64,000 nucleotides of DNA from Bdellovibrio sp. NC01 (GTDB lineage: Bacteria > Bdellovibrionota > Bdellovibrionia > Bdellovibrionales > Bdellovibrionaceae), in contig NZ_CP030034.1 in the NCBI RefSeq assembly GCF_006874625.1, forward strand, positions 682,001 to 746,000, written 5' to 3'. This document shows positions 1 through 64,000 of this stretch, one piece after another; positions within the stretch are counted from its first letter, which is position 1, and each line of letters starts with the position of its first letter. Made by a program: the position numbers and the translations under genes. The notes beneath the pieces are model-generated. The model was not told where the DNA came from. It saw only the letters and a list, made by a program, of their open reading frames with translations, and did not search any database.

Positions 1-650
1 CATGGGGCGTGATTGCGGATGGCGCCGTCGCCGAAAAATCTGTCGTCGACTTTTACTGGCGGGAATAGCAATGGAATTGCTGAAGAGGCCATGATGTGAT
101 CTGTAGAAATTGTTGTGCGTTCGCTGCGCTTGCGACCCTTATCCCATGAAGGCAAAACGTTTTTGCCTTGGATAAAAGTTGTCGTTGCAGATTTTGCGTA
201 ATCAATCGAAGTAATTGCTAATGCTGTTAAATGGCCGTCGTCGATATTTTTTTCGACTTTGGCGTAATCCATATTTGAATGAATCAATTGGCGAAGGGGA
301 GCCGTATCCATCAACGCTTTACCGGGAGTAGTTCCCGTCATACCGCCTAAAGATAACTCACTCATCCATTGCAGACCAATTTTTCCCATCGTCATTGAAT
401 CCGTGGAAAAAACTTTTTCGAAAGAAACGTCACTCCAAAGTTTCGCGAGTGATTCAGTTGCAACTTTTAAGTTATCGGCATTGGAAGCAAGTGAACTTGC
501 ATTGATCGCACCGGCACTGACACCAGATAAGAAGTCATACTTGACGGGAACACCGGATTTTTCGCTGATTTCTTGTACGGCTGCAAGTACACCGGCTTGA
601 TAAGCACCGCGGGCTCCGCCACCAGATAAAACCAGTCCCATTTTCTTCAT
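1..650 (-). CDS. Patatin-like phospholipase, N-terminal part (cut by window edge)
   Basis: The reading frame starts at the ATG whose first base is 650 and runs off the left edge with no stop, so only about 216 N-terminal residues are visible. It opens MKKMGLVLSGGGARGAY, the glycine-rich oxyanion-hole motif of patatin-like phospholipases (RssA/YchK type), and has the nucleophile elbow GVSAG about 45 residues in. Family members are Ser-Asp lipid acyl hydrolases; the catalytic Asp is expected further along, possibly beyond the window. A good ribosome binding site (GAGGGA) sits 6 bases before the ATG. No signal peptide is visible, which fits a cytoplasmic protein. Substrate cannot be inferred. 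Confidence 0.85.
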   Translation of the reverse strand, partial: MKKMGLVLSGGGARGAYQAGVLAAVQEISEKSGVPVKYDFLSGVSAGAINASSLASNADNLKVATESLAKLWSDVSFEKVFSTDSMTMGKIGLQWMSELSLGGMTGTTPGKALMDTAPLRQLIHSNMDYAKVEKNIDDGHLTALAITSIDYAKSATTTFIQGKNVLPSWDKGRKRSERTTISTDHIMASSAIPLLFPPVKVDDRFFGDGAIRNHAP

Positions 651-864
651 TTGTGTTCCCTCAAAATTGCATCGTGCATTTTCAGTTTATCGATATTTGA
701 CAACAATTGATAAGTTGCGCCGAAACGAGCCTATTGGATTTGGCCCTTAGTCCTTTGCTTAAATTGCTTATGGATGCGAACCAATAAAATTTAAAAATTT
801 TGATTTTCCCGTTAACCGACGAGGCACCTACCAAGGTCTAAGTAATAACAGAGGGAGAGCAAGG

Positions 865-1083
865 ATGCGCTTCTTAATACTGGCAGTAATTACGATGTTT
901 ATAGGTACTCAACCAACGCTGACAAAAACAAGTCAGTCATTCACGAAGGAGGCTTCTGTTTCTGACAAAATTCTAAGAAGAAGACTCTTACAGAGTCTGC
1001 AAAAAATAGAGATTTCGATTGCAACTTTTCGTGGAGGCAAACACCGGAACACTGAAAATCTAAATAAAGAAATTAACGCTTAA
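865..1083 (+). CDS. Small secreted protein of unknown function
   Basis: This 72-residue frame has a purine-rich ribosome binding site (GAGGGAGAG) before its ATG. It begins with a hydrophobic stretch (MRFLILAVITMFIGT) that could be a short signal peptide, followed by a basic region (residues 37-45) and no recognisable domain. It stands alone between a divergent phospholipase gene and the amidase gene, and a strong hairpin terminator lies 20 bases after its stop, which supports real transcription. I do not recognise a family. It could also be the coding part of a small regulatory transcript. Confidence 0.5.
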   Translation: MRFLILAVITMFIGTQPTLTKTSQSFTKEASVSDKILRRRLLQSLQKIEISIATFRGGKHRNTENLNKEINA

Positions 1084-1103
1084 TAAAATTTAAAAACTTA
1101 TAA

Positions 1104-1143
1104 AATAAAAGGAGCTCCTTGGAGGAAGCTCCTTTTATTTTTT
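1104..1143 (+). terminator. Rho-independent terminator of the 72-aa gene
   Basis: AATAAAAGGAGCT pairs with AGCTCCTTTTATT across a ten-base loop and is followed by more T residues. It directly follows the small secreted gene and precedes the amidase promoter region. Confidence 0.85.
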
Positions 1144-1211
1144 GTACATTCGCATTTTGTATTAAACCAAGTCTGGTCGACGGAAACTTTAAGACTTATT
1201 AGCCTTAAAGT

Positions 1212-2276
1212 ATGAAAACACTTTCCATTTTTTTAAGTCTTTTTATCGCAATTCCTGCCATTCCGTGCACACGCGTGATGTGGGATCATAAAAATCAAGA
1301 TGTCATTGTTGGGCGCAATATGGATTGGTCGGAAGAGACCGGCTCTAACATGTGGCTATTCCCACGAGGCATTGCTCGTGATGGTCGAGTCGAAACGAAT
1401 CCACTGAAGTGGACTTCAAAATATGGCAGCGTCGTTATCTCGATGTACGACATCGGCACCGCTGATGGAACTAACGAGAAGGGATTGACCGCGAATATTT
1501 TGTATCTGACTGAAAGTGATTTCGGTCCCCGCGATGCGAATTTACCAGGTTTGTCCGTCAGTCTGTGGGCGCAATATTTCTTGGATAACTTTGCGACGGT
1601 GAACGAAGCGATCGAAGCCATGTATGATAAACAGTTTCAAGTCGTCACGGCATCGGTGAACACCGCAATGGGACCGCGTTCTGGCCATGTTCACCTTTCA
1701 ATTTCGGACAAAACGGGTGATACCGCGATTATCGAATACATCGATACACAGCGGAAGGTGTATCACGATCGCAAATACACAGTGATGACGAACTCTCCTC
1801 CGTTTGATCAGCAATTGGATTCTCTGAAACGTTATAAAGGTTTCGGAGGTGATAAAGATTTGCCAGGAACCACTGCCGCTGCCGATCGCTTTGTGCGAGC
1901 TGCTTATTATTCACAACAATTGCCAACACCCGCAGACTATAGAGAATCCGTGGCTGGAGTTTTAAGTGTGTTGCGAAATGTTTCACAACCTTTTGGCAAG
2001 CCAGATCCGGTGCGGCCTTATATTTCCACAACACGCTGGCGTACCGTTGCTGATTTAACAAGAGGTATATATTTTTACGAGAACACACTAAGTCCCAACA
2101 TAGTGTGGGTGCAACTACCGAAACTTGATTTTAAAAAAGGCAGCGAGGTTAAGAAGATCACGCTAGTTAAAAACTTTGATTTGATAGGTGACGTGACATC
2201 GCAATTCAAAGCGACAAAAAGTTTTGAGTTCTTAAAGGGTTCTGCTCCCTTAGCTCTTAAAGCAATGAACGAATAA
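1212..2276 (+). CDS. Linear amide C-N hydrolase, choloylglycine hydrolase / penicillin V acylase family
   Basis: The 354-residue product belongs to the Ntn-hydrolase family that cleaves linear amides (bile salts, penicillin V, N-acyl homoserine lactones). Residues 1-18 are a signal peptide (MKTLSIFLSLFIAIPAIP) ending immediately before Cys19-Thr-Arg, so export and cleavage would expose the N-terminal Cys nucleophile. Arg21 and the following GRNMDWSEETGSNMW block match the family's substrate pocket. Length is typical (about 330-350). The product is probably periplasmic or outer-membrane associated. It is followed by a hairpin shared with the convergent Spy-like gene. Family assignment is firm; the substrate is unknown, and acyl-homoserine lactones or peptidoglycan-related amides are possibilities only. 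Confidence 0.9.
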   Translation: MKTLSIFLSLFIAIPAIPCTRVMWDHKNQDVIVGRNMDWSEETGSNMWLFPRGIARDGRVETNPLKWTSKYGSVVISMYDIGTADGTNEKGLTANILYLTESDFGPRDANLPGLSVSLWAQYFLDNFATVNEAIEAMYDKQFQVVTASVNTAMGPRSGHVHLSISDKTGDTAIIEYIDTQRKVYHDRKYTVMTNSPPFDQQLDSLKRYKGFGGDKDLPGTTAAADRFVRAAYYSQQLPTPADYRESVAGVLSVLRNVSQPFGKPDPVRPYISTTRWRTVADLTRGIYFYENTLSPNIVWVQLPKLDFKKGSEVKKITLVKNFDLIGDVTSQFKATKSFEFLKGSAPLALKAMNE

Positions 2277-2280
2277 AAAA

Positions 2281-2308
2281 GCCGCAGCTCTACAAAATGA
2301 GCGGCGGC
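2281..2308. terminator. Hairpin between convergent genes
   Basis: GCCGCAGCTC and GAGCGGCGGC pair around an eight-base loop just after the amidase stop and before the end of the convergent Spy-like gene. A T-rich tract is weak on the plus side, while on the minus side the stem is followed by TTTTTT, so it may terminate both genes. Confidence 0.6.
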
Positions 2309-2327
2309 TTCTGGTCTGATCCCAGGC

Positions 2328-2879
2328 TTATGGCGCTGGATTTGAATTTGGTTTTTGTGGTGGTTTTGGTTGACCCATACCCGCACAAATTTCTTTAAGT
2401 TTTTGTGCCTTTTTCATTTTTGCCCAAGCCATGGCACATTTGAATGCAGGCTCTCTTTGTTCTGGTTTTAAAATATCATAGAAAATTTTAACTTGAAGGG
2501 TACCAACGGCGTCACCTAAATTGCCCATTGCCGTTTTGGCAGCAGTCAGACTGTTGTTCGCATCGTCTTTTGTTGATGCTGTATCCATGAAGGTGTGAAG
2601 CACATCGAGCATCGCATTTTTAACTTCTGCTGAAAGCGTATTCTTTTGTTTTGCGAACTCGTAGTACGCTTGTTTCAAAGATGCTTTCTGAGTGTCATCC
2701 AAATTTACCGTTTTGCAGACATCTGGAGCTGCAAGTGGATTAAACAAAGTGCCTTCAGAGAATGCTAAAGCTACTTCAGAGCTGTTGTCTTGTTCTTCAG
2801 CCACCACTGATGTTGGAGCGGCAAACGCTGGCATTGCAATAGCCGCACTCGCAAGAAGACTGCATACGTAAAACTTCAT
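2328..2879 (-). CDS. Periplasmic Spy/CpxP-like helical protein
   Basis: The 183-residue protein has a clear signal peptide (cleavage after AFAA, residue 21) and a mature part predicted to be helical. The segment ILKPEQREPAFKC (about residues 137-149) resembles the LTPEQR motif of Spy/CpxP-type periplasmic chaperones and metal sensors. Two cysteines (in DVCKTV and FKCAM) could form a disulfide. The last 15 residues are a Pro/Asn-rich tail. A good ribosome binding site (AGGAGG) precedes the ATG. The family link is by motif only; function as a stress chaperone is inference. Confidence 0.6.
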   Translation of the reverse strand: MKFYVCSLLASAAIAMPAFAAPTSVVAEEQDNSSEVALAFSEGTLFNPLAAPDVCKTVNLDDTQKASLKQAYYEFAKQKNTLSAEVKNAMLDVLHTFMDTASTKDDANNSLTAAKTAMGNLGDAVGTLQVKIFYDILKPEQREPAFKCAMAWAKMKKAQKLKEICAGMGQPKPPQKPNSNPAP

Positions 2880-3078
2880 TAGAAACCTCCTATTGGTTTG
2901 TGTGAGTTCGATTTTGAAAACACAAAGCCAAGTTGGGAAGAACGAAGCGCGGAGTTTGTTGAAAGTGTTTTGAATTGATGAATGGGTTTGCGGGAACTCA
3001 AGGAATACTTCTAAATTTGTTTTTCTGCTTATTCCAAACTCTTTACATAATTCTGATGAAGGAGTTTTTTCCTTAGTG

Positions 3079-3112
3079 CAAAGGAAGGCGACCTTTTGAA
3101 AGGCCGCCTTTT
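3079..3112 (-). terminator. Terminator of the chloroperoxidase-like hydrolase
   Basis: On the minus strand AAAAGGCGGCCTTT pairs with AAAGGTCGCCTT a few bases after the stop of the hydrolase gene. The T-tract is short, so efficiency is uncertain. Confidence 0.6.
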
Positions 3113-3116
3113 CTAA

Positions 3117-3980
3117 TTACATAGTTCTGTCTTGGGCGCGCGAAACTGTGCGTTTTGCATTTTTCTGTGCGAATGAAAGCAACTCTTTGTTGATTTCATC
3201 TTTGTGAGTCGTTGGCATGCCGTGGCTGCCGCCTTTTACAATAATAAGTTCCGCCTGTTTTACGAATTCGGGAACACGTTTCGCTGTCACTTCGATAGGG
3301 ACGATTTGATCGTCATCTCCGTGAAGGACCAATGTCGGCATATCAAACTTACGAAGATCATCGCGGAAGTCTGTTTCAGAGAATTGTTTTACACAGTCAT
3401 AGTGCGCTTTTAGACTTCCTTGCATGCCTTGCAAATAGAAAGACTCTTTCACGCCTTCGCTGACTGATTTAAGTAGGCGATTTGCACCGTAAAACTTTTC
3501 AGGAAAGTCTTTAAAAAGTTGCGCGCGATCTTTTTGTACACCTTCACGAATGCCATCGAAAACTTCCATAGGTACGCCTTTTGGATTGTCTTCGGTTTTT
3601 AACATCAAAGGTGTGACGGCGCCGACGAGTACGGCACCTGCGACACGATTTGTTCCGTGACGGCCGATATAGCGCGCCACTTCACCGCCACCTGTCGAGT
3701 GACCTACCAGAATCGCGTCTTGTAGATTTAAAGTTTCGATCAATGTCGCCAAGTCATCAGCGTATTGATCCATGTTGTTACCTTCCCATGTTTGTTCAGA
3801 ACGACCATGACCACGACGGTCGTGTGCAATCACACGGTAACCACTCGATGCCAAGAACATCATTTGATCTTCCCATGCATCAGAGCTCAATGGCCAACCA
3901 TGACTAAATACAATTGGTTGTCCTTTGCCCCAGTCTTTATAATAAAGTGTCGCACCGTCTTTTGCTTTGAATGTGTTCAT
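3117..3980 (-). CDS. Alpha/beta hydrolase, non-haem chloroperoxidase-like
   Basis: The chosen start is the ATG at 3980 ([17 protein letters not shown]), 7 bases after a GAGAG ribosome binding site; an upstream in-frame ATG would add 12 untypical residues. The 287-residue product matches the esterase/perhydrolase branch of the alpha/beta hydrolase fold: [10 protein letters not shown] (oxyanion loop), DRRGHGRS, nucleophile elbow GHSTGG, acid residue in [10 protein letters not shown] and the late catalytic His in KGGSHGMP. No signal peptide, so cytoplasmic. Such enzymes hydrolyse small esters and can perhydrolyse carboxylic acids; the physiological substrate is not evident. Single gene with its own terminator. 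Confidence 0.88.
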
Positions 3981-4142
3981 ATAAATCTCTCTTTCGTTTT
4001 GTGTTTTTGATTTCAAATAAATTTGAAAGCGTTGTTGATGTATTAAGAAATAAACGGCAGAGCTGATAAAGAATAGTATTAGTTTTTTATGTAGATGATT
4101 AACATAAACTATATAGTTTTGTGGGCCATCGAGGAGAGTTTC

Positions 4143-5183
4143 ATGCGTAAGTTCTTCTTAACTGTGTCAGTTGTTTTAATTCTCGCGATCGTCGTTATTC
4201 AGGTTTCTTCTTATTTTTCTCCGTTCGCAAAATCGATGCTGGTGCGTTTGGTTTTTAATGTTGGTGCTACGGTCGCTTCACACAAGATGGAAGGCCATGT
4301 GCCTGAGCATATCAGCGAAAGATTGGATGTGCCTTACGATGCGACGGATAAAGAAGCGCTGTTAGATATTTTCTCGTCAGTCGATTTGGAAAAGTTCAAT
4401 CATGGTTTGCCGACGATTGTGTGGACCCATGGTGGTGGTTGGGTGTCGGGGAATAAGTCACAAGTGCGCAACTACGCAAAGATTCTAGCTTCAAAGGGTT
4501 TTACGGTTGTGGCGATCGATTATTCGGTGGCGCCCGGGGCACGATATCCAACACCTGTGCGCCAGGCTTTAAAGGCCCTTAGTTATTTGAATCGTCATGC
4601 AGCTGCTTTCAAGATTGATCCCAAGAAAATATTTTTAGCCGGGGATTCGGCAGGGGCGCAAATCACGGCACAAGTTGCGAATATCTTGTCATCACCTGAA
4701 TACGCAAGGGCCATTGGACTTGCTCCGACGATGAAGCGAGAAAATGTCTTGGGTTTGCTTTTGTATTGTGGAATTTATGATCCTGCAATCGTTGACGTGA
4801 AGGGTGGCTGGGGAAGTTATATCAAGGCGATGATGTGGTCGTATTTTGGTAAGAAAGACTTTCAAAACACCAGCGGCTTTAAAGAGTTTTCAGTTGTCGA
4901 TCACATGACTCACGATTTTCCTCCGTTTTTTGTGACGGTCGGAAATGGTGATACAGTGATGCCGCAGTCGTTGTCCCTTGTTCGCAAAGCTGAATCTTTA
5001 GGAGTTCGTCACGACATGCTGTTCTTTGAGGCGGAATATTCGCCCAAACTTAAACATGAATATCAATTTGACCTGGATAGTGATGCTGGCAAGCAAGCTT
5101 TACAACGTGCGCTCGCGTTTATGAATGCACGTCTCAAGGACACGAACCAAGAAACGAAATCGCTTATCAGTTTACAACATTGA
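4143..5183 (+). CDS. Membrane-anchored alpha/beta hydrolase, hormone-sensitive-lipase-like esterase
   Basis: The ATG at 4143 has a strong ribosome binding site (GAGGAGAG) and begins a hydrophobic leader (residues 3-22), probably an uncleaved signal anchor. The HSL-family motif HGGGW (about residue 95) provides the oxyanion hole, GDSAGAQ (about residue 164) carries the Ser nucleophile, and a late NGD and a His near the C-terminus fit the acid/base residues. Length is 346 residues. This family hydrolyses short-chain esters or lipids on the periplasmic side of the membrane. It converges with the next gene, only 7 bases away. Confidence 0.85.
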
Positions 5184-5190
5184 ACGATAA

Positions 5191-6822
5191 TTATTTCGGC
5201 ATCACTTTTGAGCTAACAGTCGGCGCATGCAGAATTGTAAAGTCGACGGCACCGGGGATGCTGATTTGTTTGGAATCAGCATTGCCGTAAGTGCGATAAA
5301 AGATCGTACCTGCATCGTTCATCAAAGCTTCGTATTTCAACCCTTGGAAATATTTGCTGCCTCTTCCTTGAATTGGAAAATCTTTGTTTTTAAGAGTGTA
5401 CGTCGTCACTGAGTGATAGTCGTCAATCTCTTCAAATTGAGAGCTCGCTGTTTTAAGCTCTCCTGATTTATTTAAAAGATAAAGATCTTCGTAAACGACG
5501 CCACCAGTACCATGGACCCAGCCTTGCGGATCTTGCAGGCCATCTGGTTTTTTATAAAAGGACAGTGGCACTGTATCTTGCGACATCAGATAAAGTTCCC
5601 CCGTCGTTGTCAAAAACACCACATCACCAAATTGCGCTAAGAAGTAACGCGAAAAATCCGGAGCTGTTTGTTGATCGTGATCAGGTACGAATTTAACCAG
5701 TTTCAGGGTTGTTGCACCGTCTAGAAGTTTTGCTGCTAAATATGTTTTTTCTGAAGTTTGTACCGAGAAATAAGTGCGATTTGCCTGTCCCGGCATTCCT
5801 ACGCGGGCGGCATCCATCACAAACATATCGCGCGGAATGAGACTGTCGTTATAGAACTGAAGTCCCGCGAAGGTACTCCATGAATACAGGTGGCCTAGAT
5901 TTGTGTAGATCATGATGCCGCTATTGCGGAACGCGAATTCAATGCGTGTCGCGTATTCATGAGGGTAAGAATATTTGAGCGAAAGCTTTTTGCTAACGCC
6001 AGTTTCAGGCGCGATAATGATGATATCGTGATTATGATCAAGGACCGCAAGCACGTCTTCTTTCTTCGCAAGGGCAGCTGGGATTTCATTGAAGCGACCT
6101 ACTAAATAAACTAACGCCCATGTTGAAAGATATTCTCTTTCAGCTTGTGATAGATTCACACCATAAAGGGCCATGCCTGCATTCCACAAAACTTCGTAAG
6201 CGTAGGCACCAGCACTGGTGGCACTGACGTCGAAACTTTGATCACAACCGCCATCACTGCGCGGAATGTCTCCACCTCGGCATAGAACGTGTTTCTGTGC
6301 TGTTTGGACTGAGTGACGTGACTCGTGAATGATCGTCGAAATGGCTGAAAGCGGATCCATGCCGAAGAAATATCCACCGATGTAGATTTTCTTTTCCACA
6401 GTGTTGTTGTAAGCAATGGAACTTTTTTGTGTCAGATCGTTTTCGATGCTCACAACATTTTTGCCAACGTATTCCAAATTGTCGGCAAAATCTTTTTGCA
6501 CATCGGGCAGCCAATTTTTTGGCGCACTCATCTTAAGCTTACTCATGTATAGCAAAGCTTTACCTAAGATCGCTCGGTAGGATTGATCACACGTTAGTGG
6601 ACCTTCAGGAATTATCAGATGAACTTGTTTTGCCATCGCCTGATATTGTTCTTCCGTCGGGCAGGGCAAAGTCGCAAATGACACCGGGTCTTGAGACGGA
6701 GCTTCGGAGCTAAATTCCGCTTTGCTCTGAGTAAAATCACACGGAGAAAAATATCCCCACGAAAAACCCAGCACACACGCGATGAATAGAAATGAAAACT
6801 TGTAAAGCTTACTTCGCATCAT
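5191..6822 (-). CDS. Secreted or anchored protein with HExxH metallopeptidase-like motif
   Basis: The start is set at the ATG at 6822 (MMRSKLYKFSFLFIACVLG), which gives an N-terminal membrane segment or signal peptide; a longer frame exists upstream but lies inside the preceding gene. About residues 155-165 read STIIHESRHSVQ, an HExxH zinc-ligand signature on a hydrophobic helix, followed by paired cysteines (VLCRGGD and GGCDQS) and SAGAYAYE, which could supply a third ligand. The C-terminal half is rich in beta-strand-like segments with YFL, TTTGELYLM and SGELKTA repeats, suggesting a propeller. It overlaps the upstream gene by 14 bases, so the two are translated together. No named family was recognised; peptidase activity is inference. 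Confidence 0.6.
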   Translation of the reverse strand: MMRSKLYKFSFLFIACVLGFSWGYFSPCDFTQSKAEFSSEAPSQDPVSFATLPCPTEEQYQAMAKQVHLIIPEGPLTCDQSYRAILGKALLYMSKLKMSAPKNWLPDVQKDFADNLEYVGKNVVSIENDLTQKSSIAYNNTVEKKIYIGGYFFGMDPLSAISTIIHESRHSVQTAQKHVLCRGGDIPRSDGGCDQSFDVSATSAGAYAYEVLWNAGMALYGVNLSQAEREYLSTWALVYLVGRFNEIPAALAKKEDVLAVLDHNHDIIIIAPETGVSKKLSLKYSYPHEYATRIEFAFRNSGIMIYTNLGHLYSWSTFAGLQFYNDSLIPRDMFVMDAARVGMPGQANRTYFSVQTSEKTYLAAKLLDGATTLKLVKFVPDHDQQTAPDFSRYFLAQFGDVVFLTTTGELYLMSQDTVPLSFYKKPDGLQDPQGWVHGTGGVVYEDLYLLNKSGELKTASSQFEEIDDYHSVTTYTLKNKDFPIQGRGSKYFQGLKYEALMNDAGTIFYRTYGNADSKQISIPGAVDFTILHAPTVSSKVMPK

Positions 6823-7474
6823 GCACCACGGCTTGCAGAAGTTCTGCTTCCGACTGCGAAGCCAGAGCGACAACACGCGAATCTAAGCGCGAATAATAGT
6901 TCTCGCGCTCGGAAGTCGTCAGAAATGATTTTACATTTTTAAACGCCTGACGTTTTACCAACCAGTTTTCGTCTTTGTTATCTAAAACCGTCTGATAAAA
7001 ACTTTTAAGCTGTGGGGCAAGAGTGGCGCTGGGTGAACGCTTCGCTGGTATCTGTTCTTCAAGCGCTTTCAAAATTCCCACGCGATCAGCAATCACAGCC
7101 TGATATTGCGCACGCGTCTGCGGATAAGCCTGCGTGAATAAACTCTGCAATTTCTGAACATCAGCGGGCTGCAACTGTGCCAGTGCTTTTCCACCGAAGA
7201 GCTGACGATAAAGTGGCGCACCGTGCGTGCTGGTTACAACATCAATAAGTGAGCGAAATGAAGGTGCTGTGCCAGGTTTGATAAATCCAATCAAAGATTT
7301 TTTCTGCGGCTCACTTGGCGAAGCGGTTTCATGCGCCTCATTTGAAACAGCAGAATCTTGCACAACCGAAGTCACTTCCGGCAAAGAAACAGTTTTGGCT
7401 TTTCTGCCTAAAAAATAAAACGAGAAAAACAAAACAGCAAAAATAGATAAGTATTGGAATTGTTTCTTATTCAT
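6809..7474 (-). CDS. Membrane-anchored protein of unknown function, partner of the HExxH protein
   Basis: The ATG at 7474 (MNKKQFQYLSIFAVLFFSFYFLG) starts a 221-residue product with one N-terminal membrane helix (residues 8-24) and a mostly helical periplasmic part rich in Ala, Gln and Lys. No catalytic motif is visible. The last codons overlap the start of the HExxH gene, so coupled translation and a joint function are likely. No clear Shine-Dalgarno is seen; instead TCCGATAA lies exactly 7 bases before the ATG, a pattern also seen in front of two other genes in this window. Family unknown. Confidence 0.6.
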   Translation of the reverse strand: MNKKQFQYLSIFAVLFFSFYFLGRKAKTVSLPEVTSVVQDSAVSNEAHETASPSEPQKKSLIGFIKPGTAPSFRSLIDVVTSTHGAPLYRQLFGGKALAQLQPADVQKLQSLFTQAYPQTRAQYQAVIADRVGILKALEEQIPAKRSPSATLAPQLKSFYQTVLDNKDENWLVKRQAFKNVKSFLTTSERENYYSRLDSRVVALASQSEAELLQAVVHDAK

Positions 7475-7593
7475 CCATTTCTTATCGGAATGAAACAGGA
7501 AGCACAGCACGGATCAAGGTCGAGGAGAATCAGAAAATAAGAAGATATTGGCAAGTGCTCTTGGTTTTTAAATGCAAAGATGACCTTCAAACT

Positions 7594-7725
7594 ATGGGTC
7601 TGCGTTTTGTGGCGTCAGGTACGGCTGGGGCTAATAACGTAAAAATGACGGACGGTGGTGTGCCTGGTGCTTCGTTCGCAAAAATTAACTCTGATACTGG
7701 TAAAACAGAAACGTCGGTGACTTGA
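7594..7725 (+). pseudogene. Orphan coding fragment of 43 residues
   Basis: The frame from ATG 7594 to TGA 7723-7725 reads MGLRFVASGTAGANNVKMT and so on, with a composition (Gly, Ala, Ser, Thr, Asn, balanced charges) that looks like a genuine extracellular or structural protein end rather than noise. The frame stays open upstream to about 7510 without a plausible start or ribosome binding site. I could not assign a family. It may be the 3' end of a gene broken by insertion or deletion at the tRNA-Leu hot spot, or a very short gene. Confidence 0.3.
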
Positions 7726-7728
7726 ATC

Positions 7729-7862
7729 GGCCATCGAGGCCGCTTCAAGTCATAGGTGCCCCGCGAGGGAGTGCGACTGCGGGCCATAGTGGCCCTTGCG
7801 CCTTCGGCGTGATCGCAAAGCGATCATCGAAAAAATAGCATCCTGCTATTTTTTGGAACCCC
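7729..7862. repeat. Cluster of short perfect hairpins
   Basis: In 134 bases there are CGGCC-ATCGA-GGCCG (7729-7743), CCCGC...GCGGG enclosing the tRNA-like piece, GGGCCA-TAG-TGGCCC, CGCC-TTC-GGCG, GATCGC-AAA-GCGATC and AAAAAATAGCA-TCC-TGCTATTTTTT. They are almost back to back and not within a gene. The arrangement could be a structured RNA, a palindromic repeat unit array, or folded recombination-site DNA. Confidence 0.6.
7755..7770 (-). repeat. Partial copy of the tRNA-Leu 3' end
   Basis: GGTGCCCCGCGAGGGA is identical to 17033-17048, that is, the acceptor stem and first T-stem bases of tRNA-Leu read on the minus strand. It lies 190 bp outside the left junction of the element and lacks the rest of a tRNA. 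It could be the scar of an earlier insertion. Confidence 0.5.
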
Positions 7863-7902
7863 CAAAGTTCTGAGTTCCAGCCCGCTCGTGGATACTAAGG
7901 TA

Positions 7903-7946
7903 AAAATAAAAAAAGCGACCACTTTGGGTCGCTTTTTTTATTTTTA
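7903..7946 (-). terminator. Original tRNA-Leu terminator, now separated by the element
   Basis: AAAAATAAAAAAAGCGACC pairs with GGTCGCTTTTTTTATTTTT around a short loop. On the minus strand it sits directly after the 20-bp repeat that completes the tRNA 3' end, so before insertion it would have ended the tRNA-Leu transcript. It may also act in the plus direction. Confidence 0.75.
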
Positions 7947-7965
7947 GATTTGGTGCCCCGCGAGG
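7946..7965. repeat. Left attachment repeat (attL) of the element
   Basis: AGATTTGGTGCCCCGCGAGG matches 17027-17046 base for base; identity stops at once on both sides. The repeat covers the tRNA CCA end and acceptor stem, so the insertion regenerates an intact tRNA on the other side. Confidence 0.9.
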
Positions 7966-8308
7966 CCACTTAACCACCCACACAATCTAATTTTCCCATA
8001 GAAAAGTCAATGAATTCCTGTGTCCTTACCTGTGGATACGGGAGTGAGCTTTTTGTTTTGTTCTGAGACGGCGTGATCACGCCAATTCCAAATTAAAGAG
8101 AAATCAGTCGTTTTTGAAGGTTCCGTATCCTACGGAAGATACGACCAGTAAGGCTTATTCAACGTGTTAAAGGGAATGAGCACTTCCGTATCCAACAGTA
8201 GGAGCGAACTTTCAGTTCTTCTAACGAACAAGAAAATTTCGCGAAAAAACGATTGGCGAACATTTAATAAATATGGGGGCGGCAAATCCCTAGATACGGA
8301 GGTATCAA
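7966..8308. promoter_or_regulatory. Left-end regulatory region of the element
   Basis: No gene is seen in these 343 bases. They hold a perfect 14-bp palindrome GGCGTGATCACGCC (8070-8083), the stem-loop CCGTATCCTACGG (8123-8135) followed by a further GATACG, a half copy CCGTATCCAAC (8185-8195), GGATACGGGA near 8034, and the palindrome TTTCGCGAAA near 8234. The repeated CCGTATC/GATACGG words suggest binding sites for an element protein, for example initiator iterons, an oriT, or operators. All are upstream of the first gene of the element. Confidence 0.55.
8293..8306 (+). promoter_or_regulatory. Hairpin enclosing the ribosome binding site of the 99-aa gene
   Basis: GATAC-GGAG-GTATC places the GGAG Shine-Dalgarno in a four-base loop on a five-base-pair stem, 2 bases before the ATG at 8309. 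Its GATACGG half is the same word repeated elsewhere in the element. A protein that binds this hairpin would block translation; autoregulation by the 99-aa protein is a guess. Confidence 0.5.
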
Positions 8309-8608
8309 ATGAAACGAAAAGTTAAAGTAGACAGTCATCGCATTCCGCTAGTTTCTGAGCTCGATATTATTGAGTCCGGACAGAGACAGACAGAGTCAGG
8401 CGAGCCGGAGTACTTTGCAAAAGTTGCAGTTCCTGTACCTGACATTGATGAAAGTGGTAAAGCCGTGATCATCATGGCGACAAAAGATCTCAAGTCAGAC
8501 GTTGCGTTAGACAAGAAAGGTAAAGGGACTTTCCAAGTGTATGTAACCGCATACCCAAGTGGTCGTTTTGCTGACTTCTCAATTCGCATTCGCAAACAAA
8601 TCAAATAA
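8309..8608 (+). CDS. Small element protein, possibly single-stranded DNA binding
   Basis: The 99-residue product starts with a basic segment (MKRKVKVDSHR) and then shows alternating hydrophobic/polar beta-strand patterns (YFAKVAVPVPDI, AVIIMATKD, TFQVYVTAYPSGRFADFSIRIRKQIK). The size, beta-rich pattern, basic ends and place in front of an FtsK-like and a replication gene recall single-stranded DNA-binding proteins of small rolling-circle replicons, but no signature residue proves this. Its ribosome binding site lies in the loop of a perfect hairpin. Family not recognised. Confidence 0.6.
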   Translation: MKRKVKVDSHRIPLVSELDIIESGQRQTESGEPEYFAKVAVPVPDIDESGKAVIIMATKDLKSDVALDKKGKGTFQVYVTAYPSGRFADFSIRIRKQIK

Positions 8609-8649
8609 TCGGGAAACTTTGCCGCCCTCCCATTTTAATGGAGAATTTT

Positions 8650-9747
8650 ATGAAAACATTAGATTTAGAAAAATTGGTTAAGTTAGCTTGGAAATTTGTT
8701 GTTACTAAGAAATATTCGTTTTTAGGTGGGGCGCTTGCGGTTGTCTTGGTCGTCGCAATTATCCTGGTTGTTGCTAACTGGAGAGCTCGTCGCAAAGATT
8801 TGAGAGCTAGTGGTTTCGCGGATAAAGAAACTGGTGCTTTGTGGGCTTTAAGATTCTACAAAGATATCTATCTGCTTCGTTTTAACAGAGAAACTAGTGT
8901 TTCCAGTATTCGAGCTAAGTTTCCTTGGCTCAAAGATAAATTTGGTCAGCCTTTTGTCATTGCTGTCGAAAGAAATTGGCCAAGATGGTTTTTTATTCAA
9001 TCCATTTTTCATATAGTAGCTGAGAGGTTTCCAGCCAAAGCATTTCCCCAAAAAATGAGCAATGATAACCCTTGGATGCTGTTGATTGGACAAGACGGTC
9101 TAAAAAGGCAGGTGTCGATAGATATCAGTAATATCTCTCTTCTCTATCTTTGTGGTGAAGCCGGATCTGGAAAAACTCAGTGCGCCAACCTAGTCTTAAA
9201 GCAATTTGATCAAAAATTTGTGATTTCTACCAAGCCTTTTGATTTCCCAGAACTTCCGGTCGTCGATTCGTCCGACTCTAAAAACTTGGATTCTATTGAA
9301 GAAGTTTTAAATGAAGTGGCGCGAGAATTAGAAATTAGGAAGAGTAAGCTAGGCGAAGGTATCAAACATGTCAAAGAACTAGGGCTGAGCAAACTGGTCG
9401 TCTGCTTCGATGAAGCGAATATCCTTCTGAATGTTGGCTACTGGGATCGAGAACATAAAGAACAAATTTTAAGAATCATTTCCAAAACTAGAGCGCTTAT
9501 AAGACAGGGAAGAGCCTATGGAATTATCGTTATGATTTGTACTCAAAAAGGTCGCAGCGATGAGTTGCAGCTGGGCTCCGTAAAAGATGGCATCCTTCTG
9601 GTCGGAAGAGTTGACACAAAGGCAATCTCTACTGAGTTAATTGATTCGGAGGAAGCCTGTGATCCAACTTTAAAGCCGGGAGTATTCTTTCTTCGAGATA
9701 GCTTTGGGATTCGCAAAATTCAAGTTTATTGGGATTTGAGGGGGTAG
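8650..9747 (+). CDS. FtsK/TcpA-like membrane-anchored DNA-pumping ATPase
   Basis: The start at 8650 (MKTLDLEKLVKLAWKF) is chosen because GGAG lies 6 bases before it. One membrane helix spans about residues 24-44 (GGALAVVLVVAIILVVAN), followed by a basic stop-transfer (RARRK). Walker A is GEAGSGKT (about residue 174) and Walker B is LVVCFDEAN (about residue 254), with an ICTQKG sensor-like strand. The C-terminal DSFGIRKIQVYW resembles FtsK-type ATPases. Together with the downstream Rep_trans protein it matches the coupling protein plus MobT-type relaxase pair of integrative elements such as Tn916 (Orf21/Orf20). A Zot-like phage assembly ATPase is less likely because the helix is N-terminal. 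Gap to the next gene is 2 bases. Confidence 0.75.
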   Translation: MKTLDLEKLVKLAWKFVVTKKYSFLGGALAVVLVVAIILVVANWRARRKDLRASGFADKETGALWALRFYKDIYLLRFNRETSVSSIRAKFPWLKDKFGQPFVIAVERNWPRWFFIQSIFHIVAERFPAKAFPQKMSNDNPWMLLIGQDGLKRQVSIDISNISLLYLCGEAGSGKTQCANLVLKQFDQKFVISTKPFDFPELPVVDSSDSKNLDSIEEVLNEVARELEIRKSKLGEGIKHVKELGLSKLVVCFDEANILLNVGYWDREHKEQILRIISKTRALIRQGRAYGIIVMICTQKGRSDELQLGSVKDGILLVGRVDTKAISTELIDSEEACDPTLKPGVFFLRDSFGIRKIQVYWDLRG

Positions 9748-9749
9748 TT

Positions 9750-10847
9750 ATGCAAACGCAACAGCAACCTCTTCGCATTGATTTTATGAGCATCAGTCTT
9801 AAGGAAGAGTACATTAATGTTCTAACGGAGATGATTCAGAAAGTGTTTTCGGGAACTATAGAGAAACGACCGAATGCCTTCGATATATTTCAGGTGTCGT
9901 CACGTTCAAATATAGCAATTATCCACTTCACAAATGCAGCAACTATCCAAATTCAGTTTGAAGGATCTTTTTTTGGCGATGCAACAAGCTTTTCCAAAGT
10001 TCAGGAGTGTTATGAATGGCTTCGACTTGCGAACTGCGCACCACGAATTAGGAGATGTGACCTTGCCATCGACTTCATTGGCATTTCAGTAGGAACAATA
10101 CTTCCGGTGGAGAAGGTTGATCCAAAAAGATTTGTTCACAGCAAGAGTCTTAAAACTGCAATCTTTGGTAACCCTCCGGAAACTATCTATGTTTCCCATA
10201 GGCACTACAAAATTCGCATTTATGATCGGGTAAAAAGAGCTCAGCATCTCGTTGGAAAATTTGTCGCCAAGAAAAAAGATCACGAATTTTTGGCGTTATA
10301 TGCTGGGGATATAGTTTCGCGGGTTGAGTTTGAACTAAGAGCTGATTTTTGCAACTATGCCGATCAACTAATGAAGCTGAAAATGAATGAAGATGAGTTT
10401 CGTTCGAACGTTCTGAGTCACTTTCTCTCACAAAATAGAATGGTCGACGAATATGGCGAAACTGATGAGCTATGGAAAACGCTAGATCCACTTAATAGCC
10501 GATATCAAAGGGTTGATCGATATGAATACGAGCGATCAAATCGAAAGTTTGACGATCTTTCGAGATCATTTTCATTTATTGCCAATAAGGTCCGAAAATG
10601 GGGTCTATCTCCAGAACAAGCATTTGACCACCTATGGGATGCTCTCGGCTTAAATAACCCAATCAGCGGAATGTTCAGTGGTACGCCAATGTACGCCTCC
10701 AGGGCCTACCTGAATTTAAAAGAGTCACAGGCAGGTGATTTTGTATGCTGGCTACCGGATGACTACTTCGACAAGGCTTCTGCCAAGCGCGCGGCCTGTG
10801 CCGCCAGCGCGAAGGCGGAAGCGACTCATGGTAATGAGTCCGAATAA
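9750..10847 (+). CDS. Rep_trans-family replication initiator / MobT-like relaxase
   Basis: The ATG at 9750 has AGGGGG 5 bases upstream, so 365 residues are assigned. Three motifs of the replication initiation factor family (PF02486) are visible: RRCDLAIDF (about residue 100), the tyrosine-containing KIRIYDR (about residue 157) and SRVEFELR (about residue 195). The family nicks DNA and starts rolling-circle replication or conjugative transfer. The C-terminal part (LSPEQAFDHLWDALGL onward) may be helical and contact the partner ATPase. The gene is translationally linked to the ATPase. It gives the element its own origin processing and probably its mobility; host phage helpers are not excluded. 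The final 25 residues are Ala/Lys rich. Confidence 0.7.
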   Translation: MQTQQQPLRIDFMSISLKEEYINVLTEMIQKVFSGTIEKRPNAFDIFQVSSRSNIAIIHFTNAATIQIQFEGSFFGDATSFSKVQECYEWLRLANCAPRIRRCDLAIDFIGISVGTILPVEKVDPKRFVHSKSLKTAIFGNPPETIYVSHRHYKIRIYDRVKRAQHLVGKFVAKKKDHEFLALYAGDIVSRVEFELRADFCNYADQLMKLKMNEDEFRSNVLSHFLSQNRMVDEYGETDELWKTLDPLNSRYQRVDRYEYERSNRKFDDLSRSFSFIANKVRKWGLSPEQAFDHLWDALGLNNPISGMFSGTPMYASRAYLNLKESQAGDFVCWLPDDYFDKASAKRAACAASAKAEATHGNESE

Positions 10848-10877
10848 CGTCTCAGAACAAAACACGATTTATCTCTC

Positions 10878-10890
10878 CCGTATCCTACGG
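10878..10890 (+). promoter_or_regulatory. Stem-loop repeated from the element left end
   Basis: CCGTATCCTACGG forms a five-base-pair stem with a three-base loop. With the next three bases it is 16 of 16 identical to 8123-8138. It lies between the Rep gene and the next gene, immediately before the ribosome binding site AAGGAAAGGA, so it may be an operator or a translational control site. Confidence 0.55.
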
Positions 10891-10907
10891 AAGGAAAGGA
10901 AGTTTAT

Positions 10908-11189
10908 ATGAATGACTTAAAACAGAAGGCCCGAGAGGTTTTAGAGAATGCTGGTTTTGAAATTGAAATTAAGGGTGATCGCTTAGTTTTCTGGAGACGT
11001 GAAACTTGCAGATTCATTGGAGTTCTAAATTTTAGTGAATATCCAGTTTTGGTTGGCTTTGGTGTTGGAGTTCAATCCGAATACCAAAGTAAGCCTTATC
11101 TTCAAACAAGATTGATAGTAACTAAAGAGCATGCTGCCGAATTATTTGAAACTGTAATCACTGAATACAATTTTTTAAGCACAAAATGA
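10908..11189 (+). CDS. Small element protein, first of two tandem paralogs
   Basis: The 93-residue product has a strong ribosome binding site (AGGAAAGGA). The N-terminal helix (KAREVLENAGFEIE) is followed by beta-strand-like segments LVFWRRETCRFIGVLNF and LVGFGVGVQSEY, and a C-terminal helix (KEHAAELFETVITEYNF). The pattern V-x-x-VL-x-x-x-G, RR-x-T-x-x-F-x-GV and GV is shared with the next gene, so the two arose by duplication. I do not recognise the family. Placement between replication and restriction genes suggests an accessory or defence-related role (inference). Confidence 0.6.
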   Translation: MNDLKQKAREVLENAGFEIEIKGDRLVFWRRETCRFIGVLNFSEYPVLVGFGVGVQSEYQSKPYLQTRLIVTKEHAAELFETVITEYNFLSTK

Positions 11190-11213
11190 AATGCCAATTA
11201 AAAAGGTGTGAAA

Positions 11214-11477
11214 ATGTTGAATACTATTAGAGCAGTCGAAAAAGTTCTAGTCCACAAAGGCTATCAAGTTGAGCAGAACGATGGCTTGCTTCGATTAAAG
11301 TTCAGAAGGAATACCTCGCAGAACTTTTACGGAGTGATTGAGTTTCGAGATACTATCGGATGGGTTAAATATGGAGTTACCGGTATGTTTCTAAAAAGTC
11401 GATGGGTTGAGGATCTTAAGCAGTTAGATGCATTAATTGAAGCAAGCGTCGCTGAATACGAGAGCTGGCCTCCTTGA
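11214..11477 (+). CDS. Small element protein, second of two tandem paralogs
   Basis: The ATG at 11214 follows AAAGG by 7 bases; a GTG six bases earlier is an alternative. The 87-residue product repeats the plan of its upstream paralog: helix (AVEKVLVHKGYQVE), RRNTSQNFYGVIEF, KYGVTGMF and a closing acidic helix (LDALIEASVAEYESW). Sequence identity is low but the spacing of the shared residues is the same. No membrane segment or catalytic motif. Family unknown. Confidence 0.6.
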   Translation: MLNTIRAVEKVLVHKGYQVEQNDGLLRLKFRRNTSQNFYGVIEFRDTIGWVKYGVTGMFLKSRWVEDLKQLDALIEASVAEYESWPP

Positions 11478-11692
11478 GGCCTCAGCGATCTTGTTCTGGC
11501 CCCCAACCCGTCCCCCCAAATGCAGAACTTCTAAATTAAAGAACTACTTAGCAATATCAGTTAGTTGATGAGTATAAACTAGAACTAGGTCTAGAGGCGG
11601 ATAGATAAAATACCTTTCCCAATGTCTAGGTTTTATTGGAGATTGCAAATATGCTCAAATTCGCTGGTTAGCCTGCTTAAAATTATCTCAAT

Positions 11693-14600
11693 ATGAATAA
11701 TCAGCAGCTCCAGAAGTTCTTAGATTCTTTTAATAAATCTTCAATTTCAAAAAAAGGACTTTCTTTTGACGAGGATCACTACACTGCAGAGATCTTTCCG
11801 TACTTCAAGGAATCGCTAAATGTTTATCCCGTCTTCAATACAGGCGATCACTTTAACAAGCGCCCTGACATAACAATTTTTCTTAATGAAAACGATGCAA
11901 CTAAATTTGAGGGAGCCGTAGCATTTTTCGAATCAAAGCTGCCGCAGGACTTTGCAGGTCTTAGCGCGGAAAAGGTTCTGGAAAAGTACTTCGTCGACAA
12001 GATATTTCCATATGTTTCTTCTTGGAATACTACGTTGAGCTGCTTTGGGATACATTGCTTCAATCGCTTTATTCTTCTGAAGGTAACTCGCGAAATAAAG
12101 ACTACAATACAGTCCACTAATATTAGTTCCAAATCAGAAATTAAAAAGACCGTTAAAATTCTGATGGGTCATTGTGTAGACGTTGACTTGAGTTCTTCCT
12201 CAGAGGCAAAAAGCAATTTTAAAAATTTGACTTCTTGGTTGCATAAGAATTGCTCCCTCGACTCGCTATTGAGAGAGACATCAGACTCATATATTGGCTG
12301 CGTAAAAATCAAGGACAGGAAAGATATTCAGAGAGCAGCATCGTCGATTGTGGATATTTTACTATCGGACATGGGAATTCTATCGACTGTCCAAAGTAGA
12401 TTTGACGAAGCTCTCTTAGATGATAAGTCATCCGTTGCAAACTCATTTAGACTGTTTTTGTCCATTAGATTTCCTGAGCTGAGTGATGAGCAGTTACAAG
12501 ATAAGCTTGGATCTAAAAATGAAAAAGATTTATTTAACGTCGCAACTGTCTACAATCTTGTTAGCAAGCTATTCTTAATAAGATATGTAGACGAGGTTTA
12601 CTCTAGTGACTCCTTCCCTTTGTATGAAGCAGACCTTCGATTCTTTGATGAATCGGTAAAGAGCAAAAAGCCGGAGATTGTATCTCAAATATTTGTATCA
12701 GGAATTAAAAAGCTCAGAAAAAACTCGCATAGTTTATATTCTAAGATTTTAACGAAAGACAGTCTCTTTGATTGGATACTGGATTCCGAAGTTCTTGGAA
12801 CAAGTTCCTTTAAGGATTTATTTATGACTTTTCAGAGCTTGGGGTTTGTTTCCGAGGCTGGAAAAGTATTTACTGAAGAGGACTTTCTAGGATGCTTCTT
12901 TGAAGCCTTTGCTCAGAGATTTGATGCAGAATCTAGAAGAGAGTATGGACAGTACTATACTCCAAAAACGGTAGTAAATTTTATTTGGGACAAAGTTCTC
13001 GATGTATTAGAAAAAGAGAATATATCTCGGAATGATGTTAAGCTTCTAGATCCCGCATGTGGATCGGGGACGTTCCTGACTACAGGAGTAGGAAAGCTTT
13101 TAGATAACGCGGGACTAAGTCTTCAAGAGAAGTTGGTCGCTTTTGATATCTCGCCACTTGCAGTGCGCCTCACCGAAATTAACTTATTCCTAGAGTTTCT
13201 AAAAAAGCTAAAGTCGGAAGATCGGCCGTTGTTGAAAAATTTAGAGGTCTATAACACAGATGCTTTAGAAATCTCTGAGAGTGAGTATTGGAGAAAACGT
13301 CTCCTTATCGAGGAAAATCCAGACAGAAGAGGTCAACTCACGCAAGAAACTGAACTCAATAAAAAGCACAAAAAGAATAAGGAATATACATTAATTGTGA
13401 CAAACCCTCCATATAACGGATCTAGCTCGCGCAGCTTAGAGAGTTTGCAAGGGCGTTTTACGTTATTGGATCATTTAATTGAGACCCGTCATTCAACTGA
13501 TAGGCTTCGCGATGACTATGTATGGTTCTTTGGAGCAATCGATAGATATATTAACGATAATGGTGTAGTTGGACTAATTACGAGCGATACCTATTTGAAT
13601 AAATCTTCCTATAGAAATCTTCGGGCATATTTATACAAGAATTACCGCATTCATTCGATTCATCATTTAGGCAAAAATATTTTTGACGATGTGAAGGTTT
13701 CTACATCAATTATTGTGATGTCAAAGCTTCAAGATCAGAAGGTGCTAGACAATGCTCAGTACGAAATCGATTACTACAATTTTCGTTCTCTAAATGAAAA
13801 TAAGACTGATCGCACTCTGGATGAGCGCTATCAGGCAATGACCGGCAAACTTAAGGTAGAGCCAGAAAAAATCATTCCGACCTTGGAAAATCATTTTAGC
13901 TTTAGCTCTTCTGTCGTGCTTTCCAACGTCATTCCGTTCTTCGCAAATAAGGCAAATTTACGATTGGTAAATGAAAAGAGTCCAGGAATTGTTACCGGAC
14001 TTAATGATTTCTTTATTTCTAAAGATTCTACTGTCTTAAAAACAAGAATTCAATCCCTAACGAGACTTGTTGCGACAGTTAAAGGTTGCGTAGATCAGAA
14101 ATACTTTAAAATTGTAGATGGCACAAATGATGAAGTAAGAGATCTTGGATTTGATATTTTTGAGGGCGGCAAGTTTTCAAAATTTCAAATAGCACTAAAG
14201 AGCGAGGCTTTAGAATTAGGCCTGATTAAACCCAAGGAATCTGAAAAGAGCAAAAAACAAACGCTTTTGTATCTTAGTATGCTGGTGGCTTGTTGTATTG
14301 TGAAAAAAGTATCTTTGTCCTCCGATAAAATTCGGCAGATAATCTCAGTCGATTCCAAAATCGATGCTGGTAATCGCTGGGGGCTCAGAGCAAATCAACT
14401 GGATTATATTTTCTTCGAAAATAAATTGGTGATTCCAAGAATCACTAAAAATGGATCTACCATCAGTGGTGGGCCAATTACCTGTTGGCGAGAAGGCCAC
14501 GATCCAAAGGTTAAGATTATCTTTACAACACCTTCTGGTGACAGTGGCATTCCAAGGATGTTACTTTTCAACGGATCCGAGAAGCCGTTAATGCTCAAGA

Positions 14601-15706
14601 CCGTTGCCGAAGGAGAAGCTGAAGGTCACTTCTGCGGTATCGACGACGTTGTTTTGCCTCAAAGTTTTCAGGCAGTGTTCCAACAGAACAAATTAAATGC
14701 CTTATATTATGTTCTTGGTGTTTACAATTCTAAGTGGTGTGCTAATAATATCGAATATATAATGAATGCTGGCGTACCAATTCCCGTTCCAAATGATTTA
14801 AATAAAGAGCGGGTAATTGAGATTTCTCGTATTGCTAAGGTTATCTGTGAAAATCAGTCCCAAATTGAAAAGGCAAAGTCTAGCGTAGATTGGGATAGAA
14901 TTAAAAATATCTTTAAGAAGAACGATTTGAATTTTTCTGAAAGCTCAGATGATGACTCGTCCCTAATCATAGGAGCTGCAGAGAAAAAAATTGATGAGCT
15001 CGTGTCCTCTCTATTTGTTGAAAATATTGTTCAACAAAAGCCTGCAGAGAGTGAAAACACGGATGCAGCTATTATACCTATGGACTTTAAAGATGTAGTC
15101 CGTAGAAGATTGGCAATATCGTCTTATATCGTCGAAAATCTTCGAGACGACAACAGACTCGGCTTAGTAAAGTTTCAAAAGATATTTTATCTCCTCGATT
15201 CCGTTCTTGGAATCGACCTGAAAACTTCCTACAAAAAAGATGCAGCTGGTCCGCATGACTCCAGCTTCATATATGGGAAAAAGTCTGGAATTAAGGTTCT
15301 TGGCGATAGCCATGGTATTTTTTCTATTAGACCGGAAGTAGTTGGCGATAAAGAGTTAGCCAGACTTGTTGTTGGGGAAAATGCGGGTCGATATGCGAAG
15401 TCTTTCCACAAGTGGCTTTCAGAGCGACCCGAGCAAATGGCATTCGCAAATCGGATTTTGCGGGAGTTTAAGAATATCTCGGGAACAAAAGCCGAGGTGA
15501 TAACAACTCTTTATTCATTACTGGCACAGGCCAACGAAATGGGTATTAAGTTAAGTGATGATCAGCTAATAGAAGCCTTTTACAATTGGCATGAGAAGAA
15601 GAGAACCAAATTCCAAGATCGAAGTTTTGTTAGTCGCACTTTAAAGTGGATGAAGGAAAATGCCTTAGTTCCGCCTAAGTTTGCAAAAAGCAAACTTATC
15701 GCATAA
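11693..15706 (+). CDS. Single-chain restriction-modification-like enzyme (type IIG/ISP-like) with SocA-like tail
   Basis: The 1337-residue protein combines several modules. Residues about 56-80 hold RPDITIF ... FESK, a PD-(D/E)xK nuclease pattern. A helical linker follows (about 140-400). YGQYYTPKTVVNFIWD, DPACGSGTF (motif I, about residue 453) and NPPY (motif IV, about residue 571) identify an N6-adenine methyltransferase of the gamma class. The section about 750-1080 looks like target recognition. Residues about 1135-1190 (LVKFQKIFYLLD ... AAGPHD) resemble the Panacea/SocA-like DUF4065 module found at the end of some such enzymes. No helicase motifs were noticed, favouring type IIG over type I/ISP. 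It would methylate and cut DNA, protecting the host against phage while stabilising the element. No Shine-Dalgarno is clear; the gene is AT-rich. A terminator follows. Confidence 0.85.
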   Translation: MNNQQLQKFLDSFNKSSISKKGLSFDEDHYTAEIFPYFKESLNVYPVFNTGDHFNKRPDITIFLNENDATKFEGAVAFFESKLPQDFAGLSAEKVLEKYFVDKIFPYVSSWNTTLSCFGIHCFNRFILLKVTREIKTTIQSTNISSKSEIKKTVKILMGHCVDVDLSSSSEAKSNFKNLTSWLHKNCSLDSLLRETSDSYIGCVKIKDRKDIQRAASSIVDILLSDMGILSTVQSRFDEALLDDKSSVANSFRLFLSIRFPELSDEQLQDKLGSKNEKDLFNVATVYNLVSKLFLIRYVDEVYSSDSFPLYEADLRFFDESVKSKKPEIVSQIFVSGIKKLRKNSHSLYSKILTKDSLFDWILDSEVLGTSSFKDLFMTFQSLGFVSEAGKVFTEEDFLGCFFEAFAQRFDAESRREYGQYYTPKTVVNFIWDKVLDVLEKENISRNDVKLLDPACGSGTFLTTGVGKLLDNAGLSLQEKLVAFDISPLAVRLTEINLFLEFLKKLKSEDRPLLKNLEVYNTDALEISESEYWRKRLLIEENPDRRGQLTQETELNKKHKKNKEYTLIVTNPPYNGSSSRSLESLQGRFTLLDHLIETRHSTDRLRDDYVWFFGAIDRYINDNGVVGLITSDTYLNKSSYRNLRAYLYKNYRIHSIHHLGKNIFDDVKVSTSIIVMSKLQDQKVLDNAQYEIDYYNFRSLNENKTDRTLDERYQAMTGKLKVEPEKIIPTLENHFSFSSSVVLSNVIPFFANKANLRLVNEKSPGIVTGLNDFFISKDSTVLKTRIQSLTRLVATVKGCVDQKYFKIVDGTNDEVRDLGFDIFEGGKFSKFQIALKSEALELGLIKPKESEKSKKQTLLYLSMLVACCIVKKVSLSSDKIRQIISVDSKIDAGNRWGLRANQLDYIFFENKLVIPRITKNGSTISGGPITCWREGHDPKVKIIFTTPSGDSGIPRMLLFNGSEKPLMLKTVAEGEAEGHFCGIDDVVLPQSFQAVFQQNKLNALYYVLGVYNSKWCANNIEYIMNAGVPIPVPNDLNKERVIEISRIAKVICENQSQIEKAKSSVDWDRIKNIFKKNDLNFSESSDDDSSLIIGAAEKKIDELVSSLFVENIVQQKPAESENTDAAIIPMDFKDVVRRRLAISSYIVENLRDDNRLGLVKFQKIFYLLDSVLGIDLKTSYKKDAAGPHDSSFIYGKKSGIKVLGDSHGIFSIRPEVVGDKELARLVVGENAGRYAKSFHKWLSERPEQMAFANRILREFKNISGTKAEVITTLYSLLAQANEMGIKLSDDQLIEAFYNWHEKKRTKFQDRSFVSRTLKWMKENALVPPKFAKSKLIA

Positions 15707-15720
15707 GCATTTGTCGTTAA

Positions 15721-15753
15721 AAACGCGCTCAAATATTTGGGCGCATTTTTTTT
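15721..15753 (+). terminator. Terminator of the restriction-modification gene
   Basis: GCGCTCAAAT and ATTTGGGCGC pair with one mismatch and are followed by eight T residues, 15 bases after the stop codon and before the convergent integrase gene. Confidence 0.85.
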
Positions 15754-15771
15754 GCTGATCCTAAGAGAAAA

Positions 15772-16893
15772 TTAACCAACCTTTTTATCTAAAGTAACAC
15801 GCTTGCGATTTTTGTATCTTGCGAGGGTCATATTGATAGACTGATGACCTAGCCATTGGCTGACTTCATATATCGTTCTATTTTTAACTGTACACATGAG
15901 ATCTTGGAAGCCTTTGCGACCACCATAAAGGGTAATGTATCCGGATGTGTGCTTTTGAAGAGTTTTTAGTAAAGGCCTTTTAAAATTCTTACCCTCAATA
16001 AACTGAAGTGCTGTCTCCTGTTCTGAGAACAATATAGGGATGAGCTTCCATCGTTTCTCTCGATCGATATTTCCGAGTTTCGACTGATATACCCAAAGAA
16101 CATCAACTTCATTTTCGTGATCGTATTTAACTTCAAAATTTTTGGAATTAACGAGACTGTCAACTTCACTAGGTCTCAAGCCAAACCATATTGAAATGAA
16201 GAGCCACTCGTAGTTGCCTTCTACGGTTAAGTCTTTCTTTATCTTTTTTAACATTTCGGGAGTAAGTGGATCGCTTTCACCTTGATATGAATCTGAATCC
16301 ATATATGTATCGCGAATATCTTGCTTTAATTCACCATGAGGCGGCTTAACGGATGCATATACTTTTTCTTCGCGATCTAGCACGAACTCACCCCAGAGAT
16401 TAAGAACGCGGATAAGTTTCTTCGCCGTATCTGGGGAGTATTCATTCTTTTGCATCCAGCGATAAATCTGAATTGAGTTCTTCGCATACTTCTCAGGTGA
16501 GATTGAAAGATCTGATATTAGTTTTTGAACTGTATTCCAACGAGAGTAGATCTTTCCCTTAAGCTTATCGCTGGGGTCATATCCAAGTTCTAAAAGATGA
16601 TCTTCAAATGCTTGTACAAGCGGTTCGGGTAAGAAGACGCTTTCGATTAAATTTCTTTTAGCCAAACGATCCCCAATATTGACGATCTTCTTATTCATCT
16701 CGCGCTTGAATAGGCTTTCAGAGTTTAATTGAGAAGCATGCTCCTTGGCTTGCTGTCGGCTCATGTCCTGATTGAAACCAAGCCCTGCCCAGGCTTCCTT
16801 CTTAACGGTGCGCTTAGAGCGTGTGCCGTTCTTATAAGTAACCTCAATAACCCTAAAACCGTCTTTGCCTGATTTATAGACTTCGTATCCCAT
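15772..16893 (-). CDS. Tyrosine recombinase (integrase) of the element
   Basis: The start at 16893 (MGYEVYKSGKDGFRV) has AGGA 5 bases upstream; 373 residues. The N-terminal part carries an arm-binding type beta segment and a SAM-like core-binding helix region (about residues 90-180). The catalytic domain shows WFGLRPSEVDSLV with the first Arg (about residue 240), YGGRKGFQDLM with the second Arg, WLGHQSINMTLARYKN with the conserved His and the Tyr nucleophile near the C-terminus. The first His of the usual HxxR box is replaced by Tyr. The gene ends convergently with the restriction enzyme and its 5' end faces the tRNA, 133 bases from attR, as expected for the enzyme that made this insertion. 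TCCGATAG sits 7 bases before the start. Confidence 0.9.
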   Translation of the reverse strand: MGYEVYKSGKDGFRVIEVTYKNGTRSKRTVKKEAWAGLGFNQDMSRQQAKEHASQLNSESLFKREMNKKIVNIGDRLAKRNLIESVFLPEPLVQAFEDHLLELGYDPSDKLKGKIYSRWNTVQKLISDLSISPEKYAKNSIQIYRWMQKNEYSPDTAKKLIRVLNLWGEFVLDREEKVYASVKPPHGELKQDIRDTYMDSDSYQGESDPLTPEMLKKIKKDLTVEGNYEWLFISIWFGLRPSEVDSLVNSKNFEVKYDHENEVDVLWVYQSKLGNIDREKRWKLIPILFSEQETALQFIEGKNFKRPLLKTLQKHTSGYITLYGGRKGFQDLMCTVKNRTIYEVSQWLGHQSINMTLARYKNRKRVTLDKKVG

Positions 16894-17026
16894 AACCATC
16901 CTATCGGAATGAAAAAAGTTATGGTTAAGAGGACTGTGGCTGAAACGCCAAAAAACGCACCCACACACCCCACTCTTTTGTGGGGGATGGTCTGCGGATT
17001 CTTCAATATTTTTAATTATTTAGAGA

Positions 17027-17046
17027 AGATTTGGTGCCCCGCGAGG
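17027..17046. repeat. Right attachment repeat (attR), overlapping the tRNA 3' end
   Basis: Identical over 20 bases to 7946-7965. Nineteen-base identity within the acceptor/T-stem side of the tRNA would let the recombinase cross over without damaging the tRNA. A CCCCAC-GTGGGG hairpin (16968-16985) between it and the integrase could be a terminator or a binding site. Confidence 0.9.
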
Positions 17047-17114
17047 GACTTGAACCCCCACGCTTGCGCACTAGATCCTAAGTCTAGCGTGTCTGCCAAT
17101 TTCACCAGCGGGGC
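17032..17114 (-). tRNA. tRNA-Leu, anticodon UAG
   Basis: Reading the minus strand, GCCCCGC pairs with GCGGGGC and is followed by an encoded CCA. A D-loop with GGCAGAC, an anticodon arm with loop CTTAGGA (anticodon TAG), a long variable arm (GCGCAAGCGTG region) and the T-loop GTTCAAGTC are all present, so it is a class II tRNA-Leu reading CUA/CUG. It lies 59 bases after gcvH on the same strand. Its 3' end is the target of the mobile element, which leaves it intact but removes it from its old terminator at 7903-7946. Confidence 0.97.
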
Positions 17115-17172
17115 AACACCGTTTTAGCGGAAACAAAGATTTAGCGAACTGTTGCCGCTAAATCAACGAAAA

Positions 17173-17562
17173 TTATTTCTCTGCGATCAATTTTTTGTAA
17201 TCTGGAGCTCTCATAAGGTTTGCGAGTTCCTTTTCAGTATCCATTTCGATACGAACCAACCAACCTTCGTTCACTGGGTCGTCATTCAAAACTGATGGAT
17301 CGTCGCTCAAAGCTGCGTTTACTTCGATTACAGTGCCTGAAACAGGCGCGTAAAGGTCAGAAACCGCTTTTACAGACTCAATAACGCCGAAAGTTTGGCC
17401 TTGAGTGATTTTTTGACCTTCTTCTGGAAGTTCAACGTAAACGATCTCGCCCAAAGAATCTTGTGCGAACTCTGTGATACCCACAGTTACGATGTTTTCG
17501 TCAACTTGAGCCCATTCGTGTTCTTTTGTGTAGTAATAGTCTTCAGGAATATGGAATGACAT
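17173..17562 (-). CDS. gcvH: Glycine cleavage system H protein
   Basis: The 129-residue protein shuttles the aminomethyl group on a lipoyl arm between P, T and L proteins. YTKEHEW at residues 11-17 and VESVKAVSDLYAPVSG-type segment GVIESVKAV (lipoyl Lys about residue 64) are diagnostic, and the length is standard. A ribosome binding site AAGGAG precedes the ATG. It follows gcvT by 33 bases on the same strand, so the two form an operon; gcvP is separate, about 8 kb away. Confidence 0.97.
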   Translation of the reverse strand: MSFHIPEDYYYTKEHEWAQVDENIVTVGITEFAQDSLGEIVYVELPEEGQKITQGQTFGVIESVKAVSDLYAPVSGTVIEVNAALSDDPSVLNDDPVNEGWLVRIEMDTEKELANLMRAPDYKKLIAEK

Positions 17563-17595
17563 TGTCAGGCTCCTTTAAATTGAATTCTTTAATCT

Positions 17596-18678
17596 TTATT
17601 TCGTTACAAAAGGCGTTTTCACGACAACTGCTTTGACCTTACGACCGCGAATATCCAGAAGGAATTCCGTGCCTTCTTTAGCAAAAGCCACGTCGATAAA
17701 TGCGATGCCGATAGGTTCATCTAGAGTCGGAGAATGCGTACCACTAGTTACCTTGCCGATTTCTTTATTGTCAAAAGAAAACAGGGAGTAACCTTGGCGA
17801 GGGATGCCCTTCTCAAGCATCTTGAAGCCAATCAAACTGCGCTGAAGACCCGCTTCTTTTTTGCCTACAATTTGGGCTTTATTCATGAAGTCTTTCTTCG
17901 CAGGTTTTACAACCCAACCCAAGCCAGCTTCATATGGATTCGTCGTGTCATCGATCTCGTGACCGTACAGAGAGTATTTCATCTCTGTGCGCAAAGTATC
18001 ACGCGCGCCCAAACCAATTGGTTTCACGCCAAGATCCGCACCTTTTTCCATCAATGTATTCCAAAGAGCGACGGTACCCGCGGCTTCAACGAAAACTTCG
18101 CAGCCTTTTTCGCCAGTATAGCCAGTCGTTGCGACCATGATTTTATGATTTTGGAATTCACCAGATTTCACAGTGAACGGCTTCATCTCGCTCACTTTAA
18201 ATCCAAAAACACGATCGCAAAGTTCCAAAGCTTTCGGGCCTTGAATCGCGATCTGACCCCATTTATCGCTCTCGTCAGTAAGATCCGCGCCCTTGTTGTG
18301 TTTCGTCATCCACGCAAAGTCTTTGTCTTTGTTAGAGGCATTCACGCACACCAAGTAATCAGAATTTTTAGACAAGCAATACACGATGATGTCGTCAACC
18401 AAACCACCTTGATCATTCGGCAGCAAAGAGTATTGAGCCTCGCCATCATTCAATTTCGCCACGTCATTTGTTGTGAGCCACTCTAGAGTTTCAAGAGCTT
18501 TCGGGCCTTTCACACGGACTTCACCCATGTGTGAAACGTCGAACAAGCCGACATTTTGACGAACGTTATCGTGTTCTTCGCGCAAGCCCGTGTACTGGAT
18601 CGGCATAAACCAACCAGCGAAATCAACCATGCGTGCGCCCATTTTTTCGTGTGTATCTGCGAGAGGTGTCTTTTTCAT
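17596..18678 (-). CDS. gcvT: Aminomethyltransferase, glycine cleavage T protein
   Basis: The ATG at 18678 (MKKTPLADTHEKMGARMVDF) gives 360 residues, the normal family length; an upstream TTG would add 12 residues. Typical features are DFAGWFMPIQY, LFDVSHMGEV, the folate-site region around GYTGEKGCEVF and GLGARDTLRTE. The enzyme transfers the methylene group from the H protein to tetrahydrofolate and releases ammonia. It is divergent from the TrmK-like gene with 53 bases between, which must hold both promoters. No glycine riboswitch was evident in that short gap. Confidence 0.97.
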   Translation of the reverse strand: MKKTPLADTHEKMGARMVDFAGWFMPIQYTGLREEHDNVRQNVGLFDVSHMGEVRVKGPKALETLEWLTTNDVAKLNDGEAQYSLLPNDQGGLVDDIIVYCLSKNSDYLVCVNASNKDKDFAWMTKHNKGADLTDESDKWGQIAIQGPKALELCDRVFGFKVSEMKPFTVKSGEFQNHKIMVATTGYTGEKGCEVFVEAAGTVALWNTLMEKGADLGVKPIGLGARDTLRTEMKYSLYGHEIDDTTNPYEAGLGWVVKPAKKDFMNKAQIVGKKEAGLQRSLIGFKMLEKGIPRQGYSLFSFDNKEIGKVTSGTHSPTLDEPIGIAFIDVAFAKEGTEFLLDIRGRKVKAVVVKTPFVTK

Positions 18679-18731
18679 GGCTGCATATTCGCTTTGCCAT
18701 AGATATTCCGTCAACTGTACAGTGTTGCCGC

Positions 18732-19241
18732 ATGCCGAAATTGTCCGAGAGAATGAATCTGATTTTTGACTACCTGATTCCAGGAGAGCCCGTGTGGGAT
18801 TTCTGCTGCGATCATGGCTATATGGGCTTGAAAGCCTATCACAGCTGCCAATTCCCAGAAGTTCATTTCGTCGATCAAGTGCCGCACATTATCGCGCGCC
18901 TTGAACAAAGCTTTTTAACCAAGCATCAAAAGGCCGAGTACACACAGAAGGTTTTTTTCTGGGCGCAGAGTGGAGAAAACATCAATTCTCCTCTGAACGG
19001 TACGGCCATTATTGCGGGCGTTGGTGCCCACACGATCCTTCAAATTCTCCGAGGATTATTCGCGCAAAACACGATGAATGCTTCGCGATTTATTCTTGCA
19101 CCACAAAAACAGGAAGAGTTTTTGGAGCAAGAATTGAGTGCCTGGAATGAGTTTCAAACGCGGTTTAAAATTGCGGACGTAACACATATCCAAGAAGGAA
19201 GTCGTCACCGTAAGTTATTGATATTTGATAAAGTTCTGTAA
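18732..19241 (+). CDS. TrmK-like tRNA (adenine-N1) methyltransferase
   Basis: The start at 18732 (MPKLSERMNLIFDYLIPGEPVWDFCCDHGYMGL) gives 169 residues. The SAM-binding motif WDFCCDHGYMG resembles the DIGSDHAYLP motif of TrmK/YqfN enzymes that methylate A22 of tRNA; FVDQVPHIIARL and the closing HRKLLIF also fit. It is shorter than Bacillus TrmK (about 230), so the C-terminal helical part is reduced. No signal peptide. Assignment to the wider family is likely; the exact target base is inferred. Confidence 0.65.
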   Translation: MPKLSERMNLIFDYLIPGEPVWDFCCDHGYMGLKAYHSCQFPEVHFVDQVPHIIARLEQSFLTKHQKAEYTQKVFFWAQSGENINSPLNGTAIIAGVGAHTILQILRGLFAQNTMNASRFILAPQKQEEFLEQELSAWNEFQTRFKIADVTHIQEGSRHRKLLIFDKVL

Positions 19242-19345
19242 TGTTTGCGTCCTTTTTGACGCACCCCGAATAGCTGTATTAAATGTCTGTAAGGCTATGA
19301 ACAAGACGTTGATTATTTGGGGGGCTACCCAGTATTTGTTCTGCC

Positions 19346-19828
19346 ATGCAGGATGTAAAAATTAATTCAGACTTTAGACAGTTTCTTGAAGATGAACTCG
19401 CTCGTCGCAGCCAGAACTACCCACGTTATTCACTACGTGCGTTCGCTCGACACCTTGAAGTGGACTCGTCATTTTTGTCCAAGATCTTGAATGGCAAAAG
19501 AACGGTGACTTTAAGAACTATCCGCATGTTCGGTGAGCGCCTGAACTTGCAAAACGATGAACTTCACAAGTTCGCAGAAGTGAGCCGTGAAAAGAAGATG
19601 AAGCGCAAGCTTGAGCGTCTTCTTGAAAAGATGCCTAGCGAAGAGCGTGAGCAATCTACGATCACTATCACTGTGGATGAAGCTCGCTTGGCTGAAGCTA
19701 AAGAGAAAATCAAAGGCTTCCGCAAAGAACTAGCACAATTCCTAGATGCTGGCGGCGCCTCTCAAGGCAAGACTTATCAAATCTCTGTATCGATGTTCCC
19801 GGTTGCGGGCTTTAGCTACAAAGACTAG
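19346..19828 (+). CDS. TIGR02147-type DNA-binding protein, short form
   Basis: The 160-residue protein opens DFRQFLEDELARRSQNYPRYSLRAFAR and continues with SSFLSKILNGKRTVT, a helix-turn-helix of the XRE kind as found in the TIGR02147 family, which is expanded in Bdellovibrio and Fibrobacter. Usual members are about 270 residues; here only the N-terminal binding part plus a basic helix (REKKMKRKLERLLEKM) and a short C-terminal strand region remain. It ends cleanly with its own stop and terminator, so it looks like a natural short version rather than a broken gene. Regulon unknown. Confidence 0.8.
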   Translation: MQDVKINSDFRQFLEDELARRSQNYPRYSLRAFARHLEVDSSFLSKILNGKRTVTLRTIRMFGERLNLQNDELHKFAEVSREKKMKRKLERLLEKMPSEEREQSTITITVDEARLAEAKEKIKGFRKELAQFLDAGGASQGKTYQISVSMFPVAGFSYKD

Positions 19829-19845
19829 AAGTCCAAACTAACAAA

Positions 19846-19872
19846 CTACTCCGACGAAGTCGGAGTATAGAC
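19846..19872 (+). repeat. Dispersed hairpin repeat, copy 1
   Basis: The 27-base unit is CTA + CTCCGAC-GAA-GTCGGAG + TATAGAC. A second copy, differing at a few bases, is at 28571-28597. Both are intergenic just after a gene. The stem is perfect here. Confidence 0.6.
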
Positions 19873-19887
19873 AAATAACTCGACTCT

Positions 19888-19926
19888 CAAAAGGCTGTCC
19901 TCCGGGATGGCCTTTTGTGTTTTTTC
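19888..19926 (+). terminator. Terminator after the TIGR02147 gene
   Basis: AAAAGGCTGTCC pairs with GGATGGCCTTTT around TCCG and is followed by a T-rich tract (GTGTTTTTT). Confidence 0.8.
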
Positions 19927-20081
19927 CCAGAGTATATTTCCATGAAAATCCATGGATTCTTAAGGGGTTTTTGAGCGCTATCCGAGAATTTTTTTCCCAA
20001 ATACTTCGATCAAAAAATCTTATCTACTCTCTAAGAGGGCTCTCCTCTATAACCGGCCTCTAATCAAAATGAGGTTGAGTA

Positions 20082-22931
20082 ATGAACTTTAAGGTAATTC
20101 TGTCACTTTTGGTGGCAGCGACTGTTGCGCACGCACAAGAAAAAACTCCACAGCCACCGATGACTTTGGAAGAGGCTGCGAAACTTTATAAACCGACATA
20201 CAAAACAAATTTCAGCACGGACATGACAGCGTTCATGCAGAACTCGCCAATCTATAATGGCCTGGGTTTCATCTATGTAAATCCAGATGGCGTGTCTCCG
20301 AAAATTACTCAATCAGTTATTTTCAATACCAACACTGTGAAAGTTCCTGTGACGACAACAACGATTGTTGATGTGCCGTACACATACACAGTTCCAGTGA
20401 CTACAACTTCGACTGTGATGGTTCCATATACTTATACAGTTCCGGTAACTACGACTTGGACAACAAGCACAGTCATTCAAACTGAAGTTGTGACTCCGTA
20501 TTCTATTACGACAAGTTCGAGCAAGTCTTATTGGAATAGTATGATGTTGCAAGGCTTCGGAAGTACTTCTGCAGCTGACTTCGCTAATTCTGTTTTAGGC
20601 GCTCCAGCGGACTCGAATATTTTTACGGAACAGCTTATTCATCCATATACCGGGGAGACAACCACGCAAAGCTATTGGTTGAATCAAAGCAAACCAACAA
20701 CAAAAGAGGAAGTTTACGCCGCTTTACAACAATCTGGGACTGGCGAATATTTTTGGGGTCAGCACGTTGATTTAGCAAACACTTCGGTTCTAAGCGGAAC
20801 AACAACGAGTACAACGATTTCGAATCCTTCAACTTATACGGATTCTAATGGCGTTACGTATCGTTCTCGCACTATCACGACAACGACTTATTCTTCTGTG
20901 GAAGATCGTTATATCACTCGTAGCTACAAGTGGGTCGATACAAATGAAAATGGTGTTGTTGACGATAACGACCGTATCACTGTCGCGAATATGACCGAGC
21001 ATGGAAGTGCTGTGCGAACGACAACGACTGAAACTGGCGAAAGAGTAACTACGGAAGAGCAGACTATTACTGAGCAGCACTCTGAAACTCACGATGAAAC
21101 TCGTGAAGGTACGCGTGAAGAAACTCGTACGGAAACGCACAATGAAGAGCGCACAGGCACTCGTCAAGAAGAGCGTTCTGAAACTCATGATGAAGAAAAA
21201 CAAGAAACGACTTCGCAAGTTGTTGAGAATAAAAAAAACGTGTGGAAGTTCAGCTTCTCGCCAATTCTTTCTTTGGATATTCAATCACCAACTAAGATCA
21301 CAAGCTTGGATTCACAATTCGCTATGCCAGTTGCATCTGCGAGCTTGAATCCGGTTGATAAAAAAGTGGGTGTTGCGGGTCCTAATAAAGGCTTCTTGGT
21401 TGAAAAGAAAATTCAAATCACTGGTGCTGTGGGTGGTGCAGTTGTTGCGCAATACTCGGCATGGAAACCAGGTACAGCTTTGACTTTGGGTATGGCGCCA
21501 ATCGCTGGTACTGAAAAAACTTATCGCACGATCGTTGCGACTGGTATTGAAGCAGAAAACGTAAAAATCCCTTCGGTTCCTTCAACATTAGCTGACTTGC
21601 AAAAATTGAAAGTGGGCGACTCTTTGGCGTTTGGTCAAATGGGTGGCGTGATGTTCACAGCAGGTGCTGCTTATGTGGCATTGAATGTTGGTGTGAACTA
21701 TGTAGCCGTTGGTCAATGGAAAACAGAAATCCAAAAAGTTGCGCCAAGCATTTACTATGTGAATCGCACAGCAGTTAAAATGAATAACTTCGGTGCTGCA
21801 ATTGGTTCATCTTTGACTGTGGCTTACACTGTAAACCAATTCAAAAATGCGGATTCGCAATTCTCTTACTTGTTTAATGTAGCTGACGCTGCTGGTGCGA
21901 AAGCGCTTGAAAACTTCGTGTTCAACGGTATTGCTTTGGATGCGCAAAAAATCGTGAACTCTCAAGGTCAAGCTTCTGTGATGAAAGTAACGAAGCAAGA
22001 AAACATCGCTCGCGGTGCGCTTCGTACGATCAGCATGGGTGTGCCATACGTGACGGCAAGCTGGGGTAAAGGTCGTATTAACTCGACTCAGTTAACTCAA
22101 TACTTCCCGGACAGCACATTGGGTGATGCGAACTATTCAGTATACTTGAAAGCTCGCGACAGCCGTATGTTTAACTGGATTGAGAACTCGACAGTGGCGT
22201 TCTCGGCTTCTCGTTACAACGTGAAAGACGCAGGCACATTGGCTCTGCAAGACTCTGGTTACATGGGTCAGTTTGTTTTCTCGTACACTGATACGCATAC
22301 ATCAAGCAATGAGTTGCAAGCTGTTGTGAACCAACTTGTTGGTATCACGGGTATGTACAATGAATTGTATGTTGAAATTCCTAAGACTGAGAAAAACTTG
22401 GGCTACGGCACAGTGGCGTTCCAATTGAACTTCGATAAATCAGCAACTGATTTCTTGATGGCTTTGGCGCAAGACCGTGCTGCTTCAGCAAAATTGGAAA
22501 GAGATGCGCAAGCATTCTTGACGAACTATGTTCGCGCGAACAAGTTCAACCGCCAAGCTGACACGGCACAAGCGGATCCAATCAAAATGTGCGGCACTGT
22601 CTACAACTATCATATTGGTGCGTGCGTTCGCCAAGCTCAAGATGCAACGTTGGATGCGACAGGTGAAGTGATCGTAAATCTTCGCGACATGAAAGCGGCC
22701 TTGGATCGTAATGATCGTGCGGCATTTACAACAGCTTACGCAGATATGGGTCGTTCATTGACGGCAAGTCCGTTCACGTTCCAAGCGGTTCTTTCAGCGG
22801 CTGTTGCTGGTACTGCGGGTAAAGGTGTTTCTTCGACTTATAATGTGTCGGGTACACGTATCAAGAATTACTCTTTGACTCCGTCATGGGATGCAAGCTT
22901 GGTGAACCAAGTTCTTCCTTTGAAAAAGTAA
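20082..22931 (+). CDS. Large secreted protein with Thr/Tyr and Glu/Arg/Thr repeats
   Basis: The 949-residue protein begins with a signal peptide (MNFKVILSLLVAATVAHA). Residues about 86-135 contain three near-tandem units of the kind VPVTTTxTVxVPYTYT. At about residue 285 DTNENGVVDDNDR fits an EF-hand/dockerin-like calcium loop. Residues about 325-385 are a charged block of short repeats such as ETHDETREGTREETRTE. The rest (about 390-949) is beta-rich, with aromatic strands such as YVALNVGVNYVAVGQW that could form an outer-membrane barrel or a surface sheet; a Cys pair occurs near MCGTVYNYHIGACV. No known family was recognised. Location on the cell surface is inferred. It is a single gene with a terminator. 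Confidence 0.65.
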   Translation: MNFKVILSLLVAATVAHAQEKTPQPPMTLEEAAKLYKPTYKTNFSTDMTAFMQNSPIYNGLGFIYVNPDGVSPKITQSVIFNTNTVKVPVTTTTIVDVPYTYTVPVTTTSTVMVPYTYTVPVTTTWTTSTVIQTEVVTPYSITTSSSKSYWNSMMLQGFGSTSAADFANSVLGAPADSNIFTEQLIHPYTGETTTQSYWLNQSKPTTKEEVYAALQQSGTGEYFWGQHVDLANTSVLSGTTTSTTISNPSTYTDSNGVTYRSRTITTTTYSSVEDRYITRSYKWVDTNENGVVDDNDRITVANMTEHGSAVRTTTTETGERVTTEEQTITEQHSETHDETREGTREETRTETHNEERTGTRQEERSETHDEEKQETTSQVVENKKNVWKFSFSPILSLDIQSPTKITSLDSQFAMPVASASLNPVDKKVGVAGPNKGFLVEKKIQITGAVGGAVVAQYSAWKPGTALTLGMAPIAGTEKTYRTIVATGIEAENVKIPSVPSTLADLQKLKVGDSLAFGQMGGVMFTAGAAYVALNVGVNYVAVGQWKTEIQKVAPSIYYVNRTAVKMNNFGAAIGSSLTVAYTVNQFKNADSQFSYLFNVADAAGAKALENFVFNGIALDAQKIVNSQGQASVMKVTKQENIARGALRTISMGVPYVTASWGKGRINSTQLTQYFPDSTLGDANYSVYLKARDSRMFNWIENSTVAFSASRYNVKDAGTLALQDSGYMGQFVFSYTDTHTSSNELQAVVNQLVGITGMYNELYVEIPKTEKNLGYGTVAFQLNFDKSATDFLMALAQDRAASAKLERDAQAFLTNYVRANKFNRQADTAQADPIKMCGTVYNYHIGACVRQAQDATLDATGEVIVNLRDMKAALDRNDRAAFTTAYADMGRSLTASPFTFQAVLSAAVAGTAGKGVSSTYNVSGTRIKNYSLTPSWDASLVNQVLPLKK

Positions 22932-22951
22932 TTCATTTTTAGAGTGAAAAT

Positions 22952-22984
22952 TAAAAAGGCTGGGATAAAACCCGGCCTTTTTTC
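22952..22984 (+). terminator. Terminator of the 949-aa gene
   Basis: AAAGGCTGGG pairs with CCCGGCCTTT (one G-T pair) across ATAAAA, followed by a run of T. Confidence 0.88.
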
Positions 22985-23061
22985 TGAGCAATAGAGATTT
23001 CCAAGTTGTCACTGTGCTTTGCTGACGGAGCTGCGTAGATTGAGTTTTTTGGAGGTCTTCT

Positions 23062-23424
23062 ATGAAAATTCTTTTGGCGTTGTTAACGCTTTCTTTTGTT
23101 TCTTCCGCACATGCTCTTTCGAAATGTGAAACGGATGACGGTCATATGAAAATCACGGTTGTGCAAGCTGGCAGTGATCTTTCAATGCAGTTGGTAGAAA
23201 GCAAGTTTTCTAAGAATTCAGAAATCAAAGATACGGAAGTCCTTGAGCAGGAAGCTGTGAACTTCATCATCAAAAATACGCAATTAGAACAACTTGAAGC
23301 GAAACGTGATGCAATTACAAAAGCTTTGGTTTCTGGATTGTTCCAAATGCGTGTGATGGACGGTGAGTACGACATGGTATGGTCGTATGCAAGCGGCTAC
23401 GCTCGCAATTTAAAGTGCCAATAG
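23062..23424 (+). CDS. Small secreted protein of unknown function
   Basis: A ribosome binding site GGAGG precedes the ATG. The 120-residue product has a signal peptide (MKILLALLTLSFVSSAHA) and a mature part with two cysteines, one near each end (KCETDD and LKCQ), which could form one disulfide. Its style is like the 126-residue secreted protein at 43845. Function unknown. It converges with the Rsm22-like gene and the stop codons abut. Confidence 0.65.
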   Translation: MKILLALLTLSFVSSAHALSKCETDDGHMKITVVQAGSDLSMQLVESKFSKNSEIKDTEVLEQEAVNFIIKNTQLEQLEAKRDAITKALVSGLFQMRVMDGEYDMVWSYASGYARNLKCQ

Positions 23425-24444
23425 TTATTCGTAGATTTCGACGGGCGATTGAACGCGCAGTTCATTCGCCACTTTTTTAAGATCCGCTGGAAGTTTCACA
23501 AGAACACCACGCGGGATTTCTTGTTGCAGGCCAGTCTTGTGCATCCACGCCAGGAATTCGCGCTCTGGGCCTTCGCACACCATCTGACGGTCTTTGCCTT
23601 TTTCTTTCAATGGATCGCCAACAATACGCGCGGCTTTAATTTCCGCAGGCTTCGTTTTACGCATTAAAAGATAGCTTGTGGTTAATGTGCGATTCTTCAT
23701 CGGCAACTGCTCTTCCATTTTCTGGAACCAAACGGGAGCTTCAAAGTGAATGCGGTCATGACACCAGTCGTGCTTTGATTGAGTCAATAATGGACAAGCT
23801 GATTGATGAGTGCACGGCGCCCACGCGTAATAACCTTTATCGATCAACTTCTGGCGAAGCTGCAAAAGCTTACGGCCATCTTGTTGTGTCGACGGTTCTG
23901 CGATCATGATAGCTTCACATTGATAAGCCCATTCAGGCAAATCAGTAAGTTCCGTCAATGAATAAGAAAATAACGCCAAAGTCTTTTTAGGATTGGCAGA
24001 GTGTTCTTTGCCGTAAGCGCGACTCCATTGTTTGGCTTTGAAGTTCGGGAAGAAATTTTCAATCAGCTTTTGTGGTTCTGAGGATCGTTCAATCAATGAG
24101 TAATTGAAATTCTGATTTTCGGCCAAAGTTAAAGAAGCTGTCGCAAGACCCGCGCCGAAGTCGATGACTTCTTCAAGACCGTCAAAGAAGCCACGTTTAG
24201 CACCCTCTGTGATCACGGCACGCAAGCGTGCTGAGTTCAACGGAAGATAATAAACCAAATAAGCGACCTGTGCGAAAGTTTCATTCCACGGTGTTTGGCC
24301 ATCGGGTTTAGAAATAAAGAAATCAGATAAAGCCAAAACGTGTTTCGCCAAAACCTTGGAATCATTCAAAGTCAGTTTGTACTGCGCAAGTGCCGCAGCA
24401 ATAGATTCTTCTAAAGGTTGTGGAATCGAAAAGCTTCTGTTCAT
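23425..24444 (-). CDS. Rsm22-like small ribosomal subunit methyltransferase-fold protein
   Basis: The 339-residue protein has the SAM-fold glycine segment VIDFGAGLATASLTL (about residues 93-107) and, in PCTHQSACPLL...DWCHDRIHFEAP (about residues 213-240), the Cys/His cluster of the Rsm22 family, which in mitochondria binds an iron-sulfur cluster and helps assemble the small subunit. In bacteria the protein is poorly studied. No signal peptide; cytoplasmic. It is 12 bases downstream of the glycosyltransferase gene on the same strand, forming a two-gene unit. Confidence 0.8.
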   Translation of the reverse strand: MNRSFSIPQPLEESIAAALAQYKLTLNDSKVLAKHVLALSDFFISKPDGQTPWNETFAQVAYLVYYLPLNSARLRAVITEGAKRGFFDGLEEVIDFGAGLATASLTLAENQNFNYSLIERSSEPQKLIENFFPNFKAKQWSRAYGKEHSANPKKTLALFSYSLTELTDLPEWAYQCEAIMIAEPSTQQDGRKLLQLRQKLIDKGYYAWAPCTHQSACPLLTQSKHDWCHDRIHFEAPVWFQKMEEQLPMKNRTLTTSYLLMRKTKPAEIKAARIVGDPLKEKGKDRQMVCEGPEREFLAWMHKTGLQQEIPRGVLVKLPADLKKVANELRVQSPVEIYE

Positions 24445-24456
24445 GTAAAATGGAGT

Positions 24457-25431
24457 CTACAACATCGCGATCGTTTTAAGAAGCTCATCGACAGTAATTT
24501 CCTCCATCGCCTTATCATATGGAGGATTTTCGTTTTTAGAGACGAAAGTATGAACTTTTTCCCCACGCGCGGCCCATCTACGAGGATGCTGCACGCGAAT
24601 CGGCGAATAAAGTCCCAGAACCGTCGCACCCAAAGACGCCGCCATATGGGCGACCCCCGTACTTGGAACGACCACGGCTTTGGAGTTTTTAAGAACTGTA
24701 AATAGCTCTGAAGCTTTCAATTTGTTTTGCAACGACAAGACTTTGGGATTTGCAGCAAAGTGAGCTTTGATATCTTTTAAGAACGGCTCATCGGTTGGTG
24801 TACCTGTCAGCACAACTTGCGTTTGTGGCGTTAACTTTTCGATAAGCTCGATATAATTGCGAGTCGGCCAGTTCAAAGCAGAACCCGCCATACCAGGGTG
24901 AACAACGACATAGTGACCAGTTTGCAAACCGTATTGCGCAAGCAATTGTGGATTGACCGGTGCCACCAATTTTAAAATCGGAGTCGCAGGACGGGCGGAC
25001 GAATCACCCAAAGCAAAACGCAAAAGATCGAAGTTATAATCCGCTTCATGCTGAGTTGCACGCGAACGTTTTTGGCGAAGGCCTTTGTTTAAGAACAGAA
25101 AGCTATGCCATTGCGAGCGAACTCCCGCGCGAACCGGCACGCCTTCCATCCATAATGCATAACTAACCCACCATGGCGCTTGAAAGCTGACAGCGACATC
25201 AGGTTTAAATTCACGGATGTAGTTTACGAGTGCGCGAATGGATGTTTTCCAGTCGTCTTTAGAAAGTTCTAAGTAAGTGCGTTTAGGATCGGCATTGTCA
25301 GGCACAAAGCCCATACCTTTAGCGATCACCCAGCGAACCTCATCGCCCTTCAGTAGATCGGCTTGATCCACAGGCATTGTAGAAATCAAATCACCGATTT
25401 TATCTAGGCGGATTAATAAAACTTTCTTCAT
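24457..25431 (-). CDS. Glycosyltransferase family 9, heptosyltransferase-like
   Basis: The ATG at 25431 (MKKVLLIRLDKIGDLISTMP) opens with the GT9 signature LIRLDKIGDL; a GTG nine bases earlier is the alternative. The second half has VVHPGMAGSALNWP (donor pocket) and VPSTGVAHMAASLGATVLGLYSP, the nucleotide-sugar binding site of ADP-heptose transferases such as WaaC/WaaF. Length 324 residues is standard. It probably adds a heptose or related sugar to lipopolysaccharide core. The window also has a heptose kinase-like gene at 52719, consistent with heptose use. Confidence 0.9.
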   Translation of the reverse strand: MKKVLLIRLDKIGDLISTMPVDQADLLKGDEVRWVIAKGMGFVPDNADPKRTYLELSKDDWKTSIRALVNYIREFKPDVAVSFQAPWWVSYALWMEGVPVRAGVRSQWHSFLFLNKGLRQKRSRATQHEADYNFDLLRFALGDSSARPATPILKLVAPVNPQLLAQYGLQTGHYVVVHPGMAGSALNWPTRNYIELIEKLTPQTQVVLTGTPTDEPFLKDIKAHFAANPKVLSLQNKLKASELFTVLKNSKAVVVPSTGVAHMAASLGATVLGLYSPIRVQHPRRWAARGEKVHTFVSKNENPPYDKAMEEITVDELLKTIAML

Positions 25432-25478
25432 GAAGATCACTATAAGTTTAGCTTTTAAAAAATGCAGCCCTAAAAATG

Positions 25479-25509
25479 CAAAAAGCGGAGCCGATGCTCC
25501 GCTTTTTTA
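25479..25509. terminator. Bidirectional-looking terminator after gcvP
   Basis: AAAAAGCGGAGC and GCTCCGCTTTTT pair around CGAT between the gcvP stop and the start of the glycosyltransferase gene; A and T tracts flank both arms. It mainly serves gcvP on the minus strand. Confidence 0.88.
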
Positions 25510-25530
25510 TTTATTAATATCGGTAGAAGA

Positions 25531-28401
25531 CTATCTGTACTCTTCAATTGAAGGGCAAGAGCATACCAAGTTTCTGTCACCGTAGGCGTTGTCTACGCGG
25601 CCTACAACTGGCCAGAACTTGTTAGCACGCAACCACTCAACTGGGTAAACCGCTTCTTCGCGAGAGTAAGGATGATTCCATTCAGGTTTCATCAACATCT
25701 GAGCTGTGTGCGGAGAATTTCTAAGAGCGTTGTTCTCTTTATCCATTTTACCGTTTTCAACAGCTTCGATCTCTTTACGGATAGAAAGCATTGAATCGAT
25801 GAAACGATCCAACTCTTGTTTTGGTTCAGATTCAGTCGGCTCGATCATCAAAGTACCAGCAACCGGGAAGCTCATTGTTGGAGCATGGAAGCCGTAGTCG
25901 ATCAGGCGTTTTGCAACGTCTGTGACGTCGATGCCAGATGTTTTCTTAATATCGCGAACGTCGATGATACATTCGTGCGCAACATAACCGCTCTTACCTT
26001 TGTAAAGAACTGGATATGCTTTTTCCAATTTCTTCGCGATGTAGTTTGCACTTAACAAACTAACCAGAGTCGCTTTGCGAAGACCCGATGCACCCATCAT
26101 TGTGATGTAAGCCCAAGAGATCGGAAGAATACTTGCAGAACCCCAAGGAGCAGACGTTACAGAAGAGATACCATTTGCAGGACCTGCTTCTTTCACCAAC
26201 GAGTGCTTAGGTAAGAACTCTTTCAAGTGCGCACCAACACCGATTGGGCCAACACCAGGACCGCCGCCACCGTGAGGGATCGCGAATGTTTTATGCAAGT
26301 TCATGTGAGACACGTCGGCACCGAATGTTCCTGGGCGGCACATACCAACCAGGGCATTCATGTTCGCGCCGTCCATGTACACTTGACCACCGTTAGCGTG
26401 AACGATTTCACAGATCTCTTTGATACCTTCTTCGTACACGCCGTGTGTAGAAGGGTAAGTGATCATCAAGCATGAAAGATTATCTTTGTATTGTTCCGCT
26501 TTCGCTTTCAAGTCAGCGATTTCAACGTTACCCAAGTTGTCGCAGTTCACAACAACAACTTGCATACCCGCCAAAGCCGCAGACGCTGGATTTGTTCCAT
26601 GCGCTGAAGAAGGGATCAAGCAGATGTTTCTGTGACCTTGACCACGAGAGTGGTGGTACTTACGAATCACAAGAAGACCTGCATATTCACCTTGAGAACC
26701 CGCATTTGGTTGCAAGCTGACAGCCGCGAAACCAGTGATGTCGCAAAGTTTTTGTTCAAGATCTTTGATCATGTCAATCAAACCAGCTGCTTGCGCAACA
26801 GGTGCAAACGGATGAAGTTTGCTGATTTCTGGCCAAGACACAGGAACAAGTTCCGTCGTTGCATTCAACTTCATTGTGCAAGATCCAAGTGGAATCATTG
26901 AATGAGTCAATGTGATGTCTTTGTTTTGCAAGTGGTGGATGTAACGAAGAAGTTCAGTCTCTGAATGGTGAGAGCTAAATACTGAATTCGTCATGAACGC
27001 CGACTTACGAGTCACGTTCGCTGGCAAATCCAATTTCAAAGTGTCATCGATAGCAGCAACAGAAAGATCTGTTTTCTTGCCACCATGGAACGCCATCCAG
27101 ATTGTTTCAACGTCTTCAGCAGAAACAGTTTCATTCAAAGCGATAGAAACTTTGTTTGCAGAAACCAAACGGAAGTTCATACCCAATGCTTCCGCATCAG
27201 CGATGATTGAAGCTGCTTTATCAGTCGTCACAGTCACTGTGTCGAAGAAAGCTTCTTTAGAAACGTTGTAGCCAAGTTTCGTCAAACCATCAGCCAAGAT
27301 ACCGGCCAAACGGTTCACACGTTGAGCGATGCGTTTCAAGCCTTCAGGGCCGTGGTAAACGGCGTACATTGAAGCCATGTTCGCAAGCAACACTTGGGCT
27401 GTGCAAATATTTGAAGTCGCTTTTTCACGACGGATATGTTGTTCGCGAGTTTGCAAAGCCAAGCGCAAAGCTTGTTTGCCTTGAGAATCCACACTCACGC
27501 CCACGATACGACCTGGCATCATGCGCTTATAAGCATCTTTCGTTGCAAGGAAAGCCGCGTGAGGACCACCGAAGCCGAGTGGTACACCGAAACGTTGTGA
27601 GTTACCCACAACCATGTCAGCACCCCATTCACCTGGAGGAGTCAAAAGTGTCATCGCCAAGATATCAACTGAAGCTGTTACTAGTGCACCGTGATCGTGG
27701 AATTTCTTCGCTGTCACAGAGTAATCTTCAACTGTACCTTCTGTATCAGGGTATTGGAAGAACACGCCGAAGACAGGTTTGTTGAAGTCATACGTTGCAG
27801 GATCTTGCACGATCATTTCGAAACCCAATGGCTCTGCACGAGTGCCAAGAACTTCGATCACGTGAGGATGCATTTTTGGTGAAACAACGAATGCGTTTGC
27901 TTTGTTTTTGCAAAGTGCATGCGCCATGAACATGGCTTCCGCAGCAGCGGTCCCTTCATCAAGCAATGAAGAATTTGAAATCTCCATGCCAGTAAGGTCT
28001 GCGATCATTGTTTGGAAATTCAACAACGCTTCCAAGCGACCTTGAGCGATCTCTGCTTGGTAAGGAGTGTAGGCTGTGTACCACACTGGATTTTCAAAGA
28101 TGTTTCTTTGAATGATCGTTGGTGTGATGCTGTCATGGAAACCCATGCCGATGTACGATTTGAAAACTTTGTTTTTTGAAACCATTGCTTTCAATTGTTT
28201 CAAAAGATCGTATTCAGAAACGCCGCCACCAACTTGGGCGAAGTTATGATCCGTACGGATTTGTGAAGGAATGATTTTATCCGCCATCTCATCAAGAGAA
28301 GCGAAGCCTAAAGTCTTCAACATCGCTTGGATGTCGTTGTCGTTAGGGCCGATGTGACGTGGAGTAAACTCATTCTTTGAAGAAAGATCTGCTAATTTCA
28401 T
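25531..28401 (-). CDS. gcvP: Glycine dehydrogenase (decarboxylating), P protein
   Basis: At 956 residues this is the single-chain P protein. It decarboxylates glycine with pyridoxal phosphate and passes the aminomethyl group to the H protein. The PLP Lys lies in [16 protein letters not shown] (about residue 704); earlier landmarks are [13 protein letters not shown] at the N-terminus, [12 protein letters not shown] and [12 protein letters not shown]. The start has an RBS (CGAGGT). It is not beside gcvT-gcvH but about 7 kb away on the same strand with unrelated genes between, so the system is split into two units. Confidence 0.98.
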
Positions 28402-28570
28402 TTGTACCTCGGAAGTCCGAAATTTATGCCTTCAGTTCTAGCACACACACTAAGGGGATTAAAGCTTTGCAAGCTATCCTATCAGAGGGTAATGCGAGGC
28501 GATATCGACTCTAGGTAAATGTGAACACGATTTCAGCAAATGCAAGGCCTTGAGAGGGGAAAATGACGCC

Positions 28571-28597
28571 CTACTCCGGCGCAGGCGGAGCATAGAC
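28571..28597 (+). repeat. Dispersed hairpin repeat, copy 2
   Basis: CTA + CTCCGGC-GCA-GGCGGAG + CATAGAC; it matches copy 1 (19846-19872) at 22 of 27 positions and conserves the stem except for one mismatch. It lies between gcvP and the end of the next minus-strand gene. Confidence 0.6.
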
Positions 28598-28605
28598 GAG
28601 CTGTT

Positions 28606-29280
28606 CTAGTTCGGGAATTCGCGACGGCAGTCTTCTAAAAGCTGTTTTTTGGGAACGGTATTGCAAGAACTCATAAGCCCACGGAGGACGTCGAGTTTGC
28701 GAGATTCTGACTGAATTTGCGCCCAGTGAGTTTTAATGCCGGTCATTTCAGAAAGCACGACGCCTTCTAAGCGCAACGCGAGTTTGAAATTGCTCGTTCC
28801 TGTGGGTGCATTCCAAATATCTGTCATGATCATGCGCATAGATTTCGGGAAAGCTTTGTTGAAAAAGCCCAACTCTTCCATCTTCATGCGAAACGAAGGA
28901 TCTTGCAGGGCCGACGCTTTTTGCGTTTTGTAGAAGCTTTGCAAGTATTCACCACGTTCATTCAAAAACCGTTCATGATCTAACGCGCTGGCATTGCACA
29001 GGGTTGAGCACAGAGGGGGAGATTTGCGTTTTTGAATGTCAGCAGAGATTTGTTCGAACTGTTCGATCTCTAAAATATATTTTTGCCCCAGACGACTGAC
29101 TTCTTTGATGTTGTGATCGGCATTGGGATTGGCAGAAATATTTGTCAGAGTTTGCACCGTGAAATATGACAACGCCGTCGTCGAAACGAGAGCAAAAACT
29201 ACAACAGCCATGACGATGACTCCGCATAATTTTGCCAAAGACAAAAGCAGAGTTTTAAGAGCCGATCCCACGAAAACCAT
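28606..29280 (-). CDS. Membrane-anchored protein of unknown function
   Basis: The 224-residue product has a hydrophobic N-terminal helix (about residues 7-40, SLAKLCGVIVMAVVVFALV) and a helical, probably periplasmic, remainder with a CSTLCNAS cysteine pair (about residue 91) and SCNTVPKKQLLEDC near the end. No family recognised. It is third in a minus-strand set after the Hint lipoprotein and a second anchored protein (gap 21 bases), so the three may act together. Confidence 0.6.
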   Translation of the reverse strand: MVFVGSALKTLLLSLAKLCGVIVMAVVVFALVSTTALSYFTVQTLTNISANPNADHNIKEVSRLGQKYILEIEQFEQISADIQKRKSPPLCSTLCNASALDHERFLNERGEYLQSFYKTQKASALQDPSFRMKMEELGFFNKAFPKSMRMIMTDIWNAPTGTSNFKLALRLEGVVLSEMTGIKTHWAQIQSESRKLDVLRGLMSSCNTVPKKQLLEDCRREFPN

Positions 29281-29301
29281 GGGATCGATCGTAGCAAAAA
29301 A

Positions 29302-30030
29302 TTATTGCTCAGTCGCCAAAGAAGCGGACTCAGCCAGATTATTCTCTTGCTGCTTCTTTACGTTGGCCCAGATCTTTTGACTGACGGGTCCAGGTAAAGC
29401 CGCGGCAATATTCGCATCAGCATCTGGGTCGACAGCGGACCAGGTAAAAAGGACCTCGGCTTTTACGCCAGCCAAAGCTTTTCGTGATGCCATATCGGTT
29501 TGTTCATTATCGACGGCAGGATCTGCGGCAACAGCTTGCAGGACCTTCACGACTTCGTCATGCTGACTACCTTTCAGTGCTTCAAATAAAAAATCCACTG
29601 CGATGTTTTGATTGTGCGACATCGTATTGTCTAAAGCAGCAGTTAGCAAAACGGATTTTAGCGAGCGAATGAACGCCACATCGTTAATCAGTTTTTTCTT
29701 CGCCACTTTGTCATGTTCAAGAAGCAACGCCTTATTGGAAATCATCGCAAATTTATCAAGCTCTGCATGAAATTTATAATCAGCCCAAAACTTTTTAGAT
29801 TTCTCTAATGAAGGTGAGGGCAGAGCAGCGACAGCGGGCGCCGTCGCTACAGGTTGTGAACTTGGAGTTCGCGATTCCATTTGCGTCTCTGCATTCGTGT
29901 CGTTGATCGCTGGCATAGCGACCGAGCTTAATTTTATTTCCGGGTGTTTAGGTGGTGCCGGGACCAAGGAGATCGCGGCCCCGACACCTATCGCAACTAG
30001 CACACTTGGAATAATTATTTTCTTGCTCAT
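29302..30030 (-). CDS. Anchored periplasmic protein of unknown function
   Basis: The 242-residue product has an N-terminal membrane segment (MSKKIIIPSVLVAIGVGAAI), a Pro/Ala/Ser linker (about residues 22-75) and a helical domain (about 78-225) of HEAT-like look (KVLQAVAADPAVDNEQ). The start codon shares its A with the stop of the lipoprotein gene (TAATG), a sign of translational coupling. Family unknown. Confidence 0.62.
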   Translation of the reverse strand: MSKKIIIPSVLVAIGVGAAISLVPAPPKHPEIKLSSVAMPAINDTNAETQMESRTPSSQPVATAPAVAALPSPSLEKSKKFWADYKFHAELDKFAMISNKALLLEHDKVAKKKLINDVAFIRSLKSVLLTAALDNTMSHNQNIAVDFLFEALKGSQHDEVVKVLQAVAADPAVDNEQTDMASRKALAGVKAEVLFTWSAVDPDADANIAAALPGPVSQKIWANVKKQQENNLAESASLATEQ

Positions 30031-32786
30031 TATTTAAATACTCCACGAGTCAATTTATCTTTGAACAAGGCACGGTTTAAGTCTTTGGCGTTTCTATCCA
30101 TTTGGAAGTAAGCCGTACCGTTTAAGTAACCGTTTGTAATCACGATGTTGTGGTACACGTCGTTTGAATTCACAAACACGTTATAAACTTTACCGAAGTA
30201 CTTCGTATTCTCGATGGATACGATTGGGTCTAATTTACCGCCCAACTCGACAAGTGCTTCTCCGGCTTTGAAGTCTTCAGCAGCCTTCATTGAACCGTCA
30301 GCAGTCAAGATTGGATGGTTCGGAGTGACTTTCAATTGACGACCTGATTTCATTTTGAATACCAAGATGTCGTGTTCAGTGTCGATCAACTCTGTCACCC
30401 ATTCGTCAACTTTTGTATTTGCCAATGCCGTACTGCTGATGGAACCGCCGTTTTGCATTGTCATAACTTTCTTCTCGTTGTTCGTCAGAGCATCAAGGAA
30501 AGTTGTGTACTTCATGGATTTCGCAGCTTTTGCCTCCACAAGGATCTGCTGATCAGGAGTCGCGCAAGACGATACGCACACAGTTGCTACGTAGACCGTC
30601 GCTGGCATCACACAATCCGCATTTTTATTTTTCGGAGCAATCCATGGTTTTTCTGGTTTGTAAGCGTAGTTCATGAATGTTGGATACAATTCACGACTTG
30701 AACCGCCCACAGTTACATTCGTACCACCCACTCTGATTGCAACATCGGCAAAGTTCGTTAAGAACTCTTTGATGATTGGAAGTTTGTCCTGACATTTCAC
30801 CATCCAGTCGTAACGACCTTTAGCTTCTGTATTGCTTAAAGAGTCTTGTGAACAGCGCATAGCCACGTAGTCACGGCAGTAAGCCTCTTCAACCCACGCA
30901 GTTGGAGTTTCTACTGAACTTTCAAGTTGAACCGAGTGATCGATACAAGCGTAAGTATTTGTAGTCACCACATCGCGTGTTTTTACGATCACACCAATTT
31001 GGTTTTTAGGACATGTATTAGAGCTATTTGCTTCCTCTTCACGAGTCGACTGTTCTTGTCTGCGAACAGCATCTGGATTTCCGTCACAAACGCGTTCTTC
31101 AACAGGAGCTGCACCCGTACAACGAGCACTGTCTGCTTGATTACCTTTGTCGTCTTTACATACGAAGATACGCGATTGCTTACCACCGCAGTCCGCAGAA
31201 CATGCAGTGAATGTATCCGTACCAACCCAAGAGTAAACTGGACATTGACCCGCAGTTTTAATGGTACCTTGGCGAGCGTTGCTAGAAATCACTTGGCCAT
31301 CAGTACAAACTTGGTCAGAAATTTGTGTATAGATATCAAAGATACCTGTTTCACCGTAAGCACAAGTTTTTGCTACTTGCACTTCGCCAGTCTCAACACC
31401 AGTTTTCACTGTGCCGTGGGAACCGAAGGCACCGCAACCATCATGACAGATCAATTGGTTTGCAGATGCTGAACCTGAAAGAACACCGTTATTACAAGTA
31501 CGTGATTCACTGACTGTCGAGCACGAACCTGCTGGGCTTGCTGAAGTATAAAGGACTTTAGAAGCACCGTTAGCAAGCAATGAACCGTCAGGCAATGTAC
31601 ATGACTGTCCTTCGCAAGGGCCTTCGTTTGTAACTTCTTTCGTACGAGAAACTTCAACCCATTTCAAACTTTCAACAACAAGTTTACATTCTTCGACCAC
31701 ACGGTCGCGGTAAGAAACAGTTTTAGTACCGTTCACGCCGCAAGACTGTGAGTCAGAATAGATTTCACCTTGGCTTTCACGAGTTTGTCCTTGAACCGAA
31801 CAAGCTTGTGGATCCACCGGAACTTCAGGTTGTACCGGCACATCAAGGTTTTCAATGACGTTGATTGAATGATCCAAAGTGATCCAAGGATCGTTACTGC
31901 CGACCAAATATAAAGTCGCAGTCACAGGATATTTACCCACCGCTTGATAAGCGTGAGTCACAGACTGATTTGAAGCTGTCGAGTTATCTCCGAAATTCCA
32001 TTTAACCGCGCCAATTTTATTGGTTAAGCACTCGGGGATATAAACTGACATTGAGGTATCGACTTTGACTTTCGCCTCTGTCGCACCAGAAATCGCAAGG
32101 TCGGTGATGCAACTCATGTTGTCTTGGAATGTGATGATTGTAAGGCGTTGACTTAGGTTCGTCACCGCACCGTTTGCATCCGTAACCGCGACGCTGACGT
32201 TATAAACGCCCGCATAATAATAGGTATGGCTTGCGGCTTGGACGTTATTAACGATGTTTGTGCTAGCGTTACCGTTCGCATCACCGAAGTTCCATACAAT
32301 TGATGTCGGAGTGATATTGCTTGGAACAATAAGATTAAAGGCGATGTCATTTAATGCAAAACCGGCTTGGGGTCCCGAGATCATCATCTGATCTGAAACG
32401 ACAGCCGTTTTATAAGACACAACTTGAGTCGTTGCCGAAGTCGTCGACTTTTCTTGTGCCGTAATCACATAGCTACCAGACAATTTGAACACGGAAGTTA
32501 AGCCAGAAGATGTTGTCGTCGCTTTTGAAGCACCGATCGCTTTCCATGCGACCTTTTGACCGTTCACGCAAGTACCAGAGTCACTCAATGAATATTTAAC
32601 TGCGCTACCGCTGGCAGCGGCTTCAGTACCAATGATCTTCAAAGCTTGATCGCTATCTGAAGAAGTGCCATTCACACACTCTACAGCAGCGGCTTGAACA
32701 GCATCAGCGCTTTCCGTCGTAGCGGTTTTTTGGCATCCAGCGAACAGAACAAAACTCAGGGGCAGTAAGACTCTTCCGTAGTTCAT
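30030..32786 (-). CDS. Lipoprotein with PKD, TSP1-like and C-terminal Hint domains
   Basis: The ATG at 32786 opens MNYGRVLLPLSFVLFAGC, a lipobox ending in Cys18, so the 918-residue protein is lipid-anchored. Two PKD-like domains show IVWNFGDANG (about residue 160) and VKWNFGDNST (about 255). A Cys-rich middle contains ACSADCGGKQSRIFVCKDD (about residue 520), which resembles a thrombospondin type 1 repeat. Residues about 737-918 are a Hint (hedgehog/intein-like) domain: initial Cys in SSCATPDQQIL, KVTPNHPILTADG, VYNVFV, and late HNIV-x-x-NGYLNGT. Hint domains self-cleave or add nucleophiles to the upstream part. Surface display with autoprocessing is inferred. The gene heads an operon with two anchored proteins. 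Confidence 0.8.
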   Translation of the reverse strand: MNYGRVLLPLSFVLFAGCQKTATTESADAVQAAAVECVNGTSSDSDQALKIIGTEAAASGSAVKYSLSDSGTCVNGQKVAWKAIGASKATTTSSGLTSVFKLSGSYVITAQEKSTTSATTQVVSYKTAVVSDQMMISGPQAGFALNDIAFNLIVPSNITPTSIVWNFGDANGNASTNIVNNVQAASHTYYYAGVYNVSVAVTDANGAVTNLSQRLTIITFQDNMSCITDLAISGATEAKVKVDTSMSVYIPECLTNKIGAVKWNFGDNSTASNQSVTHAYQAVGKYPVTATLYLVGSNDPWITLDHSINVIENLDVPVQPEVPVDPQACSVQGQTRESQGEIYSDSQSCGVNGTKTVSYRDRVVEECKLVVESLKWVEVSRTKEVTNEGPCEGQSCTLPDGSLLANGASKVLYTSASPAGSCSTVSESRTCNNGVLSGSASANQLICHDGCGAFGSHGTVKTGVETGEVQVAKTCAYGETGIFDIYTQISDQVCTDGQVISSNARQGTIKTAGQCPVYSWVGTDTFTACSADCGGKQSRIFVCKDDKGNQADSARCTGAAPVEERVCDGNPDAVRRQEQSTREEEANSSNTCPKNQIGVIVKTRDVVTTNTYACIDHSVQLESSVETPTAWVEEAYCRDYVAMRCSQDSLSNTEAKGRYDWMVKCQDKLPIIKEFLTNFADVAIRVGGTNVTVGGSSRELYPTFMNYAYKPEKPWIAPKNKNADCVMPATVYVATVCVSSCATPDQQILVEAKAAKSMKYTTFLDALTNNEKKVMTMQNGGSISSTALANTKVDEWVTELIDTEHDILVFKMKSGRQLKVTPNHPILTADGSMKAAEDFKAGEALVELGGKLDPIVSIENTKYFGKVYNVFVNSNDVYHNIVITNGYLNGTAYFQMDRNAKDLNRALFKDKLTRGVFK

Positions 32787-33083
32787 CGGCCACTCCTTGC
32801 TTGCATGCTTTAATGTTTGCAACCAAGTTCGAAAGTCACAATAAAAAAACCGGATACGAATCAAGGTGAGTTGTATCACCAACTAAGACTTTTACACTTT
32901 TTTGGATCTTTTAAATGTCGTTTTTTTCGTCGAATAATTCGACATCTTCAGAGGAGAAATCGTTATCTATATAAATAGTGAATTCGCGGCAGATGCGCCA
33001 CTAGTAAGTCTTTGCAAGGTTTGGCTGGAGGCCTTCAAGCATAGATGTGCTATGCGCTGATATTCTTCTTTGGTAAGCAAGAC
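32787..33083. other. Intergenic region upstream of the Hint lipoprotein gene
   Basis: About 300 bases with no gene seen on either strand. It must hold the lipoprotein promoter on the minus strand (a ribosome binding site AAGGAGTGG precedes its ATG). The other end adjoins the H1-like terminator. AT-rich tracts (TTTTTTGGATCTTTTAAATG, ATAAATAGTG) are present but no clear operator. Confidence 0.5.
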
Positions 33084-33118
33084 AAAAAAAGAAGCCTCTG
33101 GGTTGCAGAGGCTTCTTA
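33084..33118 (-). terminator. Terminator of the histone H1-like gene
   Basis: On the minus strand AAGAAGCCTCTG pairs with CAGAGGCTTCTT around CAACC and is followed by seven T residues. Confidence 0.92.
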
Positions 33119-33150
33119 GACAGTTTGCTCAAATTTTTGCTGTAAAAGAC

Positions 33151-33615
33151 TTACGCTTTTTTAGAAGTCTTTTTGCGAGTCGTAGCAGCTTTTTTAGTTA
33201 CTGCTTTTTTCGTCGTTTTTGCAGGCGCTTTTTTAGCGGCTTTCTTCGTTGTTTTTTTCTTCGCTTGCTTGCTGAAGATTTTTTTCTCTAGTTCAGCTTT
33301 TTTCGCCAATGCTCTTTTCTTAGCAACAACGATGTTCTTTTCTAAAGAGTCAGCAGACTTTTTGATTTTGCTCAAAGTGCTGTTTACTTCTTTTTCAAGT
33401 TTCTCTTCAGAGACGCTAAGAACTTTTACGATCTCTTGGTATTTCTGCCAAGCTTGTTCCAACTTCTCGTCTTTCTTTTGATCGAAAGCGCCTTTAAGTT
33501 CAGCTTCGCGTTTTTTAATTTCGTCGCTCAACGTTTGGAAGCTCTCAAGAAGGCTTTGAACGTTTTTGTTTGAAGAAAGATTGTTCAAGATTTTTTGGAA
33601 CGCTGTAGATGCCAT
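33151..33615 (-). CDS. Histone H1-like Lys/Ala-rich DNA-binding protein
   Basis: The ATG at 33615 has AAGGAGAC upstream. The 154-residue product has a helical, coiled-coil-like N-terminal part (about residues 1-100, with EKLEQAWQKYQEIVKVL) and a strongly basic tail of Lys, Ala and Thr in H1-like AKKA/TTKKA units (about 105-154). Such proteins coat or compact nucleoid DNA, for example Hc1/Hc2 of Chlamydia; in a predator a role in the compact attack-phase nucleoid is plausible but inferred. The N-terminal part also recalls phasin-type coiled coils. It is monocistronic. Confidence 0.75.
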   Translation of the reverse strand: MASTAFQKILNNLSSNKNVQSLLESFQTLSDEIKKREAELKGAFDQKKDEKLEQAWQKYQEIVKVLSVSEEKLEKEVNSTLSKIKKSADSLEKNIVVAKKRALAKKAELEKKIFSKQAKKKTTKKAAKKAPAKTTKKAVTKKAATTRKKTSKKA

Positions 33616-33682
33616 AAAAGTCTCCTTTAGTCTGCTAGGCCCACCATACACCCAACAAGGGTGAATTTAAAGGGGCTAAGAC

Positions 33683-34006
33683 TTATTTTGACGTAAAATT
33701 AATTGTCTCCAACCAGACCTCACGGTGGGTAGAGAACTGACCTGGGAATTTATCCATAGCTTTCTCGCGAAGTTTCATCGCGTGCTCAGACATGTAAGCT
33801 TTCAAAAGCTCCTCATCTTTGACGTGAAAGACGATGCGGACTTCTTTGCTTGAAGCGACCATAGAGCCGCCTTTGCGCAAGCAAAGTTCTGCGTTCAAAA
33901 AGCCAGGAACCTGAAGGAATTCAGGGATGTGCTCGGTTTTAAGCCATTCAACGTAGTTGTCATAAAATTCGTGTTGAACTGTGACGTGCACAAGATAAGT
34001 AACCAT
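33683..34006 (-). CDS. DUF4286 family protein
   Basis: The 107-residue product matches the small DUF4286 family: VTYLVHVTVQHEFYDNYVEW at the start, HIPEFLQVPGF, and MSEHAMKLREKAMDKFPGQF near the end, a dimeric ferredoxin-like alpha/beta barrel pattern. The function is unknown; similar folds act as monooxygenases or stress proteins. It lies 9 bases downstream of the tldE-like gene and probably shares its transcript. Confidence 0.8.
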   Translation of the reverse strand: MVTYLVHVTVQHEFYDNYVEWLKTEHIPEFLQVPGFLNAELCLRKGGSMVASSKEVRIVFHVKDEELLKAYMSEHAMKLREKAMDKFPGQFSTHREVWLETINFTSK

Positions 34007-34015
34007 GGTTTTCCC

Positions 34016-35353
34016 TTATAGAGTAAATTTGAAGTCTTTGATTAGCATGCCAGGAATCTTTTTGCCACCGAAAGAGCGGTTCTCGTAAGTGGAAACTTCG
34101 GGGTCCACCTCTTGGAACTCAGTCACGGCTAACAAGTTTGCTCCTAGGCAATCATAAAGGCTTTCGTCAAAACGCAAATCCGCGATGGGTGCAACGATTT
34201 CGCCGTTTTCCACCCAGAAACACGCATAACGAGTCATTCCCGTGATTCGAGCATTCATTCTATCGGACCAATTCAAGTAATGCAGATTCGATAAATAGAG
34301 TCCCGTACCTAGTTCTTTCAAAATGTCTTGTTCTTTCAAAGTGCCAGGCAAGATTTCCAATGCGCGTGGGTACTCACCCTCGGCCGCATTGTTGCCTTTC
34401 ACATCGTACTCTTTTGCAGAACGACTCGAGATCAGATAGTTCTTCAGCTCACCTTTGGTAATAAGTTCCAAAGTCTCTGGCGCAACTTCACCCAAAGAGT
34501 TGTATTGATGAGTTAATCCCATCGTGTAGTTTTCACGAAGCGACAACAATGGCGATAGGTGTTTTTCTTTATTCGCCAATTTTGTCAAAGAGCTATTGCC
34601 TTGTTTGTAGCCATTGAAGCTGAGTGAGCCCCAATAGAACATTGTCGAAAGTTCAGCAACTGCACCAGGAGCCAAGTAAGTACGATACGCACCCGGAGCC
34701 AGAACTTTTTTCGGGCGGTCCATCAAGCCCAATAAGTTTTTCGACTGCGCAAGTTTGGCTTCGAAAGCTTGTTGATCCCAACTTCTGCCGGCGTAAGAAC
34801 CTTTCACGGCTTTTTCGCCCATATACAAAGAGTAATCCATAAAGAATGACTCATTCGCGAACCAGTGGCTTTGGCCTTTCGAGTTTCTGTTTGCAGAAAT
34901 CAAAGCACCACCGCAGTAAAGACCAGCAAGGTCACTGCCTTGTGCAGCACGCGTGATCGAAACGAAAAGGTCTTCGTCATTCAACAAATAACCTTTCACT
35001 GTCTTATCACTGCTGCCATTGTTTTGGATTGGCACAATGTATGGATCTTCCGGAAGTAAATCACACTCTTTGCGAGCTTCTGCCAACCAATGATCGGCGC
35101 GTTTTTTATCTTCAGCAGTCACACCCGTGATTGAAAAACTTAAATTTGCGGATTTGCCTTTGCTTTGTAGACTTAAACCCAAAGTGCGTTGTTCAACGAA
35201 AGTGTTTTGGCGAACTTTGTTGTTATTAAATCTTACGAAGGTTGTTTCTTCTGCATGCAAATTCAAAGTAGCTGCTTCATCAGCAGTCAATTGACCAAGA
35301 AGATAATCCGCTACTTCGTTGAAGGATTTTTTTGTCGATTCTGTGAAATTCAT
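34016..35353 (-). CDS. TldE/PmbA-like subunit of a TldD-TldE protease
   Basis: The ATG at 35353 (MNFTESTKKSFNEVADYLLG) gives 445 residues. The sequence follows the PmbA/TldE plan: N-terminal domain with FVRFNNNKVRQNT, central DLAGLYCGGA region, RSWDQQAFE, and the C-terminal beta part with TRYACFWVENGEI and AVTEFQEVDPEVSTYENRS. TldE lacks metal ligands and forms a heterodimer with TldD, which cleaves unfolded or modified peptides. It is directly downstream of tldD (adjacent codons), so the two are an operon. Confidence 0.85.
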   Translation of the reverse strand: MNFTESTKKSFNEVADYLLGQLTADEAATLNLHAEETTFVRFNNNKVRQNTFVEQRTLGLSLQSKGKSANLSFSITGVTAEDKKRADHWLAEARKECDLLPEDPYIVPIQNNGSSDKTVKGYLLNDEDLFVSITRAAQGSDLAGLYCGGALISANRNSKGQSHWFANESFFMDYSLYMGEKAVKGSYAGRSWDQQAFEAKLAQSKNLLGLMDRPKKVLAPGAYRTYLAPGAVAELSTMFYWGSLSFNGYKQGNSSLTKLANKEKHLSPLLSLRENYTMGLTHQYNSLGEVAPETLELITKGELKNYLISSRSAKEYDVKGNNAAEGEYPRALEILPGTLKEQDILKELGTGLYLSNLHYLNWSDRMNARITGMTRYACFWVENGEIVAPIADLRFDESLYDCLGANLLAVTEFQEVDPEVSTYENRSFGGKKIPGMLIKDFKFTL

Positions 35354-35371
35354 TTTGCGTCCTTCCTGCAA

Positions 35372-36805
35372 TTAAGCGCCGAAAACTTCAACGTTAGAGA
35401 ACAAGCAATAAGGAGTCGTATGGCCCACACGAATCACTTGGTTCGGTTCGCCCTTACCACAATACGGAGAACCGTAAGTTTCGCGATTTTCGCTGACAGC
35501 TTTTAAGCTGTTCCAGAATTTCACAGTCGTGCCGCGATAGTTTGGATTTTTCACCGTCTTCGTTAATTTGCCGTTTTCGATAAGCTGTCCGTACTCGCAA
35601 CCGAATTGGAATTTGTTGCGGTAGTCATCGATCGACCAAGATTTATTCGCATGCATGAACACACCACGCTCTGTCGATGCGATCATGTCAGCAAGTTTGC
35701 TGTTACCAGCTTCCAAGTTGATATTCGCCATACGATCAATCGGTGCACGATTCCAAGAAGACGAACGTGTGTTCGCAACTCCTGGTAAAGTTAAACGAGC
35801 TTGCGATTCAAGACCGCCTAAGCCACGTACTAGCAAACCGTCTTTGATCAAGAATTCTTTCGTCGCTGGATTGCCAGAATCGTCGAATGAATATGAAGCC
35901 AAAGCATCAGGGATCGTTGGATCGAAAGTCACGTTCATCAATTTTGAACCGTATTGCAAGTGGCCGAAGTCTTGTGGTTTCACGAAGCTCCAGCCAGCAT
36001 AGTTGCGCTCGTCACCCAAGATGCGATCGTACTCAAGCGGATGGCCGATAGATTCATGCACTTGCAAAGTCATTTGATCCGGAGCGATTAACAAGTCCAT
36101 CACTGTGTCAGGACAATTTTCTGCGTGAACTAATTCTACCGCTTCAGTAGCAATTCTTTTTGAACGTTCCAAAATAGAAGCACGATCAAAAACTTCAGCA
36201 CCGATTTGCAAACAACGCGCAAGACCGCCTTGGTCAGAACGAGTTTGTGTTTCAGTACCATCTGAAGCTGTCGCTGAAAAATCTGTGCTGACGATAGAGA
36301 ATTTTTGGTGAACGTCAGATCCCGAAGTGCTGACCGTGAAGAATTCTGATTCGACGATCATCGCTGTTGCTGAACGGCTGACGATTTTGTCTGAAACTTT
36401 CATCGCGCGAGTAGCATCGACGAAAATATCCGAGATTTCCTTCGCAGAAATGGAATCCATCGCACGCGTGACGGGTGAATGATAATGGCCCATAGCTTTG
36501 GGACGCTGCAAAATAGAAAAGTCATGAACTTTGAACGCCGAAGCTTGGCGCGCCATCAGGGTTGCTTTGGCAAAAGCTCGTTTAATGCCCTCTTCCGAAA
36601 GGTCGCTTGTGCCGGCATAACCGAAATGACCATTGACCAAAACCTCGGCCATCAAACCGTGATCGAACGAGATGCTGTTACGATCTGGTTTTTCATCACG
36701 AACCGTGCGGTAAGTAGTTTTTTCTGTCACGTGACGCAATTGGGCCCAGTCAACCGACCCCTGAAGTTGCGAGAGAGTTTTGTGCAAACCGATATTCAAA
36801 TTCAC
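35372..36805 (-). CDS. tldD: TldD-like metalloprotease subunit
   Basis: A GTG at 36805 with AAAGG 7 bases upstream is the preferred start (VNLNIGLHKTLSQLQ); a TTG 18 bases earlier is possible. The metal-binding helix LQVHESIGHPLEYDR (about residue 245) carries the HExxxH motif of TldD, and GLGGLESQARLTLPG and ERGVFMHANKSWSIDDYRNKFQFGCEYGQLI are further family blocks. With TldE it forms a zinc-dependent peptidase acting on unfolded or natural-product peptides. The presence of the full motif indicates activity. Role here is not obvious from neighbours. Confidence 0.9.
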   Translation of the reverse strand: MNLNIGLHKTLSQLQGSVDWAQLRHVTEKTTYRTVRDEKPDRNSISFDHGLMAEVLVNGHFGYAGTSDLSEEGIKRAFAKATLMARQASAFKVHDFSILQRPKAMGHYHSPVTRAMDSISAKEISDIFVDATRAMKVSDKIVSRSATAMIVESEFFTVSTSGSDVHQKFSIVSTDFSATASDGTETQTRSDQGGLARCLQIGAEVFDRASILERSKRIATEAVELVHAENCPDTVMDLLIAPDQMTLQVHESIGHPLEYDRILGDERNYAGWSFVKPQDFGHLQYGSKLMNVTFDPTIPDALASYSFDDSGNPATKEFLIKDGLLVRGLGGLESQARLTLPGVANTRSSSWNRAPIDRMANINLEAGNSKLADMIASTERGVFMHANKSWSIDDYRNKFQFGCEYGQLIENGKLTKTVKNPNYRGTTVKFWNSLKAVSENRETYGSPYCGKGEPNQVIRVGHTTPYCLFSNVEVFGA

Positions 36806-37024
36806 AGTTCGACCTTTCTTCAAAGAAATTCGCTATTTCTCTATCGGATCAGAGAGGAAAAGACAACTTTCGACAGCCATTTTTGTGGAAAGTTCCATGA
36901 GTTAGTACCTCAAGTGTAACAGGGACAAATTGAGTCCGTTTATTCTTGGCAAGGTGATTGCTTTAGTAAAAGCGCAGGATGTTCCTGGTGCCAAACCGAA
37001 CCATCACCAGGACGGGAGTGAAAC

Positions 37025-37261
37025 ATGAGAGTCGTACTTGCAGCACTAACAACTTTCTTAATCGTCCTTTTCGTACAAACTGGATCAGCGGCGGAAGCGT
37101 CTCAACATCCAGCTTGCTCTATGACAAGCGAAGGCATCTTTAACGGCCAATGGGTGAAGCACCGTATCGTTTCTGGTGAAGAAGTCCTGTATGGCTCAAA
37201 CACGATGGAGTCGATCTTTTCTCAACTTGATTCCTTGCGCGCACGCGGTCTTTGCAACTAA
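37025..37261 (+). CDS. Small secreted protein of unknown function
   Basis: A GGGAGTG ribosome binding site precedes the ATG. The 78-residue product has a signal peptide ending near GSAAEA (about residue 23) and two cysteines in the mature part (PACSMTS and GLCN). No family recognised. GGTGACCCC-TTCG-GGGGAACC just after the stop could be a weak terminator or an attenuator before the downstream gene. Confidence 0.6.
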   Translation: MRVVLAALTTFLIVLFVQTGSAAEASQHPACSMTSEGIFNGQWVKHRIVSGEEVLYGSNTMESIFSQLDSLRARGLCN

Positions 37262-37282
37262 GGTGACCCCTTCGGGGGAACC

Positions 37283-38497
37283 TTGGATCGTATTGAGTAT
37301 TTAGCAAAAATCTGGAAGAAATATCCTGCCATGCCTGCGGGCGCGATTGTGGCCGGACGCATTTACAACCTTGTTCGCGAAGACGGTGCTCTTGAACTGA
37401 CTTTGCAACGCGATTCACTGACTCATAAAGTTAAATTTGATAACGCTCCTGAATTTTCAGAGTTCCTTGATTTCGGCGACATCGTTGCCGTCCTTTCTGA
37501 AAAAGAATTGATTCTACTAGCCCCACAAACGACATCGTTACCGCGCAGATTTTACGACAAAGAATTATTCATAAAATGGAATAACTATCTTGATCACGTC
37601 CGTGGTTTTTTTAAATTCAATAACTTCGTTTCATTGCGCACTCCAGGCCTTGTTGTGTGTCCCGGCACTGAACCAGCACTAGATGTTTTTGCAACGGAAT
37701 TGAAAGTGGGTTCTCGTCGCGAAAAACTTTATTTGCCGACAAGTCCTGAATTGCATTTGAAAAAAGCTTTGGCTTTGGGTGCTGATAAAATTTATGAAAT
37801 CACTCCGTGTTTTAGAAATGGTGAAGTGACGGAACGTCATCAGCCGGAATTTTTGATGCTGGAATGGTATCGCGCTTACGATACCTTGGCTGCGATTAAA
37901 AAAGATGCGATTGATTTAGTAACATATCTTTCGAAATCTTTGCGAGTACCGGGTCCGCGCCAAGTGATTAGCTACACGGTTGCGGAATTGTTTAAGATTT
38001 ACTGTGGCTTCAATCTGACGCCACAAACATCTGCTGCTGAACTGAAAGCTTTAGCAGAAAAGTTGAACGTCGATGTGCGCAGTGCTGAAAGCATTGATGA
38101 TTATTTCTTTTTGATCTTCATGGATAAAATTGAATCGCAACTGCCACCAGAAGATTTGATCTTTGTTGAAAAGTATCCGCCGTATCAAGCAGCACTTGCG
38201 CGTTTGACAGAAGACGGGTGGGGAGATCGTTTCGAATTTTATTGGAAAGGTCTGGAGCTTGCGAATGCCTTCCACGAATTGAACGATCCGTCGGTGCAAC
38301 GTCTGCGTTCGCAAGAAGATCTGCAGAAAAAAGCTGAAATGCACAAAGAAGCTGTGCCGTTGGACGAAGAATTCTTCGCAAGTCTTGATGCAGGTATGCC
38401 GCCATCAGGTGGAATTGCTCTTGGAGTAGAAAGACTTTTTATGTGTCTTTATGACGTGAAAAGTATTTCTGAGTTGCGATTGTTTCCACAGGGATAG
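37283..38497 (+). CDS. EpmA-like lysyl-tRNA synthetase paralog with N-terminal OB-like region
   Basis: The start is a TTG at 37283 by frame; an ATG inside would cut family sequence. The last about 320 residues match EpmA/GenX/PoxA, the class II LysRS-like enzyme that attaches beta-lysine to elongation factor P: TPGLVVCPGTEPALDVF, LYLPTSPELHLKKALALGADKIYEITPCFRNGE, RHQPEFLMLEWYRAY, and the closing GGIALGVERLFMCLYDV with the class II motif 3 Arg. The first about 85 residues (AGAIVAGRIYNLVREDGALELTLQ ... DFGDIVAVL) look like an OB fold, which E. coli EpmA (325 residues) lacks and LysRS uses for anticodon binding. Its partners epmB and efp are not in the window. Confidence 0.85.
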   Translation: MDRIEYLAKIWKKYPAMPAGAIVAGRIYNLVREDGALELTLQRDSLTHKVKFDNAPEFSEFLDFGDIVAVLSEKELILLAPQTTSLPRRFYDKELFIKWNNYLDHVRGFFKFNNFVSLRTPGLVVCPGTEPALDVFATELKVGSRREKLYLPTSPELHLKKALALGADKIYEITPCFRNGEVTERHQPEFLMLEWYRAYDTLAAIKKDAIDLVTYLSKSLRVPGPRQVISYTVAELFKIYCGFNLTPQTSAAELKALAEKLNVDVRSAESIDDYFFLIFMDKIESQLPPEDLIFVEKYPPYQAALARLTEDGWGDRFEFYWKGLELANAFHELNDPSVQRLRSQEDLQKKAEMHKEAVPLDEEFFASLDAGMPPSGGIALGVERLFMCLYDVKSISELRLFPQG

Positions 38498-38500
38498 CGA

Positions 38501-38638
38501 GTTGTAAAAAACAAAGGCAGTGTTTCCTCCCTACAGGAAGAAAACACTGCGCTTAAGAAAAAGGCGGCGCAATCTGATGCTGTTAACGCAGAGATCTTAA
38601 AACGCCTAGAACGTTTAGAAAAAGCTCAGCAAAAATAG
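38501..38638 (+). pseudogene. Remnant of a fibre-protein C-terminal coiled coil
   Basis: The frame after the EpmA stop stays open for 45 codons and reads as a charged heptad-like helix (SSLQEENTALKKKAAQ, ILKRLERLEKAQQK) ending at TAG 38636-38638. Such tails end the S74-type fibre next door. There is no start or ribosome binding site, and the first part overlaps a GCAGTGTTT hairpin. Likely the last piece of a deleted paralog. Confidence 0.4.
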
Positions 38639-39100
38639 TTAGCCACCACATTCATCACCCCATGCTGCCGTAAATGTGCAGCGTGGATTGATAGCTTCAC
38701 CGCCAGAGCCATCTTTATTCACTTTGCATTTAATTGATTTTGCATATTCATAGACGTGACCTGTGGCTCCGTCTGGCATCACACCCATTTCAGACATTGC
38801 ATCCCATAATGCTTTTGCCGTAATCGGTCCCACACCACTTGGTGACGAGCAACTGTAAGCAGGCATCAAGTCAGCAGTGACGCCACGATTCGTTTGCCCG
38901 CATTGTAGTTTTGAAAGCGACCACGTCGTTGTATTTCCGGAAGTGGATTTTGTAGCAACGGTTGAATTCTTAAAGATGTAGGTCAGCGTGACGGCTTCAT
39001 CACCATTGAATGTACGAGATGATAAATCTCCGCACGCTGCATGAGCTGATGAACCTGCGCAGATGACTGCGACGAATGACATAATCCATTTCTTTTTCAT
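38639..39100 (-). CDS. Secreted protein of unknown function
   Basis: The ATG at 39100 (MKKKWIMSFVAVICAGSSAHA) has a good ribosome binding site (AGGAGTC) and a signal peptide; the mature part of about 132 residues has several cysteines (ACGDLS, LQCGQ, YSCSSP, KCKV, RCTF, DECGG) that could form three disulfides. No family recognised. Its stop abuts the fibre remnant on the other strand. Confidence 0.65.
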   Translation of the reverse strand: MKKKWIMSFVAVICAGSSAHAACGDLSSRTFNGDEAVTLTYIFKNSTVATKSTSGNTTTWSLSKLQCGQTNRGVTADLMPAYSCSSPSGVGPITAKALWDAMSEMGVMPDGATGHVYEYAKSIKCKVNKDGSGGEAINPRCTFTAAWGDECGG

Positions 39101-39314
39101 AAAGACTCCTTTTGGGGATTTAGAACTTTGAGGCGATTTTCTCACCAAGATTGAGTTGCGCAATTGATAAACCAGTAATGTGTTCGGGGGCAGGAACTAG
39201 TCTGTTAGTCCTGAGAAATGACGGGAGATTTATATGAGATAGGGAATGATTCGCGAAATGTCATTGTTTAGCTGCAATAGGTTTAAGCTGTCTCAAACTG
39301 GTCCAAATATTGGT

Positions 39315-39342
39315 TAAAAAATGTTGTTAAGGTATCCGATAA
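39315..39342 (+). promoter_or_regulatory. Possible flagellar sigma (FliA-type) promoter of the fibre gene
   Basis: TAAA (39315-39318), a 16-base spacer, then TCCGATAA (39335-39342) resembles TAAA-N15-GCCGATAA. Transcription would start very near the ATG at 39350, and no Shine-Dalgarno is visible, so a leaderless mRNA is possible. This is pattern matching only. Confidence 0.3.
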
Positions 39343-39349
39343 GTATTGT

Positions 39350-42300
39350 ATGCAGAATCTGGTACGTCCTTACATCGTTCTGATAACACTATTTGCGTGC
39401 TTCGTCGCCAGTGCTGCGCCTTCGTCTTTGACCTATCAAGGTCGTATCTTGAAGTCAGATGGAACTCCCTTAGAGTACAGCAACGTGAGCTTTCAATTTG
39501 AGGTCACTAGTCCTGACGGTCTTTGCGTTGTTTATCGTGAACAAGTGAACGGTGTGAACATGGTGAACTCGGGCGGTGTGTTCGATGTTCCGATTGGTGC
39601 CGGCACAAAAAGTTATCCCGCTTCTGGAACCTTCATTTTATTAGACGCTTTCGACAATTCATCACCGTTAACTTGTGATGGTGGTGTAACTTTCACTCCG
39701 CAATTTGATGATGGCAGAAAATTACGTGTGAAATTTCATGACGGAGTAGGTTGGCAGACGATCTCTCCTGATTCGACGGTGCGTTCGGTTCCTTATGCGG
39801 GTCATGCTTATAATGCAGCGAAGTTGGGTGGTAATCCCGCTGCTGACTTCTTGCAGAAGACAGGTTTACCGACATGTCCAGCAAGCACTTTCTTAACGTG
39901 GAATGGATCGGCATTAACTTGCGGTGGTGTGAGTGGTGCAAGCGGTGGTACGGTTACGAATGTCGCTTCGGGAAATTCCTATATCACGATTGTCAATAAT
40001 ACGACGTCACCAACATTAACTTTGAATGTCGGTACTGGTGCTAACACAGTCGCAGCAGGCAATGATCCACGTTTAGTGAATGCTATTCAGTCTGGTGCCG
40101 GTGCAAGTGGTGACTTAAGCGGAACTTATCCCGGCCCTTCTGTGGTTGCAGTGCAAGGAGTGAGTGTTGCGAATACGACTCCGACAACGGGCCAAGTTTT
40201 TAAGTTCGATGGTACGAAATGGAGTCCTTCTGCGATTGCTATTGCAGATGTCACGAATTTATCTTCGACATTGACTGGTTATCAAACGACGTCGGCTTTC
40301 AATACGGCCGTTGGTTCGGCAAATTGTACATCCTATGAAACTCCGTATTGGAGTTCGGTGTCGGGTAAGTTTTTGTGTCAGGCTATCAACGTTTCGTTAG
40401 CAGGTGATGTTAGCGGCACAATCGGTGCTGCTTCCGTTGATAAAATCAAAGGCTATGACCTTGATTTTTCTTCAGCGCCAACAAATGGCCAGGTGTTAAA
40501 ATATAACGGTACAAAATGGGTTGCTGGCAGCGATAACAATGGTGGTGGGACAGTTACTTCTGTTTCTGCCTCTGCACCATTGTCTGTCACGAATGGTACG
40601 ACGACTCCGTCACTTTCGATTTCGCAAGCGACTACTTCGACAAGTGGTTATTTATCTTCGACGGATTGGAATACATTTAATGGGAAGCAAGCAGCTGGAA
40701 ATTATATCACTGCACTAACGGGTGATGTGACTGCCAGTGGTCCTGGTTCTGCAGCTGCAACGGTCGCAAAACTTCAAGGATCGACGTTAACGATCACGAC
40801 TCCCGCGAATAAAGATTATTTAAAATTCAATGGTACAGCGTTTGTGAATTCGCCACTGGCTGCAGCCGATCTAACGGGAACTCTGGCAGCTTCAAATATT
40901 CCATCACTTGATTGGTCTAAAATCACGACAGGTAAACCAATTAACTTAAGCGGCTATGGTATTACTGATGCGATTTTGAATGCAGGTGGTACACCATCGA
41001 TTCAAACAGGCACGGACGCTTCTAAACCTGCGTCGCCAAGTGCTGGTGCGATTTATTTCGCAACAGATTCAAAAGTTATTTATCAATATAACTCGGGCGC
41101 ATGGGTTGTGATTGCTTCTGCGACGGGTTCTGGCGGCACAATCACAGGTGTGACAGCCGGTACCGGTTTATCTGGTGGTGGCACAACAGGAACAGTGACT
41201 TTGAATTTGGCGAACACAGCGGTGGCAGCAGGTTCGTATACGCATGCTTCTATTACTGTGGATGCTCAAGGTCGTTTGACTTCCGCTGCGAATGGCACCG
41301 TAAATCTTTCGACTGATACGACAGGCACTTTACCAGTGGCAAAAGGTGGTACGGGCCAAACGACTTATACGGACGGTCAGTTGTTGATTGGTAATTCGTC
41401 AGGCAACACTTTGACGAAAGCGACGTTAACTGCGGGTTCGGGCGTAAATATCACGAATGGCAACGGTACAATTACGATTTCTTCCACAGGTTCAGCTCCT
41501 ACGGGTTCCGCAGGTGGAGATTTATCTGGTACTTATCCAAATCCTTCCGTTGCAAAATTAAGTGGTACAGCCTTGTCGATCAGTTCGTTGGCTTCAGGAA
41601 ATTATTTAAAATACGACGGCACAAACTGGGTGAATAGTGCGATTGCGATCGCTGATGTCACAGGTCTTGCAACTTCTTTAAGTGGTAAGCCAGATTTCAC
41701 GCAGTTCCCGATTTGTACTTCGGCGCAAACTTTGACATTCGTTTCACCAGTCGGTGGTTTTGTTTGTACAGGCATCGCGATTAGTGATGCCGCGATCACG
41801 TATGCATCTAAAACAGCGAATACATTTTTAGCGGCACCGAATGGTTCTGCGGGGGCACCAACATTCAGAACGATTGCATCCGCAGACTTGCCATCGGGCG
41901 GTTACGATACGACTTATTTTAAAAACGGTGGGAATAGTTTTGGTTCGGCTCCGTCATTGGGTTCGAATGATAACTACAACGTCACTTTCAAATCAAACAA
42001 CACCACTCGCATGACGATTGATAAAAACGGTAGCGTGGGAGTGGGTTCACAAGGTTTGAACTGGTATGACTTCTCGGTTTACAAAGCGAACGCCGATGCG
42101 ATTGCGGCGGTCGTGTCAGAAAATACCTCTACGACAACAGCACGCTATCCAACTGTCAGCGTTGTGAATTATGCGGGTTCACCGGCAGTGGGCGCTGCAG
42201 GAAATCCTTCGATCAATTTGATTAATATGCGCGGTACTTCTGGCGTTTCAGCGGTGATGAAATCAGGCGAGTCGTTAGGGTCCGTGGCATTCAACGGTAG

Positions 42301-43675
42301 TAGTGCAACGAATGGTAACTACAAAACGGGTGCAAGTATTTGGGCAGCAACTGTCGAGGATTTTTCTTCGACAACGGCTGGTACCGATATGATTTTCCAA
42401 ACGACAAAAGCAGGAACTGTGTCGAATGCGGAAAAAATGCGTCTAACAAATGCGGGCCGTTTAGGTTTGTTGCAAGCCTCACCGCTTGCAACTCTTCATA
42501 TTGGTGGTGATTCTGATATATTGCTTGATGGTTTGACCCCGTTTTTGGTGGCTCGTTCGACGACGTATCCCACGTCAGGGTCGGTTGTCAGCGGTGTAGC
42601 ATACGTTTCGGAAAACTCTGCGGCCTCTTCAAACATCTGGCCGCCGCAAGCTGGAATGTATTTTACGGCAGCAGAAACACATACGGCTTCCGCAAAAGGC
42701 ACTCGTATTGACTTTAATACAACGGCAAATACAACGACGTCATTGCAAACACGAATGACGATTGATCACAACGGCTATGTCGGAATCGGAAACACGGGCC
42801 CAGCACATCCGCTCGATGTCGCAAGCACTGCTGGTGTTATGACAGCGGTATTTTCCAACGGCACCAATAAAATTCGTTTAAGTGGTACTGTGATTGATTC
42901 AACGAACGTTGCCGAAAATGTTGGAGCCCCACTATTATTAAATCCTGGCGGCAGTTACAGCGGAAGTAACGTGGGCATCGGGACCTCAAATCCGACAGCG
43001 AAGCTTGAAGTTGTAGGTGGTGCCATCGTCAACACGCAAACTGGAACGGACTCGTTAGTGCAAGCGCGTTCCGGCACAGCAAATGAAGTCATGGGCATGG
43101 GGTGGTCGACGTCTGGCTTCGGATATTTGCAAGCGGGTAGTTGGGGCGGAACAACGAAAACTCTTGTGCTTCAAGGCGGTGGCGGCAGCGTTGGCATCGG
43201 CATGAGCAATCCATCTTATTTATTGGATGTGAATGGATACATCCGTGGTACCAACGTCACTCCGTCAGATATTCGTTTGAAAAAAGATGTGAAGACTTTG
43301 GAAAACTCACTGGAGCACATCAACTCTATGCGCGGTGTAAGTTATAATTGGAAAGATCCAAAACGTGATCCTGATTTGCAAATTGGTTTGATCGCGCAAG
43401 AGGTGGAAAAAGTTTATCCTGAAGTTGTTAAGACAGATAAACAAGGCATCAAAGCCGTGAACTATTCGTTCTTGGTCGGCCCGATCATTAATGCCATCAA
43501 AGAGCTTTACGCAAGATGGATCGATGATCATAAAGAGCTCGAAACACAAAAACGCGAAATCGCCTCTTTAAAATCGACATTGGCAGAGAAGGATCAAGAG
43601 ATCCAAGCCATCAAAGAGTTCATGTGTAAGAAGGACTCTTCCGCCGCTTTCTGTAAGACAAAACCTCAAAAATAG
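39350..43675 (+). CDS. Secreted fibre/adhesin with C-terminal S74 chaperone domain
   Basis: The 1441-residue protein has a signal peptide (cleavage near VASAAP, residue 24), an N-terminal domain (SSLTYQGRILKSDGTPLE), then a long Gly/Thr/Ser-rich beta region containing repeats of GDLSGTYPxPSV (about 255-270 and 720-735) and related units, and a phage-tail-like shaft. Residues about 1305-1370 (PSDIRLKKDV ... DLQIGLIAQEVEKVYPEVV) are the S74 intramolecular chaperone of endosialidase type, where self-cleavage would occur at the Ser-Asp; a coiled coil ends the protein. The design matches trimeric fibres described on Bdellovibrio surfaces (mosaic adhesive trimers), used to contact prey. Trimerisation and prey role are inferred from that family. 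Confidence 0.85.
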   Translation: MQNLVRPYIVLITLFACFVASAAPSSLTYQGRILKSDGTPLEYSNVSFQFEVTSPDGLCVVYREQVNGVNMVNSGGVFDVPIGAGTKSYPASGTFILLDAFDNSSPLTCDGGVTFTPQFDDGRKLRVKFHDGVGWQTISPDSTVRSVPYAGHAYNAAKLGGNPAADFLQKTGLPTCPASTFLTWNGSALTCGGVSGASGGTVTNVASGNSYITIVNNTTSPTLTLNVGTGANTVAAGNDPRLVNAIQSGAGASGDLSGTYPGPSVVAVQGVSVANTTPTTGQVFKFDGTKWSPSAIAIADVTNLSSTLTGYQTTSAFNTAVGSANCTSYETPYWSSVSGKFLCQAINVSLAGDVSGTIGAASVDKIKGYDLDFSSAPTNGQVLKYNGTKWVAGSDNNGGGTVTSVSASAPLSVTNGTTTPSLSISQATTSTSGYLSSTDWNTFNGKQAAGNYITALTGDVTASGPGSAAATVAKLQGSTLTITTPANKDYLKFNGTAFVNSPLAAADLTGTLAASNIPSLDWSKITTGKPINLSGYGITDAILNAGGTPSIQTGTDASKPASPSAGAIYFATDSKVIYQYNSGAWVVIASATGSGGTITGVTAGTGLSGGGTTGTVTLNLANTAVAAGSYTHASITVDAQGRLTSAANGTVNLSTDTTGTLPVAKGGTGQTTYTDGQLLIGNSSGNTLTKATLTAGSGVNITNGNGTITISSTGSAPTGSAGGDLSGTYPNPSVAKLSGTALSISSLASGNYLKYDGTNWVNSAIAIADVTGLATSLSGKPDFTQFPICTSAQTLTFVSPVGGFVCTGIAISDAAITYASKTANTFLAAPNGSAGAPTFRTIASADLPSGGYDTTYFKNGGNSFGSAPSLGSNDNYNVTFKSNNTTRMTIDKNGSVGVGSQGLNWYDFSVYKANADAIAAVVSENTSTTTARYPTVSVVNYAGSPAVGAAGNPSINLINMRGTSGVSAVMKSGESLGSVAFNGSSATNGNYKTGASIWAATVEDFSSTTAGTDMIFQTTKAGTVSNAEKMRLTNAGRLGLLQASPLATLHIGGDSDILLDGLTPFLVARSTTYPTSGSVVSGVAYVSENSAASSNIWPPQAGMYFTAAETHTASAKGTRIDFNTTANTTTSLQTRMTIDHNGYVGIGNTGPAHPLDVASTAGVMTAVFSNGTNKIRLSGTVIDSTNVAENVGAPLLLNPGGSYSGSNVGIGTSNPTAKLEVVGGAIVNTQTGTDSLVQARSGTANEVMGMGWSTSGFGYLQAGSWGGTTKTLVLQGGGGSVGIGMSNPSYLLDVNGYIRGTNVTPSDIRLKKDVKTLENSLEHINSMRGVSYNWKDPKRDPDLQIGLIAQEVEKVYPEVVKTDKQGIKAVNYSFLVGPIINAIKELYARWIDDHKELETQKREIASLKSTLAEKDQEIQAIKEFMCKKDSSAAFCKTKPQK

Positions 43676-43844
43676 CCCATAACCAAAGCAGGGGCTTTTC
43701 AAGCCTCATTCGAAGTGTTCCACTATTTTCCAAAGCGTCTAAAGTTTAGATAGTCTTTCCATTTTTATACTCGAAGTACTTTACCCAAGCGCTCTAAAAG
43801 ATCATTCGCTATAACGTCATGGAACTTAATAAAAAGGATCATGT

Positions 43845-44225
43845 ATGAATAAAGCGGTAATCACTTTGTTAGCGACTTTACTTACGACTTCGGCGGGCTT
43901 CGCGCAAACTTTGAAATGTGTTGGCTCTTATGAAACTGAACAGGGCGGAACAGACAAAGTTACTTTGACTGTGAACTTAGACGACTCTGCAAATCCATTC
44001 GTAAAAGTTAAAACTTCTGAGTATTCAAAATATTTCGTGTCAGAAGACCCTATCACACTGAAACAAAATATCGATGGCAGCCTGACAGCTATCGCAGGTT
44101 CGGGTGATCGTGGTGAGCTTTATTTGAAACTGACTATCGCAGGTAACGAGGCTTCAGCACTTTATTCTGAAGATGATTCTGGTTGGAATTACGAAATTCA
44201 AAGTTCAGATCTTCAATGCAAATAA
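43845..44225 (+). CDS. Small secreted protein of unknown function
   Basis: AAAAGGATC precedes the ATG. The 126-residue product has a signal peptide (MNKAVITLLATLLTTSAGFA) and a beta-rich mature part with cysteines at the ends (LKCVGS, LQCK), the same layout as the protein at 23062. Family unknown. A strong terminator follows. Confidence 0.65.
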   Translation: MNKAVITLLATLLTTSAGFAQTLKCVGSYETEQGGTDKVTLTVNLDDSANPFVKVKTSEYSKYFVSEDPITLKQNIDGSLTAIAGSGDRGELYLKLTIAGNEASALYSEDDSGWNYEIQSSDLQCK

Positions 44226-44248
44226 TCTGAAGACGACAGAAGACAAAA

Positions 44249-44279
44249 TAAAAAAGGGACCATGTGGTCCCTTTTTTTA
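44249..44279. terminator. Terminator between convergent genes
   Basis: AAAAAGGGACC and GGTCCCTTTTTTT pair around ATGT; both directions have T tracts, so it may serve the secreted gene and the convergent IHF/HU gene. Confidence 0.9.
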
Positions 44280-44303
44280 TGCAATTTTACGAGGGAAAAC
44301 GGA

Positions 44304-44591
44304 CTAGCCGCCTTTGCCTGTATTGATGTCTTCTTTAAGTTCTTTACCCACTTTAAAGAATGGAAGTTTCTTTTCTTCGACATTGATGATTTCGCCAGTA
44401 CGCGGGTTGCGGCCTTTGTAAGCGCCGTATTGACGGTTCACAAATGAACCGAAACCACGGATTTCAATGCGGTCGTCACGCATTAACGCCTCAACCATAG
44501 AGTCGAAAATAGTGTTAACGACAGTCTCTGCTTTTACGCGAGTGATGCCTGCTTTTTCAGAGATCAAATTAATCAAATCCGCTTTCGTCAT
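44304..44591 (-). CDS. IHF/HU-family DNA-bending protein
   Basis: The start at 44591 (MTKADLINLISEKAG) has GGAAG upstream. The 95-residue protein has the family body and the DNA-intercalating beta-arm with RGFGSFVNRQYGAYKGRNPRTGE. The arm sequence with GRNP is nearer to IHF than to HU; which IHF subunit cannot be decided without alignment. It bends DNA for replication, recombination and transcription and would be a natural partner for the tyrosine recombinase. Confidence 0.92.
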   Translation of the reverse strand: MTKADLINLISEKAGITRVKAETVVNTIFDSMVEALMRDDRIEIRGFGSFVNRQYGAYKGRNPRTGEIINVEEKKLPFFKVGKELKEDINTGKGG

Positions 44592-44713
44592 CTTCCAGGT
44601 TCCTTCAGAACTCACTTAGGCAATTTCATCTGCCGCTGATCGATAAAGTATTGATAACACTCCCGATTATACAGAAGGGATCAGGGCTGACTACCACTTT
44701 TCAATAGTTTAAC

Positions 44714-45976
44714 TCAATGCTTCTTATACATTCCGCTATTAATGAGGATATTACGGTAGGCATCAAGCACCGATTGGACCAGTTTTGGGGTATCAAACAG
44801 GTCTACAACCCGCTGACGGGCCCTTTCGCCGATTTCGTCCGCAGGCATAGTGCCCGAAAAGATCTCAACCAGCAGGTTACTCATCGAATCGACGTCGGCG
44901 GGGCGAAGCAAAAAGCCATCGCGACCGTCTTCGATAATATTGGCAATTGGGGAAACTTCCGAACCCATAACGACCTTTTTTTGCGCCATGGCTTCTAAAG
45001 TCGATGGCTCAAAACCCGTCGTACGCGAACTCATGTTCACGAAAACATCACCCAAAACGATATAATCTTCCACTTCCGGGGCAGGCACCGCGCCTGTCAA
45101 AATCACGCGATTGCCCAAGGCTAAATTTAGAACTTCGTATTCGATGTTTCTAAATTTTGGACCGTTACCCACGATGATCAAATAGCTGTTCGGTTTTTTA
45201 ATCGCGACTTTTTCAAAAGCTTTTAGGAGCGGAATCATCTCTTGAACTTCAGTCATGTCGCTGATTGTAACTGCGACATGCGAATTTTCAGGAAGACCTA
45301 ACTTTTTACGTAGCTCCAGCGACTTTTCTTTCGGAGACAAGTCACCTAATTCAATCCCATAAGGAACCGTATACGTGTGAAAGTCGGGATAAAGATAATA
45401 TCTTTCAAGAATGATTCTTTGCTGCGGATTCGTGACGAAGATACCGTCCGCTGTTGATAACAACTGACGATCGCCACCATAATAAGTCGTCAAAAACTTA
45501 TAGGCTGTTGCGATCGCCGTCGTCAGCATACTGCCCAACGTTTCGCGTTTCATCGCAAGGATCGCGAACAACTGTGACATTTGTGTCGCTTCTACGTCAT
45601 AGGCCATCGCAATATTGAAATCTTTTTTGCGAGTGCCAATACGGTAGCCTGAAGTGTCGATACTGTGAACTAAGTGAAAAGGTTCTTCGCGGTGAAGTTG
45701 TGCGAACTTCTGGCGTGCCGCCAATTGGAAGTTCATGTGCGAAAGATTTTTTGCACCTTCATGAAGATAAAATACGCGCACGCCATCGCGAGTGACTTCT
45801 GGCTTTTTTAAGAATGAAGTTGTCGAGATGACTGTGACCTTATGACCTTCGCGCGCAAGACCACGAGCAATCGGCCATAAAAATCCGTGATCAGTCGCAC
45901 GACTTAAAATAGGAAAGCGTGCTGACGTTAGGCAGATATTTAAATTTTCAGGAAGTTTCTGCTTCGAAGACCACAT
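44714..45976 (-). CDS. GT4-family glycosyltransferase
   Basis: The 420-residue product is a GT-B fold enzyme: N-terminal acceptor domain with FLWPIARGLAREGHKVTV, and C-terminal nucleotide-sugar domain with YLIIVGNGPKF and the E-x7-E motif region FEPSTLEAMAQKKVVMGSE. It starts 4 bases after the stop of the next glycosyltransferase-like gene. It probably adds a sugar to a cell-surface glycan; donor unknown. Confidence 0.88.
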   Translation of the reverse strand: MWSSKQKLPENLNICLTSARFPILSRATDHGFLWPIARGLAREGHKVTVISTTSFLKKPEVTRDGVRVFYLHEGAKNLSHMNFQLAARQKFAQLHREEPFHLVHSIDTSGYRIGTRKKDFNIAMAYDVEATQMSQLFAILAMKRETLGSMLTTAIATAYKFLTTYYGGDRQLLSTADGIFVTNPQQRIILERYYLYPDFHTYTVPYGIELGDLSPKEKSLELRKKLGLPENSHVAVTISDMTEVQEMIPLLKAFEKVAIKKPNSYLIIVGNGPKFRNIEYEVLNLALGNRVILTGAVPAPEVEDYIVLGDVFVNMSSRTTGFEPSTLEAMAQKKVVMGSEVSPIANIIEDGRDGFLLRPADVDSMSNLLVEIFSGTMPADEIGERARQRVVDLFDTPKLVQSVLDAYRNILINSGMYKKH

Positions 45977-45980
45977 GCCT

Positions 45981-47096
45981 TTATCTTAGATGAGATAAAG
46001 CCTTGTTGTACAGACGATTGAGTTCATTTAAAGAAGAATCGATCAGATGACTGTTTTGAGCACGCTGTTCAGACAGGACTTCTGGCAAGCGCAGGTGAGG
46101 ACGCGATAGCAATTTCACCAAGTCTCTTTGAATGTGTTCGTGGTTTAGAACCCAGCAATTCACCGTATTCTTCCAAAGATCGGCGTGCACGCTGGTCTGT
46201 TTTGAATCCAAGACCATGATTGCTTGCGATTGAATGGCGCGCAAATAGTACTCGGTCATTTCGACAGGAGTAAAACGTTGCCCAGCTAAAACAAAAGCCG
46301 TCGCACGTTCCAATAAAATCTTTGTCAGGTGGGGAGCGAGCGATCCGGTTACAACCCAACGGTTGCCGCAGTCGTATTTTTCCATCCACGCCGCAAACTG
46401 TTTGCGATCACGAAGCGGCCAGTGAGAATAAGATCCCCACAATGCGACTTTGTGTTTCTGCGCCAGTGTACGAAGACGAACAAATGAAGCTGAATCGGGT
46501 CTAAAACGCGATTCGCGGAAAGGAACAACGAAATATTCTTCATCAGCCAAATCCGCGATCAAACGAGCTTCGCTGCCATCGGCATACGTTTCACTCATCG
46601 CTGATTTGCTGAAATCCAAAGCGGGCGGCAAAATGCCGCGACCTTGTTGATTGGCTTTCACATTCAAACCACGAAGTTGCCCCAAAGTTTCAACAGTTGG
46701 GCATGTGATGATGTCACTTTCTTCAACCAAGTATCTGACGGGATTTGTTCTGCGCAAACCAAAACGAATGTTTAGCAAAGAAGTCGTTAACACGCATGAA
46801 GGATGTGATTTCGCAAAAGTCGAAAGCACGATTTGTGCTGGCGACATTTTATCTTCTTCTAAAACAAGATGCAGAATTTGCGGTTGCAGTCCGAACAGGC
46901 CCGGGATGATTTTAATCCCTTCAAGGAAACTCCACTTTTTGAAGTAAGCCATGAACTCGATATTGCGAAGCTCACCCAAAGGTTCTTCGCCATAACTTGT
47001 TAGCATCACCACTTCGTGTTGTTGACTGCGCAAAGCTTGCGCTAGTTGCCACGAAGTCGCTGTGATTTTTTTGCTAACAAGAATTATTTTCGCCAT
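45981..47096 (-). CDS. Glycosyltransferase-like GT-B protein
   Basis: The 371-residue protein opens MAKIILVSKKITATSWQLAQAL and has GT-B features: an HLVLEEDKMSPAQ region and C-terminal WGSYSHWPLRDRKQF ... VLAGQRFTPVEMTEYYLRAIQSQAIMVLD. The classic E-x7-E is not exact, so donor specificity and activity are uncertain. Its start overlaps the Nudix gene by 13 bases and it sits just before the GT4 gene; the set looks like one operon. Confidence 0.7.
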   Translation of the reverse strand: MAKIILVSKKITATSWQLAQALRSQQHEVVMLTSYGEEPLGELRNIEFMAYFKKWSFLEGIKIIPGLFGLQPQILHLVLEEDKMSPAQIVLSTFAKSHPSCVLTTSLLNIRFGLRRTNPVRYLVEESDIITCPTVETLGQLRGLNVKANQQGRGILPPALDFSKSAMSETYADGSEARLIADLADEEYFVVPFRESRFRPDSASFVRLRTLAQKHKVALWGSYSHWPLRDRKQFAAWMEKYDCGNRWVVTGSLAPHLTKILLERATAFVLAGQRFTPVEMTEYYLRAIQSQAIMVLDSKQTSVHADLWKNTVNCWVLNHEHIQRDLVKLLSRPHLRLPEVLSEQRAQNSHLIDSSLNELNRLYNKALSHLR

Positions 47097-47545
47097 TCAA
47101 TCCCTAGGGCTTTGTAAATCCTGTCCAGGATTTTACGGTTCGCTTCCGGAATGTTTCGGTGCTTTAGTTCTTCAGGGTGAATCCACTCAAGCATCATATG
47201 GTGTTTGGCACGAGGCTCGCCCTTCCAATACAGGATCTCATAGAACAAAATGAGAATCCCTACATCCCCATACGAATGGCTGCACGCCAGCTTCAATTCG
47301 CCGACTTCAGCTTCAATACCGAGCTCTTCATTGAGTTCACGAGCAAGGGCTTGTTCTGGAGTCTCGCCATTTTCGATTTTGCCACCAGGAAATTCCCATT
47401 GACCTGCAAGAGAGTTGTTTTCAGGACGTTGACCGACAAGAATTTTGCCGTCTTTGCGCAAGAAGCCCGCAACCACAGGAATCCAATGACCCTTACGGAT
47501 CTTAGATTTTCTAGGTTTAACTGCAGTGCTGCTATCTTCGCTCAT
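47084..47545 (-). CDS. Nudix hydrolase, MutT-like
   Basis: The ATG at 47545 (MSEDSSTAVKPRKSK) has AGAAGG upstream. The Nudix box is GGKIENGETPEQALARELNEEL, with the GX5EX7REUXEEXGU pattern, and WEFPGGK precedes it as in 8-oxo-dGTPases. 153 residues. It removes oxidised or otherwise altered nucleotides or ADP-sugars. It overlaps pyrD by 14 bases and the glycosyltransferase by 13. Confidence 0.9.
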   Translation of the reverse strand: MSEDSSTAVKPRKSKIRKGHWIPVVAGFLRKDGKILVGQRPENNSLAGQWEFPGGKIENGETPEQALARELNEELGIEAEVGELKLACSHSYGDVGILILFYEILYWKGEPRAKHHMMLEWIHPEELKHRNIPEANRKILDRIYKALGIEWRK

Positions 47546-48515
47546 TGTACCTTCTTGCAACCTCGTGGAAAAAACCAGGACCTTGAAACACGAGTGCAGA
47601 ATAAATTTGAACAAGATTAGCGCCCATTTGCAATCTTTCAAAGACATCGTCTGGGGTCATAACACCTCCAGCGCTTACCAGAAGCTTATCCTCGCGATTT
47701 TTGCCTAAAATTTGCACAGCAATTTGCAAGGCGCGTAGCGAGAGGTCCTTTAATGGAGCCCCTGAAAGGCCGCCTTCCTCTGGAAAATGGCAACCTTGAG
47801 GGCGAGAAAGTGTGGTGTTCGTCAAAACGAATCCATCAATTCCGATATCGTTGCAATGAGTGATGGCCTCTGCCAAGGCATCTTCGCCCATGTCAGGACT
47901 CAGTTTTACTAACACCGGAGTGGGTTCAAAATGTGAAACTTTGTCGATGATTGGACACAAGAGGTTGCGAAGGTTGTCTTTGTTCTGAAGGTCACGAAGT
48001 CCTTTGGTGTTGGGACTTGAAACGTTCACAACAAAAGCATCCGCAAAAGGACGGAATGTATCGACCAAACTTAAATAGTCGCTCACGGCCTCATTGTTTG
48101 GAGTTGATCGGTTCTTTCCAATATTGATGAAAATCGGAGTACGAAATTTCGGTGCATAAGAGGCAAGATTATAAAAGACTTCGTCAGCACCATGGCTTGG
48201 GAAACCCATCTTGTTCCACATCGCTTGCAGTCTTTTATCGCGATCCATGATTTTGCCAGGATTCGCATTTTGTGGCAGGGGAGTGACCGTACCGATTTCG
48301 ACGAAGCCTGCACCAAGTCTCCACCAGTCGTTCAAGTGTTCTGCATTCTTATCAACACCGCCCGCAATACCCAATGGATTTGCAAACGTCATATCCTTCC
48401 AAGTGAAGCTATTCCACTCGGGAGTTTTCTTTCCATAGGCCATTGAAATAAAAGGAAGTGTGAAGGGAATCAGATCATGAGCGAGTTGCGGTGGTAACAA
48501 AAGCCAAGGGCGCAT
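47532..48515 (-). CDS. pyrD: Dihydroorotate dehydrogenase (quinone), class 2
   Basis: The ATG at 48515 has GGAG 9 bases upstream, giving 327 residues. The enzyme oxidises dihydroorotate to orotate in pyrimidine synthesis and passes electrons to quinone. Typical features are NPLGIAGGVDKNAE (FMN loop), FVEIGTVTPLPQNANPG, the catalytic Ser region FVVNVSSPNTKGLRDLQ, and IVSAGGV-like VSAGGVMTPDDVFERLQMGA. The hydrophobic N-terminal helix (PWLLLPPQLAHDLIPF) fits membrane association. First gene of the pyrD-Nudix-GT-GT unit. Confidence 0.96.
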   Translation of the reverse strand: MRPWLLLPPQLAHDLIPFTLPFISMAYGKKTPEWNSFTWKDMTFANPLGIAGGVDKNAEHLNDWWRLGAGFVEIGTVTPLPQNANPGKIMDRDKRLQAMWNKMGFPSHGADEVFYNLASYAPKFRTPIFINIGKNRSTPNNEAVSDYLSLVDTFRPFADAFVVNVSSPNTKGLRDLQNKDNLRNLLCPIIDKVSHFEPTPVLVKLSPDMGEDALAEAITHCNDIGIDGFVLTNTTLSRPQGCHFPEEGGLSGAPLKDLSLRALQIAVQILGKNREDKLLVSAGGVMTPDDVFERLQMGANLVQIYSALVFQGPGFFHEVARRYNERR

Positions 48516-48542
48516 GCGACTAAACTCCAAAGTCCAAAAACT

Positions 48543-48570
48543 AAAGAGGCGACTTGCGTCGCCTCTTTTA
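48543..48570. terminator. Terminator of gdhA
   Basis: AAAGAGGCGAC and GTCGCCTCTTT pair around TTGC between gdhA and pyrD; on the minus strand T tracts follow. Confidence 0.9.
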
Positions 48571-48576
48571 AGAAAA

Positions 48577-49851
48577 CTATCTTGGGTACAAGCCTCTTAG
48601 AAGCATTGCTTTTTCAAGACGTTGAACAGAAACCGCCATAGCAGCAGATCTCATATCGACGTTTTTCTCTTTCGACATCGCAAAACCTTTATCGAAAGCT
48701 TTTGTGATGATCGTTTTCAATTTACCGTTTACTTCTTCTTCGTCCCAGAACAACGCCATCGTGTCTTGAACCCATTCAAAGTAAGATACGATTACGCCAC
48801 CGCCGTTGGCGATAACGTCTGGAGCGATGAACACACCACGTTTAACAAGAATTTTAGTTCCTGCATTTGTGATAGGACCGTTCGCACCTTCAACGATGAT
48901 TTTCGCTTGGATTTTTTCAGCGTTGTGAGTGTCGATTTGGTTTTCAAGAGCGCACGGGAACAAAGCATCACATTTTACTTCAAGCAATTCTTCATTGCTG
49001 ATTGGTTGTGCTTTTGGATAACCCTTCAAGAATTTGTGAGCTTTCACGTATTCAAGAACTTCAGGGATATCAAGACCGTCACCGTTGAAGATACCACCAG
49101 AAACGTCAGACACTGCTACGATACGCGCACCACGATCGTGTGCGAATTTCGCTGCGAATGAACCTACGTTACCGAAACCTTGGATCGCGATAGTCGCGCC
49201 CTTCATGCTCATGTTGCAAACTTCGAACGCTTTTTCAGCTACGTAAACAACGCCCAAACCTGTAGCGTGGTTACGACCCAAGGAACCGCCGATTTCAACT
49301 GGTTTACCAGTGACAACACCCGGTTGCGCAAAGCCACCTTGCTCTTGTGAGTAAGTGTCCATGAACCAAGCCATTGTTTGTGGATCAGTACCCACGTCTG
49401 GAGCTGGGATATCTTTAGTTGGTCCAACAAATGGGCCAATTTCAGATGCATAACGACGAGTTAGATTTTGTTTTTCAGTGCGAGAAAGTTTAGTTGGATC
49501 AACAGTGATACCACCTTTCGCGCCACCCAATGGAAGACCTAGAACAGAGTTTTTGAAAGTCATCAAAGCGGCAAGGCCGACAACTTCTTGAAGGTCTACG
49601 TTTTGGTGATAACGAATACCACCCTTGTAAGGGCCCAATGTTGGAGAGTATTGAACGCGGTAACCTGTGAATACTTTCACAGAGTAGTCGTCCATACGCA
49701 CAGGTACTGAAACCGTGATGCTACGACGAGGGCGTTTAAGACGTTCTAGTACGTTAGGGTCGCAGTTAATAATTTTAGCTGCTTCATCGAGAGTCTGAAT
49801 GGCGTTTCTAAACAACGGGCCATCGTAAAGTGGCTCGATTTTGTTTTCCAT
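48577..49851 (-). CDS. gdhA: Glutamate dehydrogenase
   Basis: The ATG at 49851 (MENKIEPLYDGPLFRNA) has AAGGAG upstream; 424 residues. Conserved blocks are GPYKGGIRYHQNV, LPLGGAKGGI with the catalytic Lys, PAPDVGTDPQTMAWFMD, and the dinucleotide fold IQGFGNVGSFAA. The enzyme links glutamate to 2-oxoglutarate and ammonia. Whether it prefers NAD or NADP cannot be settled here; the size and PLGGAKGG motif fit the roughly 420-residue family used for glutamate breakdown. In a predator living on amino acids a catabolic role is likely (inference). Confidence 0.95.
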   Translation of the reverse strand: MENKIEPLYDGPLFRNAIQTLDEAAKIINCDPNVLERLKRPRRSITVSVPVRMDDYSVKVFTGYRVQYSPTLGPYKGGIRYHQNVDLQEVVGLAALMTFKNSVLGLPLGGAKGGITVDPTKLSRTEKQNLTRRYASEIGPFVGPTKDIPAPDVGTDPQTMAWFMDTYSQEQGGFAQPGVVTGKPVEIGGSLGRNHATGLGVVYVAEKAFEVCNMSMKGATIAIQGFGNVGSFAAKFAHDRGARIVAVSDVSGGIFNGDGLDIPEVLEYVKAHKFLKGYPKAQPISNEELLEVKCDALFPCALENQIDTHNAEKIQAKIIVEGANGPITNAGTKILVKRGVFIAPDVIANGGGVIVSYFEWVQDTMALFWDEEEVNGKLKTIITKAFDKGFAMSKEKNVDMRSAAMAVSVQRLEKAMLLRGLYPR

Positions 49852-49963
49852 GATATGTGTCTCCTTAAAAATACACGATCGAATTTTAATTAAGTAAATA
49901 CTCAGTGTCACTCAGGAAAAAGGGTGATGACTCGGTGGTTCTTTTCGTCCACAATCAAGACCT

Positions 49964-51685
49964 ATGCTTCGGTCTTGCTTTGCTTCTATCACACTCATTT
50001 TTCTGACAATTCCGGTTTACGCTTCGCCAAGTCAGAATCCGCAACAAGCTTTCATGGAGCAATTCCAAAGCTCCCGCATCCAGTTTCCTTCGGAAGACTC
50101 AGCGATTTTGAAAGACAGCCCGGGGCGTTATCCTTCACTGATGAACTTTCTCTTCGAAAGTGTACTGGGTTGGGCACCCACCGGCATAGGCAAGACAATG
50201 TCTGCCGGATGTAATCCCGATGTTTGGCAGGAACGCATGCTGGACCCACGGGTTAGAACCTCGCCGCAAATCCAGGGTGCACTCGTACAAAAATACCTCG
50301 GCGATTGCCGTGCGGAGCTAGAAACGGGCGTTACGGGCGATCTTGAAAACGGTCGCAAGATGATGAGTATGAGTTTCAAGCCGCAAGCTCATCCCTTTTT
50401 ACGAAGAGTCGTCATAAATCTTCCGGGCAACGTGCGTTTAAAAGGTCTTTTGGGACTTAAAGGAGACTTCAAACGTCGTCCTCTTGTGATCATGCGCTTG
50501 GGAATTTTTTCGAGTGTTGAAACGTTCAGACCCGAACGCGCATGGTTGATGATGTTGTTTGAACAATCCCCATTCAACGTTCTTGTTCTAGAGAACATGT
50601 CGAGCGCTGACTTTGTCGCAGACAACAATCAGTTTTCTTTCGGTGGTTACGATGAAGGGATTCAAAATATCCTGATCGCAAAAATGTTGCGTGACCCGAA
50701 CGAGCCGCTATCACGTTTGATCGATAGTGTGCATGTTTTTGGAATTAGCTTGGGCGGCCATGGTGTGCTGTTCTCTTCATTGTTGAACAAGTACAATTCG
50801 CCTGCGGGTTATCCGTTGATTCAAAGCTCTTTGGCATTCTGTCCGGTTGTGAACTTGCAGAATACGATGCACAACTTAGCGGAAACGCCAGGATTGAAAA
50901 CGGCCTTTGTCGATATGTGGAGCCGAAAACGTTTAACCGGTCTTGATAAAAAACTTCCCGCTGTTGATGGCCACGATTCGTTTCGATTTTTATCCAAAGC
51001 AGTGTCAGAAGTTGTGCGCAACTATCAAGGTGGTTTGTCTTACGTGTCCACTGTGAAGCTGCCGCCGGGAATGAAAGATGGCAGTGACTTTTGGGGCTTG
51101 AATGATTTCTGGAAATACTATCAAGATGTGCAAGAGCCGGTGATGGTTATGGCGACGGAACGCGACGCCCTTGTGCCTTACGATATGAACGCTTATTCAG
51201 TGATGAATAAGACCATGAAAGTGGCCAGTAAGAACATCAAAGTTGTCGCATTTCCGCAAGGCAATCACTGCACGTTTCCAATCGCCTATGACTGGAAAGC
51301 GATGTCGACCGTGTTTCAATCTTACATCTTATCGCATTCGCCAAGTTTCCGTCTGAAACAACGTGATCTGAATGTGGAATTAACGGATGACGAATGGAAA
51401 GGTTTTTTCAACGGTCCGGTTGTCACGAAGTTCACGGTGCAAGAGCCCGCGAAAGATCATAAGTTTGTTCGTCTTGATGTGAAGCTGACAAACGCCAAGC
51501 AAGACAACAAAGATATGAATCTAAGTTTGCCGCTGTCAGAGTTTGATTTCCGCTTCTTGAACAAAGATCTGAGTGTCAGTGAAAAACAAATGATCGTGCG
51601 TTGGTTGAATCAGAATTTACGTGTGACTTTGCTTCAGAATAACAACAAGCCGACGTTGAAAGTTTCGTGGCCTGTTGCTTTGTAA
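49964..51685 (+). CDS. Secreted alpha/beta hydrolase-fold protein
   Basis: The 573-residue product has a signal peptide (MLRSCFASITLIFLTIPVYA). An alpha/beta hydrolase core lies at about residues 150-450: VFGISLGGHGVLF (Ser nucleophile, about residue 263), MVMATERDALVPYDM (acid, about residue 395) and QGNHCTFP (His, about residue 430), a complete triad. The C-terminal about 110 residues are beta-rich. Substrate unknown; lipid or ester hydrolysis in the periplasm or outside the cell is inferred. No Shine-Dalgarno was seen. Confidence 0.75.
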   Translation: MLRSCFASITLIFLTIPVYASPSQNPQQAFMEQFQSSRIQFPSEDSAILKDSPGRYPSLMNFLFESVLGWAPTGIGKTMSAGCNPDVWQERMLDPRVRTSPQIQGALVQKYLGDCRAELETGVTGDLENGRKMMSMSFKPQAHPFLRRVVINLPGNVRLKGLLGLKGDFKRRPLVIMRLGIFSSVETFRPERAWLMMLFEQSPFNVLVLENMSSADFVADNNQFSFGGYDEGIQNILIAKMLRDPNEPLSRLIDSVHVFGISLGGHGVLFSSLLNKYNSPAGYPLIQSSLAFCPVVNLQNTMHNLAETPGLKTAFVDMWSRKRLTGLDKKLPAVDGHDSFRFLSKAVSEVVRNYQGGLSYVSTVKLPPGMKDGSDFWGLNDFWKYYQDVQEPVMVMATERDALVPYDMNAYSVMNKTMKVASKNIKVVAFPQGNHCTFPIAYDWKAMSTVFQSYILSHSPSFRLKQRDLNVELTDDEWKGFFNGPVVTKFTVQEPAKDHKFVRLDVKLTNAKQDNKDMNLSLPLSEFDFRFLNKDLSVSEKQMIVRWLNQNLRVTLLQNNNKPTLKVSWPVAL

Positions 51686-51687
51686 AA

Positions 51688-52632
51688 TTACTTCGTTAAA
51701 GCCTCTTTGAAAAACTCGGAACGTTCGCCGAGTTTTTGCACGTACGCTTGTACATCTTCTTTTGCTTCGTCGGGAAGACGATGAAACGGAACGATGTGTT
51801 CGTCGGGAACATAGCGGAACGTAAAGTTAATACGACGAGTGTCGAAATTTGAAATCTCATTCAATTTAAAATGTGCATCTTCTTTCGTGTCCACGCGTTG
51901 CACGCGGTGGAACAGATGCTTTTTAAATTTATCGCCACCAAAAATTTGCAAGGACGAATCTTCCAGCCACTGTTGTACAACGACGTTGGATTTGCTTTCC
52001 GTGCTGTGACTTTGCACGAACTGGAACAAAGCTCTTTCGCCGAATGAAATGGAAGCCACGGGACCTGGTTCGAAGTCTTTGTGCTCACCCACGCGCGCGC
52101 AGTCCAAACGCTTGCCATCGGGAAGAATTTGATCGCCATAGTAATTAATCAAGCACGTGTTCAAGTGCCAGCCGCGAGGAATGTCGCGGGGATTGTAGTG
52201 CTCTTTCACTAAGGTTTCGATTTTTTGAATCAAATATTCCAAGATCGGTGGGAAGCCTTCTGCCGTCACACAACGGTTATAGATACCCTTGGGTGGATGG
52301 TAATAATTCAAGCATGCGAATTGCCAATTTCCCAACCAGTAAACCGGGCGTAACAACGGACGTTGTTTTTGATTTTCTGGCGGCGGATTATTTTTAGAAT
52401 AACGCATTTCCCAAATCGGGTAGAGCGTCGAAAGGTAAGTCAGAATCTCTTCTTTTTCGCGCTTAGAAATGTAGTTTTCTTTGTAAATCAAAGCGTTCGG
52501 GGCCGAGCGATCCTCTTGTGCGCGAGACGACAATGGACGACCTGCGTTCTGCGGTCCACGTGGTTTGCCCTGCGGCTTGCCGGAATTTTTATTTGGCGCT
52601 TTGGATTTAAACATAGGCCGAGGTTCTATCAT
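51688..52632 (-). CDS. AlkB-like 2-oxoglutarate/Fe(II) oxygenase
   Basis: The first in-frame ATG (52632) is used; a GTG at 52644 and a later ATG are alternatives. Residues about 1-55 are Pro/Lys/Gly-rich and probably disordered. The catalytic part has LINYYGDQILPDGKRLDCARVGEHKDFEPG (first metal His and Asp), then SISFGERALFQF, a second metal His (HLFHRVQRV) and RRINFTFRYVP, which matches the final Arg-x5-Arg of AlkB. Such enzymes repair alkylated DNA or RNA, or modify tRNA. The substrate is unknown. Confidence 0.8.
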   Translation of the reverse strand: MIEPRPMFKSKAPNKNSGKPQGKPRGPQNAGRPLSSRAQEDRSAPNALIYKENYISKREKEEILTYLSTLYPIWEMRYSKNNPPPENQKQRPLLRPVYWLGNWQFACLNYYHPPKGIYNRCVTAEGFPPILEYLIQKIETLVKEHYNPRDIPRGWHLNTCLINYYGDQILPDGKRLDCARVGEHKDFEPGPVASISFGERALFQFVQSHSTESKSNVVVQQWLEDSSLQIFGGDKFKKHLFHRVQRVDTKEDAHFKLNEISNFDTRRINFTFRYVPDEHIVPFHRLPDEAKEDVQAYVQKLGERSEFFKEALTK

Positions 52633-52718
52633 AGAGCCGCCCACCTCGCCAAGCCCGCGATGTTAGGGGGTGACAGGGGGCTGCGGTTCCGCTAAAAAGA
52701 AGGCCTGGAGATGAAAAA

Positions 52719-53747
52719 ATGACAACACCGGTCCAGGCCCAAGTTGGTCCTAGCGAAAAACAGCTTTTGATTAATCAAATCCCTGCTTTGAAAGGCAAAA
52801 AAATCCTCATCATTGGTGATGTGGGTTTGGATGAATATGTGATGGGCCAAGTCCGTCGCATCAGCCCTGAAGCTCCAGTTCCAGTTTTGGAAGTTGAAGA
52901 AGAAGATATGCGTTTGGGCCTTGCCGCAAACGTGGCGCAAAACGTAGCAAGCCTTGGCGGTGTTCCGATGCTTGTTTCCGTTGTGGGTGAAGACACAGGT
53001 GCCGAGTTGTTGAAAGACTTGTGCATTAAAAACGGTGTCGCTTGGGATTACATGATCGTAGATAAAGCGCGCCCAACAACACGTAAAACTCGTGTGATGG
53101 CAAAACAACATCACCTTGTGCGTGTCGATTATGAATTGAAAAGATATTTGTCTGAAGAAGCAGAAGCCCGTTTGATCGCAACGGTTGAAAAAAATGTGAC
53201 GACTGCGGATTGCATCGTGATTGAAGATTACGCAAAAGGTGTGATCTCTAAAAACGTGGTCGAAAAAGTTTCTGCGATCTGCAAAAAAGCCAATAAAAAG
53301 CTTCTTGTCGATCCAAACAGAAACAACCCAGGCACGTTCTACAAAGGTGTCGATTTAATCAAGCCAAACTACGATGAATCTGTAGCTTTAGCGGGTATGG
53401 ATTTCGATGATCTTAAAGGCAACCCAAATAAAGTTGTTGAGGTCGGTCGTGCTCTACAAAAAGTAACGGGCGCTAAAGAAGTTGTTATGACTCGTAGTAA
53501 AGACGGTATGACAATTTTTTCTGACGATCACATCACGGAAGTTCCAACTTACGCGCGTAAAGTTTACGATGTGACAGGTGCTGGTGATACGGTAATCGCA
53601 GCCTTGGCCTTGGGTCTTGTGTCGGGATTGTCATTGGTTCACAGCTGTATGCTTGCGAACTACGCTGCGGGTGTGGTTGTCGGTAAAGTCGGTTGCGTGC
53701 CTTGTGAAATTCCTGAATTGATCGAATACATCAATACGGCTCACTAA
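52719..53747 (+). CDS. PfkB-family heptose-7-phosphate kinase-like protein
   Basis: The 342-residue product resembles the kinase half of HldE (RfaE1/HldA): KKILIIGDVGLDEYVMGQVRRISPEAPVPVLEVEEE is close to the RfaE N-terminus, GLAANVAQNVASLGG is the first PfkB signature, and DVTGAGDTVIAAL the second with the catalytic Asp. It would phosphorylate D-glycero-D-manno-heptose 7-phosphate for LPS core synthesis, which fits the heptosyltransferase-like gene at 24457. The adenylyltransferase half is not in this gene. A two-base gap leads to the next gene. Confidence 0.88.
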   Translation: MTTPVQAQVGPSEKQLLINQIPALKGKKILIIGDVGLDEYVMGQVRRISPEAPVPVLEVEEEDMRLGLAANVAQNVASLGGVPMLVSVVGEDTGAELLKDLCIKNGVAWDYMIVDKARPTTRKTRVMAKQHHLVRVDYELKRYLSEEAEARLIATVEKNVTTADCIVIEDYAKGVISKNVVEKVSAICKKANKKLLVDPNRNNPGTFYKGVDLIKPNYDESVALAGMDFDDLKGNPNKVVEVGRALQKVTGAKEVVMTRSKDGMTIFSDDHITEVPTYARKVYDVTGAGDTVIAALALGLVSGLSLVHSCMLANYAAGVVVGKVGCVPCEIPELIEYINTAH

Positions 53748-53749
53748 TT

Positions 53750-54136
53750 ATGAATGATCCGAAGACTTATCAAGTGAACTCGAAATTAATGCCTGCGGAT
53801 TTTCCCCGCGAGTTTGATGCGCACATTTACTTCGATGAGTCTTCGCGTGCTTTTGCTGAATCCATGCATGAAAAAGCATTGCGCGATTTTGGTGGCGACA
53901 ACGTGTTTACGGGTATGTTGTCACCTCATGGGATTGGGCCTCATCCAATTCCGATGTTTGAAATCAATTTTCCAAAAGAAAAATTCACTGACGTTGTCTT
54001 GTGGTTAATGAAAGAGCGTGGAAACTTGTCTGTGCTAGTTCATGAACTTACGGGCGATGACTTGTATGACCATACTCAAGCCGCAATGTGGTTGGGGCCT
54101 CAGGTGCCTCTTAAATACGACGTTTTCAAAAAATAG
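53750..54136 (+). CDS. DOPA 4,5-dioxygenase family protein (DUF2218-like)
   Basis: The 128-residue protein has FDAHIYFDESSR near the start and HGIGPHPIPMFEINF in the middle, then VLVHELTGDDLYDHTQAAMWLGPQVPL, matching the small dioxygenase-like family PF08883. The His residues at HIYF, HPIP and VHELTGD could bind Fe. Function in bacteria is largely unknown. It follows the kinase gene by 2 bases, so it may share its transcript. Confidence 0.8.
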   Translation: MNDPKTYQVNSKLMPADFPREFDAHIYFDESSRAFAESMHEKALRDFGGDNVFTGMLSPHGIGPHPIPMFEINFPKEKFTDVVLWLMKERGNLSVLVHELTGDDLYDHTQAAMWLGPQVPLKYDVFKK

Positions 54137-54297
54137 GTGTATGACCTTTTTCGCTCTGTGTTCGGCTCTTGATCGCTGGGCTTCGTAATTCTTTTCTCTA
54201 AAGTGATATCTTCGTACTCATAAGTAAATAAAGGCATGTGTCTCACACTGAGACTGGTTCATTCGTTGCTCCTTTTCAGTCATTGAGGGAGTTTCTT

Positions 54298-55374
54298 ATG
54301 AAATTGCGTTCACTTGTTCGTATGAATTTGGTGGTCTTGACGATGATCTTGTCGGGCTTTGCGGCACACGCTGCGGATGATGACACGAATCTTTTGATTA
54401 TCGAAAATCCAGAGCAAATTACTGAGTCTTCGCCAAAAGCGGAAATGACTGACGATGTTCAAGTGAAATTCGATCCTTCCGAAGTCACGGAACCTGAAAA
54501 GGGATTTAATCGCGAAGCTTTCATTCAAAAAGCCCAAGCCAAGTTCACTGAAGAGATTCCTAAAGATCAGCTTTTTGATTTTGAAACTCCGCGCACGCAA
54601 GCGGAACTCGATAAGTTATTGCAACTGAGCGATACAGAGATCGCGTCGTTCCTTGGTAAAAAGAAAGCCTTCCTTGGAAAGTTCGCAAAAGTGTTGTCCT
54701 TCTTCCGTGTGGGCCCGGGCAAAATTAATAAAGCATTGAATGAATTGAATGGTCGCTTTTACGAAAGCTCGCATGTCGTTTCACGTAGTAACGTGAAGGG
54801 CGGATCGATGATGTTTTCAGTGTCGGGTGGTTTAGCGTTGCCACGTAAAGCGATGGAGTTTCTGCGCAAGAAAAGCATTGGCAACTTTATCCCAGACTCG
54901 GGTGGTTTCTATTACATGTTGGGTTTAGGTGCGGGTTTCACTCGCCAAGTTGATTCGAACAATAAGTCAAAATTCGTATTCGAAATTTTCATGGATGTCG
55001 AAAAACTTAAAAACACTCTAACAGGTATCGTTGAAGTTTCTGCTGCAGGAACTTACGGCTTGGTGTTTGAAAAGCGTGAAGGTCCATTCATGACTCAAAA
55101 GAACACGACGATGTATGGTGGCGCAACGGGCGTATTTCGTCAGGGACCTCATCAATTTGGGTGGGCTGCTTCAACAGGCTTGTCATTCCCACCAGCGATC
55201 GGTGCCTTCTTGGTTTACCAAGATCACGCGACAAGATTTTATCTGTTCCGCTTAGAGGGCCTTAAAGCCACTTTACCGGCGTTGAGCTTAGTGAAGGACA
55301 ACGTCCTTTCAGCATTCCGCAATATTGCCTTTAATAAAGGCCGTCTGGTTCGCTGCGAGAAAGCGCTGATGTAA
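54298..55374 (+). CDS. Secreted or outer-membrane protein of unknown function
   Basis: The ATG at 54298 follows GAGGGAG; 358 residues. Signal peptide MKLRSLVRMNLVVLTMILSGFAAHA. The N-terminal half is acidic and helical (FNREAFIQKAQAKFTEE), the C-terminal half is Gly/aromatic-rich with beta strands (FYYMLGLGAGFTRQV, MYGGATGVFRQGPHQFGWAASTGL). No family recognised. A terminator follows. Confidence 0.65.
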   Translation: MKLRSLVRMNLVVLTMILSGFAAHAADDDTNLLIIENPEQITESSPKAEMTDDVQVKFDPSEVTEPEKGFNREAFIQKAQAKFTEEIPKDQLFDFETPRTQAELDKLLQLSDTEIASFLGKKKAFLGKFAKVLSFFRVGPGKINKALNELNGRFYESSHVVSRSNVKGGSMMFSVSGGLALPRKAMEFLRKKSIGNFIPDSGGFYYMLGLGAGFTRQVDSNNKSKFVFEIFMDVEKLKNTLTGIVEVSAAGTYGLVFEKREGPFMTQKNTTMYGGATGVFRQGPHQFGWAASTGLSFPPAIGAFLVYQDHATRFYLFRLEGLKATLPALSLVKDNVLSAFRNIAFNKGRLVRCEKALM

Positions 55375-55406
55375 GCTCCTTTCAGATTTCAGGCAATTTT
55401 TCCATG

Positions 55407-55440
55407 AAAAGGCTCGGTCGGACCGGGCCTTTTCCTATTT
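55407..55440 (+). terminator. Terminator after the 358-aa secreted gene
   Basis: AAAAGGCTCGGTC and GACCGGGCCTTTT pair with one bulge and are followed by a short T-rich stretch. Confidence 0.8.
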
Positions 55441-55518
55441 TGAGCCCAAATGAACGGAATCACTAGGCTATCTGGGCCCTCTATGCTACAAACCCTGCAC
55501 ACATATCCTTAACTAACG

Positions 55519-55540
55519 GGATCGTTTAAAGATCCCAGCT
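55519..55540 (+). promoter_or_regulatory. Hairpin in the rlmN leader
   Basis: GGGATC-GTTTAAA-GATCCC forms a six-base-pair stem with a seven-base loop about 40 bases before the rlmN start. It lacks a T tract, so it is not a normal terminator; a leader control element or a processing site is possible. Confidence 0.35.
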
Positions 55541-55576
55541 GTAATAAGCATGGCTGTCGCAAGCCAAGGAGCAAAC

Positions 55577-56830
55577 ATGGAACTCAATGAAGGCACTGGC
55601 GTTCAGCCACTAGCCCCTGTGAATTACGCTGACGATAACGTCGCGAAGCCTCTAGAAAACAAACCGACAAATTTTTATTCTCTGACACTTGAAGATCTAA
55701 AAGCTTTCCTTAAAGGAAAAGGCAAAGAGCAATTCCGTGCGCAACAGATTTTCAAATGGGTTTACGAACAACGTATCACTGACGTTGAACAAATGACCAA
55801 TTTGTCGAAAGACTTCCGTGCCGAGCTTCCAAAACTTCTTTCTTTCGAACTTCCAAAAGTGGTCAGTCACTTAAAGTCTGTCGATGGAACACAAAAATTC
55901 CTGTTCGACGTTGGTGACAACATGACGGTTGAATCTGTGTTGATTCCATCTGAAGGCCGTCAAACTTTGTGTATCTCTTCAGAGGTTGGTTGCAACATCG
56001 GTTGCAAGTTCTGCTTCACTGGTAAACAAAAATTGAAACGTCGTTTGCGCACTGAAGACATCGTTGGTCAATTCATGCACGTTCATGATTTGCTCGAAGA
56101 AGGTCAACGCATCACGAATATCGTATTCATGGGTATGGGCGAGCCGCTTGATAATCCTGAAGCGGTCTTTAAAACAATCGACGTTGTGCACTCGCCATGG
56201 GGTATTAATTTATCTCGTAAGAAAATCACAGTATCGACTTCTGGTATCGTTCCAGAAATGTGGCGTATTGCTGATGCCAAAGTTCGTTTGGCAGTAAGCT
56301 TGAATGCACCAACTGATGAGATCCGTACGCAAGTTATGCCGATCAATAAAAAATGGAACACTGAAAAGTTGCTTGCTGCTTGTAAGGACTATACTGACAA
56401 GACTGGCGATAAAGTGACATTCGAGTACGTTCTTTTGAAAGGTGTGACGGATTCAATTGAAAACGCACGCCAAGTGGCGAAGTTGACTCGTAACATTCCG
56501 TGCAAGATCAACATCATTCCATTCAACGAACATCCAGGCACAGACTATCAACGTCCTGCTGATGAAACGATTGAGGCATTCCACTCTGAATTGAACCGTT
56601 TGGGTGTTCACGTTCTGCTTAGACGTTCTATGGGCCGCGATATCTTCGCAGCTTGTGGTCAGTTGAACAGCACGCATAAAGAAAACGATGCGAAAATGGA
56701 CATCTCGAATTCGAAATTGGCAGGTATGCCGAAATCAAAAAGAGAATTACTTGCCGCGCAAGCCTTGGAAAATGCCGCACTAAATGCGACATTCACTGCC
56801 ATGAGCTACGAAGGCGACGAAGAAGCTTAA
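55577..56830 (+). CDS. rlmN: 23S rRNA (adenine-2503-C2)-methyltransferase RlmN
   Basis: The ATG at 55577 has AAGGAG upstream (417 residues). The radical-SAM motif is CNIGCKFC (about residue 139), with FTGKQKLKRRLRTEDIV and GMGEPLDNPEAV next, and the methyl-carrying C-terminal Cys in FAACGQLN (about residue 360). RlmN methylates A2503 of 23S rRNA and A37 of some tRNAs. The C-terminal about 50 residues beyond the Cys are longer than in E. coli (384 residues) and helical. Downstream PfkB kinase starts after 27 bases. Confidence 0.97.
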   Translation: MELNEGTGVQPLAPVNYADDNVAKPLENKPTNFYSLTLEDLKAFLKGKGKEQFRAQQIFKWVYEQRITDVEQMTNLSKDFRAELPKLLSFELPKVVSHLKSVDGTQKFLFDVGDNMTVESVLIPSEGRQTLCISSEVGCNIGCKFCFTGKQKLKRRLRTEDIVGQFMHVHDLLEEGQRITNIVFMGMGEPLDNPEAVFKTIDVVHSPWGINLSRKKITVSTSGIVPEMWRIADAKVRLAVSLNAPTDEIRTQVMPINKKWNTEKLLAACKDYTDKTGDKVTFEYVLLKGVTDSIENARQVAKLTRNIPCKINIIPFNEHPGTDYQRPADETIEAFHSELNRLGVHVLLRRSMGRDIFAACGQLNSTHKENDAKMDISNSKLAGMPKSKRELLAAQALENAALNATFTAMSYEGDEEA

Positions 56831-56857
56831 ACTGTTTTAATTTTTAGGGAGATTTAC

Positions 56858-57766
56858 ATGTCAGAAATTCTAGTAGTAGGAAGTTTAGCTTACGATTCTA
56901 TTTCAACACCTTCAGGAAAAGTGGATCGCGCTCTTGGTGGATCAGCGAACTATTTCTCTTTGGCAGCTTCATTGTTTTCAAAAGTACGCGTTGTTGGTGT
57001 TGTTGGTGAAGACTACGAACAAAAAGATTACGAATTGTTGAATGGCCGTGGCGTTGATTTGACAGGTCTTTCTAAAGTTCCAGGTAAAACATTCCACTGG
57101 GCGGGTTCATACGAAGGCGATATGAACGAAGCGAAAACTTTGAATACAGAGTTGAACGTTTTTGAACATTTCAATCCACAATTGCCAGAACACTACAAAG
57201 ATTCTTCTTTCGTATTCTTGGCAAACATCGCTCCAGAACTTCAATTGCAAGTATTGTCGCAAGTGAAAGCTCCGAAGTTTGTAGGTCTTGATACAATGAA
57301 TCTTTGGATCAATATCAAAAAAGACGTTCTTCTTGATGTTGTTAAAAAAGTAGACCTTGTATTGATCAATGAAGGTGAAGCGAAAATGTTGACGGGCGCT
57401 GGTAATGCAATTGCGGCAGCTCCAATGATTACAGCAATGGGTCCTTCAGCAGTTGTTATCAAACGTGGCGAATACGGCTTTGCGATGTACACGAAAGCGG
57501 AAGGTTACTTTATCCTTCCAGCGATGCCGATTCCTTCAGTGATCGATCCAACAGGTGCTGGCGATACATTCGCTGGTGGCTTCTTCGGTTACTTGGCAGC
57601 ACAAAAAGAAGTTCCAACTGTGAACAACTTGAAACAAGCGTGCATCATGGGTTCTATGATGGCTAGCCACACGATCCAAGATTTCTCTGTGAAAGCTTTG
57701 GCAAAAGTGACTTTGGGCGATCTTGAAAAACGCCTCGCTGAATACAAAAAAGTTATCACTTTGTAG
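56858..57766 (+). CDS. PfkB-family sugar or nucleoside kinase
   Basis: The 302-residue product has PfkB motifs: RALGGSANYFSLAASLF near the start, INEGEAKMLTG in the middle and DPTGAGDTFAGGFFGYLA (about residue 231) with the catalytic Asp. GGSANYFSL resembles the adenosine kinase/ribokinase branch. A GGGAG ribosome binding site precedes it. The exact sugar cannot be assigned. It lies after rlmN and ends with a strong terminator. Confidence 0.9.
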   Translation: MSEILVVGSLAYDSISTPSGKVDRALGGSANYFSLAASLFSKVRVVGVVGEDYEQKDYELLNGRGVDLTGLSKVPGKTFHWAGSYEGDMNEAKTLNTELNVFEHFNPQLPEHYKDSSFVFLANIAPELQLQVLSQVKAPKFVGLDTMNLWINIKKDVLLDVVKKVDLVLINEGEAKMLTGAGNAIAAAPMITAMGPSAVVIKRGEYGFAMYTKAEGYFILPAMPIPSVIDPTGAGDTFAGGFFGYLAAQKEVPTVNNLKQACIMGSMMASHTIQDFSVKALAKVTLGDLEKRLAEYKKVITL

Positions 57767-57786
57767 TTCGCTGACGCGAAGACAAA

Positions 57787-57827
57787 AAATAAAAAGGCGT
57801 CGACTTCAATCGATGCCTTTTTTATTT
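57787..57827. terminator. Bidirectional terminator after the PfkB gene
   Basis: AAAAAGGCGTCGA and TCGATGCCTTTTT pair (one G-T) around CTTCAA, with A and T tracts on both sides. It serves the convergent DUF3943 gene too. Confidence 0.9.
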
Positions 57828-57850
57828 TCTGAATCATTCGTTTCTAAAGA

Positions 57851-59854
57851 TTAGAACTTATAAACCAAAACCCCGAACGTGCGATGTTCGACGCCGCGGC
57901 GGGTTTCAAAGCCACTGACAGATCCTTCGCGGATCGACAACTCATGCGCCAACTGGATGCTTAAGTTGCGAGTGATCTTAAACATCACGTACACTCGGTG
58001 AGACATAAACGAATCAGAGAAGTCCAAAGGATCTTGCACTTCATCGTATTTTCTATCGCGACCGTTGATATTCGTCGCCGAAGAAACCTGACCTTCATAG
58101 CCCACAGTCCAACGCCCTTTTTCTACAGAGATCGAAGCCAAAGTCGAATGGCCGACACCCCAATAATAACCACGTTTGCGAACCGTGCTGGCTTGAGTGG
58201 CCAGTGCAGGATTGTTTTTTGTGTCTTCGATCGGGCTTAGCGCATAAGACTTCACCATCGCGAAGTCGCCATAGAAGCCGAACTCAGCTTTGATTTTGTA
58301 GCCGCCATAAAAGATCGTCGCATGAGCAGAGGCGCCAAGGATGTTGATTGTGCCGTAGTAGTCTTCATTGCCACCTTTTTTATCGGTGCCACGATCATTC
58401 CATGTTGAAGCTGTCCCTAAACCAACGATCAAATCATAACCACGAAGATCGCCGCGACCATCTTTATCTATCGATTTCTTGTGATAAGCGGCGCTGACGA
58501 TTTGAGCGATGATTTTTAAGTCACCCATGCCTTCGCCGCCATTGTTTTCAGCCTTCAGGTTCACAAGTGAAGTATCAAAGATCAAACCTTGGTCTTCGCC
58601 GGTTTTATTGTAATTTGGAATCGTCACCACTTGTGCATTTAAGCCAACGATGTAGGTGTTCTTTTCGTTTGGTACGAAAGGTTTGCTGCCTTTTTCGACC
58701 CCCAAATAAACAGAAACATCTGACCAGCGTTCTTTCGCGCAATCGGGTTGTGATGAAAACTTGTCGCCCGTTTTCCATTTATTCATTGAATAGTTCAAAG
58801 CACCCACAGGATTTACTGTGTAACCTAATGCCTTCGCAACTTTTGAATCCTTTTGTAACAAAGCACATGACAACTGATAAGTCGCTTCACCCATCACATA
58901 ACCACCAACCGGAGTCATGATCTGGTCATTGATGGAGAAAACTTCGTGATACTCAAACATTTCCCAAGCCGCAGAAGATGCGAATGTCACAAGGAAGGAT
59001 TCAAGCGCACCAGCGCCATTTGTACGAGCGACGTTGTAATACAATACGCCGGCATAGACGTGACCGTAGTTTGCAAACTTATCGTTATCGTCGAATAACA
59101 CAGCTTCGCCGCTTAATTTTTTACGGATACCTTCGCGGAAACCATAGTCGAAGTCTTGAGCATTATAGACCAGATTTTTATAATACCAAGCGATACCAGA
59201 AGAGAAAACCACGCCCAGCTCGATACCTGCGCGCAGATAGTTTTTCTTACGCGGGCTTTCGTCCTCGAATGAGCTATAAGCTTGATCGATGGTTAACGGC
59301 GTGCCCGTGGATTTATCAAGGAACAAACCGTGATCTTGATCGTATTTCACGCGTTCAGATTCTTCGACACCATTGACTAGCAAAGCGGCGCGGAAAGCAT
59401 CTTCATTAGCGATATAGTAAAACACGTTAGCGACAGTTTTAGCGAAGGCTTGTTCTTTAGTGACTTTGCCTTGAGCTGCATTTTTGAAGTCCCATCCAAG
59501 ATTTGTGAAATCCGATTGAAAACGACGGCTCCAGTTGGTGATGTCCATGCCGATTTCACCATTGCGATCACGAATAATTCTTAGGTGATAGGAATTATTT
59601 TTTTGCAAAGCCGGTAGATCTTTATCCAAGAAATTGTCCGTGTCGAATGAACGACACGTGATATCGACACCTTGTTCAGCGATGTCGTTGGCGATCATGT
59701 ACACCTGTGCACAGATCTCTTTTTTCCACAGAGTCGATTTGTTTTCTTTAAGATCGCCTACGGAGACGACCACTTTGCGAGTCGCTGAATAGCTATTCGC
59801 AAAACTGACTGTCGAGGCCAAAAGTACGCCCAGGGCTATGAAGACTGCCTTCAT
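57851..59854 (-). CDS. Outer-membrane protein with DUF3943 domain
   Basis: The ATG near 59854 (MKAVFIALGVLLASTVSFA) gives a signal peptide and about 667 residues. The middle (about residues 255-330) matches DUF3943: HVYAGVLYYNVARTNGAGALESFLVTFASSAAWEMFEYHEVF...NDQIMTPVGGYVMGEATYQLS. The C-terminal half is rich in alternating aromatic strands ending SGFETRRGVEHRTFGVLVYKF, the Phe-ending signature of outer-membrane barrels. The function of DUF3943 is unknown. Good AAGGAG ribosome binding site. Confidence 0.82.
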   Translation of the reverse strand: MKAVFIALGVLLASTVSFANSYSATRKVVVSVGDLKENKSTLWKKEICAQVYMIANDIAEQGVDITCRSFDTDNFLDKDLPALQKNNSYHLRIIRDRNGEIGMDITNWSRRFQSDFTNLGWDFKNAAQGKVTKEQAFAKTVANVFYYIANEDAFRAALLVNGVEESERVKYDQDHGLFLDKSTGTPLTIDQAYSSFEDESPRKKNYLRAGIELGVVFSSGIAWYYKNLVYNAQDFDYGFREGIRKKLSGEAVLFDDNDKFANYGHVYAGVLYYNVARTNGAGALESFLVTFASSAAWEMFEYHEVFSINDQIMTPVGGYVMGEATYQLSCALLQKDSKVAKALGYTVNPVGALNYSMNKWKTGDKFSSQPDCAKERWSDVSVYLGVEKGSKPFVPNEKNTYIVGLNAQVVTIPNYNKTGEDQGLIFDTSLVNLKAENNGGEGMGDLKIIAQIVSAAYHKKSIDKDGRGDLRGYDLIVGLGTASTWNDRGTDKKGGNEDYYGTINILGASAHATIFYGGYKIKAEFGFYGDFAMVKSYALSPIEDTKNNPALATQASTVRKRGYYWGVGHSTLASISVEKGRWTVGYEGQVSSATNINGRDRKYDEVQDPLDFSDSFMSHRVYVMFKITRNLSIQLAHELSIREGSVSGFETRRGVEHRTFGVLVYKF

Positions 59855-60040
59855 AACAAACTCCTTGGATAAGGTGTCAAAACTTAGAACAGTTTTTAAG
59901 AGCAAGAGCTTTGCCAGCTAAACAGGGGCAGGATAGAGTTTTATTAAATTTCAGATAGAATTAAAGAGCGGTGACGGAAGTTGCTAGACAGATTTCAGAG
60001 GAGGGGCAGCCAATGGCCGCCCGTTCGTCTTTTGCGTTCA

Positions 60041-60060
60041 GGGAAGGGGAGGGGAGGGGA
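60041..60060 (+). other. G-quadruplex-type G-run next to ohr
   Basis: GGGAAGGGGAGGGGAGGGGA has four G tracts of 3-4 with loops of 1-2 bases, immediately after the ohr stop codon (on the opposite strand). Such a run can form a G-quadruplex on the plus strand; here it could stall transcription of ohr on the template strand. Confidence 0.6.
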
Positions 60061-60477
60061 CTAGATGAGCTCCAATGAAACTTCGATATTTCCACGAGTC
60101 GCATTCGAGTAAGGACATACTTGGTGAGCAGCTTCCAAAAGTTTTTGTGCTGTTTCACGATCGGGTCCTTCAATTTTCACTTTCAAGCGCGCGGTAAGAA
60201 GAAATCCACCCGTTTTATTTGGACCGATTCCGACTTCGGCATTTACTGAAGTGCTTGTTAACGTCACTTTTTGACTGCGAGCTACGAAGGCTAAAGCGCT
60301 ATCGAAGCATGCTGCATATCCAGCCGCAAAAAGTTGTTCAGGATTTGTGTAGGCGCCACCGGGGCCACCCATTTCTTTTGGGATTCTTACTTCAAGATTC
60401 AATACGCCATCAGAACTTTTGACTGTACCATTACGGCCGCCAACTGCTGTAGCAGATGCAGTATATAAGCTACTCAT
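60061..60477 (-). CDS. ohr: Organic hydroperoxide resistance protein Ohr
   Basis: The 138-residue OsmC-fold protein has the two redox Cys: GYAACFDSALAFVA (about residue 58) and HQVCPYSNATRGN (about residue 122), plus NPEQLFAAGYAACF and Arg/Glu typical of Ohr. It reduces organic hydroperoxides using lipoylated partners. The Ohr-type sequence TSVNAEVGIG also fits. It overlaps ohrR by 8 bases on the same strand. Confidence 0.95.
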   Translation of the reverse strand: MSSLYTASATAVGGRNGTVKSSDGVLNLEVRIPKEMGGPGGAYTNPEQLFAAGYAACFDSALAFVARSQKVTLTSTSVNAEVGIGPNKTGGFLLTARLKVKIEGPDRETAQKLLEAAHQVCPYSNATRGNIEVSLELI

Positions 60478-60922
60478 GCAAACCTCCTTTAAGGGTTTTA
60501 TTCATTTCCACAACGAATTTGTTGAGTTGAGTTCTTAAACTATTTAATTCTTCTTTTTTGCAATTCACGTCACACAAAAGCTGATCGGGAATGCTCGCAA
60601 ATTTTTCTTCAAGCTTGCGACCTTCCGCAGTCAGATGAACTTCGACCGCGCGTTCGTCAGTTTTACTGCGCTTACGCGTGACCCAACCTTTTTGCTCCAT
60701 GCGTTTGATCAGGGGAGTGACCGTGCCTGTATCAAGCAACAGCAGATTTGCGATCTCCGTCACTTTTTGTGGAGCTTTTTCCCACAACACTAAAAAGACC
60801 AAGTACTGCGGATAAGTCAGGTCCAGCTCTTTAAAGTGTGGCGCATACATTTGCGTAATCAAACGCGAAGCTGCGTAGATCGGGAAACAAAGCTGATTTT
60901 CTAATTTGAGCTTCTTGTTCAT
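60470..60922 (-). CDS. ohrR: MarR-family regulator OhrR
   Basis: The 150-residue protein has the MarR winged helix (LLLLDTGTVTPLIKRMEQKGWVTRKRSKTDERAVEVHLTAEG) and, near the N-terminus, NQLCFPIYAASR with the reactive Cys that senses organic hydroperoxides in the OhrR subgroup. It is the first gene of the pair and probably represses ohrR-ohr. The promoter lies between it and the divergent coiled-coil gene (about 200 bases). Peroxide oxidation of the Cys would release the DNA. Confidence 0.92.
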   Translation of the reverse strand: MNKKLKLENQLCFPIYAASRLITQMYAPHFKELDLTYPQYLVFLVLWEKAPQKVTEIANLLLLDTGTVTPLIKRMEQKGWVTRKRSKTDERAVEVHLTAEGRKLEEKFASIPDQLLCDVNCKKEELNSLRTQLNKFVVEMNKTLKGGLHE

Positions 60923-61126
60923 AAAGCCAACTTATCGCGAATTTATATTGCACACAACATAATTGTGTAAAATATAAAATCTACACCACAGATCAGGTAC
61001 TTATGGCGCGACGGAGTGTTTCATTTTGGGATTTTCAGAGGAATAGCAGGACCTTCATCCTGATCTCGACCTGGATCTGCTTTGTCCTCAAGAGACCAGA
61101 GAAAAATACCGATATTTCGTATAGCC

Positions 61127-62485
61127 ATGAGCAAAAAGAAAAAGACATCTTCAGCAGCAGAAAACCTGATTGAATCCTTGATGGATGATTTAAAAGACAT
61201 CCAAGCGGATTCGTCTTATCACAATGCTCATGTTGATGCCGAGAAAAACGACTTCGAAGGTCTGCCAATGGACACGGATGAAAACCGTGTTGATAGCACG
61301 AATGTAGCGGGCGGTCTTTGGGACAATCTTGAAAAAGATTTGGGTGTCCAAATTGAAAAGGACATCGTCGCTTCAGAATTCACGGGTGGTGCGCACTCTG
61401 AATACGATGGCTCAGACAATGATGGCTATGAAGGCAGTGACTCTGGCGCTGGCAAAATCGAAGAGTTCGAAATGCCAGAAGGCTTTGGTGAGCTTCCTCC
61501 TTCAGAACGCTTCATGATGAATTCAGCAGAAGAAGAAAAGTATCAAGGTCCATCTTCAGATGGCGGGTATCAATCTTCTGACGAATTGTTTTCGCCACCA
61601 CAACCAGAAGAAGCAGCAGATGACGAAGCAACTCGTCCTGTGGCATTTACTTCTGCGCCTTCATCAGGTGGTGAAGATAAAACTATTTCTATCCAACAAG
61701 ATTTAAATCTGACTTCTTCCGTAGCAGCAAGCACTTCTGGATCAGACGCTGACAAAACAGTGGCTGTTGATGGTTTTGCCAATGCCCGAGTCGGAGGCGC
61801 ACGTAAGTCTTCTGATGTTGACGTCAAAGTCAGCGTCGGCAACTTCCGTGGTAGCAGCCGTACTGGTGCTGCAAACGTATTGACGTCCGTTGATGCAAGC
61901 CTTGCGCAAGCCGAAAACTTAAAGCTTGCCCAACAACGCATCCTTGAACTTGAAAGAGAAGTCGAACATCTTCGTGCAGAAAATGAAGAGCTTGCATCTG
62001 CAGGTGAAATCATTCGTACACGTACAGATGAATTAGGTATCCGCATCTCTGCTATCGAGAAAGAAAAAGCTGAAGTGCAAGAATCTGCACAAAGTGAAAT
62101 TCTAATCTTAAAAGGCAATTTGCAATACAAAGAGAACGAAGTTGCCAAAGCTCGTATCAAAGTTGAAGAGCTTGAAACTCGACTTAAATCTGACTTTAAA
62201 AAGATTCGCGTTCGCGAGAGAGAACTTGAAAATCGATTAGAGCTTTTGCGTGCTGAAAAAGCCGCGTTGGTTCGATCGAAGGACGAGTATATCCTCGACC
62301 AAAAAAGAAAGATTGATCAGCTATCCCAAGAACTGGATAATTATCGCAAGAAGTGTCTTGAACTTAACAAGACCCTTGAGGCGAACCAAGACCAGTTCAA
62401 ACGTACTGAACGTGCCTTACGTTTAGCTCTGACGAACTTAGAGGTCAAAGAGGAGAACCTCACGCCACTTAAGAAAGCAGAGTAG
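61127..62485 (+). CDS. Cytoplasmic protein with acidic N-terminus and C-terminal coiled coil
   Basis: The ATG at 61127 (MSKKKKTSSAAENLIESLMD) gives 452 residues. Residues about 20-200 are acidic, Gly/Ser-rich and likely disordered; they hold three Thr motifs, ATRPV, DKTIS and DKTVA, of the kind that phosphorylated can bind FHA domains. Residues about 265-440 are a long coiled coil (LELEREVEHLRAENEELA, VEELETRLKSDFKK, LAQELDNYRKK-type). No family is recognised. A scaffold or signalling hub role is inferred only. The metallophosphoesterase begins 6 bases after. Confidence 0.6.
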   Translation: MSKKKKTSSAAENLIESLMDDLKDIQADSSYHNAHVDAEKNDFEGLPMDTDENRVDSTNVAGGLWDNLEKDLGVQIEKDIVASEFTGGAHSEYDGSDNDGYEGSDSGAGKIEEFEMPEGFGELPPSERFMMNSAEEEKYQGPSSDGGYQSSDELFSPPQPEEAADDEATRPVAFTSAPSSGGEDKTISIQQDLNLTSSVAASTSGSDADKTVAVDGFANARVGGARKSSDVDVKVSVGNFRGSSRTGAANVLTSVDASLAQAENLKLAQQRILELEREVEHLRAENEELASAGEIIRTRTDELGIRISAIEKEKAEVQESAQSEILILKGNLQYKENEVAKARIKVEELETRLKSDFKKIRVRERELENRLELLRAEKAALVRSKDEYILDQKRKIDQLSQELDNYRKKCLELNKTLEANQDQFKRTERALRLALTNLEVKEENLTPLKKAE

Positions 62486-62491
62486 AAACGT

Positions 62492-63634
62492 ATGGAGTCC
62501 ACTGTCGCAGTAGAGTCCAGCGACGGCTCAGCGGTCGTCGCCAAACCCGCGCCAATTAAAAAAATCAAAGTCGTCGTCAGCGATTTGCATTTGGGCAAAG
62601 GTCGTTTATTACCTCAAGGTGGTTTGAACTCCTTAGAAGAATTCTATTACGGCGAAAAGCTGGTGGAATTCATTCACTATTACTCCACAGGTATTTACAG
62701 AGACTATGAAGTTGAGATGATCATCAATGGTGACTTCTTTAACTTCTTGCAGTGCGATTACAAAGGTCACTTCCTTTCAGTTATCACGGAAGCTGTGACA
62801 CTGGAGATCTTGAAGGACATCGTGAAAGGTCACGAAAACGTTTTCAAAGCTCTGGCCGAATTCGCGGCAAAGCCTGGTAATAATATTACTTATATCGTCG
62901 GCAATCACGATCAAGGCATGTTGTGGCCTGCGTGCCGCGCGTACTTGAATCAAGTTATTGGCGCGCCCGTGCGCTTTAAAAACATCGTGTATTTCTTTGA
63001 TGGCGTGCACATCGAGCACGGTCACATGCACGAAGCCGCGAATCGTATGGATCCCAAAAAATTCTTCTTAAAAAAGAATCTGGTTGAGCCCATTTTGAAT
63101 CTGCCTTTCGGTTCGCACTTCTTCTTGGAAGTCGTATTGAAAATCAAACAGACATATCCACACGTCGATAAGATTCGACCTTTCGGCAAAATGGTGCGTT
63201 GGGCGCTGGTTAATGAAACCATGACGATGGTGCGTGCGTTCTTTATGGCACTTGGTTACTTCCTTAGAAGTGCTTTTGTTAAGGACCCGCGTCGTCATTG
63301 GCCGATCAAACGAATCATCCAAGTCATCCTGGAAAGCGCGATTTTCCCTGATTTAAGTGAATCAGCGCGTAAGATTCTTAACGATGAGCGCGTTCACACG
63401 GTGGTCTTTGGCCACACGCACGTTTACCAGTATCGTCAATGGAACGAGAACAAAGAATATTTTAATACAGGAACATGGACGGAGCTGACTTCTTTGGATA
63501 TTGTGTCCCTAGGAAAAATCACGAAGCTTACGTACTGTTTAATCGAATACCCTGAAGACGGCGGACGCCCGCGCGGTCGTTTGAAAGAGTGGAAAGGGTA
63601 TCACCGTATTGAGGAAGACGTCGCTATCTCGTGA
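62492..63634 (+). CDS. Calcineurin-like metallophosphoesterase (LpxH-like)
   Basis: The 380-residue product has the five metal motifs: VVVSDLHLG (about residue 27), INGDFFNF (about 71), YIVGNHD (about 133), and VFGHTHVYQ (about 305), with EHGHMHEA in between (about 171). The family cleaves phosphodiester or phosphomonoester bonds using two metals; UDP-diacylglucosamine pyrophosphatase (LpxH) shares the pattern but is about 240 residues. The extra 90 residues between motifs and the C-terminal basic tail are unusual. No signal peptide. It follows the coiled-coil gene closely, so both may belong to one operon with pgi. Confidence 0.85.
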   Translation: MESTVAVESSDGSAVVAKPAPIKKIKVVVSDLHLGKGRLLPQGGLNSLEEFYYGEKLVEFIHYYSTGIYRDYEVEMIINGDFFNFLQCDYKGHFLSVITEAVTLEILKDIVKGHENVFKALAEFAAKPGNNITYIVGNHDQGMLWPACRAYLNQVIGAPVRFKNIVYFFDGVHIEHGHMHEAANRMDPKKFFLKKNLVEPILNLPFGSHFFLEVVLKIKQTYPHVDKIRPFGKMVRWALVNETMTMVRAFFMALGYFLRSAFVKDPRRHWPIKRIIQVILESAIFPDLSESARKILNDERVHTVVFGHTHVYQYRQWNENKEYFNTGTWTELTSLDIVSLGKITKLTYCLIEYPEDGGRPRGRLKEWKGYHRIEEDVAIS

Positions 63635-63642
63635 TTTGCGAT

Positions 63643-63667
63643 TCTCGCTTTTGCGAGAGTGTAGACA
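63643..63667 (+). repeat. Hairpin after the phosphoesterase gene
   Basis: TCTCGC-TTTT-GCGAGA, then GTGTAGACA. The tail resembles the TATAGAC/CATAGAC end of the 27-base repeats at 19846 and 28571, so it may be a relaxed third member. The downstream pgi start is close. Confidence 0.4.
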
Positions 63668-63682
63668 CATGGAGATATCACG

Positions 63683-64000
63683 ATGTTAGAAATCACTCAA
63701 TCCAGTCACCAAATTCCAAACGAACTTTTGCAAGCCTGCCAATCATCTTTGAAGCTTTTCATGGAAAGAAAAGAGATTGGCTTTCCGCAATTGGTTGAGC
63801 GCATTCAGTTGTGGCAACAATCGCACAAGCACGGTGCTGACTTCGCAGCCAAATTCAAAAAACTTGTCGTCGTCGGTCTTGGTGGTAGTTCGCTAGGGAC
63901 TCGTGTTATCGCGGAAGTGTTCAATTCTAAAAACATGTTCTTCGTTGATAACGTTGACGCTTTGGAATTTGAAACTTTGATTGAAGAGCTTGGCAGTCTG
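63683..64000 (+). CDS. pgi: Glucose-6-phosphate isomerase, 5' part (cut by window edge)
   Basis: The ATG at 63683 has GGAG 8 bases upstream and the frame is open to the end of the window (106 codons). It reads MLEITQSSHQIPNELL ... KLVVVGLGGSSLGTRVIAEVF, the SIS-fold sugar-phosphate binding loop of phosphoglucose isomerases. The enzyme converts glucose 6-phosphate and fructose 6-phosphate in glycolysis. The rest of the gene is beyond the window. Confidence 0.9.
   Translation, partial: MLEITQSSHQIPNELLQACQSSLKLFMERKEIGFPQLVERIQLWQQSHKHGADFAAKFKKLVVVGLGGSSLGTRVIAEVFNSKNMFFVDNVDALEFETLIEELGSL

Follow-up and report, generated by a model that had tools for sequence, protein, structure and literature searches.

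A Bd2400 orthologue with a predicted self-processing Hint domain and an obligate membrane-anchored partner in Bdellovibrio

The gene for a lipoprotein of Bdellovibrio sp. NC01 ends in a region resembling the Hint domains of inteins and hedgehog proteins, and its stop codon overlaps the start of the next gene. This arrangement raises the question of whether the domain would splice, cleave or attach the protein that carries it, and of which neighboring genes belong to the same system. The window analyzed here is a stretch of 64,000 nucleotides (contig NZ_CP030034.1, positions 682,001 to 746,000). The 918-aa open reading frame runs on the minus strand of the window from an ATG at 32786 to a stop at 30030. 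Its features and those of the two genes that follow it are:

30030..32786, minus strand: 918-aa lipoprotein with two PKD domains, a Cys-rich/TSP1-like region, PPS-1 and a C-type BIL (Hint) domain; Bd2400 orthologue
32733..32786, minus strand: signal peptide and lipobox, residues 1-18, Cys18 being the lipidation site (sequence; LAGC at the equivalent place in orthologues)
31908..32327, minus strand: two PKD domains, about residues 154-293 (Pfam PKD_4 / PKD; phmmer to ColH PKD domains)
31083..31217, minus strand: TSP1-like domain, residues 524-568 (Pfam TSP1 profile, alignment)
30567..30878, minus strand: PPS-1-type Cys-rich segment, about residues 637-740, directly before Hint (alignment; name via PMC9185962)
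30567..30569, minus strand: residue 740 (Ser; S or G in 50/50 homologues), the -1 position of the predicted cleavage site
30114..30566, minus strand: Hint core, residues 741-891, with the C741 nucleophile, T821/H824 of block B, N869 of block F, and T891 (alignment and predicted structure)
30033..30113, minus strand: conserved C-terminal tail past the Hint core, residues 892-918 (alignment)
29302..30030, minus strand: 242-aa partner with one N-terminal hydrophobic anchor, translationally coupled (adjacency and co-occurrence)
28606..29280, minus strand: 224-aa anchored protein, a conserved gcvP neighbor outside the pair (in 23/24 genus genomes)

A preliminary description of this DNA had proposed a lipoprotein with a lipobox, two WNFGD-type PKD signatures and a Cys-rich ACSADCGG segment, and all of these are present. 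The lipobox reads FAGC at Cys18. The WNFGD motifs lie at residues 165 and 263, and the Pfam profiles PKD_4 (E 7e-19) and PKD (E 1e-12) match two stretches of the protein above cut-off; PKD profiles are matched in 16/16 of the orthologues scanned as well. The ACSADCGG segment is found at residue 528, in the TSP1-like domain. The TSP1_ADAMTS profile of Pfam falls below its cut-off on the 918-aa protein (E 5e-4, 20.7 bits vs 23.8). This weak score is probably no accident, since a TSP1 profile is found in all 16 orthologues at E<0.01, with a best E of 1.5e-7. Cysteines 529, 533, 543, 556 and 567 of the domain are invariant in a 16-row alignment. When the full-length model was searched with Foldseek, only generic beta-domain stacks (surface adhesins, complement) were returned, with no informative relative. 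It is noted that another Cys-rich segment, residues 385-480 (31347-31634, minus strand; CTLPDGS..SRTCNNGVLSG), has copies of ~35-59% identity in many other Bdellovibrio-family proteins.

Homologues of the 918-aa protein occur in 22/66 family genomes, full-length in most and with 45-69% identity. The connection to a named gene comes from the bd2400 qPCR primers printed in a 2024 paper on the quantification of Bdellovibrio bacteriovorus (PMC11271337). These primers translate to ATPEQQI and, reverse-complemented, to TMQSADS, which is the start of the Hint domain. Both match an orthologue that is 64% identical (L008) exactly, 122 bases apart, and the first also matches the window gene at 30543-30563 with three mismatches; therefore, as judged from sequence, the 918-aa lipoprotein is the orthologue of B. 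bacteriovorus Bd2400. The two have in common full-length orthology (63-64% identity), the domains, the start of Hint and the coupled partner gene, and they differ in species and in site: the pair is next to gcvP in strain NC01, and B. bacteriovorus has it elsewhere on the chromosome. C-type BIL domains were reportedly defined by Dori-Bachash and colleagues on Bd2400 itself, which is said to have a signal peptide, two PKD domains, PPS-1 and a C-type BIL. The same authors are said to have observed secretion of Bd2400, processing that depends on the stage of the life cycle, and N-terminal autocleavage in vitro. The central claim, that a surface lipoprotein of a predator carries a self-processing Hint domain, is thus already published for the orthologue Bd2400 and is not new in kind. 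The report concerned (Dori-Bachash et al. 2009, Funct Integr Genomics 9:153) is cited by PMC2797640, PMC9185962 and PMC3403396.

Several searches bear on the fold of the C-terminal domain. The Pfam Intein_splicing profile matches the 918-aa protein below cut-off (E 6e-5) and is matched in 20/21 orthologous C-termini; a profile built from the family matches inteins in the PDB, and the PT-HINT profile gives a weak match. An AlphaFold2 model was built of residues 632-918, with a mean pLDDT of 75. Compared with inteins, the model gives a Foldseek E of 3e-8, and its alignment to the intein 7oec has a VIA Z of 16.0 with an rmsd of 1.9 over 137 residues. Hedgehog (6tyy) follows with a Z of 15.4, and the BIL domain of Clostridium, CthBIL (2lwy), with a Z of 14.7. 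The predicted Hint fold is firmly supported by these comparisons. The preliminary description, which had noted a C-terminal Hint domain with a TPNHP motif (residues 821-825), was right on this point given the Intein_splicing matches and the structural matches at Z 15-16, and structure prediction, which it had named as a check, gives the Hint fold with good support.

The residues on which such reactions depend were compared in an alignment of 50 homologues drawn from across Bdellovibrionota. C741 and H824 are each conserved in 50/50, position 821 is Thr in 48/50 and Ser in 2/50, and N869, G890 and Q895 are invariant. At the position of the last Asn of an intein, the homologues have S31/T11/D7/A1, the residue here being T891 (G890-T891-A892). 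In the structural alignment T891, model residue 260, is matched with residue 440, the last of the RecA mini-intein. The terminal His-Asn is absent in 50/50 homologues. The preliminary description had read a final HN in the sequence, which was mistaken: H879-N880 is internal, 38 residues from the end of the protein, and unconserved, with His in 11/50 homologues. Since the terminal His-Asn is missing, splicing and C-terminal cleavage of the Hint domain are not expected from the sequence, and only the N-terminal half of the self-processing first proposed is still predicted. A single N-terminal cleavage at S740/C741, or a thioester transfer there, is likely on the pattern of conserved residues. 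The prediction that this predator surface lipoprotein carries a self-processing Hint domain is well supported.

We propose that C741, aided by T821 and H824, would carry out an N-S acyl shift. The thioester formed at S740 would be resolved by water or a small nucleophile, which would free a ~20-kDa Hint fragment from the lipidated ~76-kDa part and leave a new C-terminus on PPS-1. By calculation, residues 18-740 amount to 76.5 kDa without the lipid, and residues 741-918 to 19.8 kDa. We infer that this cleavage takes place in Bdellovibrio sp. NC01. For the whole explanation, a Bd2400 orthologue with N-terminal self-cleavage at S740/C741 and working as an obligate pair with the 242-aa protein, we estimate a probability of roughly 0.8.

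The segment directly upstream of the predicted cleavage site has R644, C645, R658, C665, C725 and C737 as nearly invariant residues. We take this Cys-rich segment before Hint to be PPS-1. A putative predator-specific domain of that name accompanies the C-type BILs (PMC9185962). Type A/B BIL domains (CthBIL4, 2lwy) share the fold and the N-terminal chemistry with the 918-aa protein; they differ from it in that the putative PPS-1 directly upstream and the lack of a terminal His-Asn place the latter in type C. The Hint fold, Cys1, the TxxH of block B and block F are likewise shared with inteins (Mtu RecA, Ssp DnaB, Npu DnaE). However, inteins end in His-Asn followed by Cys/Ser/Thr, whereas the 918-aa protein lacks these and has its Hint domain at the end of an exported lipoprotein. 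An intein or splicing element was rejected as a reading, the terminal His-Asn being absent in all homologues.

The hedgehog autoprocessing domain offers a further comparison, as a Hint fold that ends an exported protein and performs a single N-terminal acyl shift. By analogy to the attachment of cholesterol in hedgehog, the S740 thioester might react with an amine or an alcohol, whether of prey, of the partner protein or of a lipid, which would leave the lipoprotein covalently attached to it. No C-terminal cleavage machinery is left in the domain, an obligate partner is encoded next door, and the tail is conserved (Q895 50/50, N904 48/50) where hedgehog has its adduct-binding region, all of which would fit such a transfer. 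However, hedgehog has a sterol-recognition region that the 918-aa protein lacks, the 27-residue tail being far shorter; there is no known acceptor, and plain hydrolysis needs nothing extra. We therefore regard covalent attachment as unlikely. The length of the tail also bears on release of a C-terminal toxin by a pretoxin Hint domain, as in polymorphic toxins. Although the PT-HINT profile matches weakly, the 27 residues past the Hint core are conserved rather than variable and contain no toxin domain, and this reading, rejected for want of any cargo past the Hint core, is extremely improbable. Two homologues, L070 and L071, have post-Hint extensions of well over 100 residues.

C737 lies four residues before the C741 nucleophile in 49/50 homologues, C741 itself being present in 50/50, and a disulphide across C737-V-S-S-C741 could hold back cleavage of the precursor until reducing conditions are encountered, for instance inside prey. 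An engineered intein with a redox trap in its N-extein exists (3nzm, going by its title). However, the PPS-1 cysteines 645, 665, 725 and 737 are even in number and could pair internally, leaving C741 free; redox-gated release is accordingly a possible but doubtful elaboration. It should be mentioned that, as read from the sequence, C741 could be tied up outside the cytoplasm by a disulphide to C737, which would count against the cleavage model. The loss of the C-terminal catalytic residues would also be compatible with a degenerate Hint domain kept as a structural module that does not cleave, but Cys1 and the block B His are invariant across 50 divergent sequences, which makes this very unlikely. 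N-terminal self-cleavage remains the preferred reading.

The linked translation noted in the preliminary description is confirmed, the start of the 242-aa gene (29302-30030) lying inside the stop codon of the lipoprotein gene with a 1-base overlap, TAATG. In nearly all orthologous loci the spacing between the two genes is -4, -1 or +1 bases. A partner profile search finds matches in the same 22/66 family genomes as the lipoprotein and none in the 44/66 that lack it, although these genomes share ancestry and do not count as independent observations. Mapped on a GcvP tree (20 genus genomes), the presence and absence of the pair needs at least three gains or losses, with the two genes always together. 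The lipoprotein and the 242-aa partner are an obligate pair, and the lipoprotein would work as such with this coupled single-anchor protein. The partner has no Pfam or PDB relative, and its NCBIfam matches are weak and all below cut-off. The small machine with two anchored proteins suggested earlier is thus reduced to one: adjacency and co-occurrence in 22/22 genomes retain the 242-aa protein, whereas the 224-aa protein is a gcvP neighbor that is present without the lipoprotein. The 224-aa gene occurs in 23/24 genus genomes, mostly beside gcvP; it was rejected as a part of the machine, as its occurrence follows gcvP whether or not a genome has the pair.

The pair is missing from 10/24 genus genomes. 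Its distribution is patchy, at different chromosomal sites, and in one strain it is plasmid-borne. Here it lies between a 166-aa gene and the gcvP neighbor (window 29280-33151). No such pair, and no insert, is found at this site in G021, G011, G007 and G023. Since the site is empty in G021, G007 and G023 and these genomes hold the pair elsewhere, the two genes occupy different sites as one unit. Horizontal transfer within the genus cannot be claimed from tree conflict, as the Hint-protein and GcvP trees conflict weakly (G007 with G025, support 82/84); plasmid carriage and different sites are what was observed. In one contig search, the matches outside Bdellovibrio were to PKD only.

The region separating the 166-aa gene from the gcvP neighbor is itself a variable site (window 29280-33151 compared with L117-L122). 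The Bd2400 pair occupies it here and in G025; in G013 it holds a 1549-aa fibre-like protein (DUF5907) and a LamG lectin, and in G006 a PLD-domain protein. Upstream of the pair in the window (34016-36823, minus strand) are an ordinary, conserved TldD/PmbA-like gene pair and a DUF4286 gene. The plasmid-borne pair is on the 48-kb pBdHAGR2 of Bdellovibrio sp. HAGR004 (AP029178.1; L096 6129-9583), where both genes are annotated hypothetical and have a similar 4-base overlap, and an IS66 transposase is found ~5.6 kb upstream.

Further out in the phylum, a PPS-1-Hint gene precedes a relative of the 242-aa partner at 13 loci (iterated profile, E < 1e-39). In another arrangement, a short signal-peptide-PPS-1-Hint protein, ~285-300 aa in many, is followed directly by a 400-640-aa lipoprotein (L068, L072, L074-L079, L082-L085, L087). 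Among the downstream lipoproteins, 4/10 scanned reach Pfam Peptidase_S8, several others being truncated at the edge of the stretch analyzed. These two kinds of PPS-1-Hint gene pair were not found in the literature searched. A tentative and rather unlikely generalization is that the PPS-1-Hint proteins of Bdellovibrionota are the self-cleaving half of relocatable two-gene surface systems, the other half being a single-anchor partner or a downstream lipoprotein, several of them subtilase-like, and that cleavage at the CxxxC/Hint junction, maybe redox-gated, acts in prey contact.

With regard to predation, Bd2400 is down-regulated on prey entry, in data that are for Bd2400 and not strain NC01 (PMC2797640), and it is missing from the predator SKB1291214 (PMC5941755). 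Because Bd2400 is missing in that predator and the pair in 10/24 genus genomes, predation as such does not require the pair, which is an accessory factor and not core predation machinery. The pair would probably act in prey contact, in an accessory role at the surface of attack-phase cells, both the surface exposure of the lipoprotein and the role in prey contact being inferred.

The lipoprotein gene by itself is the orthologue of a characterized protein, and belongs to a little-followed published family of self-cleaving predator surface proteins that is widespread and under strong catalytic constraint. What is new here is the strict pairing with a second membrane-anchored protein, together with the two kinds of gene pair. 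The partner gene provides the Bd2400 family with an obligate partner that is open to pull-down and to deletion. Should the cleaved lipoprotein be received, gated or anchored by this partner, the purpose of C-type BIL cleavage would become directly testable.
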